A DNA stretch of 64,000 nt from contig DAIDGW010000108.1 of assembly GCA_027452245.1 (NCBI GenBank), positions 1-64,000 of the forward strand. Reading direction: 5' to 3'. Below, piece after piece: positions 1 to 64,000 of this stretch. The DNA comes from Acidobacteriaceae bacterium (lineage in GTDB: Bacteria > Acidobacteriota > Terriglobia > Terriglobales > Acidobacteriaceae). The position numbers were made by a program, and so were the translations under genes. Position 1 is the stretch's first letter, and each line of letters opens with the position of its first letter. The notes under the pieces were generated by a model, which was not told where the DNA came from, did not search any database, and saw only the letters and a program-made list of their open reading frames with translations.

Positions 1-1
1 C

Positions 2-796
2 ATGCCTCCCATCGTGCAGATTCCGGAGAGCGCGGGGCCAGTGTGTATTACCTACAATCTTCCTGACCTGAAAGACCCGTTGAAACTCAGCGCCGCCACC
101 CTTTCCGGAATCTATCTGGGAACGATCAAAACATGGCAGGATGCGGCCATTCGAAAGGACAATCCCGGAGTCAAGTTCCCAAAAGATGCCATTGCGGTGG
201 TCCATCGCTCCGACGGTAGCGGCACGACCAACATCTTCACGACCTACCTCGCCACCGTGAGCCCCGAGTGGGACAAGAAAGCAGGCAAGGGAATTTCCGT
301 CAGCTGGCCGGGCGGAGTGGGCGGTAAGGGTAGCGAAGGCGTCACCGGCCTCGTAAAGCAGACGCCGGGATCCATTGGTTATGTCGAACTGAACTACGCC
401 AAACAAAATAATCTGCCGGTAGCGGCAATTCGCAACAAGGCCGGCAATTTTGTTGCACCGAGTGCAGACGGAGCTACTGCGGCGATCGACGCATTCAAGG
501 ATCAGCTCGCGACCGATGTCCGCACGCCCATCGTTGACCCTTCCGCTTCTGCCAAAGACGCGTATCCCATCTCAGGGTTGACATTCCTGATGGTTCCGAA
601 GACGAATAAAGATGCTGCAAAACAGCAGGTCGTTAAAGATCTGGTGCAGTACATCATCACCCAGGGACAAGACTCAGCTAACTCGCTGCAATATGCCAAG
701 CTGCCCCAGAGTCTGGTCGATCAGGACCAGAAGCTTTTGGGCGATGTGCAAACCTCAGGTCAGCAGACGGCAGGCAACCAAAGCAACGGACAATAG
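2..796 (+). CDS. pstS: Phosphate ABC transporter substrate-binding protein PstS (3' part)
   Basis: C-terminal part of a periplasmic phosphate-binding protein that delivers inorganic phosphate to the PstCAB importer. The gene runs in from beyond the left edge; the first Met in the window is internal, because the signal peptide and first lobe are missing. The phosphate-binding segment HRSDGSGTTNIF lies at residues 68-79 of the visible part, with the R, D, S, G and T that contact phosphate in E. coli PstS. A segment reading GSIGYVELNYA and a Gln/Asn-rich tail complete the family pattern. It is followed by a hairpin and a convergent gene, so it is the last gene of its transcript unless pst genes lie upstream. 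Confidence 0.93.
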   Translation: MPPIVQIPESAGPVCITYNLPDLKDPLKLSAATLSGIYLGTIKTWQDAAIRKDNPGVKFPKDAIAVVHRSDGSGTTNIFTTYLATVSPEWDKKAGKGISVSWPGGVGGKGSEGVTGLVKQTPGSIGYVELNYAKQNNLPVAAIRNKAGNFVAPSADGATAAIDAFKDQLATDVRTPIVDPSASAKDAYPISGLTFLMVPKTNKDAAKQQVVKDLVQYIITQGQDSANSLQYAKLPQSLVDQDQKLLGDVQTSGQQTAGNQSNGQ

Positions 797-831
797 TCGC
801 TCTCCAACTACAAGTGAACAGCATGGCAAAT

Positions 832-859
832 AGGGAGGTTCGCAACCACGAACTTCCCT
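832..859. terminator. Hairpin between convergent genes
   Basis: An 11-bp stem (AGGGAGGTTCG with CGAACTTCCCT, one G-T pair) encloses a 6-nt loop between the pstS stop and the convergent SRPBCC gene. There is no real T-tract on either side, so it is at best a weak bidirectional terminator. Confidence 0.45.
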
Positions 860-891
860 GCTTGGTTAAGTTCTCCGGGGAGACAACGGGG

Positions 892-1563
892 CTAACTGTT
901 CTCAGCCAGATCTCGAATTCTCCGCAGCATTCGTTGCTCCATCACCCAATGCGCCGGTTCCCAGAACAGCCGGTCCATCGCGCGGTTCATTAGCCCGGTT
1001 GCCGGGCCTCCGCGTACACGTGCGACCAATCGTGTTCGGTTCTCGCCAAGAGGTTGAAGGTTGAAGCTCCAGAAACCTTCGTGAGCCTTTTCTCCTGCCT
1101 TCAGACTTTTCCAATCGTCCGGCATCACCAATACGAACGAGCGATCGAGCCGCACCACGGCAGCGACCATTCTCCCCTGTCCACCAAAGCGCTTCGGATT
1201 AGCAAACCACACGGTCTCCCCGACTGCCCGCGGCTTCCATTCCGGAATCAGATGCTCGACTTTGGGCATGTCCGCACCAATGGCATTTTCCAGAAATGTA
1301 TAGCTGTAGAATCCGCTGCGATCCTGGCCAATCTGCATGAGCCACGACCATATCTTCTCTGGTCTAGCATGAACGATGATGGCGTGGGTGGCTTCGGACG
1401 AGTAGACAGGAAACAGTTCGTCGCCGGGCAACCTCATCTGCGCCTCCGACGAAGACAACCCCCAATGCAGGCACCAGTGACGCAAACCGGCGTGGTAGAC
1501 GAGGCCCGCACCAATAAACAACGCAAGGATGGAGGCGAATATGCGCAGTGTCCACTTCTTCAT
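892..1563 (-). CDS. SRPBCC (START-like) domain protein with N-terminal membrane anchor
   Basis: A 223-residue protein with one hydrophobic segment at about residues 7-24, followed by a domain that reads like the polyketide-cyclase/SRPBCC fold. The segment ARPEKIWSWLMQIGQDRSGFY and the later FWSFNLQPLGENRTRL are typical of that fold's first helix and of the strands around its hydrophobic cavity. The family binds hydrophobic ligands, but no substrate can be named here. The start is an ATG at 1563, and the following MKKW is a usual signal or anchor beginning. It is transcribed away from purN and converges on pstS. The function is unknown and the fold call is moderately certain. Confidence 0.7.
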   Translation of the reverse strand: MKKWTLRIFASILALFIGAGLVYHAGLRHWCLHWGLSSSEAQMRLPGDELFPVYSSEATHAIIVHARPEKIWSWLMQIGQDRSGFYSYTFLENAIGADMPKVEHLIPEWKPRAVGETVWFANPKRFGGQGRMVAAVVRLDRSFVLVMPDDWKSLKAGEKAHEGFWSFNLQPLGENRTRLVARVRGGPATGLMNRAMDRLFWEPAHWVMEQRMLRRIRDLAENS

Positions 1564-1692
1564 GGCATTCCCCTCGCATTGAATAACCTATGCCCCCTTT
1601 TGACGTCGGCGCTGTGATTGCGAACACCAGGGTCGATTCCGATGACGAGCATCGCTGTTTTATGATCTTCTAAGTGAAGAAGAAACATTCCC

Positions 1693-2298
1693 ATGAAATA
1701 CCTTGCCATCCTTCTCTCCGGACGTGGCTCCAATTTCGTCGCCATCGCCGACAGCATTGATGCCGGACGCATTCGCGACGCCCGGATCTCCGCCGTCATA
1801 TCGAACAAGCCCGATGCTGCCGGGATCGCGACCGCACGCCAGCGCGGTCTGAATGCGCTGGTCATTCCCTCAAAGGGCAAAACGCGAGAACAACACGATC
1901 ATGCTGTGGTAGCGGCGCTGAAAGAAAATCGAGTAGACCTGATCTGCCTGGCCGGATACATGCGTCTGCTGTCGCCCTGGTTCGTGCAGCAATATCCGCA
2001 CAAGATTCTCAACATTCACCCGTCGCTGCTGCCGGCGTTCCCCGGGCTCGAAGCTCAGGAACAGGCGTTCGCCTATGGAGTCAAAGTGACCGGCTGCACG
2101 GTGCATTTCGTGGACGAAGAACTCGACCACGGCCCAATCATTGTGCAGCGGTCCTGCCAGGTGCTCGAAACCGATAACGAAAGAACTCTCGCTGCCCGCA
2201 TCCTGGAACAGGAACACATCGCGTACACGGAAGCCGTCAATCTGATTTTGTCGGGAAACTTCGAAATCGTGGGCCGCAGATTCTGCAAAAAGAACTAG
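1693..2298 (+). CDS. purN: Phosphoribosylglycinamide formyltransferase
   Basis: GAR transformylase of cytosolic purine synthesis: it moves the formyl group of 10-formyl-tetrahydrofolate to GAR. At 201 residues it has the usual PurN length. The phosphate-binding loop SGRGSNF is at residues 9-15. The catalytic triad known from E. coli (N106, H108, D144) is matched by N107 and H109 in NIHPSLLP and by D145 in DEELDHGPI. A -10-like TATGAT lies about 28 nt before the ATG, so this mRNA has a short leader. The gene's stop overlaps the stop of the convergent GNAT gene, leaving no space for a separate terminator. No other pur gene is adjacent. Confidence 0.96.
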   Translation: MKYLAILLSGRGSNFVAIADSIDAGRIRDARISAVISNKPDAAGIATARQRGLNALVIPSKGKTREQHDHAVVAALKENRVDLICLAGYMRLLSPWFVQQYPHKILNIHPSLLPAFPGLEAQEQAFAYGVKVTGCTVHFVDEELDHGPIIVQRSCQVLETDNERTLAARILEQEHIAYTEAVNLILSGNFEIVGRRFCKKN

Positions 2299-2858
2299 CG
2301 AGAGCCGTCAAACTGCTTCGCCATCCTGATGATGGGCAGCGACTCGCCGTTTCCCAGCGGCGCCCCCTGTTTTTCCATCTCAACATATCCCATGGCGCGG
2401 TAAAACGGCACTCCGCTCAATGTCGCTCCCATTTCCAGGCGGGTGAATCCAGCTTGTATCGCGGCATCCTCACAGGCCCGCAGAATGAGCCTTCCGATGC
2501 CATGCCGCGCCCAGTCGGGATGAACAAAGAATGCCCGAATCTTGGCCGCATCACGCGCCGGATCGAGAAGTGAATCCTCTCTGCCGGAGAATTGATCGCC
2601 TCCATAGAGCGTCTTCCGCTTGCTCCAACCTCCGCAACCAACAATCACGGGAACGGTTGAACCGGGCTCTGAGGCTTCGACCGCAAAATAGGTTCCGTCG
2701 GCGATCAGTTGGCTATCGACCCCGTAAACAGACTTAAGCGCCAATTCGATCTGCGTCGGCGAGTAATCCCTCGCCTGCAGTCCGCGCACCGAGGCGTCGA
2801 TCAGCCCGCGAAGCTGCGGTACATCGACAGCCATCACTTTCCGCAGTCGAAAATCCAT
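2295..2858 (-). CDS. GNAT-family N-acetyltransferase
   Basis: A 187-residue acetyltransferase of the GNAT fold. The acetyl-CoA binding motif A is seen as AFFVHPDWARHGIGRLIL, containing the R/Q-x-x-G-x-G/A pattern, and is followed by the motif B region GFTRLEMGATLSGVPFYRAMGY. The reading frame stays open far upstream across tyrS, but the domain begins at MDFRLRKV, so the ATG at 2858 is the supported start. On the minus strand, TACAAT ends 8 nt before this ATG, which fits a leaderless mRNA. It is divergent from tyrS, with only about 78 bp between their starts. The substrate is unknown. Confidence 0.85.
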   Translation of the reverse strand: MDFRLRKVMAVDVPQLRGLIDASVRGLQARDYSPTQIELALKSVYGVDSQLIADGTYFAVEASEPGSTVPVIVGCGGWSKRKTLYGGDQFSGREDSLLDPARDAAKIRAFFVHPDWARHGIGRLILRACEDAAIQAGFTRLEMGATLSGVPFYRAMGYVEMEKQGAPLGNGESLPIIRMAKQFDGSR

Positions 2859-2936
2859 CTTTAGGAATTGTAACGGCCCACGATTCTCGCAGCGAATGCG
2901 GGATTCTCTTCGGGATTCCTTATAATGACTGTTCCC

Positions 2937-4232
2937 ATGCCAACTTTTGCCCCGGTGGACGAACAACTCACGTATCTGAAAAAGGGCGCGGCTGAAATCA
3001 TCCGCGAAGCGGATTTGCGCGCCAAACTGGAAAAGTCCCGCGCTACGGGCAAACCGCTCCGTGTGAAGCTCGGCATGGATCCGACCGCGCCCGATCTTCA
3101 TCTCGGCCACACCGTCGTGCTCCGCAAGCTCAAGCACTTTCAGGATCTCGGCCACACCGTGATCTTCCTGATCGGCGATTTCACAGGCATGATTGGCGAT
3201 CCCACCGGGCGCTCCGCGACTCGCCCGCCGCTCACGCGCGAGCAAGTCGAGCAGAATGCGGAAACGTACAAGGCGCAGGTTTTCAAGATTCTCGATCCGC
3301 AGAAAACCGTGATCGATTTTAACCGCCGCTGGATGGGTGCATTCACCGCTGATGACTTCGTGCGCCTGCTGGCCAAGTACACGGTTTCGCAACTGCTCGA
3401 GCGCGAAGACTTCCACAAGCGCTTCCAGGAAGAAAAGCCGATCTCGATGCATGAACTGCTCTATCCGCTGGTGCAGGGATACGACTCGGTCGCGCTCGAA
3501 GCCGATGTCGAACTTGGCGGCACCGACCAGAAATTCAACCTGCTCGTGGGGCGCGAACTGCAGCGTGCTTACGGACAGGAATCGCAAGTCGTGCTGACCA
3601 CGCCGATTCTCGAAGGGCTCGATGGCGTCCAGAAAATGTCGAAATCTCTGGGCAATGCAATCGGCATCCATGAACCGCCGCTCGAAATGTACGGCAAGTT
3701 GATGTCGATCTCCGACGAAATGATGTGGCGCTACTACGAACTGCTGACCGACGTGCAGGTCGCGGAAATCGAGAAGATGAAGCGGGAAGCGCATCCCATG
3801 CAGGCGAAGAAAGATCTGTCACGCAGGATCGTGGCAGATTTCCATGGTCCGGAAGCCGCCACGAAGGCCGGGGAGGATTGGGCTAAGCAGTTCCAGAAAG
3901 ATGAGGTGCCAGAGAACGTGGAGGAGGTCCCGGTCAAGTTCGAGGATGTTGTTCCGGTACCAGTTTCGGACATCGAATGGGTGGGAGATCGGATAGTGCT
4001 TGGTAAGTACCAGGGGATTCGATTGGATCGTCTTCTAGTGAAGTGCGGTTTAGCGGGTTCGGGCACAGACGCGTCGAGGAAGATAAAGGAGAGCGCAGTG
4101 CGGGTTAGCTATCCTCCCGACACTCTTCTCGAATTGGACGCGAGAAGCATTCTCCTTCCAGTGGATACCCTACCCGCGAAGCTGCTGCTCCGCGTTGGCA
4201 AGAGAATGAAGATTGCAATTGTTCACCGCTAG
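2937..4232 (+). CDS. tyrS: Tyrosyl-tRNA synthetase
   Basis: Class I aminoacyl-tRNA synthetase that charges tRNA-Tyr in the cytoplasm. The HIGH-type signature HLGH is at residues 55-58, KMSKS is at 233-237 and the LGGTDQKFN tyrosine-binding segment precedes it. A C-terminal S4 RNA-binding domain covers roughly the last 65 residues ([11 protein letters not shown] onward). At 431 residues it fits the family. An ATG at 2925 is also in frame, but TATAAT at 2921-2926 overlaps it; the ATG at 2937, 10 nt downstream, is therefore preferred and implies a leaderless mRNA. Confidence 0.96.
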
Positions 4233-4338
4233 GTCTCCGGCATCAACCACGTCGGGGAAGCAGCCGCCCACGGCTGTTGCCCCCATGCCCTTCTCCCTCC
4301 CACAATCCGCCTGAATTTCTGCTACCCTCAACCCCGAC

Positions 4339-5196
4339 ATGCGCGCGGCAGCGATTTTGGGTTTCGGATGTTCTCCCAGGCAACTCGCACCCTTTCAGGA
4401 TGACCCGGCGGTCCGGTGGACCCTCGGCCTCCCAAGCTCTCGCGATCAAACTGACGCCGTGGTCATCTTCGGCGGAGACGGCACCATCCATCGCCACTTG
4501 TCTCGCATCGTGCCTCTCGGATTGCCCCTGCTCATCGTCCCGGCGGGAAGCGGCAATGACTTTGCCCGCGCACTAGGGATTCGCACCGTACAGCACTCGC
4601 TTCATGCCTGGCGCACGTTTTGCGAACAGAAGGACAATCTCCGCACCATCGACCTGGGAACGATCACCTCCGGCGATGGCTCGCACCTCTTCTGCTGCGT
4701 GGCTGGCGTTGGCCTGGATGCCGAAGTGAGCCGCCGCGCAAACTATTTGCCGCGCTGGTTGCGCGCTCGCGGAGGCTACGCGCTCAGCCTCATTCCCACG
4801 CTGTTCCGCTTCGCTCCCTTTCCCATGAAGATTCTTGAGCCGGGGGAAGGCAGCGCCTTGTGGAAGCCACGCATCAATCGGCCCACGATGCTGGCGGCGT
4901 TCGCGAACTCATCAGTTTATGGCGCTGGCATGAAGATCGCACCGGAAGCGAGAATGGACGACGGCCTGCTCGACGCCTGCGTCATCCGGGCCCTCGATCC
5001 GTTCCGGCTGTTTTATCTGTTCCCAAATGTGTATTCCGGCCGGCATATCGACTTCCGGGAAGTTGAATATTTCAAAGCTCCGCGCCTGCGGGTCGAAACG
5101 GAACGACCACTCGACGTCTATGCCGATGGCGAATATGTCTGCCAAACCCCTGCGGAATTTTCAGTCCAGCCGAAGGCGGTGCAGGTGATTGTCTAG
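4339..5196 (+). CDS. Diacylglycerol/lipid kinase family protein (DAGK catalytic domain)
   Basis: Predicted ATP-dependent lipid kinase of the YegS/DgkB type, acting on a membrane diacylglycerol or related lipid. The nucleotide-binding signature GGDGT is at residues 45-49 and the family's second motif, PAGSGNDFAR, at 68-77. The C-terminal segment with PEARMDDGLLDACVI carries the acidic residues conserved in the fold. At 285 residues it is slightly short. The first strand lacks the usual NPxSG loop: residues 1-25 read AAAILGFGCSPRQLAPF instead, so either the start is ambiguous or this lineage has changed that loop. The exact lipid substrate cannot be told from sequence. Confidence 0.82.
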   Translation: MRAAAILGFGCSPRQLAPFQDDPAVRWTLGLPSSRDQTDAVVIFGGDGTIHRHLSRIVPLGLPLLIVPAGSGNDFARALGIRTVQHSLHAWRTFCEQKDNLRTIDLGTITSGDGSHLFCCVAGVGLDAEVSRRANYLPRWLRARGGYALSLIPTLFRFAPFPMKILEPGEGSALWKPRINRPTMLAAFANSSVYGAGMKIAPEARMDDGLLDACVIRALDPFRLFYLFPNVYSGRHIDFREVEYFKAPRLRVETERPLDVYADGEYVCQTPAEFSVQPKAVQVIV

Positions 5197-5242
5197 CGGT
5201 GCCTTGCATCGGGAATGTCAGGGGCGGTGCTAAACTTTCCCC

Positions 5243-6154
5243 ATGTCGGAACGACGTTCGCGCACCCTCCTTTGGATTCTGATCGGCGGAGGAGCTTTCT
5301 TCCTCTTCGTACTGGCCGTTTTCTCGCTCGTGTACATCGTCTTACACGCCGGAAACAATGAAAGCAGTATCGGGTTCGGCGGCGACCGCATCGGAGTCAT
5401 CGACCTCGATGGCGTGATCCTCTCGCCCGAGCCAGTCGTCGACGAGTTGAAGAAATTCGGCGATGACTCTTCGATCAAGGCGATCATCCTTCATATCAAC
5501 TCGCCTGGCGGCGGAGTTGCCGCTTCGGAAGAGATTTATCGCGAGGTGAAGCGCGTCCGCGAGCAGAAGAAAAAGAAAGTCGTCGTCTCCATCGAAACCG
5601 TGGGCGCCAGCGGCGCGTATTACGTTGCCTCCGGTTCCAGCAAGATCTACGCCGACGAAGGCAGCATCGTGGGCTCCATCGGAGTCATCGCCCAGTGGGT
5701 GAACTATGGCGATCTGCTGAAATGGGCCAAGCTGAAGGACGTCGTCCTTAAAACCGGCGAATTTAAAGATACGGGTAATCCTGCCCGAGAACTGACTCCG
5801 GCGGAGCAGGCCTACATGCAGTCGCTTATCGACAACATGTTCGGCCAGTTTATCCAGGCAGTGGCCAGCGGCCGGGGGATGAAATACGACGATGTGAAAG
5901 CCATCGCCAACGGTAAGGTATGGACCGGCCAGGAAGCTCTCTCGATGAAGCTGATCGACGGCATCGGAGACTTCCAGACCGTGGTTGCCGATACCGCCAA
6001 GTCTGTGGGAATAAAAGGAGAACCGACGCTGGTCCATCCCGAAACAGAGCGCAAAACTTTGCTCGACCTCATGACCGGAGACATTTCGCAATACATCCCC
6101 ACCCGGGCAAAAATGCTCGAGGAAGAAGCGGGCTTTTATTATCTCTGGAAGTAA
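5243..6154 (+). CDS. sppA: Signal peptide peptidase SppA, short form (peptidase S49)
   Basis: Membrane-anchored serine protease that cleaves leftover signal peptides, facing the periplasm. One transmembrane segment spans about residues 9-34. The Ser/Lys dyad is visible: Ser123 in GASGAYY and Lys175 in TGEFKD. Their 52-residue spacing equals that of Ser147/Lys199 in B. subtilis SppA. At 303 residues it is the short, single-domain form rather than the duplicated E. coli form. TAAACT at 5231-5236 lies 6 nt before the ATG and there is no Shine-Dalgarno, so the mRNA may be leaderless. Confidence 0.94.
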   Translation: MSERRSRTLLWILIGGGAFFLFVLAVFSLVYIVLHAGNNESSIGFGGDRIGVIDLDGVILSPEPVVDELKKFGDDSSIKAIILHINSPGGGVAASEEIYREVKRVREQKKKKVVVSIETVGASGAYYVASGSSKIYADEGSIVGSIGVIAQWVNYGDLLKWAKLKDVVLKTGEFKDTGNPARELTPAEQAYMQSLIDNMFGQFIQAVASGRGMKYDDVKAIANGKVWTGQEALSMKLIDGIGDFQTVVADTAKSVGIKGEPTLVHPETERKTLLDLMTGDISQYIPTRAKMLEEEAGFYYLWK

Positions 6155-6271
6155 GGCGCGATCGAGCGCCACCTCCGACTGCATCAGTCCGCCGGAAGCT
6201 GAACCTTTGTCGGCTGCCTGCCATGTCTCAAAACCGTAACTTGCATTAACTACCTGAAATTTGAGAAGGTT

Positions 6272-6349
6272 ATGAAGATGTTCCGGCGCTGGCCGGAAGC
6301 TTGCCCGGGTACCGTTTGCAAGCACAACCCGCAGGAGGCGTAAGGCACC
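6272..6349 (+). promoter_or_regulatory. Structured leader with possible 23-codon upstream ORF before the HU gene
   Basis: Two adjacent perfect hairpins lie in the leader: TTCCGGC/GCCGGAA (6281-6298, 4-nt loop) and GCTTGC/GCAAGC (6299-6323, 13-nt loop). The HU Shine-Dalgarno AGGAGG follows at 6333-6338. An ATG at 6272, just after GAGAAGG, opens a 23-codon frame that ends in TAA at 6341-6343, six bases before the HU start, and contains the HU ribosome-binding site. This could be translational coupling or leader control. It is inference from structure only. Confidence 0.45.
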
Positions 6350-6694
6350 ATGACCAAAGCCGATCTGATCGATGAAGTTTCGCGGTTGGCGGAACTCACG
6401 CGCAAAGACAGTGAAGTGATTGTGGAAACGATCTTCGATAGCGTTGTGCGCTCTCTGCGGGCGGGTGACAAGATCGAGATCCGCGGCTTTGGCAGCTTCC
6501 GCACCCGTCAGCGTAAGCCGAGAGTGGGACGGAACCCGAAGACCGGCGAACGCGTCGAAGTACCGGCCAAGAAAATTCCCTTTTTCAAACCCAGTAAGGA
6601 ATTGAAAGACCTGGTCAATGAAGGAATTCCGGCGGGATCAGCCCAGGCGGCTCCGCCTACGGCCGTTCCTCCCGCTGCCACTCCGGCTACTTAG
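6350..6694 (+). CDS. HU/IHF family DNA-binding protein
   Basis: Small basic nucleoid protein that bends DNA as a dimer. The first 92 residues are a standard HU/IHF fold. The beta-arm tip carries GRNPKTG at residues 60-66, where Pro63 is the residue that intercalates into DNA in the family. A 22-residue Ala/Pro-rich tail (93-114) is added after the fold; such low-complexity tails occur in some HU variants. A strong AGGAGG precedes the ATG at 12-nt spacing, behind a structured leader. The sequence GDKIEIRGFGSF leaves HU versus IHF-alpha unresolved, so no gene symbol is given. Confidence 0.95.
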   Translation: MTKADLIDEVSRLAELTRKDSEVIVETIFDSVVRSLRAGDKIEIRGFGSFRTRQRKPRVGRNPKTGERVEVPAKKIPFFKPSKELKDLVNEGIPAGSAQAAPPTAVPPAATPAT

Positions 6695-6696
6695 CC

Positions 6697-6897
6697 TTAC
6701 GGCCGCGGACCTCGGCTCGCCAGCAAAAAACATCCCCCCAAAAACGAGAGAATGCCCACCAAAATGGCGAAAGCCATCCCTGTCCAAAAAACCGGGTTTT
6801 GATTTGGGGTGTTGAGCGAGTACCGGTGGATTAGCGCTCCATAGGCAACTGTGGTTGTCAGGACGGACAGTCCGCAAAAAACTTTCAGTATTCGCAT
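6697..6897 (-). CDS. Small two-helix membrane protein, hypothetical
   Basis: A 66-residue protein with two likely transmembrane segments: about residues 5-24 (FCGLSVLTTTVAYGALI) and 38-60 (FWTGMAFAILVGILSFLGG). It has a short positively charged C-terminus. It ends 2 bp after the HU stop on the opposite strand and has an ATG start. No family is recognised. The hydrophobic pattern and tight packing against HU make a real gene plausible, but this is not proven. Confidence 0.5.
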   Translation of the reverse strand: MRILKVFCGLSVLTTTVAYGALIHRYSLNTPNQNPVFWTGMAFAILVGILSFLGGCFLLASRGPRP

Positions 6898-6960
6898 TCA
6901 TCCCTCATAAGCTGCAAATTGAGTGGCCTTCTCTCGCATTCCTCAAGAAACAGGCTACCC

Positions 6961-8076
6961 CTACTTCCCCAGAAAAAGATCCGCTACCTTCAGCGCCATC
7001 GCTTCCGGATTCAGATCGTCCCGGTTACACAGAATGATGATGGAGAGCTGATCTGACGTAAATCTTTCGATGACGTTCCGGAAGCCCACAGTCTCTCCCG
7101 TGTGCCACATCCGCTGCTGTCCCCGGTACGGATCCACGAACCAAGCGAAACCATACTGTCCCGGCATATGGTCATCCCGAGCCGCTAAAACTGGCGTCAG
7201 TGCCGGCGCCATCTCCTTCGAAGTCAGAAGAGTATGCATCTTTAAGGCCCGGTCCCATTTGGCCAGATCCGTAATCGACGAATAAACACCGCCGTCGCCC
7301 AACACGGCGGAAGTGGAACTCTGATCGTGTTCACGCCATTCGCCATTCAGCTTCGTGTATCCGTAAGCCCGTTCGAACACGTCATTCTTGCCTCTTTCGT
7401 AGGCAATGGTCTGCGTCATGCCTAGCGGCACAAAAATATGATCTCGCAAGAATGTGCCGAAGGGCTGACCGGACACCTTCTCCACAATCAACGCCAGAAC
7501 CGCGTATCCCGAATTGCTGTATTCCCACTTCGTTCCCGGAGGAAACTTGCCCGCATGCTGTTCTTCCAGCAGTTTGAGGACGCCAGCGTCGTGGATCTGA
7601 GGGATCATGGCATCCGCGGTTTTGGGATATTCCGCAGTCAGCAGATCTTCATAATCGGGCAACCCCGACGTATGGTTCAGCAGGTTCCGAATGGTAATCG
7701 TGCGCCCGTAGGCAGGGAACTCGGGAAATATGTCCGTCAGGTGCTCGTCGTAGCGCAGTTTGCCATCACGCGCAAGCAGCATGATAGCGGTCGCGGTGAA
7801 CTGCTTGGTGACCGATGCCAGGCGGAAATTAGTATGCGCATCGATCGCGCGCTTGGTCTCCAGATTGGCCAGACCATATCCGGCTTTGAAGACTTCTTTA
7901 CCGTGGTCGATGACCAGCACGGCGGCCCCGGGAGCCGTCTTCGACTGAAGCGGAGCAAATATTTCAGCGATCTGCTCCGTTCTGTCCTGCGCCGCGCTGG
8001 AATTAAACAGCCCCGTCAAAAGCAGGGCCGCCAGGAAGGAATTCATTTTCAACCCGGAGGTGAATCTGATCTTCAC
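6961..8076 (-). CDS. Secreted serine hydrolase, beta-lactamase/penicillin-binding (class C) fold
   Basis: Exported 371-residue serine hydrolase of the beta-lactamase family (peptidase S12 type). A signal peptide covers about residues 11-29 (MNSFLAALLL to SSAAQ). The nucleophile motif SVTK is at 88-91, the YSN motif at 186-188 and the third motif HTG at 325-327, where KTG is more usual. These proteins range from D-aminopeptidases and esterases to beta-lactamases, so the substrate cannot be set and resistance should not be assumed. The start is either GTG at 8076 or ATG at 8046; the latter puts the signal peptide right at the N-terminus. Confidence 0.88.
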   Translation of the reverse strand: MKIRFTSGLKMNSFLAALLLTGLFNSSAAQDRTEQIAEIFAPLQSKTAPGAAVLVIDHGKEVFKAGYGLANLETKRAIDAHTNFRLASVTKQFTATAIMLLARDGKLRYDEHLTDIFPEFPAYGRTITIRNLLNHTSGLPDYEDLLTAEYPKTADAMIPQIHDAGVLKLLEEQHAGKFPPGTKWEYSNSGYAVLALIVEKVSGQPFGTFLRDHIFVPLGMTQTIAYERGKNDVFERAYGYTKLNGEWREHDQSSTSAVLGDGGVYSSITDLAKWDRALKMHTLLTSKEMAPALTPVLAARDDHMPGQYGFAWFVDPYRGQQRMWHTGETVGFRNVIERFTSDQLSIIILCNRDDLNPEAMALKVADLFLGK

Positions 8077-8108
8077 TGGCGGTCATGATAACTGAATTGT
8101 CGCCGTGT

Positions 8109-9689
8109 TTACTTCTGTGCTTTCGGGCCGGCGGCCTTCACTTCCGGCGGGGCATCGAATTTCTCGATGTTCTCCGCAAAACGGCGCCGCAGATCTTCAG
8201 CCGCCTTATCGTAGGCAGCCTTGTCGGGCCACGCATTCCGCGGATTCAGCACTTGCGGTGGGACTCCCGGACACTGTTTGGGAATGCTGAATCCAAACGT
8301 TGGTTCGATCTCGAACTGTTCGTGGATCAACTCGCCTTCCACTGCCGCATCTACCATTGCACGAGTGTAGGGAATGTCCATGCGGCGGCCGACACCGTAC
8401 GGTCCGCCCTGCCATCCTGTATTCACCAGCCAGCATTGCGCCTGATGCTCGCGCAAGCGCCGTCCGAGCATCTCGGCATAGACTTTTGGCGCCAGCGGCA
8501 AGAACGGCGATCCAAAGCAGGTCGAAAACGTCGCTGACGGCTCCTTCACACCGGCTTCGGTGCCGGCCACCTTCGCCGTATATCCCGAGAAGAAGTGATA
8601 CATCGCCTGCTCCGGTGTGAGCCGCGAAATAGGAGGCAGCACTCCGAAGGCATCGGCCGTCAGGAAGACGACATTTTTCGGATGTCCGCCGACGCCGGGG
8701 ATCACCGCGTTCTCAATAAAGTCCACCGGATAGGCCGCGCGCGTGTTCTCCGTTTTGCTGTCGTCGTTGTAGTCCGGAATCCGTGTCGCCGGATCCAGCG
8801 TCACATTCTCCAGCACGCAGCCGAAGCGCAGCGCATTCCAGATTTGAGGTTCATTCTTCTTGGACAGCTTGATGCACTTGGCGTAGCATCCGCCTTCAAA
8901 GTTGAAGACACCATCGGCGCTCCATCCGTGCTCATCATCACCAATCAGATAGCGCGACGGATCGGCCGACAATGTCGTCTTGCCTGTGCCGGACAATCCG
9001 AAGAACAAAGCGCTCACTCCGTTGTGGCCGATGTTTGCCGAGCAGTGCATGGGAAACACGTTGCGCGAGGGCAGCAGGTAATTCATCACGCTGAAAATGC
9101 ACTTCTTCATCTCTCCGGCATAGGAAGTACCGCCGATGAGAACCGTTCTTCGGGTGAAATTGAGAATGACGAAGACTTCCGATTGCGTGCCGTCGCGTGA
9201 GGGGTCTGCTTTGAAGTCCGGAGCGGAGATTACAGTAAACTCGGGATGATGCGAGCGCAACTCTTCCTGTGTGGGACGTAGAAAGAGCTGTCGCACGAAT
9301 AGATTGTGCCAGGCGTATTCCGTAACCACGCGGACCGGCAGGCGATATTCCGGATCAGCACCGCAAAACAGATCCTGCACGAACAACTCGCGTCCCCGCA
9401 GATGCTCCATGACACGCTCGTAGAGCATGTCAAACTTTTCGGTCGAAATCGGCTGATTCACCGCTCCCCAGGCGACCGTACGCTCGGTCGTCTCATCTTT
9501 CACGATGAACTTGTCTTTTGGGGAACGGCCGGTTCGATTGGTATATCCCACCAGAGCCCCATTGGCCGCGAGCTTGGCTTCCTGACGCCGGATCGAGTGT
9601 TCGACGAGAAGTGCCGGCGAAAGATTAAAATGAGTTCTGCCGTCGCTTAACAACTCTGCAACATCGCTTACGTGCATCGTTGTGGCCAT
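8109..9689 (-). CDS. pckA: Phosphoenolpyruvate carboxykinase (ATP)
   Basis: Gluconeogenic enzyme converting oxaloacetate and ATP to phosphoenolpyruvate, CO2 and ADP in the cytoplasm. The kinase-1a P-loop GLSGTGKTT is at residues 231-239 and the metal-binding kinase-2 aspartates are in IGDDEHGW at 249-256. The N-terminal segment [12 protein letters not shown] (residues 50-61) contains the Arg that contacts oxaloacetate. The length of 526 residues fits the ATP-dependent family. A Shine-Dalgarno (GGAGACCCAG) precedes the ATG at 9689. About 200 bp of AT-richer sequence upstream separates it from the next minus-strand gene and probably holds its promoter. Confidence 0.96.
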
Positions 9690-9893
9690 CTGGGTCTCCT
9701 AAAAACAACGCAAGGTTCGTATTCTCCCGCAAGACGTCCGATTATGCCAAGTGTTCAGTTTTCCAAAATCGGTCGCAAACGGAGCTAACCTCGTTCGGAT
9801 GCAGAAAGATACGAATACGTTGAACAAAGCAGGAAGCGTTTTTTCTTCAGATATATTTCAGCTAATCTTCAGGATTCTGGAACCAGTTTCGAA

Positions 9894-10253
9894 TCACACT
9901 CCCGCGGGTGCAGCCTGCATTTCCGCAACCGCCTGGTCGAGATGTCTTAGTGTTTCGTCCACCGTTAGCGAGTACATTTCGCGCCCTGCACCTTCGCCGG
10001 ATTCAAGCGCCGTCCTTAAGTAATGTCCCGCAATTTCGACCGCCAACGGATCGGTGATCATCTTCCCGGTGCGTTTCTTGTACTCTACCCATGCGGGCGC
10101 TGGCAGCGCGACCCACACCTTGCGTCCATCCACAAGGAACTTCAAATCAATTGCATCGGCATGCCTCGTTGCAATGGCAACAATCATCGCCTGATACACG
10201 CAGTGAACTTGCTTCTTCGTCCAGCGGTCGGTAGCAGTAAAATTTTCGAACAT
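9894..10253 (-). CDS. Hypothetical protein, 119 aa
   Basis: Small soluble protein with no signal peptide or membrane segment. The middle has the pattern LKFLVDGRKVWVALPAPAWVEYKKRTGK, then a helical C-terminal half rich in Glu and Ala (LAVEIAGHYLRTALESGEG). The family is not recognised. It lies between pckA and the M1-like gene on the same strand, with wide gaps to both, so it is probably a single-gene unit. The codon use is like that of its neighbours. Confidence 0.65.
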   Translation of the reverse strand: MFENFTATDRWTKKQVHCVYQAMIVAIATRHADAIDLKFLVDGRKVWVALPAPAWVEYKKRTGKMITDPLAVEIAGHYLRTALESGEGAGREMYSLTVDETLRHLDQAVAEMQAAPAGV

Positions 10254-10345
10254 GTGTCTAAAAATGATATCGGACGGAACGTATTTGGGGCAAACCGTTA
10301 TCTCGAACCACGCCGATCAGGCAGCCAGTCTCACAAGTAGATTTT

Positions 10346-12889
10346 CTAGTTGATCCTCGCAAGAACTGTCTGGTGGGGATCGATTACAATTTTTCGTGTT
10401 CCTATCAGAGCCTTGATGCGAAACGTCGACTCCGCGCCGTCCGCAAATACTCTCCCCAGTAGGATCTCCTGCTTGCTCGCTAACACGGCATAAAGCGGGA
10501 TCGACGTCACCAGGTCATCTGGGCTGTCTTTCTGCAGAATGGTTCCGTTCACGATCAAAGATCCTTCATGGCTTGTCATCCTGACATTTCGCAATTCAAA
10601 TCTCGGCACCGCTGTCCCATTCACCCATCCCACCACAAACCAGTCTAGAGATTTCTTCCCCTCATAACGAAGAGCGGGAGGTAAATTCTCCGCAAAAGCT
10701 TCGAACAACTCGCGGGTGCTGATCGTTTTATCCTGATACCGCTCGCGGATATTCCGCAGGCCTCTAATGAATGGCTCGTCGGGACCTTCCGGCGGATGTC
10801 CATATTCTTGCGTCGCCGCATCTTGCATCATCGTCCGCAGCATGTGGAATAGCCAAGTACCCCTGCCATAAAGAATGTCTTCATACCCTTCCGGAAAACG
10901 CGATGACAGCAGCCGCGCTCCCAGTGTTACCGGACCGGCCTCCGCCAACGTCGCTCCTGCCTTGTTCTTCACCAGCAGATCTTCCCGGTAATGTTCCATA
11001 AGCTGGTGAAAAGCGATAGGGTTGCTTTTTTCCAGCATCATCAGGGACGAATAATTCGCCAAGGCTTCCGATAGCCACTGATCACGATACGTGCTCCAAC
11101 CCACCAGATCTCCCCACCATTGATGCGCCGTTTCGTGTGCCGGAATCTGCTTTTGAATGAGAATCCTGGTCGAATCGAAGTGCAGGTCCGAGCGCTCCTG
11201 ATCGCTGAGGAAAGCATAGGAAGATAAGAAGACGAGTCCCGGCCACCCCTGGCTCTCCGGCCCCGGCATTTGCGTAAGAGCAAGACTTCCAAACGGGTAC
11301 GGTCCGAAGCACTTCGAATAAAACTCCACGGCTTGAGCGGCGGCCTGGGCGACACCCATCTGCGTACGAGTCGGCGAGGGATTATCCGGCCCGCTGATCT
11401 CGACGCGGGGAGCGTGCTGGATATTTCCACCGGGCAACGAGGTGATGTCAGGATCTACAACTCGCGCCGAGCTCGTGGGGAAATCTCTTTCGACACCCCG
11501 CGTCGCATATGTCCGGATCTGCACGGTTCCAGCCTGCGCAGTCGCCACCTTGTATTTGCCGAGATCAAATCCCGCAACTGGTATTGGCCTCTCCGAGACC
11601 CAATGTGAGCGCTGCTCACCGTCGGTCTGGCTTTGGGGTGCCTCCGACTTCCCTGTGGCGACCAAAGTCCAACCCTGCGGATAACGGAAGGTTAAATCGA
11701 AATCTGCCATCGACATCCCGCGGTTCGGATACCAGGTTCCCCGCGCTCCCACGTAGAGCAGTCCCGCCCCCGCTTCCGCCAATACGTCTCCCGCATACAC
11801 GAAATGCAGCTTCATCTTCTGCCCGGGCGACGCAGGTTGCGGCAGGACCACTGCCACAACATCATTCCCCCGCCTCGAAGCTTGCGTTCCTTCCTGTGAA
11901 GGATTGTGGATAAACTCTACCGGCTTCCCATTCATCTCCACGCTCTGAACGTCAAGGAAACGCGAAAGTTCAAAGATGAGGATGCGAGGACTGCCTTGTC
12001 GTATTTCCACTTGCAGGGTAGCGTCGGAGCGAAGTTGCTTGGGAGGGATAATCTGCGACGAGATCACGTAATCCCGAATCGCTACCGGATCTTTGGCGGG
12101 GGTCGAACTTTCTGATTCCGAAGCTTCTCCAAACCGACCGTTTACCGGCACTCCCTTCAACGGCGTGAACGAAGTCCACACGTCGTAATACTGCCTTCCA
12201 TTTTCAGCGGTGCGCAGTTGTCCAACTTGCACCTTCTCCGGCGCGAAGGAGTCGTAATCCACATCGAAAACTCCTAGTTGGACGCCCTGCAGGCGTGCAT
12301 GCAACATGCGATCGCTAGTGTCGATGTTGCCGCGCGATCCTGATCCTTCCGCTGGCAATAAGTTTCCGAAGCTGACCAGCAAACGCATCGCATCGATGTT
12401 CGCAAGGTTGCGCACAGTTGTATCCCACTTCTGCACAAATTGCTGCGCATCGTCCGTCGCGCGCAGATCTGGGCGCAACTCATTCATCGCGTCGTCATTG
12501 AACCGGAAGAATGCTGTGGCGAAACTCTCCTCCAAAATCGCCATTCCCGTGAATAGGCTCATCGATCTTCTCTCAACGTCGTTGGGTGGACTGATCAGCA
12601 CCTCTCCTTCCCCTTCGAAGAAGGCTCCCGTCACCCGCCCCATAACATCTTGTGTGAAGGCAATCGTTCCGTTGTTAAGACTGATGTGAACGGCAGATCG
12701 CTCGAGCGATGCGTCGCGCACCTGATAAACGCGCGCGGGATCGAGACCTGTATTGGCGAGTTGCAGGTACAGCGCTTCGGCGGGCTTGGTTGCGGAACTC
12801 GCCTGGGCGCCTGCAATACCGCTCAGCAGCAAGACCCCCGCGGCACAGCCGATTACCAACTCCCGCACTCGCACTGGTACCTTGGTCAC
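10346..12889 (-). CDS. Secreted M1-family (gluzincin) peptidase-like protein
   Basis: Exported 847-residue protein whose C-terminal half is an M1 aminopeptidase-type catalytic domain. A signal peptide ends near residue 29. The zinc motif HETAH is at 585-589, with the third ligand Glu608 in WLSEALANY, giving the canonical HExxH-x18-E spacing. The GxMEN exopeptidase motif expected about 30 residues earlier is not visible: the segment there reads QMPGPESQGWPG. The first roughly 270 residues do not resemble the M1 beta-saddle and may be a separate domain. It could be a membrane-associated peptidase with altered specificity, or a zinc protein without exopeptidase activity. Confidence 0.85.
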   Translation of the reverse strand: MTKVPVRVRELVIGCAAGVLLLSGIAGAQASSATKPAEALYLQLANTGLDPARVYQVRDASLERSAVHISLNNGTIAFTQDVMGRVTGAFFEGEGEVLISPPNDVERRSMSLFTGMAILEESFATAFFRFNDDAMNELRPDLRATDDAQQFVQKWDTTVRNLANIDAMRLLVSFGNLLPAEGSGSRGNIDTSDRMLHARLQGVQLGVFDVDYDSFAPEKVQVGQLRTAENGRQYYDVWTSFTPLKGVPVNGRFGEASESESSTPAKDPVAIRDYVISSQIIPPKQLRSDATLQVEIRQGSPRILIFELSRFLDVQSVEMNGKPVEFIHNPSQEGTQASRRGNDVVAVVLPQPASPGQKMKLHFVYAGDVLAEAGAGLLYVGARGTWYPNRGMSMADFDLTFRYPQGWTLVATGKSEAPQSQTDGEQRSHWVSERPIPVAGFDLGKYKVATAQAGTVQIRTYATRGVERDFPTSSARVVDPDITSLPGGNIQHAPRVEISGPDNPSPTRTQMGVAQAAAQAVEFYSKCFGPYPFGSLALTQMPGPESQGWPGLVFLSSYAFLSDQERSDLHFDSTRILIQKQIPAHETAHQWWGDLVGWSTYRDQWLSEALANYSSLMMLEKSNPIAFHQLMEHYREDLLVKNKAGATLAEAGPVTLGARLLSSRFPEGYEDILYGRGTWLFHMLRTMMQDAATQEYGHPPEGPDEPFIRGLRNIRERYQDKTISTRELFEAFAENLPPALRYEGKKSLDWFVVGWVNGTAVPRFELRNVRMTSHEGSLIVNGTILQKDSPDDLVTSIPLYAVLASKQEILLGRVFADGAESTFRIKALIGTRKIVIDPHQTVLARIN

Positions 12890-12927
12890 GTAGGTTAGGG
12901 TGCCTTTGATTGCTAGAATGCGCCTGA

Positions 12928-14343
12928 ATGCGGGCGCATGTCACCATCGTATTCCTTTCTGTCGTCCTGGGGTGCTCGCTCGCGAGTGCCGATACCATCC
13001 ACCTGAAAAACGGCCGCACCATCGTCGCCGACCACGTGGAAGAGAAGGGCAGCCATTATGAGTACGATATTGGGGACGATTCCTATGCGATCCCGAAGTC
13101 CCTGGTAGACCGCGTTGACGCCGGGGGCATGCCGGCGCACACCGAGTCAGCCAAAGCTCTAGCCGATCTGCCGGCATTTACGCCGCCCAACACGTTGGCC
13201 ACCGAGGGAGACCTGGTGGCAAAGATCGTCAAAGACGGCAAGGTCGACTCCGACACCGTCTCCGCCTTGGAATCCAAAGGCAATGCCGAACTGAGCGCGA
13301 CCGCCGATTTCATTGCCGGTAAATTCGAGTTTGAGCATGGCGACATTAACGACGGACGCCGCTACTTTGAAAATGCGTTGCGGTTCCAACCGGACAATTC
13401 CACCATCCTGATCTACTACTCGGCTCTGTTAGTTCGTACCGGCAAAGCGGAACAAGCTCTTTCCTATGCGCAGCGCGCCGCTGACGCCAGCCCTGGTTCG
13501 GCTGACGCTTTCACCATGCTGGGATATGCTCAGTTCGCCTCCGACCACACCAAAGACGCAGTCGTCTCGTGGAAGCATTCGCTTCAGCTTCGCCCCGATC
13601 CAACGGTGGAGCAACTCCTGGCCAAAGCGCAGCGCGAGCAAACCGCCGAGGGCAATTTCACGGAACGCGAAAGCAGTCACTTCGTCCTGCACTACGAGGG
13701 GCAGCAGACCTCCGAATCGTTCCGCAATCAGATACTGGCCGCCCTTGAGGCCGATTACGACGACCTTTCCAGTGACCTTGGTTCGCCGCCTCGCGACAAT
13801 ATCCAGGTCACCCTCTACACCGAGCAGGCCTTTTTCGACGTGACGCATGCTCCTTCCTGGACGGGAGCCATCAACGATGGCAAGCTGCGCATCCCCATCA
13901 GCGGCCTGAGTTCAGTGACGCCGGAACTGGCGCGCGTCCTCAAGCATGAACTGGCTCACTCTTTCATCAATCAGCTTTCCGGTGGACGCTGCCCGCACTG
14001 GCTCAACGAAGGCATCGCCCAGTTTCTTGAGCCTAAGACACTCGGCAGCGACGGCCATCAGCTCGCCATACTCTATAAATCCCAAAACTATATCCCGCTC
14101 AACATCCTCGAAGGCAGCTTCATGAACTTCTCCGGGCCGCAGGCCTATCTCGCCTACGCCGAATCGCTCGCCGCCGTCACCTATATCAGCGACACCTATG
14201 GAATGAGCGACATTCAGCGAATCCTGCAAAGCCTCTCCCAGGGGTCTTCGACCGAAGCCGCTATGCGGGCAACCATCCACTCCGATTACGGTTCCTTCGA
14301 GTCTGATCTGGCCAGGTACCTGGCAGATAAGTACGGCGCATAA
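12928..14343 (+). CDS. Secreted TPR protein with gluzincin (peptidase MA-like) domain
   Basis: A 471-residue exported protein. It has a signal peptide at residues 1-21, a short N-terminal beta segment (HLKNGRTIVADHVEEK) seen in many secreted acidobacterial and myxobacterial proteins, TPR-like helices at about 125-225, then a metalloprotease-like domain. The zinc motif HELAH is at 340-344 and the likely third ligand Glu361 is in HWLNEGIAQF. Its function is unknown; envelope protein processing is possible. TAGAAT at 12914-12919 sits 8 nt before the ATG without a Shine-Dalgarno, suggesting a leaderless mRNA. It is divergent from the M1-like gene with only 38 bp between their starts. Confidence 0.85.
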   Translation: MRAHVTIVFLSVVLGCSLASADTIHLKNGRTIVADHVEEKGSHYEYDIGDDSYAIPKSLVDRVDAGGMPAHTESAKALADLPAFTPPNTLATEGDLVAKIVKDGKVDSDTVSALESKGNAELSATADFIAGKFEFEHGDINDGRRYFENALRFQPDNSTILIYYSALLVRTGKAEQALSYAQRAADASPGSADAFTMLGYAQFASDHTKDAVVSWKHSLQLRPDPTVEQLLAKAQREQTAEGNFTERESSHFVLHYEGQQTSESFRNQILAALEADYDDLSSDLGSPPRDNIQVTLYTEQAFFDVTHAPSWTGAINDGKLRIPISGLSSVTPELARVLKHELAHSFINQLSGGRCPHWLNEGIAQFLEPKTLGSDGHQLAILYKSQNYIPLNILEGSFMNFSGPQAYLAYAESLAAVTYISDTYGMSDIQRILQSLSQGSSTEAAMRATIHSDYGSFESDLARYLADKYGA

Positions 14344-14490
14344 GCCATCCTCCCTAATATTTTTCTATTGCAGCGAGCCGGTCTGTTTTTCTGGTCGGGC
14401 CACCCCAAAACTCATCTTTGCAGGTAAAATACGGAACAAAGGCCCATCTTTGTTCGACAACCCGTTAGTGTGCGGGCCTGCCCTATTCCT

Positions 14491-15630
14491 ATGAAGAAGC
14501 TGTTGATACTTCCCCTCGCTGCGCTATGTTTTTCGGCTTTTGCTTCGGACCAGGTGGTCGAAGAAATCATTTGCCGTGTGAATAACCAGATCATCACCCG
14601 TTCGGAGTTCGATCGCAGCAAGGACCAGCTACGCGATGAAGTCAAGCAACAGGATCCCGCCAACGCCGACAAGGTCTTCGGCGACCGCGAAAAAGATATC
14701 CTCCGCGACCTGATCGATCAGCAATTGTTGCTCGAAAAGGGTAAGGATATGGGCATTACCGGCGATACTGAACTGATCAAGCGCCTTGACCAGATGCGCA
14801 AGGACATGAAGCTCGATTCCATGGAAGATCTGGAAAAGGCCGCCACCGCCCAGGGAATCTCCTACGAGGATTTCAAGCAGAACCTGCGGAATCAGATCAT
14901 CACGCAAAAAGTCATCGGCGAGGAGGTCGGCGGACACCTGAGCATTACCAAAGAGGAAGAGCAGCAGTTCTACGACGAGCACAAGAACGAAATGCAGCGG
15001 CCTGAGGCGATCCGTCTTAGCGAGATTCTGATCGCCCCCAAGACGCCTTCAATTACTCCTGCTCCCGCCTCTGGTGCTGCCGGACAGTCCGCCCCGGCTG
15101 CGCAAGATCCCGCTGCCGAACAGGCTGCTCTAGACGCCGCCAAAGCCAAAGCGGATGACGTGCTCCAACAGCTTCATAAGGGAGCCAGCTTCGACGACCT
15201 TGCCAAAAAGTTTTCCGACGGACCTTCAGCCGCACAGGGCGGCGATCTCGGAGTCTTCAAGCGCGGCACTCTTGCCAAGGAACTCGAGGACAAGACCTTC
15301 GCCATGAAGGCGGGCGACATCACCGACGTCATCCGCACCAAACAGGGCTACGTCATTCTCAAAGTGACCGAGCATCAAATGGCCGGCATCCCCCCCCTGA
15401 AAGAAATTGAGCCCAAGATCCAGGACTCCCTCTATTACCAGAAGCTGCAACCGGCGCTTCGCGCGTACCTGACTAAGCTCCGCGAAGATGCCTACATCAA
15501 AATCATGCCCGGCTATGTCGATACCGCCGCCAGCCCCAACGAAACCGAACCCATCGAGACTGCGAGCGCCAAAGAGGGTAATGCCAAGAAGCTGAAGGGC
15601 AAGAAGAAGAAAAAGATGGGAATGCTCTGA
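14491..15630 (+). CDS. Periplasmic peptidyl-prolyl isomerase, SurA/PpiC type
   Basis: A 379-residue exported chaperone/isomerase. The signal peptide MKKLLILPLAALCFSAFA is followed by a SurA-like N-terminal domain (residues about 20-165) and one parvulin domain (about 170-310). The parvulin domain contains FSDGPSAAQGGDLGVF and the C-terminal half of its core. An Ala/Pro-rich insertion splits the first strand of the parvulin domain. The C-terminus ends in a Lys-rich run (KKLKGKKKKKMG), which is unusual for a periplasmic protein. The start was moved from an in-frame GTG at 14470 to this ATG because the signal peptide begins here. The likely role is outer-membrane protein folding. Confidence 0.88.
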   Translation: MKKLLILPLAALCFSAFASDQVVEEIICRVNNQIITRSEFDRSKDQLRDEVKQQDPANADKVFGDREKDILRDLIDQQLLLEKGKDMGITGDTELIKRLDQMRKDMKLDSMEDLEKAATAQGISYEDFKQNLRNQIITQKVIGEEVGGHLSITKEEEQQFYDEHKNEMQRPEAIRLSEILIAPKTPSITPAPASGAAGQSAPAAQDPAAEQAALDAAKAKADDVLQQLHKGASFDDLAKKFSDGPSAAQGGDLGVFKRGTLAKELEDKTFAMKAGDITDVIRTKQGYVILKVTEHQMAGIPPLKEIEPKIQDSLYYQKLQPALRAYLTKLREDAYIKIMPGYVDTAASPNETEPIETASAKEGNAKKLKGKKKKKMGML

Positions 15631-15740
15631 GCCACAGGGGTTCCGACTAAAGCTCCCCGCCCCCAGCACGGCAGATTGAGATATAGCAGCATTCCTTCCG
15701 CCCTGTTTGCGGCCCTGGCTTATACTCGTAGCACCTGTTC

Positions 15741-16829
15741 ATGAAAGATTTTTTCATCTGCGATTGCGTTCGCCACGAGAACAAGGTCATCACCTCTTCC
15801 TTTGTCGTGGTCGCCAAGCAGATTAAGCCCAAGAAAACCGGCGAGCCTTACCTCGCCTTGACGCTCGGAGACCGCAGCGGTCAGCTCGAAGCCAAGATGT
15901 GGGACAACGTCGAAGAGGTCCTCGACGCCTTCGACCAGGATGATTTCCTAAAGATCAAAGGCCTGATCAACAAGTACAAAAACCGCTTTCAACTCACGAT
16001 CCACAAACTCCGCAAGCTGGGCGAATCTGAAATTGAGTTCGACGATTATCTTCCCAAGACTACCAAGAACATCGATGAACTCTGGCGCACACTGGCAGAC
16101 TTCGTTGCCAGCTTCAAGAATCCTTTCCTGAAATCCCTGATTCAATCATTCATGGACGATCCAGAGATCGCGGCTGCATATCGCAACGCGCCGGCGGCAA
16201 AGACTCTGCATCACGCCTACATAGGCGGCCTCCTGGACCACGTCGTCTCTCTGTTCCGTTCCTGCGATCTGCTCTGCCAGAATTATCCCCAGATCAATCG
16301 GGACCTGCTGCTCAGCGGAGCCTTCCTCCACGACATCGGTAAAATCCACGAGCTGACCTACAATCGGTCGTTCTCCTACAGCACTCGCGGACAGCTCCTC
16401 GGCCACATGATCATTGAACTCGAGATGCTGCACGCCAAAACGGTCCTCATCGCCGATTTCCCCGATGCGCTGAAAACCATGCTTGAGCACCTGATCATCA
16501 GCCATCACGGCGAATACGAGTTCGGGTCGCCGAAACTCCCTATGTTTCCGGAAGCCTTGATGCTGCATTATCTCGACGATCTCGATTCGAAAATGGAGGC
16601 CATGCGCGCCCAGTTCGAGCGCGAAGCAGATCTCGAGAGCCCGTGGACCAGCTACAACCCCTCTCTCGGACGTCCCCTCTTGAGCACCGAGAAGTTCCTC
16701 TCCTCCAAAAAGCCCGAAGGTTCTCCAGTTCCGACATCCAGCACGAACGGTGACCGGTTGAGAACTCATGCTGAAGTCTCTACCGGGGAACAAACACCTC
16801 TCCCCGGCCTTGAACCTACGCGCTCGTAA
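15741..16829 (+). CDS. YhaM-like 3'-5' exoribonuclease (OB fold plus HD domain)
   Basis: A 362-residue cytoplasmic protein with an N-terminal OB-fold (residues about 15-95, including YLALTLGDRSGQLEAKMWD) and an HD phosphohydrolase domain. Histidines at HHAYIGGLLDH (157-167) and the HD pair at 197-198 in FLHDIGKIHE form the metal site, with a later ISHHGEYEFG. This is the architecture of B. subtilis YhaM, a 3'-5' exonuclease for RNA or DNA ends. The C-terminal 45 residues are low complexity. TATACT at 15721-15726 lies 14 nt before the ATG, implying a very short leader. It follows the SurA-like gene at 110 bp. Confidence 0.88.
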   Translation: MKDFFICDCVRHENKVITSSFVVVAKQIKPKKTGEPYLALTLGDRSGQLEAKMWDNVEEVLDAFDQDDFLKIKGLINKYKNRFQLTIHKLRKLGESEIEFDDYLPKTTKNIDELWRTLADFVASFKNPFLKSLIQSFMDDPEIAAAYRNAPAAKTLHHAYIGGLLDHVVSLFRSCDLLCQNYPQINRDLLLSGAFLHDIGKIHELTYNRSFSYSTRGQLLGHMIIELEMLHAKTVLIADFPDALKTMLEHLIISHHGEYEFGSPKLPMFPEALMLHYLDDLDSKMEAMRAQFEREADLESPWTSYNPSLGRPLLSTEKFLSSKKPEGSPVPTSSTNGDRLRTHAEVSTGEQTPLPGLEPTRS

Positions 16830-16947
16830 CCGCTAACAGCTCTCCGCAGGGGAGATACCGGGCTGTACTTTCGATTACTCTCCAGCTACTTCCTTCATTG
16901 CTCCGCAAAGTACGATTGGGTACATTGATGCACATTGGGGGTAAGTC

Positions 16948-17664
16948 ATGCGCTCACGCGTGCTTCTTTTCGTCTTAAGTTCTTATTTAATGCTGGCCCT
17001 GCTTGGCTGCTCGAAGAAATCAGCCCAGCAGAACGCCAGCGGACCGGATGCGAATGCCGCACAGTCATCCGACAACAACAACAACAATCAGCCCATGCAG
17101 AACAGTGGCTACAATTCCCAGGCCCAGCAGCAGCGACCCGCACCGCAACCACCGCCACCCCTCATCGTTCCCAGGGGCCGCAGCATCACTGTGCTGCTGG
17201 GCTCTGCGCTCGGCTCCAAATTGAGCCAGACGGGTCAGACGTTCACGGGAACGATTGATCGGGACATCATTGTCGATAACACCGTCGCCATCCCGCAGGG
17301 CGCCAATGTAAGCGGAACCGTAACCGACGCCAAGCCTTTGGGCAGATTTGCCGGAGGCGCTGTCCTGCAGATTCGCCTCGATTCGATTTCCTTGAACGGG
17401 AATGATCTGCCCCTCCACACCGCCCTCCGCAGCTTCGCGGAAAAAGGCAAGGGGAAGCGCAGCGCAATCATGGCTGGCGGAGGCGCAGCTCTCGGCGGCC
17501 TCATCGGCGGCCTGGTGGGAGGAGGTAAAGGAGCTGCCGTCGGACTGCTCGCAGGCGGCGGAGCGGGCGCGGGCGGCGCAGCATTCACCGGCAACAAGGA
17601 AATCGTTCTGCCAGCCGAATCCGCCTTGACGTTCGAACTTTCAGAACCGCTGCAAGTTCGCTGA
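16948..17664 (+). CDS. Lipoprotein with glycine-zipper C-terminal region
   Basis: A 238-residue predicted lipoprotein. The lipobox LALLGC places the acylated cysteine near residue 21, followed by a disordered Asn/Gln/Pro-rich linker (residues about 25-70). A beta-rich domain then spans about 75-165, with the SLNGNDLPLHTALRSF segment near its end. Residues about 170-210 are almost all Gly and Ala (GGGAALGGLIGGLVGG), a glycine-zipper-like membrane-inserting pattern. A GGGGG Shine-Dalgarno precedes the ATG and a strong terminator follows. It is probably an envelope protein of unknown role. Confidence 0.8.
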   Translation: MRSRVLLFVLSSYLMLALLGCSKKSAQQNASGPDANAAQSSDNNNNNQPMQNSGYNSQAQQQRPAPQPPPPLIVPRGRSITVLLGSALGSKLSQTGQTFTGTIDRDIIVDNTVAIPQGANVSGTVTDAKPLGRFAGGAVLQIRLDSISLNGNDLPLHTALRSFAEKGKGKRSAIMAGGGAALGGLIGGLVGGGKGAAVGLLAGGGAGAGGAAFTGNKEIVLPAESALTFELSEPLQVR

Positions 17665-17680
17665 CCGTTTAACATCTTCC

Positions 17681-17715
17681 AACGCTCACTCCCGCCCGGA
17701 GTGAGCGTTTTTTCT
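17681..17715 (+). terminator. Rho-independent terminator
   Basis: A perfect 12-bp stem (AACGCTCACTCC with GGAGTGAGCGTT) with a 5-nt loop is followed by TTTTTCTCTT. It ends the glycine-zipper lipoprotein transcript and lies just before the next gene's promoter. Confidence 0.93.
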
Positions 17716-17734
17716 CTTACAATTTCCCACAGTC

Positions 17735-18427
17735 ATGCTCGATTTCAGCCGCTTTGAATTGCTCACCTTCGATTGCTATGGAACTCTCATCGATTGGGAA
17801 TCCGGGTTATTACCAACGATCACTCAGGTCCTGCGGGCACATGATCGCGAACTCGATCCGGCGACAATCCTTGCCATGTACGCGGAATTCGAACACCTCG
17901 CCCAGAGCGGAGAATACCGCCCTTATCGCGATGTTCTCGCGCATGTAGTCCGCGGTTTTGCAGAGGAACTTGGGTTCACGCCCCATCCCGATGAGATCGA
18001 TTCTCTAGCCCATTCGCTTCCGAACTGGAATCCCTGGCCCGACACCGTCTCCGCACTCCAGCGCCTGAAAACTCGATTTCCCCTCGCCATCATTTCCAAT
18101 ATCGACGACGATCTCTTCGCGCCCACCGCGGCGCGGCTGCAAGTCCACTTCGACGCAGTGATCACTGCTCAGCAGGCACAGGCCTACAAGCCCTCAACGA
18201 AAATTTTCAACCTTGCCTTTGAGCGCTTGAACCTGCCAAGAGATCGCATTCTTCACGTCGCGCAGAGTGTTTATCACGACATCGTTCCCGCGCAGGCCTT
18301 GGGATTGTCAACGGTTTGGGTAAACAGACCATCGGCCCGGCCGGGAGTGGGAGTGGTTAAAACGGCCGAGGCCAAAGCTGATCTGCAGGTATCCAGCTTG
18401 GCCGCGCTGGCAGAGGACGCGATTTGA
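17735..18427 (+). CDS. HAD-family hydrolase, haloacid dehalogenase type II-like
   Basis: A 230-residue cytoplasmic HAD hydrolase. The nucleophile motif is LLTFDCYGTLIDW at residues 8-20 with the catalytic Asp and the DxxGT-like pattern. Motif II is AIISNIDDDLF, the motif III Lys is in AYKPSTKIF and motif IV is VYHDIVPAQALG. The length and the FDCYGTLIDW form match (S)-2-haloacid dehalogenase and related phosphatases. The natural substrate cannot be fixed. TACAAT at 17718-17723 is 11 nt before the ATG with no Shine-Dalgarno. The stop codon lies in the loop of the following terminator hairpin. Confidence 0.88.
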   Translation: MLDFSRFELLTFDCYGTLIDWESGLLPTITQVLRAHDRELDPATILAMYAEFEHLAQSGEYRPYRDVLAHVVRGFAEELGFTPHPDEIDSLAHSLPNWNPWPDTVSALQRLKTRFPLAIISNIDDDLFAPTAARLQVHFDAVITAQQAQAYKPSTKIFNLAFERLNLPRDRILHVAQSVYHDIVPAQALGLSTVWVNRPSARPGVGVVKTAEAKADLQVSSLAALAEDAI

Positions 18428-18446
18428 CGCGTCCTCTATCTTTCCC
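18412..18446 (+). terminator. Terminator hairpin overlapping the HAD gene stop
   Basis: A perfect 10-bp stem (AGAGGACGCG with CGCGTCCTCT) with loop ATTTGA, which holds the TGA stop codon, is followed by ATCTTTCCC. It separates the HAD gene from the convergent regulator. The T-run is imperfect. Confidence 0.75.
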
Positions 18447-18452
18447 TGTAAA

Positions 18453-19142
18453 TTACAAGTTCGCCGGGATCGTGACCACCTTTTTCTGAATGGCCCACAT
18501 GACCAACTCAGCCTTGTTGTGGATGCCCAGCTTGCGCATCAGGTTGAACTTGTGCGCGTCTACGGTCTTGATGCTTACGCCCAGCACACCTGCCGCCGAG
18601 CGTACTGTTTTCCCTTCCGCCAACAGTTTCAGGACTTCCCGTTCGCGTGCCGTGAGCATGCGTTTCCGGCCGCCGGAAAGATCGACCTGCTGATTTCCAT
18701 CGCCTGAGCGATTTGGCATTTCGCAAACGTTGCTCGAATTGCCGTCGCGACTCTTTGACCGCAACATTCGAAGCAACTCGTCAGCCGAGGTCTGCCTCAA
18801 CACGCAATCGCCGCCGATCGACTGCACCGCCGGATCTTCGCGCGCATAAGCGCTCAAGAACACTACTCTGCTCGATGGCGCTTCGCGCAAAAAACTTTGC
18901 TCCGCATCCGCAGCCGACAGTCCGAACGTATTTAGATCCACCAGAACAACATCGGGATGATGCTCGCTGGCTTTTTGCAGCGCCTCGGCTGCATTTTCTG
19001 CTTCCGCAATGACTGTGAAGTCGCGCTCATCTTCCAGCAATCGGCGCAACCCTTGACGAATAAGCACATGATCATGAACCAGAACGCAACGAATTGTGTC
19101 AGCTGGGCTGCTTTCCGCCTGTAGCTGTGCGTGGGGGCACAC
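18453..19142 (-). CDS. NarL/FixJ-type response regulator with degenerate receiver
   Basis: A 229-residue transcription regulator. The N-terminal receiver domain keeps the phospho-acceptor Asp (VVLVDLNTFG) and the Ser (FLSAYARED). The acidic pair reads HDH instead of DDH and the conserved Lys is replaced by Arg (CVLRQTSADEL). The C-terminal LuxR-type helix-turn-helix is complete (LTAREREVLKLLAEG through SIKTVDAHKFNLMRKLG). The start is set at GTG 19142 because AAGGAGG ends 5 nt upstream. A TTG at 19157 also lies in frame but overlaps that Shine-Dalgarno. No partner kinase is adjacent. The changed receiver suggests phosphorylation-independent or altered control. Confidence 0.88.
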   Translation of the reverse strand: MCPHAQLQAESSPADTIRCVLVHDHVLIRQGLRRLLEDERDFTVIAEAENAAEALQKASEHHPDVVLVDLNTFGLSAADAEQSFLREAPSSRVVFLSAYAREDPAVQSIGGDCVLRQTSADELLRMLRSKSRDGNSSNVCEMPNRSGDGNQQVDLSGGRKRMLTAREREVLKLLAEGKTVRSAAGVLGVSIKTVDAHKFNLMRKLGIHNKAELVMWAIQKKVVTIPANL

Positions 19143-19458
19143 AGTTTCCTCCTTCAAGTGGGCCAGAGATATTTATGACTGTGGCGACGGTCGTTCTTGG
19201 CAGAACCACAGACTGGCGGTAATTAGCTTCATTGTAGCGCGGGACGATCGAGACTCGCACACGAATTCTGTGCTTCCGCATGGATTTCACTAATTCCCAT
19301 CTTGCACCTGCATCCACGCCATAAGCAATCTGCAATACCCGGGAGCAGCCACGTTCTGACCTTAGTTCATTGAGAATTCCGCCTCTTTTGAACTAAAAAT
19401 TGTCCTGATTGCTTTGGCGATTGACCCTGGAGGATAATCAGGCATACGCTCCGCGTCG
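19143..19458. other. Divergent intergenic region, no gene seen
   Basis: About 316 bp between the NarL-type regulator and pgsA, which point away from each other, so both promoters should be here. A GGAGG at 19429-19433 lies too far (25 nt) from the first standard in-frame pgsA start. No convincing ORF, repeat or RNA fold was found. Confidence 0.5.
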
Positions 19459-19479
19459 TTGGCCGGAGCCCCGGCACTT

Positions 19480-20160
19480 GTGAATCTGCCCAACTCCATC
19501 ACGCTGAGTCGAATCTGCAGCATTCCCTTGTTGATCTGGATTCTTTCCAGCACTCACTTCAGCAGCTTGCATGGAGAAAAAGAACTGCTCGCTTCCGTCC
19601 TGTTCATCCTCGCTTCCGCTACCGATGGCATCGACGGCTATCTCGCTCGCAAGCGCGGGCAAATCACCACTATCGGCATTCTGCTCGACCCGCTTGCCGA
19701 TAAATTGCTGATCGCAGCTGCATTTGTCACTCTCGTTCAACTGAACCCCTCCTTAGTGCCGGCCTGGATCGCAGTCATCATCATCGGCCGCGAATTCCTG
19801 GTCAGCGGTCTGCGCTCGATCGCGGCTTCCGAAGGTTTCACCATCGAGGCCAGTGAATTGGGCAAGCTCAAGATGGTCGTTCAGATTGTGGCCGTCGTTG
19901 CTGTGATCCTCGATCACCGCTGGAAGGAATGGCCAGTCTACGGCTACTACTTTTTCCCAGTTCACTGGATTGCCTGTGCCGCCATGTGGTTTGTCGTCTG
20001 CGTTTCCCTGATTTCCGCGGTTGATTACTTCGTCGCCTTCTGGTCCAAGATTGATCGTGAAGTCGAAAAGAGCCGCCGTCGCGCCTTTGTGCTCAGCCGT
20101 AAACGCAAGCCACATACGCTGCCACAGCAGGCCAACGGCGGGGTCGCTCCCACCACCTAG
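19480..20160 (+). CDS. pgsA: CDP-diacylglycerol-glycerol-3-phosphate 3-phosphatidyltransferase
   Basis: Integral membrane enzyme making phosphatidylglycerophosphate, the first step to phosphatidylglycerol and cardiolipin. The CDP-alcohol phosphotransferase signature D-G-x2-A-R-x8-G-x3-D-x3-D is complete, from DGYLARKRG to LLDPLADK. Several hydrophobic segments follow. The GTG at 19480 gives the usual family beginning (M)NLPNSITLSR; a TTG at 19459 would add seven residues. Its Arg/Lys-rich C-terminal extension (EKSRRRAFVLSRKRK) is longer than usual. The AMMECR1 gene follows at 13 bp, so the two are probably cotranscribed. Confidence 0.93.
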   Translation: MNLPNSITLSRICSIPLLIWILSSTHFSSLHGEKELLASVLFILASATDGIDGYLARKRGQITTIGILLDPLADKLLIAAAFVTLVQLNPSLVPAWIAVIIIGREFLVSGLRSIAASEGFTIEASELGKLKMVVQIVAVVAVILDHRWKEWPVYGYYFFPVHWIACAAMWFVVCVSLISAVDYFVAFWSKIDREVEKSRRRAFVLSRKRKPHTLPQQANGGVAPTT

Positions 20161-20173
20161 AGAGGGCTCGCCA

Positions 20174-20794
20174 GTGAATTCCCCTCGCCAAACCGCCAGT
20201 GCGCTCCGCTCCAGTGCTGCTTCTACCACTCCCGAATACTCTCGGGCGGAGCGTTTGCTGTTGCTGCGCGTCGCGCACGATTCCATTCTCTCGGCGCTCG
20301 AGGATCGCCCCACATCCACCGAGCCGCCCACGCCGCATTTGGCCCAGCCTCGCGGTGCGTTCACCACTTTGTACTTGCGCGGGGAACTGCGTGGATGCGT
20401 CGGCTACGTGCTTCCGGCCAACTCTGTCTATCGCGCCGTCATCGAAACCGCTCGCGCCGCCGCCTTCTCTGACACCCGTTTCTACCCCGTGACTCATCAG
20501 GAAGCCGCTCAGCTGGAAATCGAACTCAGCATCCTTTCCCCACCCAAACTCATTCGCCCTGAAGACGTCCAGGTCGGGCGCGATGGGCTTTTGATCAGCA
20601 GCCACACATGCCGTGGTCTCCTGCTGCCTCAAGTTCCTATCGAACACGGCTGGGATCGCATTACTTTCCTGGAACAGACTTGTCGCAAAGCGGGCCTGCC
20701 GCTCGAGGCTTGGAAAGGTGACGCGACCATCGAGGCCTTCACCGCTGAGATCTTTGGCGATCGCGAGCTCACACGCCACGCCAATGTCAGCTGA
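20174..20794 (+). CDS. AMMECR1-domain protein (AmmeMemoRadiSam system protein A-like)
   Basis: A 206-residue protein that is almost entirely an AMMECR1 domain. The signature around RGAFTTLYLRGELRGCVGY is followed by AAFSDTRFYPVT and a C-terminal WDRITFLEQTCRKAGLP. The family often neighbours Memo and radical-SAM genes, but neither is present here. The biochemical function of the domain is not established. The frame is open further upstream inside pgsA, but GTG 20174 has GAGAGGG at the right distance and starts just before the domain. It is likely coupled with pgsA. Confidence 0.87.
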   Translation: MNSPRQTASALRSSAASTTPEYSRAERLLLLRVAHDSILSALEDRPTSTEPPTPHLAQPRGAFTTLYLRGELRGCVGYVLPANSVYRAVIETARAAAFSDTRFYPVTHQEAAQLEIELSILSPPKLIRPEDVQVGRDGLLISSHTCRGLLLPQVPIEHGWDRITFLEQTCRKAGLPLEAWKGDATIEAFTAEIFGDRELTRHANVS

Positions 20795-20821
20795 ATCAGA
20801 ATCGCAACCAATCGCCTCGTA

Positions 20822-20855
20822 CAAACAAAAACCGGGAACGGTTTCCCGTTCCCGG
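20822..20855 (-). terminator. Rho-independent terminator of the minus-strand secreted-protein gene
   Basis: A perfect 10-bp stem (CCGGGAACGG with CCGTTCCCGG) has a 4-nt loop. Read on the minus strand it is followed by TTTTTGTTTGT, so it ends the gene at 20881-21834 and may also block the convergent AMMECR1 transcript. Confidence 0.93.
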
Positions 20856-20880
20856 CCGAACTACTCTTTCCTGAAAGAGG

Positions 20881-21834
20881 TTACTGCACTTGATCCAATT
20901 CCACATCATCCCCGGCATGTACATCTTCCTGTGCGAATACGATCATTCCTGTGGCCGTGGTGGGCGTCACTCCAATAATCACGATTTCACCCACCGCTCG
21001 CCGCGGAAGATCGCTCACGTGAACGACCGGTCCCGATGCCTTCGTCAGGATACTGGGCTCCATTACCGGTGTCATCATTTGCGAGTCATCTTCCATGTTC
21101 GCATTGAACGACAGCGAATCGACCGGATCCTTCAGGTCTGCTTCATAGCTTCGCGTGGCGCGGAAATATTCCCCAACCTTTACCCCCTGATTTGCTCCCA
21201 GATTGATATATACCTTTTGTCCAGTGCCCACGACCGTGTCAAAATCCTTCGCCATCACGATGCGGCCGGAGAGTTCCTTCCCAACCGGTTGAAAGCGATC
21301 AAAACGAACCGGCCGATGATATTGAATCGTCTGCTTCTCGGCAAAAGGAACGAGTGTGTCTCCCGGAATGACCGAATCGCAGGAATATTCCACCTGGGCG
21401 ATCGCTATTTTGTGCCTCGTGTCAATCACGCGGATGCGGGCAATTTCCGCGTACGGCTGACCCGTTTGCCTTAGCAGCGCGCTCTCGCCCGGATAACTTT
21501 CATACCGGTTCAGGTCGCGCAAAGCCCGCAGAACTTGATACTGCCCGCCCAGGTTATATCCCGTGCCCTGAAGGTACACGATGTCTCCGCGCACGTACTT
21601 CGTCGTGTTCGGAGTGTCCAGACCACCCGCCACAAACCTCGAGTCAGGCAGCATTTGCTTGCTGATGAAGCCGGCGCAATAGAGATCGGAATACGTAGGC
21701 GTCGTCACCTGCTCGGTCGGGAAACTCACGATTGTGGGCTGAGCTCCATCGGGGGCTGCCGCCGGTGCTTCGGCTGGCGTCTGAGCCCATACCGCCGTCG
21801 CCAGCATTACCAATAACAATCCTGTTTTCTTCAT
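20881..21834 (-). CDS. Secreted protein of unknown function, 317 aa
   Basis: Exported protein with the signal peptide MKKTGLLLVMLATAVWAQ, then an Ala/Pro-rich stretch and a mostly beta-rich body. Near its C-terminus it has VYINLGANQGVKVGEYF and later GEIVIIGVTPTTATGMIVF, a pattern similar to the C-terminal beta domains of FlgT-like and LysM-associated secreted proteins. That resemblance is weak. The start has GGAGGTAAC just upstream of the ATG, which is a strong Shine-Dalgarno. It is a monocistronic unit with its own strong terminator. I do not recognise a characterised homologue. Confidence 0.75.
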   Translation of the reverse strand: MKKTGLLLVMLATAVWAQTPAEAPAAAPDGAQPTIVSFPTEQVTTPTYSDLYCAGFISKQMLPDSRFVAGGLDTPNTTKYVRGDIVYLQGTGYNLGGQYQVLRALRDLNRYESYPGESALLRQTGQPYAEIARIRVIDTRHKIAIAQVEYSCDSVIPGDTLVPFAEKQTIQYHRPVRFDRFQPVGKELSGRIVMAKDFDTVVGTGQKVYINLGANQGVKVGEYFRATRSYEADLKDPVDSLSFNANMEDDSQMMTPVMEPSILTKASGPVVHVSDLPRRAVGEIVIIGVTPTTATGMIVFAQEDVHAGDDVELDQVQ

Positions 21835-22051
21835 GTTACCTCCGGGAAAGGACTCCTTGCGCCTTTTCCCTGTTAAGCGCCTGCAAAGAAAGGCTTCAGC
21901 CGGAAAGTAACAAGCAGGTAAGGGAGGGTCAAGGTTACGAGGGTGTTAGCCGGTCTGGAAAGAAAGTTTTTAACCCTCTCTGTGAATCCTCTGTTGCATC
22001 TGCGGCGAATCAACTGTAATAATTCGCGGTCACTGGCTGCACGTATTTTGC

Positions 22052-23611
22052 ATGAACTCCGCTCCTCTCAGTTACATACCGAGGCTGCTGCCCTCCCGGC
22101 TTCCCCGGGTCTGTGTCGCCGTAACCGGCACAGATCCTGGCCAAATGATTGAAAAGGCAGAGACTCTGGTAAGGGATAACCCCTTCCTTGAGTTCCGCCT
22201 CGACTACCTTTCCAAGCCAGCTCTGGCTTTGCCCCGCATTAAGCGCTTTCTCGAAATGCATCATTACGTTACGGTCATTGCCACCTGCCGGCGGGCGGCC
22301 AATGGTGGCAAATTTCGCGGCTCAATCACCGCCCAGCTCGATCTCCTTTCCAAAGCCGCTTCCGCAGGTTGTCAGCTCATCGATGTGGAACTCCAGACCG
22401 CCAGCAAGTGCAAGCCGGATCAGCTGAAAAAGCTGCGTTCCCGGGCTAGCCTGATCCTCTCCTTCCACGACTTTCACGGGACCAAAAAGCTGGAGCAGAC
22501 GCTTGAGAAGATGCTGGAATATCCGGCCGACATCTACAAACTCGTCAGCACCGCGACCACGCTTTCCGACAACCTGACCATGATTAAGTTCCTCGCAAAA
22601 GAGAGCGACCGGCACTCCCTGGTTTGCATGTGCATGGGAGAGCAGGGAATTATCAGTCGCGTTCTCGGGGTTCGTGCCGGCAGCGTTTTCACCTTCGCAG
22701 CCGCCATCGCGGGCGAACAAACCGCCCCCGGCCAGGTGACCGCTCAGGAGCTTCGGAATATTTATCGCATCGATCACGTCGATGCCGCGACCCGGGTTTA
22801 CGGGGTCGCCGGCGATCCCATCGGCCACTCACTCTCGCCCACAATCATGAATACGGCGTTCCGCCGCGAGAACGTGAATGCCGTCTACCTCGCTCTGCAC
22901 GCCAAGACCGTCAAAGATCTGGTGGCCTGCATCCGTGAGATACCGATTCACGGCGTCAGTGTCACCATGCCGCATAAGGAAACGATCATTCCTTTCCTCG
23001 ACAACACTGACGCGCACACCGCAAAAATCGGCGCATGTAACACCATCGTTCGCGGCCAGGACGGAAAAATCTACGGCTTCAACACCGATACCGCCGGTAT
23101 CGTCCGGCCTCTTGAGCGGCGCCTCAGCGCAATCGAAGGCGCTAAGATCCTCGTCCTTGGCGCCGGGGGAGCAGCTCGCGCCGCCGTCTTCGGATTGAAG
23201 GAACGCGGAGCCGAAGTCTACATCCTCAACCGCAGCGCCGCTCCCGCCAAGAAGCTGGCTCGGCAGGCGCGGGCGCGGACCATCAAACGCGCCGATCTGA
23301 AGAAGCTTACTTTCGACGTAATCATTAACGCCACCCCGGTCGGCATGGGCAATACCCGGGAAACGCCCCTTGAGGAGAAAGAAATCAATGCCCGCTATGT
23401 CTTTGATATGGTTTATGATCCCGCTGAAACCCGCCTCCTGAAACTGGCCCGCGAACGCGGCGCCCAGATCATTCCAGGGATCGAGATGTTCGTTCAGCAA
23501 GCCGCGCGTCAGTTCGAAATCTGGACCGGGAAGCCTGCTCCCGGCGACGAAATGTTGCGCATTGTTCTCCTGGAACTGCAAGAACGTGCACGTGCCCGGG
23601 CTGTGAAATAG
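22052..23611 (+). CDS. aroDE: Bifunctional 3-dehydroquinate dehydratase / shikimate dehydrogenase
   Basis: A fusion of shikimate-pathway steps 3 and 4. Residues about 18-230 are a type I dehydroquinase: His139 in SFHDF and the Schiff-base Lys163 in IYKLVSTA match the E. coli AroD pair. Residues about 249-510 are shikimate dehydrogenase: GDPIGHSLSP at 254-263, the catalytic Lys309 in MPHKE, Asp346 in NTDTAG and the NADP-binding loop GAGGAARA at 370-377. The order AroD-AroE is that known from plants and chlamydiae. At 519 residues both halves are full-length. aroC lies 35 kb away in this window, so the pathway genes are dispersed. Confidence 0.95.
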   Translation: MNSAPLSYIPRLLPSRLPRVCVAVTGTDPGQMIEKAETLVRDNPFLEFRLDYLSKPALALPRIKRFLEMHHYVTVIATCRRAANGGKFRGSITAQLDLLSKAASAGCQLIDVELQTASKCKPDQLKKLRSRASLILSFHDFHGTKKLEQTLEKMLEYPADIYKLVSTATTLSDNLTMIKFLAKESDRHSLVCMCMGEQGIISRVLGVRAGSVFTFAAAIAGEQTAPGQVTAQELRNIYRIDHVDAATRVYGVAGDPIGHSLSPTIMNTAFRRENVNAVYLALHAKTVKDLVACIREIPIHGVSVTMPHKETIIPFLDNTDAHTAKIGACNTIVRGQDGKIYGFNTDTAGIVRPLERRLSAIEGAKILVLGAGGAARAAVFGLKERGAEVYILNRSAAPAKKLARQARARTIKRADLKKLTFDVIINATPVGMGNTRETPLEEKEINARYVFDMVYDPAETRLLKLARERGAQIIPGIEMFVQQAARQFEIWTGKPAPGDEMLRIVLLELQERARARAVK

Positions 23612-23642
23612 TCGCCCTCAGATGCATACATGAAAGAAGAAG

Positions 23643-23706
23643 TTGCATTTTTAGTGCTGCCCAAAGTATTATGCACTTAGGAAATGCAAACTTCACTGTA
23701 TTTCCT
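23643..23706. repeat. Overlapping inverted repeats between aroDE and gvpL/F
   Basis: Two inverted repeats share one arm. TTGCATTT/AAATGCAA (23643-23650 with 23682-23689) encloses AGTGC/GCACT. AGGAAAT/ATTTCCT (23679-23685 with 23700-23706) uses the same bases, so both hairpins cannot form together. It may be a terminator for aroDE or a switchable leader for the next gene; no T-tract follows. Confidence 0.5.
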
Positions 23707-23831
23707 GAGTAATGGTGACCCTGTACCGCCCGTTAATCTTCCAGATTCACCAAGTTCAGCTTTGGCGAAAGCTTAAACACTAATGAGGGGCGGTTCTCTA
23801 CGCCTCCCTACCCGGTTCGGAGAGGTTCAAC

Positions 23832-24578
23832 ATGGCGTGGTACGCGTATTGCCTTACCGAGCATCAAACTCTCCCAAATGGAACCCGCACTCGCCGTCCT
23901 TTTTTGATGGAAGGCGTTCAGGGGGTCAATGGCGCTTCAGTTCTCAGCTATCCGAGCGGCGAGTTTGCCGTCGTGGTCAGTGAGTTCGATCACGCGGCGG
24001 GGGAACTCGACCAGAAAGCGGCCATCGAGCACGCTCGTGTTGTCAGTGCGTGCTTTCGCAATTCCACCGTGCTTCCCTTTAAATTCGGAACCATCTTCGA
24101 CAGTGATGACGCCCTGCGACAGGCCGTGCGCGTCAACCGCCGGGCTTTCGGGCAAAGCGTTGCCAGACTCCGCGGCAAGGCCGAGATGCACATCAAACTC
24201 GTCGTCCGCGATGGTTCGCTCCGCGAAGCCATGATTGACGTCGAACTTCCGCCGACCGTTGGCGGCGACTACCTTGCCAAGCTGCGCGAAAAGGCGTCGC
24301 GCGAGCGTGAACGCCAGACCAAGGCGCGAGCGCTCTCGGTTCAGGTGCACAAGCTGTTCAATCCTTTGGAAGAAGAGATCAGCTGCAAGAAAGTTGCCCC
24401 CGAAGGAATGCTGATCGATATCGCCCATCTGATTGATTCCAAAAGCATTGAGAAATACCAGAACCGCTACAACACCGCCACCAAGCAGCTCAAGAACTGC
24501 CAGGTCGCCATGAGCGGACCTTGGCCCCCATACCACTTCCTGCCCGGTAAGCTGCGAACGGTGACCGGGAACAGCTAG
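23832..24578 (+). CDS. GvpL/GvpF-family gas vesicle protein homologue (orphan)
   Basis: A 248-residue cytoplasmic protein with the layout of GvpL/GvpF. It has an N-terminal MAWYAYCLTE strand and the family hallmark LPFKFGTIFDSDDALRQ around residues 77-93. Then follow KAEMHIKLVVRDG, a charged helical stretch (KLREKASRERERQTKA) and a C-terminal second ferredoxin-like half. In gas-vesicle clusters such proteins bind the shell during assembly, but no gvpA or other gvp gene is present in this window. A GAGAGG Shine-Dalgarno precedes the ATG. The orphan setting argues for either a remote cluster or a different role. Confidence 0.85.
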   Translation: MAWYAYCLTEHQTLPNGTRTRRPFLMEGVQGVNGASVLSYPSGEFAVVVSEFDHAAGELDQKAAIEHARVVSACFRNSTVLPFKFGTIFDSDDALRQAVRVNRRAFGQSVARLRGKAEMHIKLVVRDGSLREAMIDVELPPTVGGDYLAKLREKASRERERQTKARALSVQVHKLFNPLEEEISCKKVAPEGMLIDIAHLIDSKSIEKYQNRYNTATKQLKNCQVAMSGPWPPYHFLPGKLRTVTGNS

Positions 24579-24955
24579 TCTCAATCTGGACCGGTCTCAG
24601 GAATCGGTCCAGACAAATTCCCCCCAAAGAAATACCCATCAGTCAATGTGCATTGTTCTGCATTTTTTCCCCGACGGAATATTCCCCATCCGAGGTGCCA
24701 AGACCTCTATCCCATAGAAGTAACTCCTCAAATTTGCAATCACTTACAACGAGACGTGATTCCAATCACGTAAAAATACCGCTTTGGCTTCGGAAGTGCT
24801 TTAGTACGAGGTACGAAAGAGGCCGCAACCTCAATGAGCTGTATAACCTTCACTCTCTTCCAACATTCACTACGTTTCCCGCAGTACCGTTCTGGCTGGC
24901 GGAACGGTCTCCTGCTTTGCCTTTCCTGACCACCTACCAACTCGCCTCTTGAACT
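24579..24955 (+). ncRNA. Structured non-coding stretch behind gvpL/F (3' UTR or small RNA candidate)
   Basis: No credible protein gene lies in this 377-bp stretch. It holds several inverted repeats: TCTGGACCG/CGGTCCAGA (24585-24613), a perfect 18-bp palindrome ACGTGATT-CC-AATCACGT (24754-24771) and ACCGTTC/GAACGGT (24886-24908). It ends in a strong plus-strand terminator. Either gvpL/F has a long structured 3' UTR or a separate RNA is made here. No known RNA family was recognised. Confidence 0.4.
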
Positions 24956-24984
24956 GTGGCCCCGAAAATGGGGCCACTTTTTAT
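24956..24984 (+). terminator. Rho-independent terminator
   Basis: A perfect 8-bp stem (GTGGCCCC with GGGGCCAC) with loop GAAAAT is followed by TTTTTAT. The T-tract is only on the plus strand, so it ends rightward transcription; the next gene is on the minus strand. Confidence 0.92.
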
Positions 24985-25021
24985 TTCTTCCCGGCCCCAG
25001 CTGCTTATCACGCCAGCAATC

Positions 25022-25957
25022 TCATCCCTCTCGAATGCCCGCCACGCCCATGAGCCGTCCGGTTTTCCCTCTCTCCGCTCGGTAAGAGAATAAGAGTTCG
25101 CTATTGCAGTTTGTACACAGCGACGACGATTCGATATATCGTGCGCGGACGCCCGCCCCCAGCAGCTGCTGGCGGTTGGCTTTAGCCAGATCAAGAAAGA
25201 TTTTTTTGGGCAGAACACTATGCCCCGGCGCTCGCGCCGTCAGAAACAGCAGCGGATACTTCTCGCGCACCGGATCAGAATCTTTCACCTCGTGGAACAA
25301 ACTCGCGCCATACGAGAATTGCGCCTCAAACTTGCTCCTGATTTCCTCTCCCACCTCGTAGCAGCAGCTATGAATCCCCGGCCCGATCGCCGCCCGTAGG
25401 TCACTGGCCCTGCTTCCAAAGTGCAGCCGCATAGCTCCGACGCCCTTCTCCACAATCCTCCGGAACGTCCCCCGCCACCCAGCATGGAAGACTCCAATGG
25501 CCCGTTTCTTAGGATCAACGAGAATGACCGGAAGACAATCCGCCGCCTGGACTCCCAACAGCAAGCACGCCTGATTCGTAATCAGTCCGTCGCCGGCTTG
25601 AATCTCTCCATCCGCGCCGCTGACAAACCGGATAACGTCGGAATGCACTTGCCGCAGCGTCACGATCGGCCAAAGGCCTGACGGTTTCCCTCCCCGGTGG
25701 TTCGCGCCATTTCTCCTGTGCGACATGCTGTGGGTCGCGCCCACCTGCTGGAGAAAAATCTGGCGGTTCCGTTCTACGGCTGGCTTCTTATCGTCCTTGG
25801 TGAATCCCAGGTTGAGATCGCCCGGGCGATAAGCGCGGGAGACCCCTCCCAGACGCGTCGAGAAGCCGTGGATCAGCCACGGAAATTCCTTCAGCACCTC
25901 CGCCTGGAGAATCTTCAATTTGTCTGTATTTTTCGTTGCAGGGACCCGATTCGGCAC
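25022..25957 (-). CDS. pgeF: PgeF/YfiH-family protein (multi-copper polyphenol oxidase fold; purine nucleosidase-type activity)
   Basis: A 311-residue protein of the YfiH family, annotated either as polyphenol oxidase or as a peptidoglycan-editing factor/purine nucleoside phosphorylase. The metal-site motifs are present: a His in TLRQVHSD, the Cys in ADCLPV, the His in HAGWRG, and GPGIHSCCYEVG. A short insertion rich in His, Arg and Gly (HSMSHRRNGANHRGGK) precedes the first motif and is not usual. Its end points toward the GvpL side terminator, but no minus-strand T-tract is seen after its stop. Confidence 0.88.
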   Translation of the reverse strand: MPNRVPATKNTDKLKILQAEVLKEFPWLIHGFSTRLGGVSRAYRPGDLNLGFTKDDKKPAVERNRQIFLQQVGATHSMSHRRNGANHRGGKPSGLWPIVTLRQVHSDVIRFVSGADGEIQAGDGLITNQACLLLGVQAADCLPVILVDPKKRAIGVFHAGWRGTFRRIVEKGVGAMRLHFGSRASDLRAAIGPGIHSCCYEVGEEIRSKFEAQFSYGASLFHEVKDSDPVREKYPLLFLTARAPGHSVLPKKIFLDLAKANRQQLLGAGVRARYIESSSLCTNCNSELLFSYRAERGKTGRLMGVAGIREG

Positions 25958-26199
25958 ATAGCCATACTACAGGAAGGTATTTGGTGTCCCCGCAACCGGG
26001 TTCGGATAGGGCGGGTCCTACGAGCCATCATCAAGTTCCAAAAGGGATCGATTCCCGATCACAGATTCCCAAACTGGATTCCCCCTCACCATTGAGTCGT
26101 TGGCTGTTGCCTAAGTTCCGCATCCAGCAGCATTTTGCTGAGCCAAATTTCACAAATGCGCTGGCACGCAATCTGCTGTCAGACTATCGACGAGGTCAA

Positions 26200-26658
26200 A
26201 TGAACGAGACGGCGAGTTGGCAGCAACCCAAGGCGAAGTTAACGATTTTGCTCATTGAAGATGAGCCTTTCGTCCGAAAAGTAACTGAGCTCGTGCTCGC
26301 CAGCGCAGGCTACGAAGTGCTGGTCGCGAGCACTGGTGCGGAGGCCTTGCACCTCTTCAGCACTGCGCCGGAAATCGATCTGGTGATCTCTGACATCGTT
26401 CTGCCCGATGCCGACGGGCGAGCGCTCACCCGCAACATGGCCTTGCATCAGCCGGCCTTACCAATTCTCTTAATCACCGGTTATCCCGCGGAGCTCGCAA
26501 GGCAAGATCATCCGTCGAAACCTGCGGCCTGCCTGGCCAAGCCATTCTCCCGCGAAAAGCTGCTTCACCAAGTCGGCGAACTTCTATCCTTTGCCATGTG
26601 TGCTCCGATTATGGTTGCTCAAGGATCGACAGCGCCTCTCTATGGTGCGGTCTCCTGA
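26200..26658 (+). CDS. Single-domain response regulator
   Basis: A 152-residue receiver-only protein. The acidic triad is complete: EDE in LLIEDEPFVRK, the phospho-Asp in DLVISDIVLPDADG, and the Thr and Lys in LLITGYP and CLAKPFSREKL. There is no output domain, so it would act through protein contacts, for example in a phosphorelay. The frame is open upstream, but the ATG at 26200 begins just before the domain. No histidine kinase gene is nearby. The following gene's promoter-like TACAAT lies immediately after its stop. Confidence 0.85.
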   Translation: MNETASWQQPKAKLTILLIEDEPFVRKVTELVLASAGYEVLVASTGAEALHLFSTAPEIDLVISDIVLPDADGRALTRNMALHQPALPILLITGYPAELARQDHPSKPAACLAKPFSREKLLHQVGELLSFAMCAPIMVAQGSTAPLYGAVS

Positions 26659-26677
26659 AACGAACTACAATCCCAGC

Positions 26678-27181
26678 ATGGGCGGACTCATCCATCCATC
26701 TCCTGTGGGCGAAGAGCGCGATTCCAGCCGCCTGACGATCGTCATCGCCGTCGCCGTCATCATGGCCCTGGCCATTGCCATCGCGTTCTTGCTCAGGACC
26801 AAGCCCACCGGCCCTGCCGGTCCGCCGCCCTACGCGGCCAATCTGAAATTGTCGGATTTCAAAATGAGCGCTGCCGAAAATTTCGTCGGAGCCACAGTCA
26901 GCTATATCGACGGAACCATTACGAACTCCGGCAACAAGACCGTGACCCATGCCATGGTCACCGTCATTTTCCAAGACGATATGGGACAGCTGGCCCAGCG
27001 CGAGGATGTCCCCCTCAAGGTTCTCAGGACCACCGGCCCTTACCCCGAGTCAGTCGATCTGAGCGTCTCCCCGCTTGCTCCCGGCCAAGCGGAACAATTC
27101 CGCCTTACTTTCGAGAGCATCTCTGCGCAGTGGAACCATCAGTACCCCCAGATTCAAATCAGCGACGTCACCACCAGGTAG
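26678..27181 (+). CDS. Membrane-anchored protein with FxLYD/DUF2393-like beta domain
   Basis: A 167-residue protein with one transmembrane segment at about residues 20-40 (VIAVAVIMALAIAIAFLL) and an extracytoplasmic beta-sandwich. The segment VSYIDGTITNSGNKTVTHAMVTV followed by PLAPGQAEQFRLTFESIS is the typical pattern of FxLYD-like domains. The role is unknown. The start is the ATG at 26678: TACAAT at 26666-26671 ends 6 nt before it, in keeping with a leaderless mRNA. selD follows at 56 bp on the same strand but has its own -10-like element. Confidence 0.75.
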   Translation: MGGLIHPSPVGEERDSSRLTIVIAVAVIMALAIAIAFLLRTKPTGPAGPPPYAANLKLSDFKMSAAENFVGATVSYIDGTITNSGNKTVTHAMVTVIFQDDMGQLAQREDVPLKVLRTTGPYPESVDLSVSPLAPGQAEQFRLTFESISAQWNHQYPQIQISDVTTR

Positions 27182-27237
27182 CCCCCTTCACTGCCACAAG
27201 CCGAAAGCAACTGCAGGCTTTCCTCTACAATGACTAC

Positions 27238-28311
27238 GTGCCGGAAACGAATCCATTCCGTTTGACGGAGTCGGTCAAAGCTGCGGGTTGAGCGTCCAAG
27301 CTAAGTCCAGCGGCGCTGGACAAGGTGCTTGGGAAATTAGCCCGGCAGCATGATCCCAATGTCCTGGTCGGCTTCGATTACGCCGACGACGCCGGCGTGT
27401 ATCAAATTTCGCCCGACCAGGCCCTGGTGCAGACCGTCGATTTCTTTACGCCTATCGTCGACGATCCTTATACCTTCGGTCAGATCGCGGCCACCAACGC
27501 GTTGAGCGACGTTTATGCCATGGGGGGCAAGCCCCTGACCTCGCTTGCTCTTGTCTGTTTTCCGGATAAGGGCGATCTGGAAATTCTCGAGCGCATTCTC
27601 GCCGGTGGCCTTTCCAAGATGGTCGAGGCCGGATGCACCGTGATCGGTGGTCATAGCATTCGCGACGAAGAAATGAAATTTGGATATTCCGTCACCGGCG
27701 TGATCCATCCGCAGCGAGTCCTCGCCAATCGCGGCGCTGAACCCGGAGACCGGCTCATCTTTACAAAATCTCTCGGGACCGGCGTGATCTCGACCGCCAT
27801 CAAAAAGGAGAAAGCCGAGCAACCGTGGATCGATGCCGCCGTGCAGTCGATGACCACGCTGAATAAAACTGCGGCGGAAGTCGTCACGGGTTCAACCGCT
27901 CCGGGCAACACCCAACATTTCCCGGTTCATGCCATGACCGACATCACCGGCTTCGGCCTCATCGGACATGCCCGCGAAATGGCAGTCTCATCTGGTGTTT
28001 CTCTGCGCTTCTACGCCGATCACATTCCCATCCTCCCCGGAGCATTGGAATGTATTCGTGCCGGCTTTATCCCCGGAGGGCTGAACAATAACCGCGATTT
28101 CGCCGAGTTCCTGGTGGAGTACGACACTGTAGTTCCGGAAGACCTGCGCACCTTGCTTTTCGATCCGCAAACTGCCGGGGGATTGCTCATCTCAGTCGCA
28201 GCTGGCAGCGCTGCGGAATTAGCCCATAGTCTCCAGCAATCCGGAGTCCCTGCCGTCGAGATCGGCGAAGTCACTCCCCCCGGCAAGCCGTTAATCTGCA
28301 TCAGTAGTTAA
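27238..28311 (+). CDS. selD: Selenide, water dikinase with in-frame UGA (predicted selenocysteine)
   Basis: Selenophosphate synthetase: selenide and ATP give selenophosphate for selenocysteine and selenouridine synthesis. From GTG 27238 the frame reads MPETNPFRLTESVKAAG, then TGA (27289-27291), then ASKLSPAALDKVLGKL. Residue 18 at the TGA aligns with the catalytic Cys17 of E. coli SelD, and the GxK-L-S/P context is kept, so UGA is read here as selenocysteine rather than stop. The remaining protein has the family motifs GFDYADDAGVY and TNALSDVYAMGGKP. A 7-bp hairpin follows the UGA after 20 nt. TACAAT at 27226-27231 lies 6 nt before the GTG. Gene callers would start it wrongly at GTG 27325, losing the active site. 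Confidence 0.92.
27289..27321 (+). promoter_or_regulatory. Candidate bacterial SECIS element of selD
   Basis: After the UGA at 27289-27291 comes a hairpin of 7 perfect base pairs (GTCCAGC at 27305-27311 with GCTGGAC at 27315-27321). The apical loop GGC starts 20 nt after the UGA. Bacterial SECIS elements need a stem-loop about 16-37 nt after UGA with G among the first two loop bases; both hold. Binding by SelB is inference. Confidence 0.75.
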
Positions 28312-28505
28312 TCAATTTTCAATCAATTGGCTGTCAGATTCATGACACTGGTGCTCGTCGGATTTATCCACGAACATCTCCTCCATCGACCTGTCCCGCG
28401 TGCGCCAACTCACGGACGCCCCCACGAATTTGTTGTACCCTCGCCAGCGCCTGAGCATCTGAAACTGGAGATCCCCACTATCGGCACTCATAGAAAGGAG
28501 TCATC

Positions 28506-29495
28506 ATGCAATTTCGTCAACTCGGAAAGAATGGGCCACGAGTTTCCACGCTGGGTTTGGGCTGCATGGGAATGTCGGAATTTTACGGCCCCGGAGATGA
28601 CAATGAATCCATCGCAACCATTCACCGCGCACTGGAACTGGGCATCAACTTCCTCGATACCGCCGACGTTTATGGTCCCTTCAAAAATGAAGAACTCGTT
28701 GGTCGCGCGATTCGAGGTAAACGCGAACAGGTGTTCCTCGCCACGAAATTCGGGATCGTGCGCGATCCCAAAAACCCCAGCGTGCGCGGAGTGAACGGCC
28801 AGCCCGATTACCTCCGCAAGTGCTGCGAGGCAAGCCTGCAGCGACTCGGCGTCGATGCCATCGATCTTTACTATCAGCACCGCGTGGATCCCAGGACGCC
28901 GATTGAGGAAACTGTGGGCGCAATGGCCGAACTGGTGCAAGAGGGCAAAGTCCGCCATCTCGGGTTATCCGAGGCTTCGCCGCAGACCTTGCGTCGCGCT
29001 TCGAAGATTCATAAGATCACGGCCTTGCAAACCGAATATTCGCTGTGGTCGCGCGATCCGGAAGACGAAATCCTGGCCACCTGCCGTGAACTTGGTATTG
29101 GGTTCGTGGCCTACAGTCCCCTGGGCCGCGGATTTCTTACCGGGCAGTTCAAGCGTTTCGAAGATCTTCCGGCCGACGATTACCGGCGCAACACGCCGAG
29201 GTTTCAGGGTGCGAACTTCCAGAAAAATCTCGATCTGGTGAAACGCGTCGAGGAGATCGCTGCTGAGAAAAACTGCAAGCCTTCGCAACTCGCCTTAGCT
29301 TGGGTGCTGGCGCAGGGCGAGGACATCATCCCCATCCCGGGCACGAAGCACCGCAAGTATCTGGAAGAAAACGTTGGCGCGCTGCATGTGAAGCTTAGCC
29401 GCGAGGATCTTGATCGCATCAATGAAGTCTTTCCATCCGATGCGGCCGCCGGTGGACGCTATCCCGAGGAGATGATGAAGATCGTCAACGGATAA
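28506..29495 (+). CDS. Aldo/keto reductase
   Basis: NADPH-dependent reductase of the AKR (beta/alpha)8 fold, 329 residues. The catalytic tetrad is visible as Asp51 and Tyr56 in DTADVYGP, Lys81 in LATKFG and His125 in YYQHRVD. The C-terminal cofactor segment [14 protein letters not shown] is also present. The N-terminal [13 protein letters not shown] is the pattern of the subfamily of small bacterial reductases such as YajO or IolS relatives. The AAGGAG Shine-Dalgarno at 28495-28500 precedes the ATG. The substrate is unknown. It is convergent with the fasciclin gene across a bidirectional hairpin. Confidence 0.93.
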
Positions 29496-29522
29496 GTCAC
29501 GTCCACGTTTCCTGAGAAATGA

Positions 29523-29546
29523 TGGGGAGCGAAATCTCGCTCCCCA
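29523..29546. terminator. Bidirectional terminator hairpin
   Basis: A perfect 10-bp stem (TGGGGAGCGA with TCGCTCCCCA) with a 4-nt loop lies between the convergent aldo/keto reductase and fasciclin genes. T-runs are short on both sides (TCATTTCTC on the minus side). Confidence 0.75.
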
Positions 29547-29593
29547 ATCACCTGCTTTGCAAGTGCCGCCGCGCCCATCCCGTTCCAGAAGGC

Positions 29594-30082
29594 TTACTCG
29601 TTCGGCGGCAACAACACCGTGTCAATCACGTGGATGACTCCGTTCGATGCCGGAATGTCGGCCTTGATCACTTTTGCGTTATTGATCATGACCCTGCCAT
29701 CACGCGCGCGAATCGTTATCTCCTGACCGTTTAGCGTCTTTGCCGACTTGAGCTTTGCTGCCTCGGCCGACGTCACCTTCCCCGAAATTACGTGATAAGC
29801 AAGAATCGCACGCAGCTTCTCGCGGTTCTCGGGTTTCAGCAGAGACTCAACCGTTCCCGGCGAAAGTTTCTTGAATGCTTCATCAGTCGGGGCAAAAACC
29901 GTGAAAGGCCCGGGCCCCTTCAGTGCGTTCACCAGGTCGGCCGCCTGCAATGCGGCCACCAGGGTCTTGAATGATCCGGCGGCTTCTGCCGTATCAACGA
30001 TGTCCTTTTCGGCCGCAGCAGCATGAACCGATGCGGTGCTCAACAGCACAGACAGGATCAGCGCGAGAGTTGTCTGCTTCAT
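29594..30082 (-). CDS. Secreted fasciclin (FAS1) domain protein
   Basis: A 162-residue exported protein. The signal peptide covers residues 1-24 ([20 protein letters not shown]). The rest is a single FAS1 domain: [20 protein letters not shown], the H1 motif [11 protein letters not shown], then [13 protein letters not shown] and the H2 region [16 protein letters not shown]1 proteins act in adhesion or at the cell surface; the partner is not known. The ATG at 30082 has AAGGAGGAAA upstream, a strong Shine-Dalgarno. It is divergent from the XRE-cupin regulator across about 170 bp, so local control is possible. Confidence 0.92.
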
Positions 30083-30252
30083 GAGTGGGTATTTCCTCCT
30101 TCGGTGTTGCAGTTTTTTACCAGTGCAATGCATTAACTGTAGAGCACATTTATTTTCATTATGAGATAATTCCACCGGCGGTACAAAGTCATATTCCCCG
30201 CACGAAAAGAATTCAAACGGCTTTCACTCAGGAGAAAAAGGAGACGTCAGCG

Positions 30253-30840
30253 GTGATCAACAAAACAGTGGTCGAAGGCCTGAAGCCCTTTGCGCTCGGA
30301 GACAAATTGCGCGCCTTACGGCTCAAGAAGAGCATGGGATTGGTCGAACTTGGAAAGCACACTGGTCTTTCCGCGGCGATGCTCTCGAAACTCGAACGCG
30401 GCAAATTGTTTCCCACGCTGCCCACCCTGTTGCGCATCGCAATGGTTTTCGGAGTCGGTCTGGATTTCTTTTTCACCGACGAGCGCAAGCGCCATGTGGT
30501 CTCCGTGGTCCGCCGCGCCGAGCGGTTGCGATTTCCCGATAATCCGCGCCGTTCGCCGATCGCCTACCATTTCGAAAGTCTCGATTTCAAAGCGACCGAA
30601 CGCAAACTCAACGGCTATTACGCCGAATTCGAATCTACGCCTTTGGATAAGAGCAGAATTCATCAGCATCCCGGTATCGAACTGCTCTATCTCATCTCCG
30701 GCACACTGGAACTGACGATCGGGTCCGATCCATATACCCTTGAACCTGGAGACGCCATTTACTTCGACTCGGCGGTACGGCATCATTATCGGCGTCTCGG
30801 TAAGCAACCGTGCAGCGCGGTCATTGTGACCACCGGCTGA
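30253..30840 (+). CDS. XRE-family transcriptional regulator with C-terminal cupin domain
   Basis: A 195-residue regulator. The helix-turn-helix spans about residues 16-70 (LRALRLKKSMGLVELGKHTG, SAAMLSKLERGK, PTLPTLLRIA). A cupin sensor domain lies at about 125-190, with HQHPGIELLYLISG and LEPGDAIYFDSAVRHHY carrying the metal-site histidines and glutamate. Such proteins sense a small molecule and repress nearby genes. The divergent fasciclin gene and the downstream purine phosphorylase gene are the nearest candidates. The start is GTG 30253, because AAGGAG lies 9 nt before it and the upstream open frame is not domain sequence. Confidence 0.9.
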   Translation: MINKTVVEGLKPFALGDKLRALRLKKSMGLVELGKHTGLSAAMLSKLERGKLFPTLPTLLRIAMVFGVGLDFFFTDERKRHVVSVVRRAERLRFPDNPRRSPIAYHFESLDFKATERKLNGYYAEFESTPLDKSRIHQHPGIELLYLISGTLELTIGSDPYTLEPGDAIYFDSAVRHHYRRLGKQPCSAVIVTTG

Positions 30841-30888
30841 GAGAGGCAGCATCGCCATCGTCGCTTCCGCGCGCAGTCAAAGAAATTC

Positions 30889-31758
30889 ATGGACCCTCAA
30901 AAAGCGTCGCAGCAAATGCACAATGATTCTTTCTCCCGGGCCGATACCGCAGCCCAGGAAGTTTTGCGCCGCGTTTCCTTGCGGCCTCGGATTGGGCTGG
31001 TGCTCGGCTCCGGGCTCGGCGGATTCGCCGATGCGCTGACCGGTTCCACGGCTATTCCTTATGCCCAAATCCCGTCATTTCCGCGTTCCACCGCAATCGG
31101 CCATGCCGGACGCCTCGTCATCGGTAACGCTGGCGCCGTTCCCGTCGCCGCCATGCAGGGACGCGTGCACTTGTACGAAGGCTACTCCGCGCAGGAAGTC
31201 GCCTTCCCGATCCGCGTCATGGCTCGCATGGGAATTCGCGCCGTCATCCTTACCAACGCGGCTGGAGGCATCAATCTCAACTACTCGCAGGGTGCTCTGG
31301 TCTTGATTCGCGACCACATCAATTTGCAGGGCCAGAATCCTCTTGTGGGTCCGAACGACGAACGCGTGGGCGTCCGCTTTCCCGACATGACGCACACCTA
31401 CACCCGCGAATACCGGGCATGGGCCCGCGAAGAAGCGTCCCGCATGGGATTGACGCTGCACGAAGGCATCTACGCAGCGATGCTCGGGCCCAGCTATGAA
31501 ACTCCGGCGGAGATCGCGTTCCTGCGCACCATCGGTGCCGATCTCGTGGGCATGTCCACAGTTGCTGAAGTCATCGCTGCACGGCACATGGGATTGAAAA
31601 TCCTTGCCATCTCTTGCGTCACGAACATGGCGGCCGGGATTCTTGATCAACCCCTGTCGCATGCCGAAGTGATGGAGACCGGCGGGCGGGTTCGCGGCGT
31701 TTTCGAAGCACTGCTGAAGGCCGTTCTGCCAAGAATCGGAGCCGATGTCGCGGAGTGA
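30889..31758 (+). CDS. punA: Purine nucleoside phosphorylase (trimeric, PunA-type)
   Basis: A 289-residue enzyme of purine salvage that splits inosine and guanosine with phosphate. The family segments are all visible: the phosphate loop LVLGSGLGGFAD (residues 38-49), GHAGRLVIG, GRVHLYEGYS around residue 91, NAAGGINLNY, the base-binding GPSYETPAEI, and the GMSTVAEVIAARHMGLKIL region. The N-terminal 20 residues are variable. It follows the XRE-cupin gene by 48 bp, so possible autoregulated transcription with it cannot be excluded. The next gene has its own promoter. Confidence 0.93.
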   Translation: MDPQKASQQMHNDSFSRADTAAQEVLRRVSLRPRIGLVLGSGLGGFADALTGSTAIPYAQIPSFPRSTAIGHAGRLVIGNAGAVPVAAMQGRVHLYEGYSAQEVAFPIRVMARMGIRAVILTNAAGGINLNYSQGALVLIRDHINLQGQNPLVGPNDERVGVRFPDMTHTYTREYRAWAREEASRMGLTLHEGIYAAMLGPSYETPAEIAFLRTIGADLVGMSTVAEVIAARHMGLKILAISCVTNMAAGILDQPLSHAEVMETGGRVRGVFEALLKAVLPRIGADVAE

Positions 31759-31843
31759 ACGCCAGACGCGGCATCTTCGACCGCATCCCCGTTCGTAAAT
31801 CCTGCGTCTATAATGCAGAAGTCATTTCCTTATTGGAGGACTT

Positions 31844-32242
31844 ATGTCGCAAGCGATCCCCGAGAAGTACCGCGATCTATTTCAAAAGCGGGCTTTCGCC
31901 AGCCTGGGGACCCTGATGCCCGATGGCCGCCCGCAAGTCACGCCCGTGTGGGTCGACTTCGATGGCGAACACGTCATCTTCAATTCCGCCAAGGGACGTC
32001 AGAAAGACCGCAACGTGCGCCGCGATCCCCGCGTTTCCATGGCCATCATTGATCCCGAGAATCCTTATCGCTATCTGGAAATCCGCGGTCGCGTGGTCGA
32101 GATCACCGAAGAAGGCGCCGCCGCTCACATCGACAAGATGGCCAAGAAATATCTCGGGCAGGACAAGTATCCCTACGCTCAGCCTGGAGAAGCGCGCGTG
32201 CTCTACAAGATCATGCCCGAGCACACCACCACCATGGGCTAG
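31844..32242 (+). CDS. PPOX-class flavin/F420-dependent oxidoreductase family protein
   Basis: A 132-residue split-barrel protein. FASLGTLMPDGRPQVTPVW and NVRRDPRVSMAIID are hallmarks of the PPOX/pyridoxamine 5'-phosphate oxidase-like family that binds FMN, F420 or heme. The length fits the small F420-dependent group, but the cofactor cannot be decided from sequence. TATAAT at 31810-31815 and GGAGG close before the ATG give both a promoter and a strong Shine-Dalgarno. Its TAG stop lies 18 nt before the ATT start proposed for the homoserine dehydrogenase, in the same frame, so the two are probably cotranscribed. Confidence 0.88.
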   Translation: MSQAIPEKYRDLFQKRAFASLGTLMPDGRPQVTPVWVDFDGEHVIFNSAKGRQKDRNVRRDPRVSMAIIDPENPYRYLEIRGRVVEITEEGAAAHIDKMAKKYLGQDKYPYAQPGEARVLYKIMPEHTTTMG

Positions 32243-32260
32243 CCGCCGCGAGGAACCACC

Positions 32261-33295
32261 ATTCGAACCCTCAATCTCTGCCTGCTGGGATTCGGTAACG
32301 TCAATCGTGCGCTGGTTCGGTTGCTCGAGGACCGGCGCACCGAACTTCTTGAGCGTCAGGGCATCGCCTTCCGCTTCACCGGCGTGGCCTCGCGCCGCCT
32401 CGGTTGGATTGCCGACCCCGCAGGCATCGACTCCCAAACTCTGCTTGCACTCGGAAATAGCCGCAGCGCTCCACCGCCGGATCCTGCGCCCCGCGACGTT
32501 CGCGAATGGCTGGACTCGGCCCGCGCTGACGTTCTTTTCGAAGCCACCTCGCTCAACGTTCACGACGGCCAGCCTGCCGTCGATCACATCCACGCCGCCC
32601 TCCAACATGGGGCCCATGCCATCACCGCCAACAAAGGCCCGATCGTTCATGCCTATCGCGATCTGCGCGATCTCGCCGCCACTCGCGGCAAGCGATTTCT
32701 GTTCGAATCCACGGTTATGGATGGCGTCCCTGTCTTTTCCTTCTTCGATCAACTTCCTGCCATTCGCCTTCAGGGATTTCATGGAATTCTGAACTCCACC
32801 ACCAATGTGATCCTCGCCGAGATGGAGAACGGCCTCAGCTTTGAAGACGCATTGAAGAAGGCGCAGGAACTCGGCATCGCCGAAACGGACGCCTCCCACG
32901 ATATCGATGGCTGGGATGCCGCCGTGAAAACTGCCGCGCTTATCACGGTTTTGATGGACTACCCGATCAAACTCCCGGAGATCGATCGCGAAGGTATTCG
33001 CGAATTGACAGGAAACGCCGTCCGCAATGCGCGCCGCGATGGCTGGCCTTTCAAGCTGGTATGCCGTGCAAAACGGACGGCGAATGGCGTCGAAGCTAGC
33101 GTGCGTCCGGAAAAGATTCTCGGCACGCAGCCCATGGCTCGCATTTCCGGCGCATCGTCCTACGTTTATTTCGAAACCGATATCTTCCCGGGGCTGGCGC
33201 TCACCGAAGAAAATCCCGGAATCTATGCCACGGCCTACGGTCTGCTCGCGGATCTGGTGAGGGCCGTCGGCGCAAAAAGTGATAAAAATAAATAG
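32261..33295 (+). CDS. hom: Homoserine dehydrogenase, possible ATT start
   Basis: NAD(P)-dependent enzyme reducing aspartate semialdehyde to homoserine on the way to threonine and methionine. The Rossmann motif GFGNVNR is at residues 10-16 if translation starts at ATT 32261. The substrate-binding region GILNSTTNVILAEMENG and the catalytic-lysine region DIDGWDAAVKTAAL follow. At about 344 residues it is the short form without an ACT domain. The first standard start codon in frame is TTG 32321, which lies after the Rossmann motif and would give a dead enzyme. GAGGA at 32250-32254 is 6 nt before ATT, so a rare ATT start is proposed. A sequencing error is the alternative. Confidence 0.88.
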   Translation: MRTLNLCLLGFGNVNRALVRLLEDRRTELLERQGIAFRFTGVASRRLGWIADPAGIDSQTLLALGNSRSAPPPDPAPRDVREWLDSARADVLFEATSLNVHDGQPAVDHIHAALQHGAHAITANKGPIVHAYRDLRDLAATRGKRFLFESTVMDGVPVFSFFDQLPAIRLQGFHGILNSTTNVILAEMENGLSFEDALKKAQELGIAETDASHDIDGWDAAVKTAALITVLMDYPIKLPEIDREGIRELTGNAVRNARRDGWPFKLVCRAKRTANGVEASVRPEKILGTQPMARISGASSYVYFETDIFPGLALTEENPGIYATAYGLLADLVRAVGAKSDKNK

Positions 33296-33297
33296 CC

Positions 33298-34572
33298 ATG
33301 CTAACCACCGAAATTGCTGTCAGTTCTGCCCTTGATCTGAAATGGGCCCGTTCCCAATTTCCTTCTCTCGCTCAAACGGTGAATGGACAACCGGCGGTTT
33401 TTCTCGACGGTCCGGGCGGCACGCAGGTTCCACAGCGCGTGATTGACGCCATTTCCGACTACCTGCGCTGCAACAATGCCAACACCTGCGGCGCCTACGC
33501 CACCAGCCGCCACACCGATGAAATTATCTCCGACGCGCGTACCGCGATGGCGGACTTCCTCCACTGTGCCGCCGACGAAGTCGTCTTCGGCCCCAACATG
33601 ACTTCGCTCACCTTTTCCATTTCCCGGTCCATCGGCCGCGAACTCAAGCCCGGCGACGAGATTCTTATTACGCGCCTCGATCACGATGCCAACGTCTCTC
33701 CCTGGCTGGCGATGGCCGAAGACCGCGGCGTCACGGTCCGATGGGCCGAGTTCAACGATAACGACTGCACGCTCAACCTTGCCGATCTGAAGTCTAAGAT
33801 TAACGCGAAAACCAAACTGGTCTCCGTCGGCTACGCCTCGAATGCCGTGGGCACGATCAACCCGGTGAAGGAAATCATTCGTCTGGCGCATGCGCATGGC
33901 GCGCTGGCTTACATCGACGCCGTTCACTATGGCCCGCATGGATTGATTGACGTTCAGGCGCTCGATTGCGACTTCCTTGTCTGCTCGACTTACAAATTCT
34001 TCGGCCCGCACATGGGAGTTCTCTACGGAAAGCGCGGGCATCTGGCTCGCCTGCGTCCCTACAAAGTGCGTCCGCTCACCGAAGCCGTTCCCAATCGCTG
34101 GGAATCCGGCACGCTGAATCATGAGTGCATTGCCGGAATCACCGCCTGTGTAGACTACCTCGCCGATCTTGGACGCCGGGCGCAGCCTGAATCGAAATCT
34201 CGCCGCGCGGCGATCGAAGCGGCTTATGCCGCTATTCATCAGCACGAGCGTGCCTTGCTTGAGCGGGCAGTCGCCGGTCTGGAAAAGGTTCCTGGCCTGA
34301 AAATTTATGGGATCACCGACCGCGCACGCTTCGATGAGCGATGCGCCACTCTGGCCGTACGCATCGACGGCCACACGCCGTTGGAGCTTGCCACGCAGTT
34401 AGGCGACCGCGGCTTCTTTACCTGGGATGGCAATTATTACGCGCTTAATCTCACCGAGCATCTCGACGTCGAGAAATCCGGAGGCTTCCTGCGCATTGGA
34501 TTCGTGCACTACAACACCCTGGAAGAGGTTGATCGGCTGCTCGCGGCCATTCGTGACATCGTGCGTGCCTGA
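33298..34572 (+). CDS. Class V aminotransferase, cysteine desulfurase-like (VC1184 family)
   Basis: A 424-residue PLP enzyme of the cysteine-desulfurase-like TIGR01976 type. The PLP lysine is in CSTYKFFGPH and the cofactor Asp in ALAYIDAVHYGPH. The N-terminal FLDGPGGTQVPQRV and NNANTCGAYATSRHTDE segments are typical of this subfamily. The usual mobile Cys loop of IscS/SufS is not obvious, so desulfurase activity is uncertain. It starts 2 bp after the homoserine dehydrogenase stop, so the genes form one unit, and it is convergent with the diguanylate cyclase gene. The substrate is unknown. Confidence 0.88.
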   Translation: MLTTEIAVSSALDLKWARSQFPSLAQTVNGQPAVFLDGPGGTQVPQRVIDAISDYLRCNNANTCGAYATSRHTDEIISDARTAMADFLHCAADEVVFGPNMTSLTFSISRSIGRELKPGDEILITRLDHDANVSPWLAMAEDRGVTVRWAEFNDNDCTLNLADLKSKINAKTKLVSVGYASNAVGTINPVKEIIRLAHAHGALAYIDAVHYGPHGLIDVQALDCDFLVCSTYKFFGPHMGVLYGKRGHLARLRPYKVRPLTEAVPNRWESGTLNHECIAGITACVDYLADLGRRAQPESKSRRAAIEAAYAAIHQHERALLERAVAGLEKVPGLKIYGITDRARFDERCATLAVRIDGHTPLELATQLGDRGFFTWDGNYYALNLTEHLDVEKSGGFLRIGFVHYNTLEEVDRLLAAIRDIVRA

Positions 34573-34578
34573 ACGTCG

Positions 34579-36141
34579 TTATGGCAATGCGGACGCGAGC
34601 GCTTCGTCCGCACGAAACCACTCCCAGCGCGCCCGCCCCAGCCGCTTCGCACGGTAGAGCGCCAGGTCGGCCGCATTGTACAGCTCGTGCCAGCTTCGCC
34701 CGTCTTCGGGGAACACCGCCACGCCCACGCTCGGCGTGCTGCAGATTTCTTTACCGTCGAAGAAAATGCAGTCGCTCATTCCATCCACAATGCGACCGCA
34801 GATGGCGTCAATGTCTCCTTCCTCCGTCCCCGAAAGGATCACGGCAAATTCGTCCCCGCCCAGGCGGGCGACGAAGTCGTATTGCCGAACCGCTACTGAA
34901 AGCCGCCGGGCCGCTTCCACCAGCAAAGCGTCTCCCGCATCGTGGCCGAGCGTATCGTTGATCTCCTTAAAGCGATCCAAATCGATCAGCAGGAAGGCGA
35001 ACTGCTTCTGGCTGCGTTCGGCCACCGACCGGTAACTGGCAAATCTGTCCTCCAGGTAACGGCGATTCGGCAATCCTGTGAGCACATCGTGGAACGCCGC
35101 CTTTTCCAGTTGCTGTTGGCTCTTGCGCAATTCCGCCGTACGCTGTTCCACCCGCGATTCCAATTCCTGATTCAGTTCCCGCAAGGCGTGCTCGGCGGTT
35201 CGTTGCTCTTCCGCCGCCGCTCCCAGCAACAGCAGCGCCGCTCCGCATCCAATGGTCATTTCTGAAAAAATCAGCAGCGTTCCCCGTTGCAAAAGGCCCA
35301 CATACGGACCGTATCCTGCAACCGTTCTTTCGACCACGATGGCGATGTCGGCGAGAAATAATGGATATGCAATCTGAATTGAGAATCGCTGCGCCGCCCA
35401 CAACAGCGGAAGCAAAATCAGCACCGACGCTCCCACCGTGGCCGCAATGTTCCCCTGGTGACGCGTCAATAGATAGCCGACTGACAGCAGCGACAACACT
35501 ACTGTGATCGCCAATTCGCCTAGATGTTTTCGTGTGCTGGAAAGGTCAGGCGGATCGTACCAAAGGAAATAAACGAGCGGCACAAGCAGGATCGCCGCCG
35601 CCGTGTCAGAAATAATCCAGTCAAACCATTGCGCCCGCCACAGAACGAATGGAAGCCCCAAACTGAACGACGAAAATGAGCCTCCGATCATCGCTGAGAT
35701 CAATCCACTGGTTGCGCACGCGACGACGAACTGGAAAATACTCTTCACTCGCCGAAACGGGCTCCTCCGGCCAACCCGTAACCTCAGTAGATAAACCGCT
35801 ATGATCGGAGCAAGCGTGTTCCCCAGCGCAATGCCACTTCCCGCAAGCACTGTGCCTTTGAAGTTCAACGTTTCCGCCACCAGCGCTCCTGCGAAGATTC
35901 CGGGGGCCGCCCCCACCCCCAGCATGAATACCGCCGACATCGAGACTCCCGCGGGAAACCACAATGGCGCGGGCCACATCTGATGACGGAAGAAATACGA
36001 CCGCATCAGAACGTCCACTCCCCAATAGACTCCGCCCAGAACCAGGCTTTTTGCCGTGAAACAGGCCAACCGCAAAATCCAGGTCTTTTTGTCCCAGCAG
36101 CTTCGGATGGCAGTCGCTCGGAATTTGGCTCTGATTTTCAC
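34579..36141 (-). CDS. MASE1-domain diguanylate cyclase (GGDEF)
   Basis: A 520-residue membrane-bound enzyme predicted to make cyclic di-GMP. The N-terminal part has about eight hydrophobic segments with the MASE1 pattern (GVDVLMRSYFFRHQMWPAPLWFP). A short coiled stretch (LRELNQELESRVEQRTAELRKSQ) then leads to the GGDEF domain. The active site reads RLGGDEFAVIL, the RFKEINDTLGHDAGD segment is intact, and an RxxD inhibitory I-site (RQYD) sits five residues before GGDEF, so product feedback is likely. No EAL domain is present, and the environmental signal sensed by MASE1 is unknown. Confidence 0.93.
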   Translation of the reverse strand: MKIRAKFRATAIRSCWDKKTWILRLACFTAKSLVLGGVYWGVDVLMRSYFFRHQMWPAPLWFPAGVSMSAVFMLGVGAAPGIFAGALVAETLNFKGTVLAGSGIALGNTLAPIIAVYLLRLRVGRRSPFRRVKSIFQFVVACATSGLISAMIGGSFSSFSLGLPFVLWRAQWFDWIISDTAAAILLVPLVYFLWYDPPDLSSTRKHLGELAITVVLSLLSVGYLLTRHQGNIAATVGASVLILLPLLWAAQRFSIQIAYPLFLADIAIVVERTVAGYGPYVGLLQRGTLLIFSEMTIGCGAALLLLGAAAEEQRTAEHALRELNQELESRVEQRTAELRKSQQQLEKAAFHDVLTGLPNRRYLEDRFASYRSVAERSQKQFAFLLIDLDRFKEINDTLGHDAGDALLVEAARRLSVAVRQYDFVARLGGDEFAVILSGTEEGDIDAICGRIVDGMSDCIFFDGKEICSTPSVGVAVFPEDGRSWHELYNAADLALYRAKRLGRARWEWFRADEALASALP

Positions 36142-36332
36142 GCTCTGAACCGAAGACTATCTATGCAAGGCAATCGCCATTTAGAGCTTTTGAATAGAGG
36201 CACTTAGCAGAACCTGTTACGTGTCCCTCGTACGCATCTTGGACGAAATTCCCGAAAGCGCACACGCACAGCACACTGCTTGGATATCGGCGGTCTGGAC
36301 GAAGTACTTCAGGAGGGTGCGGAATACTGCAA

Positions 36333-36366
36333 CTCTGCCGGGCCATGCAGGACTGCCCCGGCAGAG
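36333..36366 (-). terminator. Hairpin downstream of the small coiled-coil gene
   Basis: A perfect 10-bp stem (CTCTGCCGGG with CCCGGCAGAG) with a 14-nt loop lies between the coiled-coil gene stop and the diguanylate cyclase start. The minus-side sequence after it (TTGCAGTATTCC) has only scattered T, so termination strength is uncertain. Confidence 0.5.
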
Positions 36367-36390
36367 CTTAAGCTTCTAAATACCAATGAC

Positions 36391-36654
36391 TTACGGCCAG
36401 CGCTTGGCTGTGTCTTCCCATCCTGCAGCCCGCACCGGCTGCGGCGCGGGGGTCACCGGAGGAGCGGAGGGAATCCGTACCGCGGTTGGCTGTGAACCTC
36501 CGACGACCGGCGCCAAGGCTGGCTTGCCTGCGTCAGAATTCCCTTCTTTCTCTTCGGAAAGCAACGGGGCAACGAGCCGGAGCGCTTCTACTTCCTTCTC
36601 CAGCCGGGTGAGTTCCATCTCTTTCTGCCGCAGAACCTCGTAGACATTTTTCAT
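36391..36654 (-). CDS. Small coiled-coil protein, hypothetical
   Basis: An 87-residue soluble protein. The first half is one amphipathic, Glu/Leu-rich helix (VLRQKEMELTRLEKEVEALR), likely a coiled coil. The second half is Pro/Ala-rich and disordered (PVTPAPQPVRAAG). The ATG at 36654 is preferred over a TTG at 36687, because the promoter just upstream would start transcription at about 36690. Small proteins of this shape are common near regulators in Acidobacteria, but no function is known. It has its own promoter and hairpin, so it is probably monocistronic. Confidence 0.7.
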   Translation of the reverse strand: MKNVYEVLRQKEMELTRLEKEVEALRLVAPLLSEEKEGNSDAGKPALAPVVGGSQPTAVRIPSAPPVTPAPQPVRAAGWEDTAKRWP

Positions 36655-36696
36655 AAAAGTGGGCACCTGGGAATATGCGTCGACCAAACTAAACGC

Positions 36697-36724
36697 ACTT
36701 TATCAGAGTTGTCTTTATTGTCAA
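36697..36724 (-). promoter_or_regulatory. Sigma-70-like promoter of the coiled-coil gene
   Basis: On the minus strand, a perfect -35 TTGACA (36724-36719) is followed after 16 nt by TAAAGT (36702-36697) as -10. The predicted start at about 36690 gives a 36-nt leader before the ATG at 36654. It is the best-looking sigma-70 promoter in the window. Confidence 0.75.
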
Positions 36725-36853
36725 GAATTGCGCGGACAGGATGCTGGCTCAGTTTAGCCTGCCTGAGCGCGGATTCTGTGGGGACAGCGGCCCTGCCTGT
36801 CGGTCGCCAGGATTTGTCGTGCCGCAAGGCCGCTCGGAGTCTCTTGGCCGCAT

Positions 36854-38140
36854 TTACCGGCTCAGAATCAACGCCGCCATCATCACTGCGACCAGGGCAA
36901 TCACAATCAGGATGTACTTGTGTGTAGAAATCCAGGACTCGGATTCCGTTCCCGCCCGTAGAAGGGCGAACTCTGGGGCAGACTCGGGATTGGAAGATGC
37001 CGTAATTGAAGAACTTGCAGGCGCTGGAGGTCCAACATCGCTTTGCTGCACGTCTACTTTGACGCCAGCCTGCTTGGTCTCGGCAATCCCCGCCTTCTCA
37101 GCGCTCTCGCTTCTCGGAGGATTCAATTGGTTTGAACTGGCGGGGGGAACCGGTGCAACTGGCGGCGCGCTTCTTGCCTTCGGGCGAAGCTGCCCTTTCC
37201 AGCTCTTCTCTTCGCACTCCACGCACAGCGTTCGACCGTGCGAGACAGGAAATCCGCAGGCCTGGCACTGATGGAGGTCGCGCAGTGCCGCGGGAACTTG
37301 CGATCGATCCTCCGGGAGCGCCGGTTCGGCATGCATCGCCGCAGTCCACAACAGCTTGCTCGCTTGCCGTGATTTCGTTCCGGCTGCACCACGTGTCGGC
37401 TCCGAGTCAGGTTCCGCCGCCTTCGCGGGACCAGCAATTTTCGCGTCCACTTGCGCCCGCGTCTCGGCCGGAGGCGCTGACTTGCTCGATTCCACCACCA
37501 TGGATTGATGGTCCGCCGATTCCAGTTCTGCAGTCAGATCATCCTCAGTGGCCCCCCGCGAATCCACAGTGACTGCTCGCGTGGACTGCTCCAGTTTAAC
37601 CGCCGTTTCCACCATCTGCCCCAGCCGCTGCAGGCTGGCCAGGTCGCGTTCGCCGAATGCGTTCTTCGCGCCCGAAAACAGTTCGAAAATACCCACAACC
37701 TGTTCGTCGCTGACGATCGGCATCACGGCAATGGACGCAATCCCCAACTGCCGGCACGCCGCAGAATTCACCCGCGGATCCGATTGCGTATCGTCGCAAC
37801 GCAAAGGCATGCGGGTGCGCACACATTCGCCCGACAATCCCATCTCAGTGGAAAATAGGGTACCTTGCTCCGGAACTTTCTCTCCCGCCGTGGCACAACA
37901 TCTCAGATGACTGTGATCACCTTGCCGCAGCGCGATCGCCGCCCCCGCGGCGTCGCTGATGAATCGCGCACGTTCCGCCAGAAGCTGCAGAGTCGCCTCC
38001 AGGTCGCGCCGCGCCATCTCCGCAATCAGACCCCTCCTGCCGGGGGAATACGATCGTTCCGGAATGCGCGCCTGTGCCGCGGCCGCCGCAACTCCGGCCG
38101 GCGCACTGGGATTTGTGGTTCGGTTTACCTCATTTTGCAT
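36854..38140 (-). CDS. GAF-domain protein with zinc ribbon and C-terminal membrane anchor
   Basis: A 428-residue protein with three parts. A GAF sensor domain lies at about residues 45-190 (GAAIALRQGDHSHLRCCATAGE and MPIVSDEQVVGIFELFSG). A long disordered Ala/Pro/Glu-rich linker then contains a CxxC-x10-CxxC zinc ribbon (CQACGFPVSHGRTLCVECEEK). A single C-terminal transmembrane helix (YILIVIALVAVMMAALIL) would anchor it by its tail. The domain set resembles a membrane-attached redox or ligand sensor, but no output domain is seen. The N-terminal start ATG at 38140 is not strongly marked by a Shine-Dalgarno. Confidence 0.8.
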   Translation of the reverse strand: MQNEVNRTTNPSAPAGVAAAAAQARIPERSYSPGRRGLIAEMARRDLEATLQLLAERARFISDAAGAAIALRQGDHSHLRCCATAGEKVPEQGTLFSTEMGLSGECVRTRMPLRCDDTQSDPRVNSAACRQLGIASIAVMPIVSDEQVVGIFELFSGAKNAFGERDLASLQRLGQMVETAVKLEQSTRAVTVDSRGATEDDLTAELESADHQSMVVESSKSAPPAETRAQVDAKIAGPAKAAEPDSEPTRGAAGTKSRQASKLLWTAAMHAEPALPEDRSQVPAALRDLHQCQACGFPVSHGRTLCVECEEKSWKGQLRPKARSAPPVAPVPPASSNQLNPPRSESAEKAGIAETKQAGVKVDVQQSDVGPPAPASSSITASSNPESAPEFALLRAGTESESWISTHKYILIVIALVAVMMAALILSR

Positions 38141-38292
38141 GACAGTCGGCCCGCGAATCGCAAGGTGTTGAATTTCAAGAGCGTACGTCGAGTCTCGCTC
38201 CGCATAGGAGGGGTGTCAAGCACAGGAAGTAACCTTTGGTACCGATCAAATCCGGATGCGATTCAAGCTCGGAGTACTGTTGCGATCGCGAG

Positions 38293-38772
38293 CTAGCTCC
38301 GCCGTTTGCGGACGGCGTCATTGGCCAGCCGGTTGGCCGCCGCATTGTCCTCCCGTGGGACGTGGGAGATCGAGAAAACGAGACTCCGCGCCAACTTCCG
38401 GCAGGTCCAATACAAAGAGTAGAGTCGAGGGCTGCGGCAGATGTATTCGCCGGTCATCTGCCTGACCACGACCTGCGAATCCGAATAGACGTGAAGTTTG
38501 CGGGCTTTCAGGGCAACGGCATACTGCAGGGCTTCCATCAGGGCAGCGTACTCCGCCACATTGTTATCTTGATGGCCGATCCACTTGGCGATGCGGATCT
38601 CGTCATCGCCCCCCCCATTAATGATCACTCCAATGCCGGACGGCCCGGGATTGCCCAGGGAACCACCGTCTACGTAGGCTACGAGGTCCGACATCGATCC
38701 GCGAATGCTCTCCTGAAGATGCGCTGAAGCTTCGTCTGCGTCAAGACGATTATTTGGTTCGCTTTCAGCCAT
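38293..38772 (-). CDS. RNase HI-like protein
   Basis: A 159-residue ribonuclease H-fold protein. The four acidic residues of the active site are in VAYVDGGSLGNPG (Asp), NNVAEYAALMEAL (Glu), HVYSDSQVV (Asp) and PREDNAAANRLAN (Asp). This is the compact form without the basic handle of E. coli RNase HI, similar to the RnhA-like proteins of Gram-positives and archaea. The frame is open upstream to 38976, but the ATG at 38772 is the best start because the remainder is not domain-like. The divergent, structured RNA region lies upstream. Confidence 0.88.
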   Translation of the reverse strand: MAESEPNNRLDADEASAHLQESIRGSMSDLVAYVDGGSLGNPGPSGIGVIINGGGDDEIRIAKWIGHQDNNVAEYAALMEALQYAVALKARKLHVYSDSQVVVRQMTGEYICRSPRLYSLYWTCRKLARSLVFSISHVPREDNAAANRLANDAVRKRRS

Positions 38773-38951
38773 TTTCGGGCATGCCCTGACGTTGTGCAAT
38801 TTTCTGTGCAAAATGCGGGCTCTTCTTCTTCTCTCATTAGTAAGCAATTCAGCAACAATGGGTTGCAACCTGCGATATGCACAGCTTGCAGCTAACCCAT
38901 TGCACCAAAAGTTTGCGTTGACTTTTATTGCTGCGGTGTTAAGGTAGCTTG

Positions 38952-39208
38952 CGTCGACGGTTGAAAGGGTTGGCACAAATAAAATTTGCCAGTCCGAAGT
39001 AGACTGAGTGATAGGTCTGGCGGGGCAACTCGCTGGATAGCCGGACCCGAAAAAACCGACAGACTCTGCGAGGAGCTGTTGGGGTTCGGAACTGCGAAAG
39101 CAGTGATCACATCAAGGGGCTGTGACGGTACATGCCTCCACGCTGTTAGCTCCCTCGCAGGAGCGAGCGGCTAGAGCATAACCAATGTCACGGCCCTTTC
39201 TATTTTTT
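38952..39208 (+). ncRNA. Candidate structured small RNA or leader RNA, unclassified
   Basis: A dense set of hairpins with its own promoter and terminator. TTGACT (38918-38923), 16 nt and TAAGGT (38940-38945) precede it. Stems seen: GGTCTGGC/GCCGGACC (39014-39047); CCGACAG/CTGTTGG with an inner CTC/GAG (39056-39082); ACTGC/GCAGT with a GAAA tetraloop (39091-39104); and a 10-bp GGGCTGTGAC/GTCACGGCCC (39117-39196) enclosing GGT/ACC, ATGC/GCAT, TAGC/GCTA and CTCGC/GCGAG. The last is followed by a T-rich run (TTTCTATTTTTT). No known family was recognised by eye. It could be a small RNA or a riboswitch-like leader of the carboxylase gene. Confidence 0.6.
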
Positions 39209-39287
39209 GGACGTAAACCTTTCCCGGCGACGCTCTTCTTTCCCCGATTCGCTTGCGCGCTGATACCCGCATTGTCTGCGTCCCGCA

Positions 39288-39293
39288 TATAAT
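39288..39293 (+). promoter_or_regulatory. -10 element of the acyl-CoA carboxylase gene
   Basis: A perfect TATAAT lies 9 nt before the ATG at 39303. No Shine-Dalgarno or clear -35 is visible, so the transcript is likely leaderless and independent of the structured RNA upstream. Confidence 0.6.
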
Positions 39294-39302
39294 TCCTGCA
39301 AC

Positions 39303-40856
39303 ATGAAGCTCGAACAAAAAGTCGCCGAACTCAAGCGGCGCGATCAACTTGCCCAGGAAGGCGGAGGCGCCCAGCGCCGCGAACGCCAGCACAAAGAAGG
39401 AAAGATGTCGGCCCGCGAACGCATCGAGTTCCTGCTCGATGAAGGCACCTTCGAAGAGACCGACAAGCTCGTCACCCACCGCTGCAACGATTTCGGCATG
39501 GCCGAGCAGAAATACTACGGCGACGGATTCGTCACCGGCTATGGCCGCATCGAAGGGCGGCTCGTCTATGTCTTCGCGCAGGATTTCACCGTCTTTGGCG
39601 GATCGCTCTCGGAAGCCAATGCCGGCAAGATCGTGAAGATCATGGACCTGGCGGCGAAAATGGGCGCGCCCGTGATCGGACTGAATGACTCCGGAGGGGC
39701 GCGCATTCAGGAAGGCGTGATGTCGCTCGCCGGTTATGCCGACATCTTCCTGCGCAACACGATCTACAGCGGCGTCGTTCCGCAAATCTCGGCCGTCATG
39801 GGCCCTTGCGCGGGGGGCGCCGTGTACTCGCCCGCAATTACCGATTTCGTCCTGATGGTCGACAAGACCTCCTACATGTTCATCACCGGCCCCGATGTGA
39901 TCAAGACGGTCACACACGAGGAAGTCACGAAAGACCAGCTCGGCGGCGCCATGACGCACAACGAAACCTCGGGCGTCGCACACTTCCTGGCGCACGACGA
40001 TGCCGAATGCCTGTCGATGGTGCGCGAGCTGCTCAGCTTCGTTCCGTCGAACAATCTCGAAGATCCTCCGCGCAAGGCCTGCACCGATCCCGTCGATCGC
40101 GCCGACGCCGCACTCGACACGATCATCCCCGAACAATCGAATCAACCCTATGACATCAAAGACGTAATCCAGCGGGTGGTCGACGACGGCTACTTCTTCG
40201 AGGTGCAGGAGCACTATGCCAAGAATATCGTTGTCGGATTTGCCCGGCTCGACGGACGTTCCGTCGGCATCGTGGCGAACCAGCCCGCCATTCTCGCCGG
40301 AACGCTTGATATCAATGCGTCGATCAAGGGCGCGCGTTTCGTCCGCTTCTGCGACTGCTTCAACATCCCGCTGGTGACGTTTGAAGATGTTCCCGGCTTC
40401 CTTCCCGGCACCGCGCAGGAATACGGCGGCATCATCAAGCACGGCGCGAAGCTGCTGTTCGCCTTCGCTGAGGCCACCGTACCAAAGGTTACGGTGATCA
40501 CCCGCAAAGCCTATGGCGGAGCATATTGCGTGATGGCTTCAAAGCACATCCGTACCGATGCGAACTATGCCTGGCCGGGGGCTGAAATCGCCGTCATGGG
40601 ACCGGAAGGTGCGGTCGACATCGTATACAAGCGCGAACTCGATGCGGCGGCGGGAGACCGGGCCGACGTCCGGCAGAAGAAGATCGAAGAATTCCGCGAC
40701 CGCTTCGCCAATCCCTATGTCGTGGCCGAGCGCGGATTCGTCGACGCCGTGATCCAGCCTCGAGAGACGCGCAAGAAGTTGATCCAGGCGCTCGCGATGC
40801 TCGAAACCAAGCGCGACAAGAATCCTCCCAAGAAGCACGGGAACATCCCACTGTAG
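39303..40856 (+). CDS. Acyl-CoA carboxylase beta (carboxyltransferase) subunit
   Basis: A 517-residue carboxyltransferase of the propionyl-CoA carboxylase beta/methylmalonyl-CoA decarboxylase alpha family, which moves a carboxyl group between biotin and an acyl-CoA. The N-terminal crotonase-like half contains [14 protein letters not shown] and [13 protein letters not shown] (acyl-CoA oxyanion site). The C-terminal half has [19 protein letters not shown] and [10 protein letters not shown] (biotin oxyanion site). The length fits PccB. The acyl-CoA substrate (propionyl or other) and the direction (carboxylase or decarboxylase) cannot be set from sequence. No biotin-carboxylase subunit is in the window. 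Confidence 0.93.
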
Positions 40857-41229
40857 CGAATCGCAACACTGGAATTGCGATATGGGGCCCTACGGAACCT
40901 CAAAGCTGTCTCATAATGAGATGTACATACATAACTGTTATGTCGTGGATGTATGCAATTGACGCTAGGGCGGTTTCCTGCCCCGTAGAGCGATTTTGGG
41001 CCCGTGGATGACCTCCGGGAGGGTGAAGTCGGAGATCGCCGCTCAGGGGCCAGTGGAAGCTCCGCAATGGGCATTTTAGGAGAGGTTGCGAGCGCTGCCC
41101 CTTACCCGTGGCCAATGTAACATACCTTTGATAACGTCTCGGGCTGGGAAGACTCAAAGTACCCGTTTGAGCTTGATACTTCGCTACTTTCGAACCTGCG
41201 AAACCAGTAGAAGTAGCTTTCAAAGACGC
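40857..41229. other. Intergenic region between convergent genes, no gene seen
   Basis: A 373-bp gap. A hairpin ATCGCAA/TTGCGAT (40860-40881) follows the carboxylase stop and may end its transcript. A second AT-rich inverted repeat lies near 40921-40967 (CATACAT and ATGTATG). No ORF with domain-like content and no recognised RNA were found. Confidence 0.5.
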
Positions 41230-42075
41230 TTAGTCCGCCATAATGGCGATTTCGTGGGTGTTGGCGGCATCGATCACTTTCTGGCCATCCAATAAAAGGC
41301 AGCGGCGCGCATCGAGCGCCAGGCAGGATGCCCCGGCTGCCTGCATCACCTCGATGGTCTTCACGCCGACAACGGGCACATCGAAGCGCATGTCCTGATT
41401 GGGCTTGGCGATCTTCACGACAGTTAATGCGCGGCCGAGAGTAGAGGCGTCTCCATGCAGGGAGCGCATGATTCCGCCGGCGCGCTCGATGGTGGCGTCG
41501 GTACCTTCCATGGCCTCAAGCGCGACGCAGGCCGATTCGGCGATGACGACGGTTTGCCCGATGTCGTATTGCGCGAGTTGGCGGGCGACCGCGCGTCCGT
41601 AGTGAATGTTGTTGCGTTCCTGCTCACTGGGAGCGCGTTGGGTTAGAGCTCCGGATTTGACCAGGAGCGGTTCGAGGAGCGCAGTGGAATTTTCCAGAGT
41701 GATGCCTTCGTCGTCCAGGACCCTGGCAACGGCTCCAAGCAGGGAATCAGTGTTGCGGGTGGTGAGCGACAGCAGAAGTTTGGCGAGGCGCCAATCGGGA
41801 CGGATGCTGGAGAAAATCTGCTTATGCTTGACTTGTCCGGCCATGACGGCGCGCTGCACGCCTTCGCGCTTAAAGGTCTCGATCAGCTTTGATAGTTCGC
41901 CGAGCGAGAGCCAGTGTACGGAGGCTGCGCCGTGCGATTCAATTTCGGGGGAAGCTTCTTCTTTGATGGCGGCGAGGACGACGTCGTATCCCTGGGCGCG
42001 GGCGGCATCGAGCACGAGAAACGGGAACTTGCCGTTCCCTGCGATGAGGCCAAGTTTTTCTTTCGTGGAGGGCAT
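41230..42075 (-). CDS. lpxI: UDP-2,3-diacylglucosamine pyrophosphatase LpxI (DUF1009)
   Basis: A 281-residue enzyme of lipid A synthesis that turns UDP-2,3-diacylglucosamine into lipid X and UMP; it replaces LpxH in many alpha-proteobacteria and Acidobacteria. The N-terminal GLIAGNGKFPFLVL and VQRAVMAGQVKH segments and the C-terminal GVKTIEVMQAAGASCLALDA are typical of the LpxI fold. It is the last gene of the minus-strand fabZ-lpxA-x-lpxI run. The ATG at 42075 is the only sensible start. Gene order fits co-expression with lpxA and fabZ. Confidence 0.92.
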   Translation of the reverse strand: MPSTKEKLGLIAGNGKFPFLVLDAARAQGYDVVLAAIKEEASPEIESHGAASVHWLSLGELSKLIETFKREGVQRAVMAGQVKHKQIFSSIRPDWRLAKLLLSLTTRNTDSLLGAVARVLDDEGITLENSTALLEPLLVKSGALTQRAPSEQERNNIHYGRAVARQLAQYDIGQTVVIAESACVALEAMEGTDATIERAGGIMRSLHGDASTLGRALTVVKIAKPNQDMRFDVPVVGVKTIEVMQAAGASCLALDARRCLLLDGQKVIDAANTHEIAIMAD

Positions 42076-42157
42076 GAGCGTTGTCGACGCGCAGCCAGTC
42101 TAGCATTCGAGAGGCACGGCGTTGGAGCACAGCATTTGTGCGCATCGGCCGAGATCC

Positions 42158-43390
42158 CTAGGGCTGACCGTTGGCGCTCTTGGGGACGTGGGTGGTGAAG
42201 CGCTTCAGAAGGAATTCGCGTATCAGATTGGCGGCGGCATCCCCGCCAGTTCCAGCCAGTCCATTGAGCAGGACGAGCGAACCTCCGCGATCGGAAGCCG
42301 GATAGTAGAGATTGGAGAGGGCGGCGGCGGAGAAGTTGCCGAGCACCCTGGAGTAATTCGGCTGCCAGCGTCCGTTATCGCCGCGCGCGATGACGGCAGC
42401 AGAAATCGCGTAGAAAAACCGTGAGCGGACGCTGCCTTTCCCTTTGTAGAAGTAGCGCGGGTCCTGATGAAATAAAGACGGGAAAACCGCCCGGCCGAGC
42501 AACGTGCTCGACGCATGATTGGCGAAGGCTGCGCCGTAGCGTTTTCCGTATCCTTCGATTCCGCCACCGAAGGAGGGGAAAATGTTCTGATATTGCTCGG
42601 CCCCGGCAATTCCCGCCACGGAAAGAAAGGAAACCGGATCGAGAATGGAACGCATGCTTAACTGATATTTCTGTTTGGCCAGCATCGGCGGAGCGTTCCA
42701 GTCATACGCGCTATAGAAGTTTGGAATGACGCCGACGATGCGTTGCTGCTCGGCGATGTGCACCTGCTCCTGCGATAGTTCGCGCGATGTTTCCGTCACG
42801 GTGACGTGGGTCGATCCGCCGGAGACCGCCAGCGTGACCGGGACAATACGAGATTCACCTGCCTGTAAGAGAATCTCTGAAGAAGTGAAGTCCTTCATGC
42901 CCGACGCTGTAACCGTCAGTTTGTAGGCTTGTGGAGGTAATCCGCGAAACGAAAACTGGCCGTCGTTGCCGGAGTGCACGGTCATTGCAGTAAAGCCCGA
43001 ACCGGCGGACAGAGTTACGGTTGCCCCCTGCAAGACGTCTCCATTGAGGTCGAGCACGGTTCCGGTGATGCTTCCGATCTCCGTCTGAGCGGCGGGAGCT
43101 GTTGCCGATGAGGCTTGGGCAGGCTCGGGCGCGTCCGGCAGAACGCTGTCGGGAGGGGTCAAAGAGGTGCTTTGCGCCCGCGCGGTCGAGGAGGTCAGAC
43201 TGGGAAAGATGAACCAAATCAAGCTGACCACCAGGAACGGCTTTGTAAATTTGGAGATAAGAAACAGGACGGCCAACCTCTTGCCCGAAAGCTGGGATCT
43301 TCTGAGTTCGACGCGAAATTTGGCTTGCGAGTTATCCGCAGCGGCAGAATTGATCACCGCGAAAGGGCATCGTCCTTGGATTTTCAACAT
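42158..43390 (-). CDS. Secreted protein with carboxypeptidase regulatory-like domain
   Basis: A 410-residue exported protein inserted between lpxA and lpxI. A long N-terminal part with a hydrophobic segment (LAVLFLISKFTKPFLVVSLIWFIF) leads to a cleavage-like STARAQS. A carboxypeptidase regulatory-like domain follows (GSITGTVLDLNGDVLQGATV to AYKLTVTASGMKDF). The C-terminal half has no recognised family but is rich in aromatic and small residues (RYFYKGKGSVRSRFFYAISA). It could be an outer-membrane-linked protein like those with plug-type domains. The start at 43390 is chosen over 43423; both are weak. The link to lipid A is by position only. Confidence 0.75.
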   Translation of the reverse strand: MLKIQGRCPFAVINSAAADNSQAKFRVELRRSQLSGKRLAVLFLISKFTKPFLVVSLIWFIFPSLTSSTARAQSTSLTPPDSVLPDAPEPAQASSATAPAAQTEIGSITGTVLDLNGDVLQGATVTLSAGSGFTAMTVHSGNDGQFSFRGLPPQAYKLTVTASGMKDFTSSEILLQAGESRIVPVTLAVSGGSTHVTVTETSRELSQEQVHIAEQQRIVGVIPNFYSAYDWNAPPMLAKQKYQLSMRSILDPVSFLSVAGIAGAEQYQNIFPSFGGGIEGYGKRYGAAFANHASSTLLGRAVFPSLFHQDPRYFYKGKGSVRSRFFYAISAAVIARGDNGRWQPNYSRVLGNFSAAALSNLYYPASDRGGSLVLLNGLAGTGGDAAANLIREFLLKRFTTHVPKSANGQP

Positions 43391-43436
43391 TATAGAGAGA
43401 TCTGAGGACAGAGGACAGCGCATGCCGGTTTCTGGC

Positions 43437-44213
43437 TTACTTGATGATTCCGCGTTCTGCGGTTTCGATGAATCGGATCAGCATGGCAACGTCGTCGCCG
43501 GGATTCGGCTCTGACTTCAGCTTTTCCAGGGCTTGCGAGGTGTTCAACTTAGAGGCGAGCAGAACTTTATAGGCATGGTGGATTTTCGCGATGCGCTCTT
43601 TGGAGAATCCGCGGCGCTCGAGACCGATTTTGTTCAATCCATAGGCGTGCGTATCGCGCGCGGCCGAGGTCATCGAGAAGGGCAGCACATCCTGGGTAAT
43701 CGTCGTTCCCCCGCCGACATAGGAGTGCGCGCCAATACGGACGAACTGATGCACCGGGCAGAGCGCTCCTACGACCGCCCATTCTTCTACGGTGACGTGC
43801 CCGGCGATGGTGGCGCCGTTCACCAGCATGGCGTGATCTCCGATGACGCAATCGTGGCCGATGTGGGTATAGGCCATGATCAGGATGTGGCTACCAACGC
43901 GGGTTACGCCTCCACCCTTGAGCGTGCCGCGGTTGATGGTGACGTACTCGCGGATTTCATTATGGCTGCCGATTTCGAGGCGCGTGGGTTCACCTTTGTA
44001 AGTGACATCCTGCGGAGCCATACCGATGGCGGCAAATGGAAAAAAAGAATTGTCGCTGCCGATAGTTGTGGGGCCCTCGATGGCAACGTGCGAAATCAGG
44101 CGGCAGCGCTCGCCGAGTTCGACTCCGGCGCCGACGACGCAATAGGGCCCGATCCGGCAGGACGCAGGAACTTTCGCCTGGCGATCGATCAAGGCTGTGG
44201 GATGAACGTTCAT
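43437..44213 (-). CDS. lpxA: UDP-N-acetylglucosamine acyltransferase
   Basis: First enzyme of lipid A synthesis, transferring a 3-hydroxyacyl chain from ACP to UDP-GlcNAc. The 258-residue length fits. The left-handed beta-helix hexapeptide repeats run from about residue 10 (ALIDRQAKVPASCRIGPYCV) to about 195, with the catalytic histidine in MAYTHIGHDCVIGDH. The C-terminal helical domain has KIGLERRGFSKERIAKIH. It follows fabZ by 36 bp on the same strand, as in many Gram-negative genomes, and is followed by the regulatory-like-domain gene. Confidence 0.95.
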   Translation of the reverse strand: MNVHPTALIDRQAKVPASCRIGPYCVVGAGVELGERCRLISHVAIEGPTTIGSDNSFFPFAAIGMAPQDVTYKGEPTRLEIGSHNEIREYVTINRGTLKGGGVTRVGSHILIMAYTHIGHDCVIGDHAMLVNGATIAGHVTVEEWAVVGALCPVHQFVRIGAHSYVGGGTTITQDVLPFSMTSAARDTHAYGLNKIGLERRGFSKERIAKIHHAYKVLLASKLNTSQALEKLKSEPNPGDDVAMLIRFIETAERGIIK

Positions 44214-44249
44214 GAAGGATTGGAGCCGACCGGTACGGATGAAGTCACG

Positions 44250-44795
44250 TCAGCCTTCGCCGCCGGCATCCTCGTTCGAGGACGATCCGCGGCCGCGCGC
44301 GCTATCGATGAGCTGACAGGAAACCGTGGCTTCGGCAACGCGTCTGCCGTTGACGAAAGCCTCGCCGTGCATTTTGGCGGCGATCATTCCCGGCACAACG
44401 CGCCAGCCTTTGACTTCCACCACGATGCGAAGCTGGTCTCCGGGAGAGACCGGTTTGCGGAACTTGGCACGATCAATTCCGGTGAAGACCATGACTTTAT
44501 CGTCGCGGTCTTCGACTTCGGTGAGCAGCATGGCGCCGCCGGCTTGCGCAATGGCTTCAATGATCAGGACGCCAGGCATGATGGGCAGGCCGGGAAAATG
44601 CCCGTTGAAAAAGGGTTCGTTGATGGTGACGTTCTTGATCGCTACAATGCGCTTCTTGCGCTCGAGTTCGAGCACGCGATCGATCAGCAGCAGAGGATAG
44701 CGGTGCGGCAGGATCTTCAGGATTTCGTGGATATCGAATCCAGTTCTTGCCGGAGCCGCAGGGGCTTCGGTTAAAGGCTGAGTACCATGAGTCAT
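44250..44795 (-). CDS. fabZ: 3-hydroxyacyl-[acyl-carrier-protein] dehydratase FabZ
   Basis: Hot-dog fold dehydratase that removes water from 3-hydroxyacyl-ACP and balances fatty acid and lipid A synthesis. The signature [16 protein letters not shown] and the active-site His and Glu in [20 protein letters not shown] are intact. A 25-residue N-terminal extension and a Gly/Ser/Glu tail make it slightly longer (181 aa) than E. coli FabZ. The ATG at 44795 is chosen because upstream codons are not conserved. TATAAT lies about 22 nt upstream on the minus strand. It heads the lipid A gene run. Confidence 0.95.
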
Positions 44796-44893
44796 ATGCG
44801 TAAGAAACGGCTTGAAGATTATACTGTACCCGCGCTGCGCGCCCCCGGGCCGCATTGTGGCAAAAGGACGCGCAAAAGCAGGGTCCGATCACA

Positions 44894-46114
44894 ATGACTG
44901 AAAGAAAAACTGAAAGAAAAAGAGAACAGAAGGCAAGTGCAGGGAGTGCAGGTTCCTCGGGATCCGCGGCCAAAAAATGGGGCGAGCGGCTGAAATATTT
45001 CGAGGCGCGGCAGGCGGAGATGCTGGAGACGATCCGTGAATTTGTGGAGATCGAATCGCCCAGCGACAACAAGGCAGCGGCCGACCGCATGGGGATGTTC
45101 CTGGCGGAGCGATTCAAGGCGCTTGGCGGAACGGTGCGGCTGCATCGCGCAGAGAAGTATGGGGATCATCTGCAGGTCAACTTCGGGTCGCGCAATGGCG
45201 GCAAGCCGGTACTGCTGCTGGGGCACTTCGACACCGTTTATCCGATGGGCACGCTGGAAACAATGTTATGCGGGCAGGCTGGAGATCGGCTGCACGGACC
45301 CGGCGTCCTGGATATGAAATCGGGCGTCGCGCTGATGTGGTATGCCATCCAGGGATTGCAGAAGTGGCATGGAGAACTGCCGCGCCCGATCACGGTCTTT
45401 CTCGTTTCCGATGAAGAAGTGGGCAGCGAGTCGTCGCGCAAGGTTACAGAATCGCTGGCCAGGGAATCGGCGGCGGTGCTGGTGCTGGAACCGGCGGCGG
45501 GACTACAGGGATCAGTGAAGACCGCACGCAAGGGATGCGGCGATTACTTGCTCAAGGTCAAAGGGGTGGCGGCGCATGCGGGGCTCGATCCGGGGAAAGG
45601 CCATAGCGCGATCCTGGAAATGGCTCATCAGGTCATAGCAATTTCAAAGCTGGCGGATTTGAAGCAGGGGCTATCGATCAATGTGGGAGTGATCCAGGGC
45701 GGAACCCGCACCAATGTCATTCCGGCGGAGGCCTCGGCGGAAATTGACGTGCGGATCAGCAACGCCAAGCAGGCGAGCACCATCGACCGCAAGCTCAAAG
45801 CACTCAAACCATTCGACAAGCATTGCACGCTGCATATTGAAGGCGGCGTTAACCGGCTTCCGATGGAGCGGAATGAAGGCGTGGCGGCGCTATATGAGAA
45901 GGCTCGGGGCATCGCCAAGGAGATTGGCTGGAAGCTGGGCGAGGCTTCGGTAGGCGGCGGGTCCGACGGGAACTTCACCGCCGGGATGGGGATTCCCACG
46001 CTCGATGGCATGGGAGGCTGCGGCGACGGGGCGCATGCCGTGCACGAACACATTTTGATCTCGGAACTTCCACGGCGGGCAACGCTGCTGGCGGGAATGA
46101 TCGAAAACGCCTGA
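44894..46114 (+). CDS. M20-family metallopeptidase (glutamate carboxypeptidase-like)
   Basis: A 406-residue zinc peptidase of the M20 family. Metal-binding residues are in LLLGHFDTVYPMGT (His, Asp), GPGVLDMKSGVALM (Asp), FLVSDEEVGSESS (Glu-Glu pair) and a C-terminal His in AHAVHEHI. The dimerisation domain is inserted after residue about 215. The layout is closest to carboxypeptidase G2-like enzymes that cleave C-terminal glutamate or related amides. A Lys/Glu-rich N-terminal extension (residues 1-35) is not conserved. There is no signal peptide, so the protein is cytoplasmic. It is divergent from fabZ with about 98 bp between. Confidence 0.9.
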   Translation: MTERKTERKREQKASAGSAGSSGSAAKKWGERLKYFEARQAEMLETIREFVEIESPSDNKAAADRMGMFLAERFKALGGTVRLHRAEKYGDHLQVNFGSRNGGKPVLLLGHFDTVYPMGTLETMLCGQAGDRLHGPGVLDMKSGVALMWYAIQGLQKWHGELPRPITVFLVSDEEVGSESSRKVTESLARESAAVLVLEPAAGLQGSVKTARKGCGDYLLKVKGVAAHAGLDPGKGHSAILEMAHQVIAISKLADLKQGLSINVGVIQGGTRTNVIPAEASAEIDVRISNAKQASTIDRKLKALKPFDKHCTLHIEGGVNRLPMERNEGVAALYEKARGIAKEIGWKLGEASVGGGSDGNFTAGMGIPTLDGMGGCGDGAHAVHEHILISELPRRATLLAGMIENA

Positions 46115-46131
46115 AAATTGGGCTCCCGGGA

Positions 46132-46147
46132 TGTGATTGAGATCACA
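46132..46147 (+). promoter_or_regulatory. CRP/FNR-type palindromic site upstream of tatA
   Basis: The sequence TGTGATTGAGATCACA is a perfect TGTGA-N6-TCACA palindrome, the consensus half-sites of CRP. It lies 150 bp before the tatA ATG. A CRP/FNR-family protein elsewhere in the genome could bind it; that part is inference. Confidence 0.6.
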
Positions 46148-46296
46148 GATTGGCGTGTAAGCGGCGATTGAGGGGAATTTCGGGCTGGCATAGGATGAGG
46201 TCAGGTCGAGCGGGGGGTTTTTGACTCCCCCACCGATGAAGCCTAGAATTTTATTCAGGGCGAGTGTGCGGTGGCGTACCGCACCGAGGAGACTTT

Positions 46297-46482
46297 ATGG
46301 GTGAAGGCCTATTCCAACCGTTCCATCTTTTGATCATCGTGGGTATCGCCCTTCTCATTTTTGGGCCGAGCAAGTTTGCCTCGCTGGGAAAGGGCCTGGG
46401 CGAGGGTATCCGCAACTTCAAGTCGGCGATGAAAGACGGCGAAGACAAGAAGGCTGAGGACGGCGGCGAAAAGAAGGCGTAG
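46297..46482 (+). CDS. tatA: Twin-arginine translocase subunit TatA/TatE
   Basis: A 61-residue Tat component that forms the pore for folded proteins. One transmembrane helix is at about residues 6-20 (PFHLLIIVGIALLIF), followed by the hinge FGPSKFASLGKGLGEGI, an amphipathic helix and a charged Lys/Glu tail. The ATG at 46297 has CGAGGAG upstream at good spacing. No tatB or tatC is adjacent, so the other subunits must be elsewhere. It is convergent with maf after 11 bp and preceded by a CRP-like site. Confidence 0.92.
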   Translation: MGEGLFQPFHLLIIVGIALLIFGPSKFASLGKGLGEGIRNFKSAMKDGEDKKAEDGGEKKA

Positions 46483-46493
46483 CACCATTCCAC

Positions 46494-47084
46494 TCACAGC
46501 GCGCCGGCTTCGCGGAGCATGCGATAGACGAGCGCGATAGGAAGTCCCACGACATTGCTGTAATCCCCTTCGATTTTCGGAATCCACCGCGAAGCACGTC
46601 CCTGAATCGCGTAGGCACCTGCTTTGTCGACGGGCTCGCCGGTGGCGACGTAGTCTCGAATCTCGTCTGGTGACAGTTCTGAGAGGATGACTTTAGTCGT
46701 CGAGGACGCTACAGCGAACTCAGCGGACGAAGCTGTCTTCAGCGGATTCACGAGGCAGACGCCGGTGATGACCTGGTGCGTTCGTCCGGAGAGCAAGCGC
46801 AACATGCGTTCGGCGTCAGCATTGTCGGCGGGCTTGCCGAGAATCTGACCGTCGACGACGACGATCGTATCCGCGCCGAGCGTGTAGGCTTCGGGATGAA
46901 GCGGAGCGATCTTCAGGGCCTTTTCCTGAGCGAGGCGTTCGGCACACGCCTGTGCAGTTTCGCCCGGTCGGGGCGTCTCGTCGATGTCGGCTGGTTCAAT
47001 GGCGAATTCAATTCCGGCGTTATAGAGAAGTTCCTGGCGGCGTGGAGACGCAGAGGCAAGGACCAGCTTGCTTTTCGTTTCCAA
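46494..47084 (-). CDS. maf: Maf/Ham1-like nucleoside triphosphate pyrophosphatase
   Basis: A 196-residue house-cleaning pyrophosphatase of the Maf family, hydrolysing non-canonical or regular dTTP/UTP-type nucleotides. The signature LVLASASPRRQELL is at residues 8-21 and the metal-binding aspartates are in LGADTIVVVDG. The later KAGAYAIQGRASRWIPKIEGDYSNVVGLP is the typical C-terminal region. The role in septum formation is only known for some members. It is convergent with tatA and downstream of the amidohydrolase gene on the same strand, 14 bp apart. Confidence 0.93.
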   Translation of the reverse strand: METKSKLVLASASPRRQELLYNAGIEFAIEPADIDETPRPGETAQACAERLAQEKALKIAPLHPEAYTLGADTIVVVDGQILGKPADNADAERMLRLLSGRTHQVITGVCLVNPLKTASSAEFAVASSTTKVILSELSPDEIRDYVATGEPVDKAGAYAIQGRASRWIPKIEGDYSNVVGLPIALVYRMLREAGAL

Positions 47085-47098
47085 ATGGAAGCCTTCCG

Positions 47099-48553
47099 TC
47101 AGCGGCTGCCGACCATTCCCTTCGCAGACTCAATCAGCCTGGCTGAATCGTAGCCCACGCCATCTTTGAAGACGGTTTCGACATTTTCGATGTCTGCAAT
47201 GTTTCTGGAGGGGTCGCCTTTGATGACGACCAAGTCCGCCTGCTTTCCGGGGGCGAGAGTTCCAATGCGGTCGAGTTCCCCGAGATATTGCGCGCCATTG
47301 GCGGTGGCGATGTGGATCGCCTCCAGCGGAGTAAAGCCAGCTTCGACCAGCAACTCGACTTCACGCTGATCTCCGAAGCCTGCGATGACGCCTCCCATGC
47401 CGGTGGGATCGAGTCCGGCAAGCAGCAGGCCTCCGGCTTTGGCGAAGGCATATTCAAATTCTTCTTCTTTCTTGAAGGCCTGGGGCCAGGGAGAACCCTC
47501 ACTGCCATACCGTCTGCGAATGGCGGCGGAGTCGGCTACCTGGACGCGGCGTTGCAATATCTGGAGGCGGGAGTCGATGGAGAGCGCATCGAGCACACGC
47601 GGCTCAAGGGTTGGGCGTCCGGGGAAACTGCCCATTTCGAAAACGGGGAGCGTCGAGGTGAGTGCCACGTGATGCGCGACCAGATATTGGATCGTGTCAT
47701 GCAGCGGGCCAGAATTGGGATCTAATTTGATCATCCCTTCGGGATTTTCGGCGGTATGTTCCGGGCAAATGTTTTCCTGCTTGCCGGGATCGAATTCCGT
47801 ATCGACAAAGAAGCCGTGCTCGAGATCGTCGATGCCGAGTTCGGCGGCTTCACGGAAACCTACGCTGCACAGGTGGCCGGTGACCTTGGCTCCGCGCTTG
47901 TGAGCGGCCTTGATGGCGGCGGCAAGTTCATCGTGGGTGATGAACATGTAGGCCTTGAAATTATCAACGCCTTCATCGAGCCAGAAGTTGACCGTCTTTA
48001 CCGCGTCGTCGGGGCCAGTGAGTTGATGCATTTGCAGGGCCCAGGAGCCGGCGCCTTCCAGGTACGGCCCGGTAACATGCATGTGGGGACCGGGAATTTT
48101 GCCGGCATCAATCGCTTTCTTCAGTTCAAGATCCGTGTAGGGCTCGAGAGAGCCAGTGGTGCGGATCGTGGTCACGCCTCCGGCCAGGTAGAGCCGCGGA
48201 AAGCTGTAAGCCATTTCGGCGAAGATCGCGTTGCCTGTCGGATAGAACATGTGGTCGTGCATCCCGACGAGCCCGGGGATGACCGTGGATCCGTGAAGAT
48301 CGACGACCTGCGCGCCGTGAGGAATGTTCACACTGCTGGCATCGGAGATGGACTGAATCTTTCCCTGGCTAAGGATGACATTCTGATCTTCGCGTGGAGG
48401 AGCGCCAGTGCCGTCGATGACACGCACATGTACCAGGGCAACCACGGGGGCGTCGATTTTCACGTAGGTTTTGGCGGTCGGAGAAGACGGCTGCGCGAGA
48501 CAGAACGAAGTGCAGAGAAGGAAAAACCCCAGAGTGGCGGCAAGTTTTCGCAT
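47099..48553 (-). CDS. Secreted amidohydrolase-family protein
   Basis: A 484-residue exported member of the amidohydrolase superfamily, near imidazolonepropionase and prolidase-like enzymes. A signal peptide covers about residues 1-20 (MRKLAATLGFFLLCTSFCLA). Metal-site motifs are HDHMFYPTG, the Lys/His of AKVTGHLCSVG and DLEHGFF, with an Asp in LLLAGLDPTGMG. The C-terminal TIGTLAPGKQADLVVIKGDP is the conserved composite-domain end. The substrate (dipeptide, amide or hydantoin-like ring) is unknown. A GAGGT Shine-Dalgarno precedes the ATG. The maf gene follows. Confidence 0.9.
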   Translation of the reverse strand: MRKLAATLGFFLLCTSFCLAQPSSPTAKTYVKIDAPVVALVHVRVIDGTGAPPREDQNVILSQGKIQSISDASSVNIPHGAQVVDLHGSTVIPGLVGMHDHMFYPTGNAIFAEMAYSFPRLYLAGGVTTIRTTGSLEPYTDLELKKAIDAGKIPGPHMHVTGPYLEGAGSWALQMHQLTGPDDAVKTVNFWLDEGVDNFKAYMFITHDELAAAIKAAHKRGAKVTGHLCSVGFREAAELGIDDLEHGFFVDTEFDPGKQENICPEHTAENPEGMIKLDPNSGPLHDTIQYLVAHHVALTSTLPVFEMGSFPGRPTLEPRVLDALSIDSRLQILQRRVQVADSAAIRRRYGSEGSPWPQAFKKEEEFEYAFAKAGGLLLAGLDPTGMGGVIAGFGDQREVELLVEAGFTPLEAIHIATANGAQYLGELDRIGTLAPGKQADLVVIKGDPSRNIADIENVETVFKDGVGYDSARLIESAKGMVGSR

Positions 48554-48607
48554 AAGACCTCACAAAATCCAGAGCCGCATTGTAACCGGAAGTCGAGGGG
48601 AACGGTG

Positions 48608-48979
48608 TCAGATCGCGATCAGCTCAATGCGATTTCCGAAGCAATCGAAGACATGGCAGCGGCGTACGCCGGGAATGCTGTCGTCTTCTGATGTGGTTGT
48701 GACGCCCGCGGCCTTCAATCTGGAGACGAGGCGGTCATAATCTCCGCAGCGCAGTGCGGGGTGCGCCTTCTTTGCTGGCTGAAACTGTTCTTCAACTCCC
48801 AGATGTAGTTGAACGGGGCCACTCTGAAACCACACTCCGCCGCGCTTGGCGAGTTCGGGTGGCTTGGGAATCTCGGCCATTCCAAGCAGATCGGAGTAGA
48901 AAGATCGGGCCGTCTCTTCTTTGCCGCGGGGCATCGCAAGTTGAACGTGATCGATGGCGCTGAAAGGGAAGTCGGACAC
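48608..48979 (-). CDS. VOC/glyoxalase-family protein
   Basis: A 123-residue vicinal oxygen chelate fold protein with two beta-alpha-beta units. IDHVQLAMPRGKEETARSFY and QLHLGVEEQF lie near the N-terminal metal site, and RCHVFDCFGNRIELI at the end carries the C-terminal Glu ligand. Such proteins include glyoxalases, bleomycin-resistance-type and dioxygenase-like enzymes, so the activity is not predictable. The start is a GTG at 48979. TACCAT ends 6 nt upstream on the minus strand, which fits a leaderless mRNA. Confidence 0.85.
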   Translation of the reverse strand: MSDFPFSAIDHVQLAMPRGKEETARSFYSDLLGMAEIPKPPELAKRGGVWFQSGPVQLHLGVEEQFQPAKKAHPALRCGDYDRLVSRLKAAGVTTTSEDDSIPGVRRCHVFDCFGNRIELIAI

Positions 48980-49025
48980 AAAGGTATGGTAGCAGCATGC
49001 AAGCGCGGCGATTTCAGAAATGAAA

Positions 49026-49226
49026 CTACTTGCGATTGCGCTCCCCGGCTTCGAGTTTCCTGGTTTCTTTCACAGCGCCGAGAACAAAAAGACCCACGAA
49101 AACGTCAACTACGAGCAGTGCGATGCCAGCGGTTCGCCAAGTGCCGCCCGCGATGAACAGAGCGGCGTGCCCGAGAAGAATCAGAACGGAGATCGCAAGC
49201 AGGGCGATTTTCTTCTTAGTGGTCAT
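49026..49226 (-). CDS. Small membrane protein, hypothetical
   Basis: A 66-residue protein with two predicted transmembrane helices at about residues 5-27 (IALLAISVLILLGHAALFI) and 32-51 (AGIALLVVDVFVGLFVLGA), and a charged C-terminus (KETRKLEAGERNRK). No family is recognised. It lies between the VOC and isoprenylcysteine methyltransferase-like genes on the same strand. The ATG start and hydrophobic pattern support a real gene. Confidence 0.6.
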   Translation of the reverse strand: MTTKKKIALLAISVLILLGHAALFIAGGTWRTAGIALLVVDVFVGLFVLGAVKETRKLEAGERNRK

Positions 49227-49262
49227 GCAGAGATCGAAAGCGTGTGTTGGTTCGTACTTCCT

Positions 49263-49679
49263 CTAGAACCATGTCTTGGCGCGATATTGGCGATACTCTT
49301 CTCCGAATTTGGCTTCGAGCACCTTGGCCTCAATGCCAGCGCGCCAGATCTGCAGTGGAATAAGTAGAAGAAGAATTAAAAGCCAGATCGGGCGTCCGAT
49401 CATGAGAATCACGCCCGCAATGATGAAAGTTCCGAAGACATAGATTGGATTACGGATCTTGGAGTAGATGCCGCTGGTGACTAGCTTTTTGGCTTGTGCT
49501 GTAACGGAAAATGAGCGGCCAAGCTGAAGGCGGGCCAAGCTCCACATGATGAAGCCGAAAATCGTGAGGCAGAGGCCGAGAATCTGGACTCCGCTCCAGG
49601 TGGCAGGGCGATTCTGCCAGATTATAAGCACGAAAGCCGCGCCGATGAGAATGATCAAAGCTAAGTTTTTGGAAGTCAT
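49263..49679 (-). CDS. Isoprenylcysteine carboxyl methyltransferase (ICMT/PEMT)-family membrane protein
   Basis: A 138-residue integral membrane protein with about four hydrophobic segments. The family-defining region SGIYSKIRNPIYVFG and the C-terminal FGEEYRQYRAKTWF, with its E-x2-Y-x2-Y pattern, mark it as a member of the NnrU/ICMT-like methyltransferase group. The acceptor in bacteria is mostly unknown. The ATG at 49679 starts just before the first helix; a further upstream ATG at 49703 would add eight residues. It is downstream of the OsmC-type gene on the same strand. Confidence 0.82.
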   Translation of the reverse strand: MTSKNLALIILIGAAFVLIIWQNRPATWSGVQILGLCLTIFGFIMWSLARLQLGRSFSVTAQAKKLVTSGIYSKIRNPIYVFGTFIIAGVILMIGRPIWLLILLLLIPLQIWRAGIEAKVLEAKFGEEYRQYRAKTWF

Positions 49680-49806
49680 GCGGGTATGCCTTGCATGATG
49701 CACGACTACTTTTTCGGATAACGATCAGTGTGGGGGAAAAGCCTCAGAATCACTGGTAAGGATTCGCACAATGAACTGTGGCTATCCCCGCAAAAGTTGA
49801 AATCTA

Positions 49807-50229
49807 TTACGCCAGCTTGGCGTTCATCGTAATCTTCGCGTTCAGAACTTTTGAAACCGGGCATCCTTTTTCCGCGGCTTCGGCATATTTCTGAAAGGTA
49901 GCGGCGTCGGCGCCGGGGACTTTTCCGACTACATCGATGTGGCTGGCAGTGATGGTCCAGCCGGAATCGAGCTTCTCCATGGTGAGGGTGATACTTGTGT
50001 TAATGCTTTCGGGCGTCAGGTTCGCGCCTCCGAGCTGGGCGGAGAGAGCCATCGAGAAGCAGGCAGCGTGAGCGGCGGCGATCAGTTCTTCGGGATTGGT
50101 TCCGGGGGAGTTTTCAAAGCGCGTGGTAAACGAGTAAGGAGTGTTATTGAGCACTCCGCCGGGAGCAGAAATGCTTCCTTTGCCGTCTTTGAGGCCGCCT
50201 TTCCAAACTGCACTTGCCTTGCGTTGCAT
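49807..50229 (-). CDS. OsmC-family peroxiredoxin-like protein
   Basis: A 140-residue protein of the OsmC/Ohr fold, which detoxifies organic hydroperoxides through two cysteines. The conserved cysteines are in HAACFSMALSAQLGG and in KGCPVSKVLNAK, with the surrounding ENSPGTNPEELIAAAH segment typical of OsmC. AGGAGAACC precedes the ATG at 50229, giving a strong Shine-Dalgarno. Stress-related expression would be expected but no binding site was identified. It is followed by the ICMT-like gene after about 130 bp. Confidence 0.93.
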   Translation of the reverse strand: MQRKASAVWKGGLKDGKGSISAPGGVLNNTPYSFTTRFENSPGTNPEELIAAAHAACFSMALSAQLGGANLTPESINTSITLTMEKLDSGWTITASHIDVVGKVPGADAATFQKYAEAAEKGCPVSKVLNAKITMNAKLA

Positions 50230-50322
50230 GAGGTTCTCCTTGCAATGATGTTTGGTCGCTATCAATTGTAGATGGAAGGCGTAGAAACTGTCAGGATAGA
50301 TATGGGATGAGGAGGGCTGAGT

Positions 50323-50520
50323 TCAGTAAAAATCGGAGCAGCTCAGATAGAAGCCGCATTGCGGACATTTCATCTTGCAACGGCTTTCTTTCAGCCTGGT
50401 GGAACAATTTGGGCAATAACTGGCGGCTTCGATCACTGACTGGCGGTCCTGCGGTTGAGGACCAGATTTTTTCCACGCGGAACCGGGTGCATGCAACGCA
50501 TTCGTCTCTGCCGATTTCAT
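50323..50520 (-). CDS. Small zinc-ribbon protein
   Basis: A 65-residue protein whose C-terminal half is a double-CxxC zinc ribbon: CPNCSTRL, then KCPQCGFYLSCSDFY. The N-terminal half is polar and unstructured. Compact proteins of this kind may bind nucleic acid or act as adaptors; the function is unknown. It lies alone between OsmC and the SnoaL-like gene. The cysteine pattern is too regular to be a chance frame. Confidence 0.7.
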   Translation of the reverse strand: MKSAETNALHAPGSAWKKSGPQPQDRQSVIEAASYCPNCSTRLKESRCKMKCPQCGFYLSCSDFY

Positions 50521-50603
50521 CCTGCCGAAACTACCGCTGTAAACGTTCTGAGATCAAGTACAGACTTCGGCACCCGGCCAGTTTGTCGATTGCAGGCGCG
50601 CGG

Positions 50604-51074
50604 CTACGAAGCCTGGCGCTGCAGGGGGAGATCGTTGTCATTGGCGTTTGCAAGTGGAACGCTGGAACTCCAGCATTCGGCGACCACCAGCCATGCGCCC
50701 AAGCGCCGCCAGACCTTCAGATATTTCCCATGATCGGTGGAACGGGAGCGATCGGCATGACGCACCACGACGGAGTAGCGTCCGGTCTCCATTGCCATAT
50801 CGCCCGAAAGGTCGACACGGGTGGTTTGAAGACGAAGGTCTTCATACCCGTTTTCGCCCAGCTGACGGAGAAGGCGTTCAACTCCCTTTTGTCCATAAGC
50901 GGGCTCCTGATGAGGAGCCATGAAGACGCCGTCGGGAGCAAACATGTTGCCGACGTGATCGTAATTTCCTGTGTTGAAGGAAGTTACAGAATCTTGTGTG
51001 AGGTTGCGGACCTGAGACTCGGGGTCCACGAACAGCGGACGCGAGTCCGCCGCGTGTGATAACGGCCTGTACAT
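50604..51074 (-). CDS. SnoaL/DUF4440-like NTF2-fold protein
   Basis: A 156-residue protein with the cystatin-like NTF2 fold. The region ESQVRNLTQDSVTSFNTGNYDHVGNMFAPDGVFMAP is typical of the DUF4440/SnoaL group: a helix pair followed by a strand with the A/F-x-D-G-V-x-M pattern. The second half, RYSVVVRHADRS to YLKVWRRLGAWLVVAECWSS, forms the curved sheet. The function is unknown. A strong AGGAGG sits 6 nt before the ATG at 51074. The gene appears monocistronic. Confidence 0.85.
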   Translation of the reverse strand: MYRPLSHAADSRPLFVDPESQVRNLTQDSVTSFNTGNYDHVGNMFAPDGVFMAPHQEPAYGQKGVERLLRQLGENGYEDLRLQTTRVDLSGDMAMETGRYSVVVRHADRSRSTDHGKYLKVWRRLGAWLVVAECWSSSVPLANANDNDLPLQRQAS

Positions 51075-51410
51075 CTACATCCTCCTGGGGGAAGGCAAGG
51101 CGAAGTTTGCGGCCAGTCACGCTTCGCACGAAATTTCGGCTTATTTTAGCGCACGAGGCGTGTGAAAAATCCAAGGATGAAAATTAATTTTTGACGCTTC
51201 TTGGCGTTTGGGCGTCTACAGTGTTTGCTGTAGATTAAGCGAAACCGCAAGCGATGACTGGGCTCTGCGCCGCGCTTAGCTCTGGAGTTTCTGGAAGAGT
51301 TATCGAACGCCGCCAGAGCCCTCATCCTTTGGTGACATTCAGCGTGCGATTTCCCGGCATACCAATGGCATGAGATCCCGACAACTCGGTTGGGCTAAGA
51401 TCGCGGACTT
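51075..51410. other. Intergenic region, no gene seen
   Basis: A 336-bp stretch. It contains CTACAG/CTGTAG (51216-51233) and an 8-bp inverted repeat GGGCTCTG/CAGAGCCC (51260-51321). A TTGACG (51190-51195) lies upstream, but no -10 stands at a normal distance. No coding frame or known RNA could be supported. Promoters for the two minus-strand neighbours may lie in or near it. Confidence 0.5.
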
Positions 51411-51581
51411 TCAGGCGACACGCACGCGAGGCAATCCCGGTGGATCCGCTTTCTGATTTTCCATCTGGCGTTTCACGCGCTCAATCAATATGGCCAATTT
51501 CCTGGACTCTCGATCACGCTCAACTTGCTCGCATAAGCGACGAAAATCCTGCGTTTCTTTCTGCGGGGGGAGCTGATTCAT
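51411..51581 (-). CDS. Very small charged helical protein, 56 aa
   Basis: A 56-codon frame from ATG 51581 to TGA at 51413-51411. The product is one long amphipathic, charged helix (FRRLCEQVERDRESRKLAIL, then RVKRQMENQ) with a Pro-rich end. AGAGGA stands about 9 nt before the ATG, a proper Shine-Dalgarno. The strong codon regularity and the ribosome-binding site support a real gene. No function is known. It is easily missed because of its length. Confidence 0.55.
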   Translation of the reverse strand: MNQLPPQKETQDFRRLCEQVERDRESRKLAILIERVKRQMENQKADPPGLPRVRVA

Positions 51582-51760
51582 GAAATTTAGTCCTCTAAAA
51601 AGCCTGCTAAGCGTACTCTAACAGTTCCCCGTTGCCAACCGGTATTTTTGCTCTCGGCTAATGCAGGAAAAGACTGTAGACACCTGCGGCTAAGGTTCTG
51701 CATCCAAAGCCTCTGCCCAATTTATTACGCGCGGGCGCGTGTCGCTGGGAGGGAATGCCG

Positions 51761-52192
51761 ATGAGGAGGTTTACGTTGATCGTTTTTCTCCTCCTCATCT
51801 CCGTGGGCATGCTGGCGTGTGAGCAACGCCAAAACAAGTCGACAGGGCAGAGGGCGAATGCCATGGGAACGGCGCTGCCAGAGACTCGCATTGCGGAACA
51901 GCAGCAGCACCCGGGAGCGGGCCGGGAGGGCGTCGCTGTCACTCGGATCCCGCAGGATAGTTTCGAGCAGAGCTTTGGACGCCAGCATCCATTCGTGATC
52001 AATCACCGAACGATGCAGGATGGGAAACAGCGGTTTCAGGATGGCGGCTATTGGTTCGAACTGGAGAATCCCTGGCCCCGCGGGTGGGCCTACTCAGATC
52101 AGGTTTACATGGATGAGATCGACGGCAATTACTACCTGTGCGATCTGAGTCATCCTGGCATGAAAGTTTCGGTTCTCGTGATCAGCATGTGA
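51761..52192 (+). CDS. Small lipoprotein, hypothetical
   Basis: A 143-residue predicted lipoprotein. The lipobox is GMLAC with the acylated Cys at about residue 20, after a hydrophobic stretch (FTLIVFLLLISVGML). The middle is disordered and Gln/Arg-rich. The C-terminal half contains GGYWFELENPWPRGWAYSDQVYMDEIDG, an aromatic-rich beta segment. The start was set at the second ATG because GGGAGGG lies 7 nt upstream of it, too close to the first ATG at 51755. The family is not recognised. It precedes the FNT gene by about 50 bp. Confidence 0.75.
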   Translation: MRRFTLIVFLLLISVGMLACEQRQNKSTGQRANAMGTALPETRIAEQQQHPGAGREGVAVTRIPQDSFEQSFGRQHPFVINHRTMQDGKQRFQDGGYWFELENPWPRGWAYSDQVYMDEIDGNYYLCDLSHPGMKVSVLVISM

Positions 52193-52245
52193 GGCAAGGG
52201 TAGGGGAAGGACCAAAATCCAAGCATTGGCCGAGAGGACAGACTG

Positions 52246-53097
52246 ATGCAATTTTCCAAGAAAGCGCCTGCCAGGGGCTTAATCCCAATCGCAATGAGTG
52301 CCCCACGATCGATACATGGACATCCGGAGCCCGGGTCGGAAACCCGGCGGCTGACTGCGAATGAGATCTTCAACGCTGCGCTGGAAAATGCGCGTGGCGA
52401 ACTGAGCCGCTCGGCCCGGAAGCTGGCCTTCTCCGGCATCGCTGGAGGAATCACGATGGGGCTGACGGGGCTGGGAGTAGCTTGCCTGCGGGCCATGGTG
52501 GGAACCGGCGGGTGGCGGGACCTGATCTCCTTTCTCGTCTATCCCATCGGCTTCATCGCCGTCATTATTGGGCGGTCGCAACTGTTTACGGAGAACACTC
52601 TCTACCCCGTCGTGCTGCTGCTAGACGAGCGCAGAGGATTCATGCGCACCCTGCGCCTGTGGGGAGTGGTTTTTGCCGCGAACGTGTTTGGGGCATTCAT
52701 TTTTGCAGTGCTGATTGCAAAGTCATCGGCGCTGCATCAGGACATTTTGAATCAGCTCATCCGACTGGGAGTAGACGCCTCGACTGGTTCGCCAGCGCAT
52801 TTTTTCTGGAGCGGCATCATCGGGGGATGGCTGATCGCACTGGTAGCCTGGACGGTGACCGCGAGTCATTGGACGATCGGGCAGCTGGCCATCATCTACC
52901 TGCTGACCTTCATTGTCGGAGTGGGACACTTTGCCCACTGCATTGCCAGTAGCTGCGAAATCATAACGGCGGTGGTGGCCGGGGCGGTTCCTGCGCACGG
53001 ATATCTGGCGTGGCTGGGATCTGCAACCCTGGGAAATATTTGCGGTGGAGTGCTGATCGTAAGCCTTCTGAATTATGCACAGGTAAAGGAAATCTGA
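52246..53097 (+). CDS. Formate/nitrite transporter (FNT) family channel
   Basis: A 283-residue pentameric-channel protein with six transmembrane segments. The N-terminal helix TANEIFNAALENARGEL precedes TM1, and FLVYPIGFIAVIIGRSQLFTENTLYPVVL corresponds to the conserved FNT TM3 region with its GxxLFTEN-like motif. A later hydrophobic helix with HFAHCIASSCEI completes the pattern. Substrates in the family are formate, nitrite or hydrosulfide and cannot be told here. The GAGAGGA Shine-Dalgarno supports the ATG at 52246, although an internal Met at residue 17 is possible. Confidence 0.9.
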   Translation: MQFSKKAPARGLIPIAMSAPRSIHGHPEPGSETRRLTANEIFNAALENARGELSRSARKLAFSGIAGGITMGLTGLGVACLRAMVGTGGWRDLISFLVYPIGFIAVIIGRSQLFTENTLYPVVLLLDERRGFMRTLRLWGVVFAANVFGAFIFAVLIAKSSALHQDILNQLIRLGVDASTGSPAHFFWSGIIGGWLIALVAWTVTASHWTIGQLAIIYLLTFIVGVGHFAHCIASSCEIITAVVAGAVPAHGYLAWLGSATLGNICGGVLIVSLLNYAQVKEI

Positions 53098-53142
53098 GCT
53101 AACAGACCGTCGATCAACCCTCTTCGTGTTTCGCGCATCCTG

Positions 53143-53577
53143 ATGATGCGGATGTTCATCGAACTTATTTCCACGTTGTTGTTTCCCCTCAGCCTTCAGG
53201 TTGCATGGTTGTTCGTGCTGGCCATTCCAGTGGCGTGCGTCGCGTGGACGGTGACCCACGAAGAAGTATTTCGCGAGCCGCGGGAATATTGCCAGGAGCA
53301 GACGCGGCGGTCGCGGCACCTTTACCGGCGCAAATTCTTCTACCTGTTCACCTGCGAATACTGCTTCAGCCACTACGTTGCGGCGGGATTCCTGGCGGTG
53401 ACTCGCTTTCAGATGCTCTACGCCGGCTGGCGCGGGTACCTGATCTCGCTGTTTGCGCTGGTTTGGGTAGCAAACCAATACATGAGCATTTATAACCGGC
53501 TGCGGCTGGACATCAGGCACGAAAGGCTTGAGATCGCCGAGAAGCAGGAAGATGTGGAGCAACGAAAAGCCGCATAG
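53143..53577 (+). CDS. Membrane protein with CxxC, hypothetical
   Basis: A 144-residue protein with an N-terminal hydrophobic helix pair (about residues 5-35), then a soluble charged stretch (EVFREPREYCQEQTRRSRHL), then a second membrane part around residues 68-110. It contains a CxxC pair in TCEYCFSHYV and a further Cys earlier, which hints at metal or thiol chemistry. It may be a DUF1360-like protein, but this is weak. The C-terminus is a charged helix (ERLEIAEKQEDVEQRK). It follows the FNT gene by 45 bp. Confidence 0.65.
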   Translation: MMRMFIELISTLLFPLSLQVAWLFVLAIPVACVAWTVTHEEVFREPREYCQEQTRRSRHLYRRKFFYLFTCEYCFSHYVAAGFLAVTRFQMLYAGWRGYLISLFALVWVANQYMSIYNRLRLDIRHERLEIAEKQEDVEQRKAA

Positions 53578-53611
53578 GTTCAACCTACCTATCGGGCAGA
53601 ACCCTTAGGGG

Positions 53612-54706
53612 ATGTTCACCGGAGAATTTGTGATTTTTGACCGCAAGCCCGGAGCTTTTGATTTTCTTTTGATCCTGATTTTGACGATCGGGCTGCTAAG
53701 TCTCGCGTGCAGCGGAGGCACGGGAACGAATCCGGGTTCAGGGGGAGGCAGTGGCGGAGGATCGGGCAGCGGGGGCGGTTCAGGATCCGGTGGTGGCTCC
53801 GGCGGCGGATCCGGCGGGAGTGGCGGAGGCTCAGGAGGGGGCGGCGGGTCCGGCGGTGGCTCAGGGGGCGGGTCTGGTGGCGGCAGCGGCGGTTCCGGCG
53901 GGGGAAGCGGAGGCGGACAACTTGCCTTCAATCACGTCGTGCTCGTCATGGAGGAGAATCACAGCTACTCAGAAGTGATTGGCAACACGTCCATGCCGTA
54001 TTTGAACAGCCTGGCGCAGCAATACGGTCTGGCGGCGCAGTACTACGCGAACGCACACCCGTCGATTCCAAATTACCTGATGCTGACCACCGGCCAGATG
54101 GAAACGATGAACGACAATTTCAGCGGCGTGATCAGCGATGACAGTTCGTACCGTGAGCTTATGGCTGCGGGGAAGACCTGGAAGTCTTACGCGGAAAGCC
54201 TGCCGAGCGTGGGTTATGTTGGCGGAGACGTGTATCCATATCTGCGGCGGCACAATCCGGTGACGTACTTGTCCGATGTGCAGAATAATGCCCCGGCGGC
54301 GCAGAACATTGTGCCGTTTACGCAATTCGCCACCGATCTTGCCAGCAATGCCCTGCCGCAGTTTGCCAATGTGGTGCCCGACGCGCTGGACGACGCGCAT
54401 GATGGAACGCTGGCAGCCGCGGACAGCTGGCTGCAGACGAACATCGCACCATTGCTGGCGAATGCCGATTTTCAAAGCAGCGGCCTGTTGATCATTACCT
54501 TCGACGAGAGCGTGACCTCTGACACGGCCCACGGCGGCGGACAGGTAGCACTGGTAATGGTGAGTTCCAGTTCGAAGAAGGGCTATGTCTCGCAGACGTT
54601 GTATCAACATCCGAGCACGCTGCGACTGATCCTGGAAACCTTGGGAGTGACGACGCTCCCGGGAGCGTCGGCTACCGCGCCCGACATGACAGAGTTCTTC
54701 CAATAG
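53612..54706 (+). CDS. Lipoprotein phosphoesterase with long Gly/Ser linker
   Basis: A 364-residue predicted lipoprotein. The lipobox LLSLAC places the acylated Cys at about residue 33. Residues 42-102 are a pure Gly/Ser repeat linker. The catalytic domain begins at FNHVVLVMEENHSYSEV, the pattern of the phosphoesterase family PF04185 (phospholipase C/acid phosphatase type). NAHPSIPNYLMLTTG, a DALDDAHDGTL segment, the LLIITFDES metal-site region and a later HGGGQVALVMV complete the domain. The substrate is unknown. The linker may span the periplasm or the outer-membrane surface. The start at 53612 is not backed by a good Shine-Dalgarno. Confidence 0.88.
   Translation: MFTGEFVIFDRKPGAFDFLLILILTIGLLSLACSGGTGTNPGSGGGSGGGSGSGGGSGSGGGSGGGSGGSGGGSGGGGGSGGGSGGGSGGGSGGSGGGSGGGQLAFNHVVLVMEENHSYSEVIGNTSMPYLNSLAQQYGLAAQYYANAHPSIPNYLMLTTGQMETMNDNFSGVISDDSSYRELMAAGKTWKSYAESLPSVGYVGGDVYPYLRRHNPVTYLSDVQNNAPAAQNIVPFTQFATDLASNALPQFANVVPDALDDAHDGTLAAADSWLQTNIAPLLANADFQSSGLLIITFDESVTSDTAHGGGQVALVMVSSSSKKGYVSQTLYQHPSTLRLILETLGVTTLPGASATAPDMTEFFQ
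53735..53917 (+). repeat. Gly/Ser-rich simple repeat in a coding region
   Basis: About 183 bp coding for GGS/GGGS-type units with varied synonymous codons (GGC, GGA, GGT, GGG mixed). The protein repeat is kept while the DNA is not a pure tandem repeat, which suggests selection on the linker and not only slippage. Length variation between strains is likely. Confidence 0.9.
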
Positions 54707-54795
54707 CTGTAATTCGCTGGAAGAACTCAGGAATTCCAGTATTGATACGTTTCAATAGAGCTGTTCCGTGCTAAAATTCGCGCCCGGAGATTCTT

Positions 54796-55698
54796 ATGAT
54801 GCTTCCCGCGCGCATAACCACATCTGCCGTCATTCTGATTTCTTTTCTAACGCTTCATCCATTCACAAGCGCTCAGTCGAATGCTGCCTCGGGAAAGCTT
54901 TCCGTCCATTGGGAAGAGCTCACCGCGGCAGACTTCCGCCAGGGAATTGAACGGTCGCAAGGAACCTGCGTTCTTCCATTTGGAATTCTGGAGAAACATG
55001 GGCCGCACTTGCCGATTGGAACCGACCTGCTCGATGTGCGTTATGCCGCCTTGCACGCGGCGGAGCAGGAATATGCGATCGTGTTTCCCGAATACTATTT
55101 CGGGCAGATCGCGGAAGCCAGGCATGAGCCGGGGACTATCTCTTACAGTCGCGACTTGCAGTTGAAGCTGCTGCAGGAAACGACGGATGAAATGGCGCGC
55201 AACGGATGCAAGAAAGTTCTAATCGTCAACGGCCACGGAGGAAATGAATCTCTGCTGCCCTATTTTGCGCAGACGCAACTCAACCAGCCCCACGATTACG
55301 TCGTGTACATTTTCGATAAGTTGTCTCCCCCAAAAGGTGGTCCAGCAAAGAAGACGAAGATCGATATGCATGCGGGGGAAAGCGAGACTTCCAACATGCT
55401 GGTGGCACGTCCGGACCTGGTGCACATGGACCGCGCCAACAGCGAATCGGGGGCCGATCAGGCGCGGCAGAAAATTCCAGAAGACGTGTATACGGGAATC
55501 TGGTGGTATACGCGTTTTCCGAACCACTATTCCGGAGATGGTTCAGCGGCAACGAAAGAACTCGGCGAATATCAGATGAACTGGTGGATCAATTCCATCG
55601 CGAAGACGATTCAGGAAGTGAAGGCCGATGACGTGAGCCCGCGACTGCAAAAGGAGTTCTACGAAAAGAGCACGCATCCGCTGGATACCCGGCCGTAA
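54796..55698 (+). CDS. Secreted creatininase-family protein
   Basis: A 300-residue exported protein of the creatininase/creatinine amidohydrolase fold. A signal peptide ends at about residue 27 (ARITTSAVILISFLTLHPFT). Metal-binding residues lie in the family pattern: CVLPFGILEKHGPHLPIGTD (Glu, His, Asp) near residue 60, then VNGHGGNESLLP (His) and DMHAGESETSNML (His, Glu). Real substrates of secreted members are mostly unknown. TAAAAT at 54773-54778 and a CCGGAGA Shine-Dalgarno precede the ATG. It is followed by the SpoIIE-type phosphatase gene on the same strand. Confidence 0.9.
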   Translation: MMLPARITTSAVILISFLTLHPFTSAQSNAASGKLSVHWEELTAADFRQGIERSQGTCVLPFGILEKHGPHLPIGTDLLDVRYAALHAAEQEYAIVFPEYYFGQIAEARHEPGTISYSRDLQLKLLQETTDEMARNGCKKVLIVNGHGGNESLLPYFAQTQLNQPHDYVVYIFDKLSPPKGGPAKKTKIDMHAGESETSNMLVARPDLVHMDRANSESGADQARQKIPEDVYTGIWWYTRFPNHYSGDGSAATKELGEYQMNWWINSIAKTIQEVKADDVSPRLQKEFYEKSTHPLDTRP

Positions 55699-55792
55699 TT
55701 AATGCCGCAGTGATGCGGGCGGACCGGCAGTTGAAATCGGATCTCAGACCCGAACGGGCCACCCCCGGTTGGTATACCATTCACGAAAAGGG

Positions 55793-56956
55793 GTGGCTTT
55801 CATCGCCAGTTTTTTCGAACGCGTGCGCAGTTTTCGTGTCTCCCGCCGCCAGACGTGGAAATCGACCCCGCTGGTGATGAGGGTATGTTTCTACGCCGCG
55901 GTTTTCTCTCTCTTTGCCTGCGTTGGTGCGCTGGTCTTGCTCATGAAGACCGGCTATCTTTCTCCGCTTGAGATCGTATTGAATATCGCGATCATGGGTG
56001 GATTCGCAGTGATGTACGCGGCGGTATCAATCCGGCAATCCTATTGGTCCATCCCCATCCTTGGCATCATTGAGGGAATTCTCTTCGGCATCGTTGCCGG
56101 ATATTACCCGCGGACGCTGCAACTCGTGTCCCCCGGCTCACCGCTCCAGCAGCAACTTCAGTTGCTGGCCGTGATTGGCGTCGTTTCGGTCATTCTGGGG
56201 TATGTGCTATTCATCGTTTTCTTTGCCCGCCAGGGCGCGCTTTATTTTCGAGCGCGCAATGAAATCGTCATGGCTGCCGAACTCCATCGGGCACTCGTCC
56301 CCCCGATTCACAAGACGATCGGATCGTTCGAGCTCTATGGAGTGTCCGTTCCGAGCGGCGAAATTGGCGGCGATCTGGTGGACTTGGCTGAGGATGGACA
56401 GTCGTGGACCGGGTATGTGGCTGATGTTTCGGGCCATGGGATGTCCGCGGGATTGTTAATGGCCATGTTTAAAACCGCAGTTCGCACGGGGGCGAAGGAC
56501 GTTTCCTCAGGCCAATTGCTTTCGCAAGTGCATCGTGCCCTCTATCCTCTGAAGACCCCGAATATGTTTGCCACGGCCGGCGTGTTGCAATGGACTGGCC
56601 GCACGTTTGACCTAGCACTGGCCGGACATCTTCCCCTGCTCCATTACCTGTCGTCCTCCGGGGAAGTTCGCGAGTACCCGGCCTCCGATTTGCCGCTGGG
56701 CGTCCTTCCGGAACAAACGTTCACCTCCAGAGAGATCCTTTGCCAGCCTGGCGACATTCTTTTGCTGCTTACAGATGGATTGACTGAGGTGTTCGATAAA
56801 AGCGGAAAAGAACTGGGAATGGATCCGCTGAAGAATCTGCTCGGGATGTCAACCACGCAAACATTGCCTGAATTGTTTGACAGCGTGCGGAAGGCGGCCC
56901 TGAATTTTGGAAAACAGGAAGATGACCAGACGATGCTGCTGGTGCGTTGTTTGTGA
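55793..56956 (+). CDS. Membrane-bound SpoIIE/PP2C-type serine phosphatase
   Basis: A roughly 387-residue protein with an N-terminal membrane part (four or five hydrophobic segments, residues about 28-140) and a C-terminal PP2C-like SpoIIE domain. Metal-site aspartates are in SGEIGGDLVDLAEDG, VADVSGHGMSAGLL, ILLLLTDGLTEVFD and EDDQTMLLV. Such proteins dephosphorylate anti-sigma-factor antagonists. No STAS or anti-sigma gene is adjacent, so the partner is elsewhere. The start is uncertain: GTG 55793 is given here; a TTG at 55769 is in frame and an 8-bp hairpin (GCCACCCC/GGGGTGGC, 55758-55797) covers the region. Confidence 0.87.
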   Translation: MAFIASFFERVRSFRVSRRQTWKSTPLVMRVCFYAAVFSLFACVGALVLLMKTGYLSPLEIVLNIAIMGGFAVMYAAVSIRQSYWSIPILGIIEGILFGIVAGYYPRTLQLVSPGSPLQQQLQLLAVIGVVSVILGYVLFIVFFARQGALYFRARNEIVMAAELHRALVPPIHKTIGSFELYGVSVPSGEIGGDLVDLAEDGQSWTGYVADVSGHGMSAGLLMAMFKTAVRTGAKDVSSGQLLSQVHRALYPLKTPNMFATAGVLQWTGRTFDLALAGHLPLLHYLSSSGEVREYPASDLPLGVLPEQTFTSREILCQPGDILLLLTDGLTEVFDKSGKELGMDPLKNLLGMSTTQTLPELFDSVRKAALNFGKQEDDQTMLLVRCL

Positions 56957-57057
56957 TTCTGCAGCAAGAGAGCTGAATTTCAGAATGTCGTGCCGTGGTA
57001 CTCTGCATGAATCGTTAGGGCTCCCAGGCCGGATAGCACACAACTGAGGACAAAAAC

Positions 57058-57390
57058 ATGAGCGAACACTACCACGATGTCGGAGACCTGCGGCTATTGA
57101 AAGAGATGGGGAAACTGGCGCCCACCGAATTCAACGCCTGGCTGAATCTGGATAAGATTGTGGGCCGCGAAGACGGCGCGATCCCGAGAAAGTACCGGGA
57201 ACTGATCGCATTGGCGGTGGCCTGCACAACACAATGTCCGTATTGCATCGAAGTGCACAGCAAAGCCGCCAAAAAGGCCGGGGCATCGCGCGAGGAAGTT
57301 ACGGAAGCGTCCTTGCTTGCGGCAGCCCTGCGCGCCGGCGGCGCAGCGACGCACGGCGCCATGGCGTTGAAATTTTACGATCAGGGCTGA
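57058..57390 (+). CDS. Carboxymuconolactone decarboxylase/AhpD-family protein
   Basis: A 110-residue alpha-helical protein of the AhpD/CMD fold. The conserved CxxC-x3-H motif is in TTQCPYCIEVHSKAAKKAG, with the fold-defining YRELIALAVA helix before it. Such proteins act as peroxidase-linked redox partners or small decarboxylases; the CxxC argues for a redox role. GAGGA stands before the ATG at good spacing. It is convergent with the MbfA-like gene. Link with iron or oxidative stress is suggested by that neighbour but not proven. Confidence 0.9.
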   Translation: MSEHYHDVGDLRLLKEMGKLAPTEFNAWLNLDKIVGREDGAIPRKYRELIALAVACTTQCPYCIEVHSKAAKKAGASREEVTEASLLAAALRAGGAATHGAMALKFYDQG

Positions 57391-57414
57391 GTGCAAGCGC
57401 ACCCGTCGTCGTAC

Positions 57415-58371
57415 TTACGAGCTGCCGATCAGAACGCCCGTGAGAAAAACGAGCACGCCGCCCAATCCGACCTGCAGGGCAGCGGAAACCCATGGCGTAT
57501 CCATGTAGCGGCGGCGAATCCAGGTGATCGCGAATAGTTCGGCCAGCACGACGGCTCCAGCCGCCCACAGTGCGGCGCGGAAATCTTTGATCAGGAACGG
57601 CAGCGTGTGGCCGATGCCACCCAGGGCCGTCATGGCTCCGCAGACCAGGCCGCGAACCCAGGGATGGCCGCGGCCGGTTAAACTCCCGTCATCCGACAGA
57701 GCTTCGGCGAATCCCATGCTGATGCCCGCGCCGGCCGATGCGGCGAGCCCGACCAGAAAGGCATCCCAACTGGCCTTGGTGGCGAAAGCAGCGGCGAACA
57801 CCGGCGCCAGCGTTGAAACGGAACCATCCATCAGGCCGGCCAATCCCGGTTGCACGATCTGCAGGACGAACAACCGGCGCTGCGCCTGCTCTTCCTGCTC
57901 CTTGACGCTGGCGGGAAGTTTTTCTTTGTCGAGTTCCTGCGCGCGTTCTTCGTGCGAGCGCTCTTCGGTAGCGAGATCATCGAGAAGTTGGCGGATACTG
58001 GCATCCTGCGTGCGTGCGGCGGCCTTCTCGTAAAAGCGGCGGGTCTCGACTTCCATGGTGCTGGCTTCTTTGCGCACGGCTTCGATCCGCATCGGACGAA
58101 CCAGCCATAGTGCAGGACGCTCTACAAATCCGTGAACGTCCTGGCGGCGAATCAGCGGAATGTGCTCGCCAAATTTTTTCTGGAAAAGCTCGATTAAGCG
58201 CCGCCGATGACCGGACTCTTCTTCGCGCATGCCCAGGAACATCTCCGCCGAAGCCGGATAGTCCTGGCGCAATCCGTCGGCGAAATCGGCATATACGCGT
58301 TCGTCTTCTTCTTCTAACGAAATAGCTAAGGCCAGCACTTCCCGTTCGGTGAGATCTTGAAATTTCTTCAT
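57415..58371 (-). CDS. Membrane-bound ferritin-like protein (erythrin plus VIT1 domain, MbfA-like)
   Basis: A 318-residue protein with two domains. Residues about 1-150 form a ferritin/rubrerythrin-like four-helix bundle with the metal-site glutamates in [17 protein letters not shown] and [14 protein letters not shown], and [13 protein letters not shown] with [12 protein letters not shown] further on. Residues about 160-318 form a VIT1/CCC1-like iron-transport membrane part ([21 protein letters not shown] and [19 protein letters not shown]). In alpha-proteobacteria such proteins export iron under oxidative stress. The ATG at 58371 is chosen because MKKFQDLT is the domain start. TAATCT lies 8 nt upstream. 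Confidence 0.9.
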
Positions 58372-58643
58372 CGCGCCATAGATTAAACGGATGAAGGCAG
58401 CTGCGACAATGAGGAATTGCGGTGAACTGCTCGTCACCACGATCGAGAGGCCGAAGGTAAGTTCCCTGAAATCCAGAGCGAACCGATTTTGCGCCGGGAG
58501 GGATTCCGGCGATCCGCGCGAGGCAGCGCGATTTGTCAACGCAATACCGCGTGTCTGGATCACGTCCCTCTTCAAACTGACCCACCACAGGCTGAAAATC
58601 CGAATAAGGAAGACCCTCGCCCTTCAGGTACAATCAAAAATTT

Positions 58644-59816
58644 ATGTTGCGCTATTACACGGCGGGAGAGTCCCATGGGGAGTGCCTGATTGCCTTCTTA
58701 TCAGGCTTGCCTGCCGGGTTGAAAATCGACCAGGAATTCGTGGATCGTGAACTCTGGCGCCGCCAGCAGGGATATGGACGCGGCGGGCGCATGAAGATCG
58801 AGCGCGATCATGCGCATATTCTGTCGGGTGTGCGGCACGGACTGACGATCGGGTCGCCGATTTCCGTCCAGATTGAAAATCGCGATTGGAAAAACTGGCA
58901 GGAATCGCTGCCGGTGGGCGAAGGGGATCCTGCTAAGCACAGGCGGGTGGCGTCTCCGCGGCCGGGACATGCTGATCTGGCGGGCGCGTTGAAATACAAC
59001 TTCAGTGAGGCGCGATATGTGCTGGAGCGGGCTTCAGCGCGAGAATCCGCAGCACGGGTTGCGATTGGCGCATTGGCGAAGAGCTTTCTGCGGGAGTTGG
59101 GTATTCGAGTTCTGAGCCACGTAGTCGCTACCGGCGGAGTTTCGGTAGAAAAAGAAGTTCCGTGGGAGCGGATTGAAACGCTCTACGGCAAAGAAGATGT
59201 GCTGCTGAACTGTGCCGATCCCGAAGCGGAGCAGCGGATGAAGGAAGAGGTCGATAAAGTCCTGAAGACGGGCGATTCGCTGGGCGGAGTATTTGAAGTC
59301 GTGGCACGCAATGTTCCGCCGGGATTGGGGACATATGCACAATGGGATGAGCGCCTGGATGCGATGCTGGCCGCGGCTGTGATGTCATTGCAGGCGGTGA
59401 AAGCAGTGGAGATCGGCGCGGGTGTTACGGCAGCGTTCTCGCCGGGATCAGCTGTGCACGACGAAATTGGCTACTCGGCCAGGGAAGGATTCACCGCCTT
59501 TTCCCGGACGCGCAACCATGCCGGCGGGATTGAAGGTGGGGTGTCGAATGGCGAGGAGATTCGTGTCCGCGGCTATTTGAAGCCAATTTCGACCCTGCGG
59601 CGGCCTTTGCAATCGGTCGATTTCGCGACACGTGAGCCTGTGAAGGCGGCTTACGAACGCTCCGACGTGTGCGTGGTTCCGGCTGCGGGAGTCGCTGCCG
59701 AAGCCATGGTGGCGCTCACGCTGGCGAAATGTGCATTGCAGAAATTCGGCGGAGATTCGATGACGGAAACCTGCCGGAACTATCGAGGCTATTGCGAGCA
59801 GTTGAAACATTATTAG
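58644..59816 (+). CDS. aroC: Chorismate synthase
   Basis: Last enzyme of the shikimate pathway: it turns EPSP into chorismate using reduced FMN. The 390 residues cover the full family. Signatures are the N-terminal YYTAGESHG (residues 4-12), RGGRMKIERDHAHILSGVRHG, SPRPGHADLAGALKYN, the FMN-binding SGDSLGGVFEV-like segment (TGDSLGGVFEVVA) and the C-terminal RSDVCVVPAAGVAAEAM. TACAAT lies 9 nt before the ATG with no Shine-Dalgarno, suggesting leaderless translation. It starts the aroC-def-fmt-rsmB run. Confidence 0.95.
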   Translation: MLRYYTAGESHGECLIAFLSGLPAGLKIDQEFVDRELWRRQQGYGRGGRMKIERDHAHILSGVRHGLTIGSPISVQIENRDWKNWQESLPVGEGDPAKHRRVASPRPGHADLAGALKYNFSEARYVLERASARESAARVAIGALAKSFLRELGIRVLSHVVATGGVSVEKEVPWERIETLYGKEDVLLNCADPEAEQRMKEEVDKVLKTGDSLGGVFEVVARNVPPGLGTYAQWDERLDAMLAAAVMSLQAVKAVEIGAGVTAAFSPGSAVHDEIGYSAREGFTAFSRTRNHAGGIEGGVSNGEEIRVRGYLKPISTLRRPLQSVDFATREPVKAAYERSDVCVVPAAGVAAEAMVALTLAKCALQKFGGDSMTETCRNYRGYCEQLKHY

Positions 59817-59841
59817 AATGCGGGACGGCGGCTGAAACGGA

Positions 59842-60354
59842 ATGATTTATCCCATCGTCAAATTCGGTGATCCGGTGCTCGAGAAGCCCGCGGAGAAGGT
59901 CACAGTTTTCGATGACGAACTCAAGAAACTGATCGACGACATGTTCGAGTCCATGTATGCGGCGCATGGCGTAGGACTGGCTGCGCCCCAGATTGGAATC
60001 TCGCGGCACATCGCGGTCGTTGATGTCACGTTCAAGGAAGACCCCAAAGCAAAGCTCGTGCTGATCAATCCGGAGATCATCAGCAAGGAAGGCAAGCACA
60101 CGCAGAGCGAGGGATGCCTGAGCATTCCGGATTTCCGCGAGAACGTGACTCGCGCGCAGAAGGTGACACTTCGCGCGCAGGATGTGAACGGGAAAGTCTT
60201 CGAGAAGACCGCGGAAGATCTGCTGGCGCGCGCCTTCCAGCACGAAACCGATCATTTGAACGGCAAACTCTATATGAGCCACCTCAGCGCCTTGAAGCGG
60301 GACCTGATGAAACGCAAGATTCGCAAGCTGATAAAAGCCGGTGAGTGGGAATAA
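59842..60354 (+). CDS. def: Peptide deformylase
   Basis: A 170-residue iron/zinc hydrolase that removes the formyl group from new proteins. The three family motifs are complete: GVGLAAPQ at residues 43-50, EGCLSIP at 90-96 and HETDHLNG at 134-141 with the metal-binding pair His134/His138 and catalytic Glu135; Cys92 is the third ligand. It is followed by fmt after 77 bp, the usual pair for formylation and deformylation of initiator methionine. aroC lies 25 bp upstream. Confidence 0.96.
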   Translation: MIYPIVKFGDPVLEKPAEKVTVFDDELKKLIDDMFESMYAAHGVGLAAPQIGISRHIAVVDVTFKEDPKAKLVLINPEIISKEGKHTQSEGCLSIPDFRENVTRAQKVTLRAQDVNGKVFEKTAEDLLARAFQHETDHLNGKLYMSHLSALKRDLMKRKIRKLIKAGEWE

Positions 60355-60431
60355 TGCTCTAATCTGGTAGTTTTGTAGCTGGACTGGTCAGATCCCAAGC
60401 GCATGCCATTCGAACCTGCAAGACTTGCAAA

Positions 60432-61364
60432 ATGCCTTTAAGTGTCGTCTTCTGCGGTACACCACGATTCGCCGTCCCCACGCTGGAAAAGCTGGTTGAG
60501 GTTGGATTTCGAGTCCCGCTGGTCGTGACGCAACCCGACCGTCCCAAGGGGCGCGGCCTGGAACTGGTGGCGTCGCCGGTCAAGCAGAGTGCGTTGCATC
60601 TGAACCTGCCGCTCACCCAGCCCGAAAAGATCAAGACGAACGACGATCTTCGGGCGCAGCTCACAAACCTAAAGCCAGACGCGATCATCGTGGTTGGATA
60701 CGGGCGCATCATTCCGCAATGGATGCTGGATCTGCCGCGGCTTGGGAATATCAATCTGCATGCCTCGTTGCTGCCGAAATATCGCGGAGCGGCGCCGATT
60801 CAGTGGGCAATCGCTCGCGGCGAGCGGGTCACGGGCGTGACCACCATGCGAATCGACGCCGGGCTCGATACGGGCGACATCCTGCAGCAGCGCGAGTTGG
60901 AGATCCGGACGGAAGATACGGCTGAGACCATTGCGCCGCGGCTAGCGGCCATCGGCGCGGAGCTGATGGTTGAAACTTTGCGTGGGATGGAAGCCGGCTC
61001 GATCCATCCGCATCCGCAGGATCATTCGCAGGCATCGCTGGCGCCGATTCTGAAAAAAGAAGACGGCCTGATGGATTTCTCCTGCACGGCCGCGGAAATC
61101 TTTAATCGCATTCGCGGCTTTCAGCCGTGGCCCGGTGTGTACACCAAATTTCGCGGGAAAAATCTGCAAGTCTGGAAAGCCACCCCGGCCGAAGAACCGG
61201 TGGTGGCAGGAGAATTGCGAGTCAGCGGAGATCGGCTTCTGATCGGATGCGCGAAAACAACGTCGCTGGAGCTCGTCGAACTGCAATTGGAGGGGAAAAG
61301 GCGGACGTTGGCTCGGGATTTTCTGCACGGCTACAGGATTCAAACCGGCGAGAAACTTGGGTAG
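60432..61364 (+). CDS. fmt: Methionyl-tRNA formyltransferase
   Basis: A 310-residue enzyme that formylates initiator Met-tRNA using 10-formyl-tetrahydrofolate. N108 and H110 (NLHASLLPKYRG) and D146 (AGLDTGDI) form the catalytic triad. The SLLPKYRGAAP motif is complete, and the C-terminal domain with FNRIRGFQPWPGVYTKF binds tRNA. The order def-fmt-rsmB is common in bacteria, so all three are probably cotranscribed. Confidence 0.96.
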   Translation: MPLSVVFCGTPRFAVPTLEKLVEVGFRVPLVVTQPDRPKGRGLELVASPVKQSALHLNLPLTQPEKIKTNDDLRAQLTNLKPDAIIVVGYGRIIPQWMLDLPRLGNINLHASLLPKYRGAAPIQWAIARGERVTGVTTMRIDAGLDTGDILQQRELEIRTEDTAETIAPRLAAIGAELMVETLRGMEAGSIHPHPQDHSQASLAPILKKEDGLMDFSCTAAEIFNRIRGFQPWPGVYTKFRGKNLQVWKATPAEEPVVAGELRVSGDRLLIGCAKTTSLELVELQLEGKRRTLARDFLHGYRIQTGEKLG

Positions 61365-61431
61365 CGGAGTTCTCTCCAGCGCAGGAACAAACGGGACCTC
61401 CTGTTTGCCGAAGGCCTAAAATCAGAACTGC

Positions 61432-62769
61432 ATGTCTATTTCTCCCGCGCGCACGCTGGCGTTCGACATCCTGATGCGGGTTGAGCGGGAGTCTTCCTAC
61501 GCGGCAGAACTACTGCATGCCGAGTCTGCAGCTCATCTCTCCAGACAAGATCACGCACTGGCCACCGAGCTGGTGATGGGCGTTGTGCGCTGGCGCTCCA
61601 GGCTCGATCACTACATTGGGCAGGTCTCTTCACAGAAGCTGGCGAAACTGGATCTGGAAGTGCTCACTGCGTTGCGCATGGGCGCCTACCAGATCGCGGC
61701 ACTTACGCGAATTCCCGCCCGAGCCTCAATTTACGAAAGCGTCGAACTCGTGAAGCGCGCCCGAAAGCGGTCGTCGGCTTCATTTGTGAATGCGGTGCTG
61801 CGCAGAGTGGCAGAAAGGAAAATCGCTCTTGCGATGAATGAGATTGCACATTCGTCTGAGGAACTTGCAGCCAGCCTCGCGCATCCGCAGTGGCTCGTGA
61901 ACCGCTGGATACGCGAATATGGATTGACTGCGGCACGGTCGATTTGCGAGTTCGGCCAGCAAGTCCCCGCAACCGCGATTCGCCTGCGCACGCCCGAGGC
62001 GGAAGCAACGCTGATCGCCGAAGGCATCGAGCTTGCTCCTGGAGCAATTCTGGGATCTGCGCGGCGCGTCCAGCGCGGCGACGTCACAGCGATCGCGGCA
62101 TTCCGCAACGGAGAAGTCACCATCCAGGATGAAGGATCGCAGCTGGTCGCCGCTCTTGTCGGTCAGGGAACCCGCATGCTTGACTGCTGCGCCGCTCCCG
62201 GCGGCAAAACGCGAGCCCTGGCTGATCGCAATCCGGCCGCGAAGATCGTGGCGGTAGAACTGCATCCGCACCGCGCTCGGCTGTTGCGCCATCTGCAGGC
62301 AGGAAGCGCTTCTGGGCGAATTCAAATCGCCTCGGCAGACGCCCGTGATCTTCCCTTCGTAGTGCAGTTCGATCGGATTCTTGCCGACGTTCCCTGCTCA
62401 GGTACGGGCACGCTGGCGCGCAATCCCGAGATCAAGTGGCGGCTGCAGGAAAGCGATCTCGCCGATTTGCACGAGCGGCAGTGCGCGATTCTGCGGTCAG
62501 CCGCATCGCACCTTGAGCCCGGCGGACGTCTCGTCTACTCGAGTTGTTCGCTGGAGCCAGAAGAGAACGAGAGAGTGGTCGAAACGATCCTCCAAGAGAA
62601 CAATGCTTTGCGGATTCACGATTGCCGCATCGAGCTTGAGCGTTTGCTCACCTCAGGAGAACTGATTTCTCCAACTCCGAAGGATTTGACCCGCGGACCA
62701 TTCCTCCGTACCCTGCCCGGAGTTCATCCCTGTGATGGTTTCTTTGCTGCGATCGTGGAGAAGAGCTGA
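61432..62769 (+). CDS. rsmB: 16S rRNA (cytosine-967-C5)-methyltransferase RsmB
   Basis: A 445-residue RNA methyltransferase. The N-terminal domain (residues about 1-140) is NusB-like and binds rRNA. The SAM-binding methyltransferase domain contains LDCCAAPGGKTRALA (motif I), ADVPCSGTGTLARNPE (motif IV with one catalytic Cys) and VYSSCSLEPEENE (motif VI with the second Cys). It methylates C967 of 16S rRNA in E. coli. It ends the def-fmt-rsmB run and is convergent with the PASTA-domain gene, 12 bp apart. Confidence 0.95.
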   Translation: MSISPARTLAFDILMRVERESSYAAELLHAESAAHLSRQDHALATELVMGVVRWRSRLDHYIGQVSSQKLAKLDLEVLTALRMGAYQIAALTRIPARASIYESVELVKRARKRSSASFVNAVLRRVAERKIALAMNEIAHSSEELAASLAHPQWLVNRWIREYGLTAARSICEFGQQVPATAIRLRTPEAEATLIAEGIELAPGAILGSARRVQRGDVTAIAAFRNGEVTIQDEGSQLVAALVGQGTRMLDCCAAPGGKTRALADRNPAAKIVAVELHPHRARLLRHLQAGSASGRIQIASADARDLPFVVQFDRILADVPCSGTGTLARNPEIKWRLQESDLADLHERQCAILRSAASHLEPGGRLVYSSCSLEPEENERVVETILQENNALRIHDCRIELERLLTSGELISPTPKDLTRGPFLRTLPGVHPCDGFFAAIVEKS

Positions 62770-62781
62770 AAGAGGATGCTC

Positions 62782-63570
62782 TCAACGCACCGTAAATGCG
62801 ATCGTCGCCCCCGCTGCGACTTTCTGTCCCGGGGCCGGGTACTGAGTCGCAATCACGCTGGCAGGTGTAGGCTGCGGCGGGGCAACCGGAGCCGGCGGCG
62901 GAGTGGCTTGCGGTGCAGTCGCGCCTGGCGCCGCCTGGGGCGGATTCTCAGGCAAAGGCGGAGCCATCGTGACATTTCCCAACTTGAATCCTGCATCTTG
63001 CAGGGTCTGGCTTGCGGATCCCAACGGCTGGCCGATAAAGCTCGGCATCACATAATTCAACGGCGCTGCCGATTGCGTCACGAGCAAGCTGATTTTGGGC
63101 GCCGACACTGCTTTTTCATTCGACGTTGGATTCTGCGCCAGCACCTGATCGGGAGGGATGGCCTCAATCGGCAACTGCGCCGTCGACGCGATCTCCAGCC
63201 CGCGCCGTTTGATGTTGAATTCCGCGGCGCGCTCGCTCTCTCCCGTCACATCCGGGATGGTGACCCGCATCGGTCCAAGACTCTGCGCGACGCGTACTTG
63301 CCACCCTCGCCGAACCTTGGTTCCGGGCAGCGGCAGCTGGGACATGATTCTTCCCTCGGCAATCTCGGGGCTGTAGTACTGGCGCTCGATCTCAACCTGC
63401 AATCCGGCTTGATTCACGGCCCGTTCAGCCGCGGCAGCCGTAAGCCCAATCAACTGAGGCACAGCGACTTCCCGGCCATGGATGGCAAAACGCATGGCGG
63501 TGAGTGCCGAAATCAGGGCCACCGTGACCAGCACCAGAGCGAGCATCGCGAATCGGATAAGCGACTTCAT
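62782..63570 (-). CDS. PASTA-domain membrane protein without kinase domain
   Basis: A 262-residue protein with one transmembrane segment at about residues 7-27 and three PASTA domains outside: about 34-96 (VAVPQLIGLTAAAAERAVNQ), 101-167 and 171-262. The third domain is split by a Pro/Ala-rich insertion (about 203-238). No serine/threonine kinase domain is present, unlike PknB-type proteins, so it may be a peptidoglycan-binding or scaffold protein. A transpeptidase is likewise absent. The neighbouring genes are for translation, so the link is unclear. Confidence 0.87.
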   Translation of the reverse strand: MKSLIRFAMLALVLVTVALISALTAMRFAIHGREVAVPQLIGLTAAAAERAVNQAGLQVEIERQYYSPEIAEGRIMSQLPLPGTKVRRGWQVRVAQSLGPMRVTIPDVTGESERAAEFNIKRRGLEIASTAQLPIEAIPPDQVLAQNPTSNEKAVSAPKISLLVTQSAAPLNYVMPSFIGQPLGSASQTLQDAGFKLGNVTMAPPLPENPPQAAPGATAPQATPPPAPVAPPQPTPASVIATQYPAPGQKVAAGATIAFTVR

Positions 63571-63753
63571 GGAGCAGAGCTGCGGGGAGCATTCATTATA
63601 AAGGGATACGCATAATGGCCCGCATCCGGCATTCTAAGGGGAAATCGGGCATCCGTAGCTAAGGTACTGAAATCTAAAGAAGTGACTATGGGAACCGGAG
63701 CAGGTTACTGAGGAGGGCATATGGAGGCCGGGTGCCGAGAGTATCATAGGTAT

Positions 63754-64000
63754 ATGCGCGGATGGGGGTTGGCCTCGATCGCTGTTTTGGCAGTCTTTCT
63801 CCTCACTTTTTCTTTGCCTGTTCGGGCCCAGATCAACGGAACTCCGCCGTCCGTGACCTCACCAGGATTTGGCGGACGAGCATTCAATGGCGCGCCGCCG
63901 AGCGTGACGTCTCCGGGATTCGGTGGACGTCCGTTCAACGGTACGCCCCCAAGCGTGACCTCCATTGGACCGCGGGGGATGGTTCCGAATAGTCAGCGAG
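63754..64000 (+). CDS. Secreted protein with 17-residue repeats (5' part)
   Basis: The frame opens at ATG 63754 and runs off the right edge, so only the first 82 residues are visible. A signal peptide is likely at residues 1-25 (hydrophobic VLAVFLLTFSLPVRA, cleaved before QINGT). Two full copies and part of a third copy of a 17-residue repeat (F/I-N-G-x-P-P-S-V-T-S-P-G-F-G-G-R-x) follow from residue 27. The repeats are more alike in protein than in DNA. No family is recognised. Confidence 0.7.
   Translation, partial: MRGWGLASIAVLAVFLLTFSLPVRAQINGTPPSVTSPGFGGRAFNGAPPSVTSPGFGGRPFNGTPPSVTSIGPRGMVPNSQR
63832..63963 (+). repeat. 51-bp tandem protein repeat
   Basis: Two 51-bp units (63832-63882 and 63883-63933) and a partial third (63934-63963) encode the repeat INGTPPSVTSPGFGGR-x. 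Synonymous positions differ among copies, so the repeat is kept at protein level. Confidence 0.8.

Follow-up and report, generated by a model that had tools for sequence, protein, structure and literature searches.

The window, the whole 64,000-nucleotide stretch of Acidobacteriaceae DNA that was analysed, carries a gene of the GvpL/GvpF family that stands apart from any other gas-vesicle gene and is here called the orphan. Its reading frame, at positions 23832-24578 of the plus strand, is complete, with an ATG start and 248 codons for amino acids. The motif GGAGAGG at 23819-23825 (+), six bases 5' of the start, is the ribosome-binding site, as read from the sequence; the block that surrounds it, CCCGGTTCGGAGA, is near-invariant in 35 aligned rows of close relatives. 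The encoded protein matches Pfam model PF06386 with 164.9 bits against a gathering cut-off of 23.6 (E 4.3e-48), a match that runs from residue 2 to residue 237 and spans positions 1-244 of the 245 in the profile, and it is thereby a member of the Pfam family. A profile built from orphan sequences matches it at E 1.2e-127. Narrower models do not claim it. When the window protein alone was run, the GvpL equivalog NF045778 scored 47.3 bits against a cut-off of 200, and NF052351, a GvpF model that is cyanobacterial by its name and hence a narrow test, scored 24.1 bits against a cut-off of 350.

Two motifs tie the protein to its family. The first, LPFKFGTIFDSDDALRQ, lies at 24072-24122 (+) and covers residues 81-97. 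Among 88 rows of GvpL/F proteins other than orphans, P82 is common to 87, F85 to 77 and T87 to 72; with residues so widely shared, the motif qualifies as a genuine mark of the family. The second, GPWPPYHF, is encoded at 24516-24539 (+), near the C-terminus (residues 229-236). Here G229, P230, W231, P232, P233 and F236 are common to between 73 and 86 of the 88 other rows and Y234 to 60, and H235 is specific to orphans.

An AlphaFold2 model of the window protein, computed with 20 orphan sequences as input (pLDDT 82.5, pTM 0.69), has the two-domain fold of GvpF. In a Foldseek search the model retrieved the GvpF structures 4QSG (E 1.6e-11) and 6L5D (E 3.9e-10) far above all others, and VIA-align gave full-length matches to both, with a Z score of 17.4 over 219 aligned residues for 6L5D_A and 16.4 over 223 residues for 4QSG. 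By sequence only, the link to these structures is weak: a single-sequence search retrieved neither 4QSG nor 6L5D at E up to 1, and the orphan profile retrieved 4QSG at E 0.017. The first-pass annotation of this DNA, made from the letters, had named a GvpL/GvpF-type protein at this position, with the LPFKFGTIFDSDDALRQ hallmark and a two-domain layout. The Pfam score and the predicted fold bear out the family assignment, the residues shared across the family bear out the hallmark, and the layout agrees with the model along its full length.

Upstream of the gene, a conserved element, GTTGCATTT...AAGTATTAT, occupies 23642-23672 (+), with 159 bp between its end and the start codon. The pattern of this element, GTTGC-A/T-TTT...AAGTA-AT, is present in all of 35 aligned rows, which comprise the window and the loci L072-L106 that have at least 330 bases upstream, one row that was too short having been dropped. 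The pattern has a single match in the window's own genome. A narrow form of it matched 71 of the 185 regions upstream of orphans, and the element therefore belongs to the nearer relatives of the window gene. By its position the element may be promoter-like; a generic sigma-70 scan of 23560-25060 called no promoter, and did not call the element. The leader had no match in Rfam up to E 1. The mean z for folding energy was -0.53 in 89 orphan leaders and -0.27 in 279 control genes (p 0.007 by the Mann-Whitney test). A common leader hairpin before the start codon, an impression gained by eye, is not claimed, as these energies lie just slightly below those of control genes. Downstream, a terminator-like hairpin with a T tail is seen at 24956-24977 (+), between the orphan and a convergent laccase-domain gene, and it is weak as a call because one such hairpin was found where 1.8 are expected.

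The draft genome that contains the window comprises 6,231,052 bases in 274 contigs and is 97.6% complete. PF06386 has one match in it, the orphan gene. Searches for GvpA (PF00741), GvpK (PF05121) and GvpG (PF05120) returned nothing from this genome. These searches work in the host family, since the same models gave positives in 15 of 60, 14 of 60 and three of five genomes, respectively. For GvpN (TIGR02640) the genome yielded sub-threshold matches only, a weak test given that just one of five genomes scored above the cut-off. A genus mate with a 100% complete assembly in 30 contigs, G084, has the orphan and likewise lacks GvpA, GvpK and GvpG. The context that would mark a gas-vesicle accessory protein, a genome with GvpA and other gvp genes, is not what surrounds this gene. 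The first-pass annotation had seen no other gvp gene in the window and had offered two explanations, a distant cluster or a role apart from vesicles. The absence of GvpA, GvpK and GvpG proves to extend to the whole draft genome. With one PF06386 gene and none of those three, a distant cluster is rejected as the explanation, and it is unlikely that one was missed in a draft of this completeness; the non-vesicle option is the one that gains support from what follows.

The orphan is almost universal in its host family. In a draw of 396 genomes from across the Acidobacteriota, PF06386 was found in 67, including all 44 genomes of the host family. A profile for the orphan type, A1, applied at a threshold of E 1e-20, matched the same 44 family genomes and none of the 352 others. 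In a larger draw from the family, with the threshold at E 1e-30, A1 matched 382 of 398 genomes. These include 251 of the 256 good genomes and represent 78 of 79 genera. It found no match in 16 genomes of that draw, of which five are good: G396, G400 (98% completeness), G428, G554 and G663. Nearly all other genomes have a single orphan, and G745 has two full-length orphan-type matches (G745:C30:29010-29735 and G745:C55:42687-43421). In one contig of a metagenome-assembled genome (L138, 4661-5413) the frame is split into two halves, by sequencing error or as a broken gene. The range of the orphan is known from these Acidobacteriota draws and from the titles of the best 80 among 449 confirmed loci, each of which gives Sulfotelmatobacter, Acidobacteriaceae, Acidobacteriales, Terriglobales, Terriglobia or Acidobacteria/Acidobacteriota. 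The closest named records among those best 80 of 449 are metagenome-assembled genomes of Candidatus Sulfotelmatobacter, Acidobacteriaceae, Terriglobia and Acidobacteria, at most 92% identical to the window gene. A plasmid search gave 30 records, all below 60% identity and with a top-ranked match 25% identical; nearly all are annotated as gas-vesicle proteins, and one has no annotation. Among the literature matches listed, a scope outside which most subscription journals fall, no vesicle-independent GvpL/F protein in Acidobacteria is described.

For a comparison with gvpA, 60 genomes of the family were drawn, representing 59 genera; 58 of the genomes have PF06386 and 15 have gvpA. Classification by a profile of 44 orphans placed the orphan in 42 of the 45 genomes that lack gvpA and in 14 of the 15 that have it; the genomes without an orphan by this profile are G396, G400, G409 and G428, and a partial match by A1 in G409 brings the first count to 43 of 45. 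The profile separates the two kinds of protein cleanly, with orphans at 325 bits or more and other GvpL/F proteins at 62 bits or fewer, and the only intermediate scores, 260 and 104, are the two halves of the split L138 frame. The gvp clusters that were sampled contained no protein of the orphan sequence type. The presence of the orphan does not follow that of gas vesicles.

This distribution bears on the idea that the orphan is a spare GvpL/F that still serves gas vesicles, for clusters that are repeatedly gained and lost in the family. Membership in PF06386, the GvpF fold and the occurrence of gvpA in a quarter of the family draw (15 of 60) speak for such an account, but the gene is also retained in nearly every genome without gvpA, and genomes that do carry gvpA have further GvpL/F genes. 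Three or more additional PF06386 matches occur in 13 of the 14 genomes with both gvpA and an orphan, and one in the remaining genome, G418; labelling by the 44-orphan profile finds fewer further GvpL/F proteins in some of them, where stretches were partly fetched or labelled. The case that the first-pass annotation had named as telling against a non-vesicle role, a gvp cluster without a gvpL/F of its own and dependent on the orphan, was accordingly not seen among the relatives. The orphans also form a separate clade with invariant positions of their own, and we regard continued service to gas vesicles as quite improbable.

In a tree of 146 rows (58 orphans, 70 cluster-type proteins and 18 reference GvpF and GvpL sequences), all 58 orphans fall on one side of a single branch with SH-aLRT support of 100 and a length of 1.61. 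The tree was made by a quick method with no bootstrap and carries a long-branch warning, and it does not fix where the orphans are placed among GvpF and GvpL types.

Comparison of 147 distinct orphans with the 88 other GvpL/F rows separates shared residues from those that are the orphans' own. Y6, G31, P82, F85, T87, E118, L200 and the C-terminal GPWPPY-F are among the positions that the orphans have in common with half or more of the others. Those conserved in 95% of orphans and in fewer than 15% of the others include W3, R19-x-R21-x-P23, N102, A155, R159-Q162, Q171, F176, P178, C185, D196, I197, H199, Y209-N211, C223 and H235. The segment R19-x-R21-x-P23, encoded at 23886-23900 (+), is an orphan-specific one, with R19 in 143 and both R21 and P23 in all 147 orphans, and its three columns are gaps in 87, 87 and 83 of the 88 other rows. 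C185 and H199 are present in every orphan, C223 in 140 and H235 in 144, and each occurs in 0-1% of the others.

Cysteines and histidines that are nearly invariant on one side of the comparison and practically missing from the other could hint at an unrelated new activity built on the GvpF scaffold, for instance metal or redox chemistry. Such an activity is improbable in our estimation; the only clear structural relative of the model is GvpF itself.

Substitution patterns argue that the protein is being kept. Among 71 orphans of equal length, the 30 that most resemble the window gene show dN of 0.05-0.10 and dS of at least 1.3, and the 27 for which the ratio could be computed give dN/dS of 0.02-0.07, values that are rough because dS is near saturation. 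They nonetheless point clearly to strong purifying selection, that is, to selection to keep the protein. A functionless relic of a lost gas-vesicle cluster might be suspected where a gene is isolated and the search of its genome reveals no further gvp gene. Against this stand the constraint on the protein and the conservation, among close relatives, of the upstream element. The gene also persists in 251 of 256 good genomes, and its sequence type is missing from every gvp cluster sampled. On selection and retention the relic reading is rejected, and we consider it hardly tenable.

Gene neighborhoods were compared at 185 orphan loci, including 89 from G-numbered genomes; several loci are short, and neighbors are visible only within the locus ends. 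In the window the orphan lies 220 bp 3' of aroDE and 443 bp ahead of the convergent laccase-domain gene. No universal operon partner was found among the loci compared, and neighbors differ between genera. The genes aroDE and DksA/TraR are retained around the orphan in many genera, aroDE also in genera where other genes intervene before the orphan. At 13 of the 89 loci, all within the 60-genome draw, a regulator gene is found on the same strand 151-2536 bp downstream; it is full-length, forms one orthologous group, and was labelled NtrC-type from its sequence. At five of these 13 a receiver-GAF-histidine kinase gene lies between orphan and regulator, and at seven a GAF-GGDEF gene lies divergently upstream (kinase and GGDEF domains by Pfam; the counts 13, 5 and 7 each include the genome that supplied the query). 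Orthologs of the regulator, at 66% identity or more, occur in 14 of the 60 genomes and always on the same contig as the orphan.

These neighbors raise the prospect of a signalling module in which the GvpL/F-fold protein would control or position a two-component or c-di-GMP system. Two genomes without gvpA, G257 and G419, add to it, since in them a cluster-type GvpL/F gene adjoins genes for a histidine kinase and a receiver-domain protein. The regulator ortholog is absent, however, at that 66% level from the other 46 of the 60 genomes and from the window genome, where the best match reaches 48% identity, and gaps of 66-891 bp to the next of these genes do not suggest a single transcript. Because aroDE and DksA/TraR are likewise retained nearby, plain synteny is sufficient to explain much of the association, and the signalling link is therefore treated as a rival and not as the main reading. 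We find it doubtful as the general account of the orphan; a regulatory link of some kind, suggested by neighbors in some genera only, is possible.

Other signalling genes were observed near members of the family. A single receiver domain (PF00072, 68.1 bits) is encoded in the window at 26179-26655 (+), about 1.6 kb after the orphan, and it is not the NtrC-type regulator of other genera. The second, cluster-type GvpL/F genes that adjoin a histidine kinase and a receiver-domain gene lie in L055 (G257, 8488-12351), L226 (G419, 5489-8972) and L057 (G265, 6702-9370), with Pfam as the basis for the kinase and receiver of L226 and for the kinase of L055; these loci are possibly remnant gvp clusters kept as signalling modules. 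In G420 (L233, 5714-14452), the GvpL/F genes of a gvp cluster have genes for a PAS-histidine kinase and a receiver-like protein between them; the cluster also has an ArsA-like ATPase, called by sequence motif. Gas-vesicle genes adjoining an arsA homolog have been noted in Acidobacteria, including Ellin345, in the part of PMC2963123 that concerns them.

No other gas-vesicle gene was found in the genome of the window, nearly all sampled relatives keep the orphan, and it therefore probably does a different job from gas-vesicle assembly. Near-universal retention, independence from gvpA, a separate clade and a private set of invariant residues all favor the non-vesicle option. We read the orphan as an ancient, vertically inherited protein of the GvpL/F fold that has become uncoupled from gas vesicles and would serve, in an adaptor or chaperone role, some client or partner distinct from GvpA, and we give this reading a probability of about 0.62. 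The analogy is with GvpF and GvpL: a small, soluble protein of this kind would have been repurposed for a non-vesicle client. A new client would be the simplest reading of a protein in which the fold and the family motifs are kept while another set of residues has been fixed. The binding sites that may have changed are the N-terminal R-x-R-x-P, RERQ on the long helix (159-162), DI-H (196-199), YQN (209-211), C185, C223 and H235. A broader proposition, to which we give even odds, is that the GvpL/F fold serves a core non-vesicle function across this family of soil bacteria; the protein would be an adaptor or chaperone, with a possible tie to two-component or c-di-GMP systems.

If it is true, the GvpL/F proteins of gas vesicles represent one use of a more general scaffold. 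In the host family, where a core-like gene has this fold apart from vesicles, the annotation "gas vesicle protein" misleads, and gvpL/F by itself is no basis from which to infer buoyancy. The passages on GvpL/F proteins in the literature consulted treat them as parts of gas-vesicle assembly. In the orphan, an assembly chaperone may have exchanged one client for another, which makes it a clean case for testing; as a single gene it is also a target for deletion in cultured relatives.

In the relevant passages of PMC7688916, PMC9501494 and PMC11445434, GvpF binds GvpA and is probably its chaperone, and GvpL serves as a platform. For a bacterial operon studied in E. coli, the passages of PMC11445434 on GvpF propose a chaperone role for it and report binding between GvpF and the shell protein only once other Gvp proteins, GvpG above all, had been removed. 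The orphan model shares the two-domain fold of the GvpF proteins of Microcystis (4QSG) and Anabaena (6L5D) along the whole chain, but the sequence is just 16% identical to theirs, has its own segment and invariant residues, and comes from a genome in which no gvp cluster was found. Homology to the GvpL of gas-vesicle clusters is detectable over residues 4-238, at a score far below the equivalog cut-off of NF045778, and the orphan lies outside any cluster. The cluster-type GvpL/F proteins of the same bacterial family, such as those of G420, G399 and G073, belong to the same Pfam family as the orphan and coexist with it in 14 of the 15 gvpA-positive genomes of the draw; they differ in falling far below the orphans' range on the orphan profile and in being located with gvpA, gvpK and gvpG.

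Follow-up and report, generated by a model that had tools for sequence, protein, structure and literature searches.

The locus raises two questions: whether the structured RNA encoded between an RNase HI gene and an acyl-CoA carboxylase gene in the window (the whole 64,000-nucleotide stretch of Acidobacteriaceae DNA analysed here) is a gene in its own right, and with what such an RNA might act. A preliminary description had placed an unclassified, strongly folding RNA at 38952-39208 and had read it as either a small RNA or a leader of the carboxylase gene. We built a covariance model (CM), R1, of 253 positions and 80 pairs, which matched the forward strand at 38952-39205 with 268.7 bits; the limits first proposed were thus almost exact. 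The RNA is 254 nt long and contains 12 covariation-supported helices. Folded as a single strand, it reached -110.1 kcal/mol compared to -81.8 kcal/mol for shuffled sequences (MFE z = -5.8), and none of 200 shuffles folded as well, in agreement with the strong folding noted at the outset.

The consensus structure was derived with RNAalifold from a MAFFT alignment of 90 copies, made without any fitting to structure. The 5' domain (38958-39006) consists of helix 1 (38958-38962/39002-39006), which encloses helix 2 (38967-38975/38987-38995); 98.6% and 90.9% of the respective alignment cells were paired, and both-sided changes occurred in 10 of the 14 pairs of this domain. It is followed by a central multibranch domain (39008-39110), in which helix 3 (39008-39013/39105-39110) encloses helices 4-8 and 10. 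Among these is the GAAA-tetraloop hairpin that had been recognised by eye, located at 39092-39103 and paired in 99.4% of cells. The long 3' hairpin (39115-39198), formed by helices 11-13, has a 12-bp base with 99.5% of cells paired and a U-rich tail, and doubles as an intrinsic terminator, as the early reading of a hairpin followed by a T-rich run had implied. Only the 8-bp GGTCTGGC/GCCGGACC stem of that reading lacked conservation. Four of the eight pairs are each present in just 18-31 of 89 relatives, and the bases of the stem sit in other consensus helices of the central domain (39015-39024/39029-39038 and 39041-39047/39083-39089). GCGA at 39068-39071 might in addition form a kissing (loop-loop) contact with UCGC at 39155-39158. 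This contact was 99.2% paired and nearly invariant, showed a single compensatory change (L091) and was absent from diverged copies, and we keep it as a weak possibility.

The preliminary description had suggested a test for covariation among relatives, and the outcome was clear. The RNAalifold consensus comprised 80 pairs, of which 49 showed both-sided changes; inclusion of the four kissing-loop pairs brought the total to 84, with 96.5% of cells paired, a percentage that is partly circular because the structure came from the same alignment. Both-sided change was found in 50 of the 84 pairs, compared to 28.3 (sd 2.6) in shuffled alignments and at most 25 in slid controls, and 0 of 500 shuffles scored as high. 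The number of cells with both-sided change was 482, compared to 142 in shuffles and at most 111 in slid controls; such cell counts are inflated by kinship among the sequences, and more weight belongs to the distribution of both-sided changes across twelve helices. In an alignment of 105 copies fitted to the model, diverged copies included, both-sided change reached 63 of 80 pairs. Repeated compensatory changes were seen in all helices; the optional kissing contact was the one exception. Strict conservation (at least 95%) was as frequent in unpaired columns (46%) as in paired ones (44%), a pattern that favours tertiary contacts or protein binding.

No catalogued family accounted for this fold, as had been surmised by eye. 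A cmscan of the window at the Rfam 15 gathering thresholds returned no family at the RNA, a scan of 38800-39320 gave 0 matches at E ≤ 10, and scans of 12 further loci at E ≤ 1 gave none at the position of the RNA. Acido-1 and Acido-Lenti-1 (RF01686, RF01687) are candidate noncoding RNAs of Acidobacteria (PMC2864571). Neither matched the RNA at E ≤ 10; the Acido-1 model differs in having only 64 positions, and it found nothing in 11 genomes, in a search run without a positive control. Within the literature covered, which included few subscription papers and no preprints, we found no report of a similar acidobacterial RNA or of a link to RNase HI.

The distribution of the RNA was nearly confined to one family. 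A DNA search detected it in 61 of 150 same-family genomes, mostly at 75-86% identity over about 255 nt, and the R1 search of the family raised this to 78 of 200 genomes and 36 of 79 genera, with one to five copies each. The order-level search gave 63 of 249 genomes, all within the one family. At class level 17 of 299 genomes carried the RNA, and the only matches outside the family were on two small contigs from MAGs assigned to a different family; the phylum sample (297 genomes) held in-family matches only, bar one at noise level. Presence outside the family was considered and rejected, since the contigs concerned, from gp2 AA93 (L104), Ca. Acidiferrum UBA7541 (L125) and Verrucomicrobia AV52 (L121), look misbinned. 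The two class-level contigs were read in this way because the flank of L125 is shared with the in-family locus L114 and L104 resembles L166. The copy on the probably misbinned L121 contig showed an apparent internal deletion (model positions 82-138) without assembly Ns, and three other apparent deletion variants (L148, L152 and L158) were discarded as assembly gaps (NN). Named records with the RNA belong to Candidatus Sulfotelmatobacter, Acidobacteriaceae, Terriglobia and subdivision 1 MAGs, many of them from soil or peat. A diverged copy was accompanied by a fluoride riboswitch (RF01734, 51 bits; L248, 2953-3014, reverse strand), and directly downstream of, or beside, a copy at another locus lay a sub-threshold Rfam match to Plastid-psbl-rps4 (61.9 of 68 bits, E 4.7e-11; L054, 2960-3015, reverse strand).

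The promoter proposed initially, TTGACT-16-TAAGGT, was confirmed on the forward strand and recurred across 181 copies. The -35 element TTGACT lies at 38918-38923 (TTGAC at -35/-34 in about 149 of 181 copies), and the -10 element TAAGGT, of the form TANNNT, lies 16 nt 3' of it at 38940-38945 (TANNNT at -12/-11 in 165 of 181). Further upstream, centred near -52, a TTGCACC box at 38900-38906 is a probable activator site (GCAC at -51/-50 in about 127 of 181). The box together with the -35, allowing up to two mismatches, gave a single match in the whole genome of the window, and a regulon of this box was therefore rejected. The unit of promoter, RNA and terminator is kept while its flanks diverge. 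The RNA thus appears to stand as its own gene, with transcription itself predicted from these elements. Taken together with the covarying fold, the sequence comparisons give good support to the existence of a previously uncatalogued, stand-alone structured RNA family of acidobacteria and to the independence of its gene.

The neighbour that recurs is an RNase HI paralog. In the window it lies head-to-head with the RNA on the reverse strand (38293-38772, with a possible alternative start at 38694) and matches Pfam RVT_3 (75.5 bits) and RNase_H (51.5 bits). A divergent RNase HI paralog was found upstream of the RNA in 88 of 130 full copies, with a median spacing of 256 nt from its start to the RNA, half of the values falling within 248-266 nt. 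In several genomes of one genus, a tandem pair of RNA copies a few hundred bases apart lies beside this gene (L036, L041 and L279). In most RNA-bearing genomes the linked gene is accompanied by an ordinary RNase HI gene, at 38-51% identity. The linked paralog was present in 48 of 50 genomes with a main-type RNA, in 0 of 4 with only CRP-type copies (described below) and in 0 of 37 without the RNA, counts that are not independent events because the genomes are related. The two main-type genomes that lack it (G074 and G126) are both fragmented; in three others (G003, G004 and G011) the linked gene has 50-52% identity to that of the window and was recognised by its position beside the RNA. Diverged RNA copies persist without the linked paralog in G128, G148, G137 and G562, so the RNA can be retained without it.

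The linked protein has kept most of the catalytic acids of its fold. The glutamate and the second aspartate are present in 92 of 92 proteins and the first aspartate in 90 of 92, the two remaining proteins having gaps there. The fourth catalytic position is asparagine in 89 of 92 linked proteins and aspartate in all 22 ordinary paralogs that were read. In the solved structures 3u3g and 3hst, the residue aligned with this asparagine is an aspartate. The corresponding fourth catalytic residue of E. coli RNase HI is Asp134, a member of the DEDD motif (PMC13310575). On these alignments, the linked RNase HI paralog has an altered fourth active-site residue.

A second class of promoters was found away from this gene. 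In 17 diverged copies (about 15 without loci fetched twice), the -35 element is missing throughout and GTGA-N6-TCAC is centred at -41.5; the background frequency of this motif, 0.045 per kb, predicts about 0.05 occurrences. We take -41.5, from what is known of E. coli, to be the class II position of CRP-type activators, and a CRP homologue may bind at this motif. None of the 17 CRP-type copies is adjacent to RNase HI, compared to 100 adjacent and 42 non-adjacent copies among those with a -35. The two promoter classes are mutually exclusive, and with one of them CRP-like at the class II position they offer handles on the timing of RNA production.

We consider it likely that the RNA is a trans-acting, fold-dependent, stand-alone noncoding RNA whose likeliest partner is the RNase HI paralog. 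RNA polymerase would start near 38952 from the sigma-70-type promoter with its upstream TTGCACC box and would stop at the 3' hairpin. Selection keeps a three-dimensional fold; the compensatory changes in the helices and the invariant joining segments suggest that the RNA most likely acts through protein binding, as an RNP or a decoy, and the roles of leader or short antisense RNA are less likely. Both this protein binding and the signal inputs are inferred. The main copy is genetically tied to the divergent RNase HI paralog, whose protein would be the likeliest partner, and extra copies elsewhere, some under the CRP-like site, might raise the dose or couple the RNA to other signals. The specific pairing of RNA and paralog as partners has, in our estimate, slightly less than an even chance. 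A fuller version is more tentative: a two-part RNP of the RNA and a dedicated, altered-site RNase HI, in which the RNase H fold would serve as an RNA- or RNA-DNA-hybrid-binding module and the extra RNA copies on other promoters would tune the system.

The best-surviving alternative, rather unlikely in our view, is a trans-acting base-pairing regulatory sRNA for which the RNase HI neighbourhood is an ancestral location without functional tie. Multiple copies per genome under differing promoters, including the CRP-like class II type, resemble sibling sRNAs; the 42 promoter-bearing copies and all CRP-type copies noted above lie away from RNase HI; and RNA and paralog may co-occur simply by descent of a single linked locus, linkage alone being enough to explain the pattern. 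However, the full 254 nt with all helices is conserved with compensatory changes, not a short seed, the adjacency to RNase HI outlasts the scrambling of other neighbours, and the paralog bears an active-site signature of its own. The invariant single-stranded segments may have a base-pairing role, a point against the preferred, protein-binding reading.

The dispersal of the copies could also point to a mobile repeat (MITE or REP-like) that folds by chance. The RNA is multi-copy, two copies lie beside transposase-like genes, and the sequence that paralogous copies of a genome have in common begins at about -60 to -170 and runs through the RNA to its 3' end, where the shared unit of several duplicated copies stops. 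However, genomes hold no more than five copies, the 5' border of the duplicated units varies and includes the promoter, no record with the RNA was found in the plasmid and viral collections searched, and the RNA is under strong structural selection. A mobile repeat is therefore very unlikely.

The intergenic region also suggested a role at the replication origin. Upstream of the RNase HI gene, on the reverse strand at 38793-38813, lie paired DnaA-box-like repeats, TTTTGCACA-N3-ATTGCACA (also given as TTTTNCACA-N3-nTTGCACA). CACA-N8-CACA occurred in 59 of 89 RNase HI-RNA intergenic regions against a background of 0.01 per kb, and TTWTNCACA on the RNase HI strand in 72 of 89, with 0.5 expected; such repeats are scarce in the surroundings (0-4 per 40 kb). 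Within 36000-42000 of the window, GC skew passes from about -0.1 to +0.1, changing sign near 38-41 kb. These two features raised the idea of an origin-associated RNA, similar to ColE1 RNAII, acting with RNase HI at the chromosomal origin, which was then rejected. A comparable flip at the locus was missing from most of the ten other genomes compared, two congeneric ones included; two had the opposite sign, and skew was noisy along long contigs. About 60% of the family yielded no such locus, which makes an origin role unlikely. In the genomes checked, dnaA lay on a different contig, apart from the single-contig genome, and its surroundings likewise lacked an origin signature. We hold this idea to be even less probable than a mobile repeat.

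The leader reading had come from position: the acyl-CoA carboxylase gene (39303-40856) follows the RNA on that strand, with its start codon about 98 nt away, an arrangement in which a cis-acting leader or riboswitch might be expected. However, the RNA has its own terminator, at which sequence likeness between unrelated loci ends; no downstream gene family is shared by more than about 10 of 138 copies, and the genes lie on either strand; and no recurring gene was found among the neighbours examined around dispersed copies. We excluded a leader because of the conserved promoter, the similarity ending at the terminator, the non-recurring downstream genes and the lack of coding potential, and it ranks below the origin idea in probability. 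The small-RNA half of the original alternative stood, given the promoter, terminator, covarying fold and copies in unrelated contexts. A messenger for a short protein is hardly conceivable: the window copy has a 62-codon ORF, but just 1-2 of 89 copies have any open frame on the RNA strand, the longest open run of 48-50 codons is near the 44 codons of shuffles, and copy lengths vary with no period of three.

If the preferred reading, a fold-dependent noncoding RNA with a likely protein partner, is true, the RNA class is new and common in abundant, mostly uncultured soil bacteria. The complexity of the fold suggests an RNP or other structural function, and the tie to the RNase HI paralog provides a concrete, testable partner. 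To our knowledge, no structured noncoding RNA has been described as genetically tied to an RNase HI paralog whose active site is altered.

Among known systems, 6S RNA (RF00013) is likewise stand-alone, structured and trans-acting, with its own promoter and terminator. However, its CM does not match here, it forms one rod with a central bubble whereas the present RNA is multibranched and multi-copy, and the canonical 6S of the same genome sits elsewhere (G000:C161:44297-44486). CyaR, Qrr and OmrA/B are CRP-activated or sibling sRNAs that share several copies, regulated promoters and an intrinsic terminator with this family, in which a subset has the CRP-like -41.5 site; they are short, variable and seed-bearing, in contrast to a 254-nt RNA with a conserved complex fold. 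OLE RNA is a large structured noncoding RNA with a dedicated protein, OapA, and resembles the present RNA in its long, highly conserved fold and its standing genetic link to one protein family. Classes of the OLE type differ in that none gave an Rfam match here and that the present candidate partner belongs to the RNase HI paralogs instead of being a membrane protein. Protein partners are already known for other stand-alone structured RNAs, while this RNA family and its proposed RNase HI partner are new.
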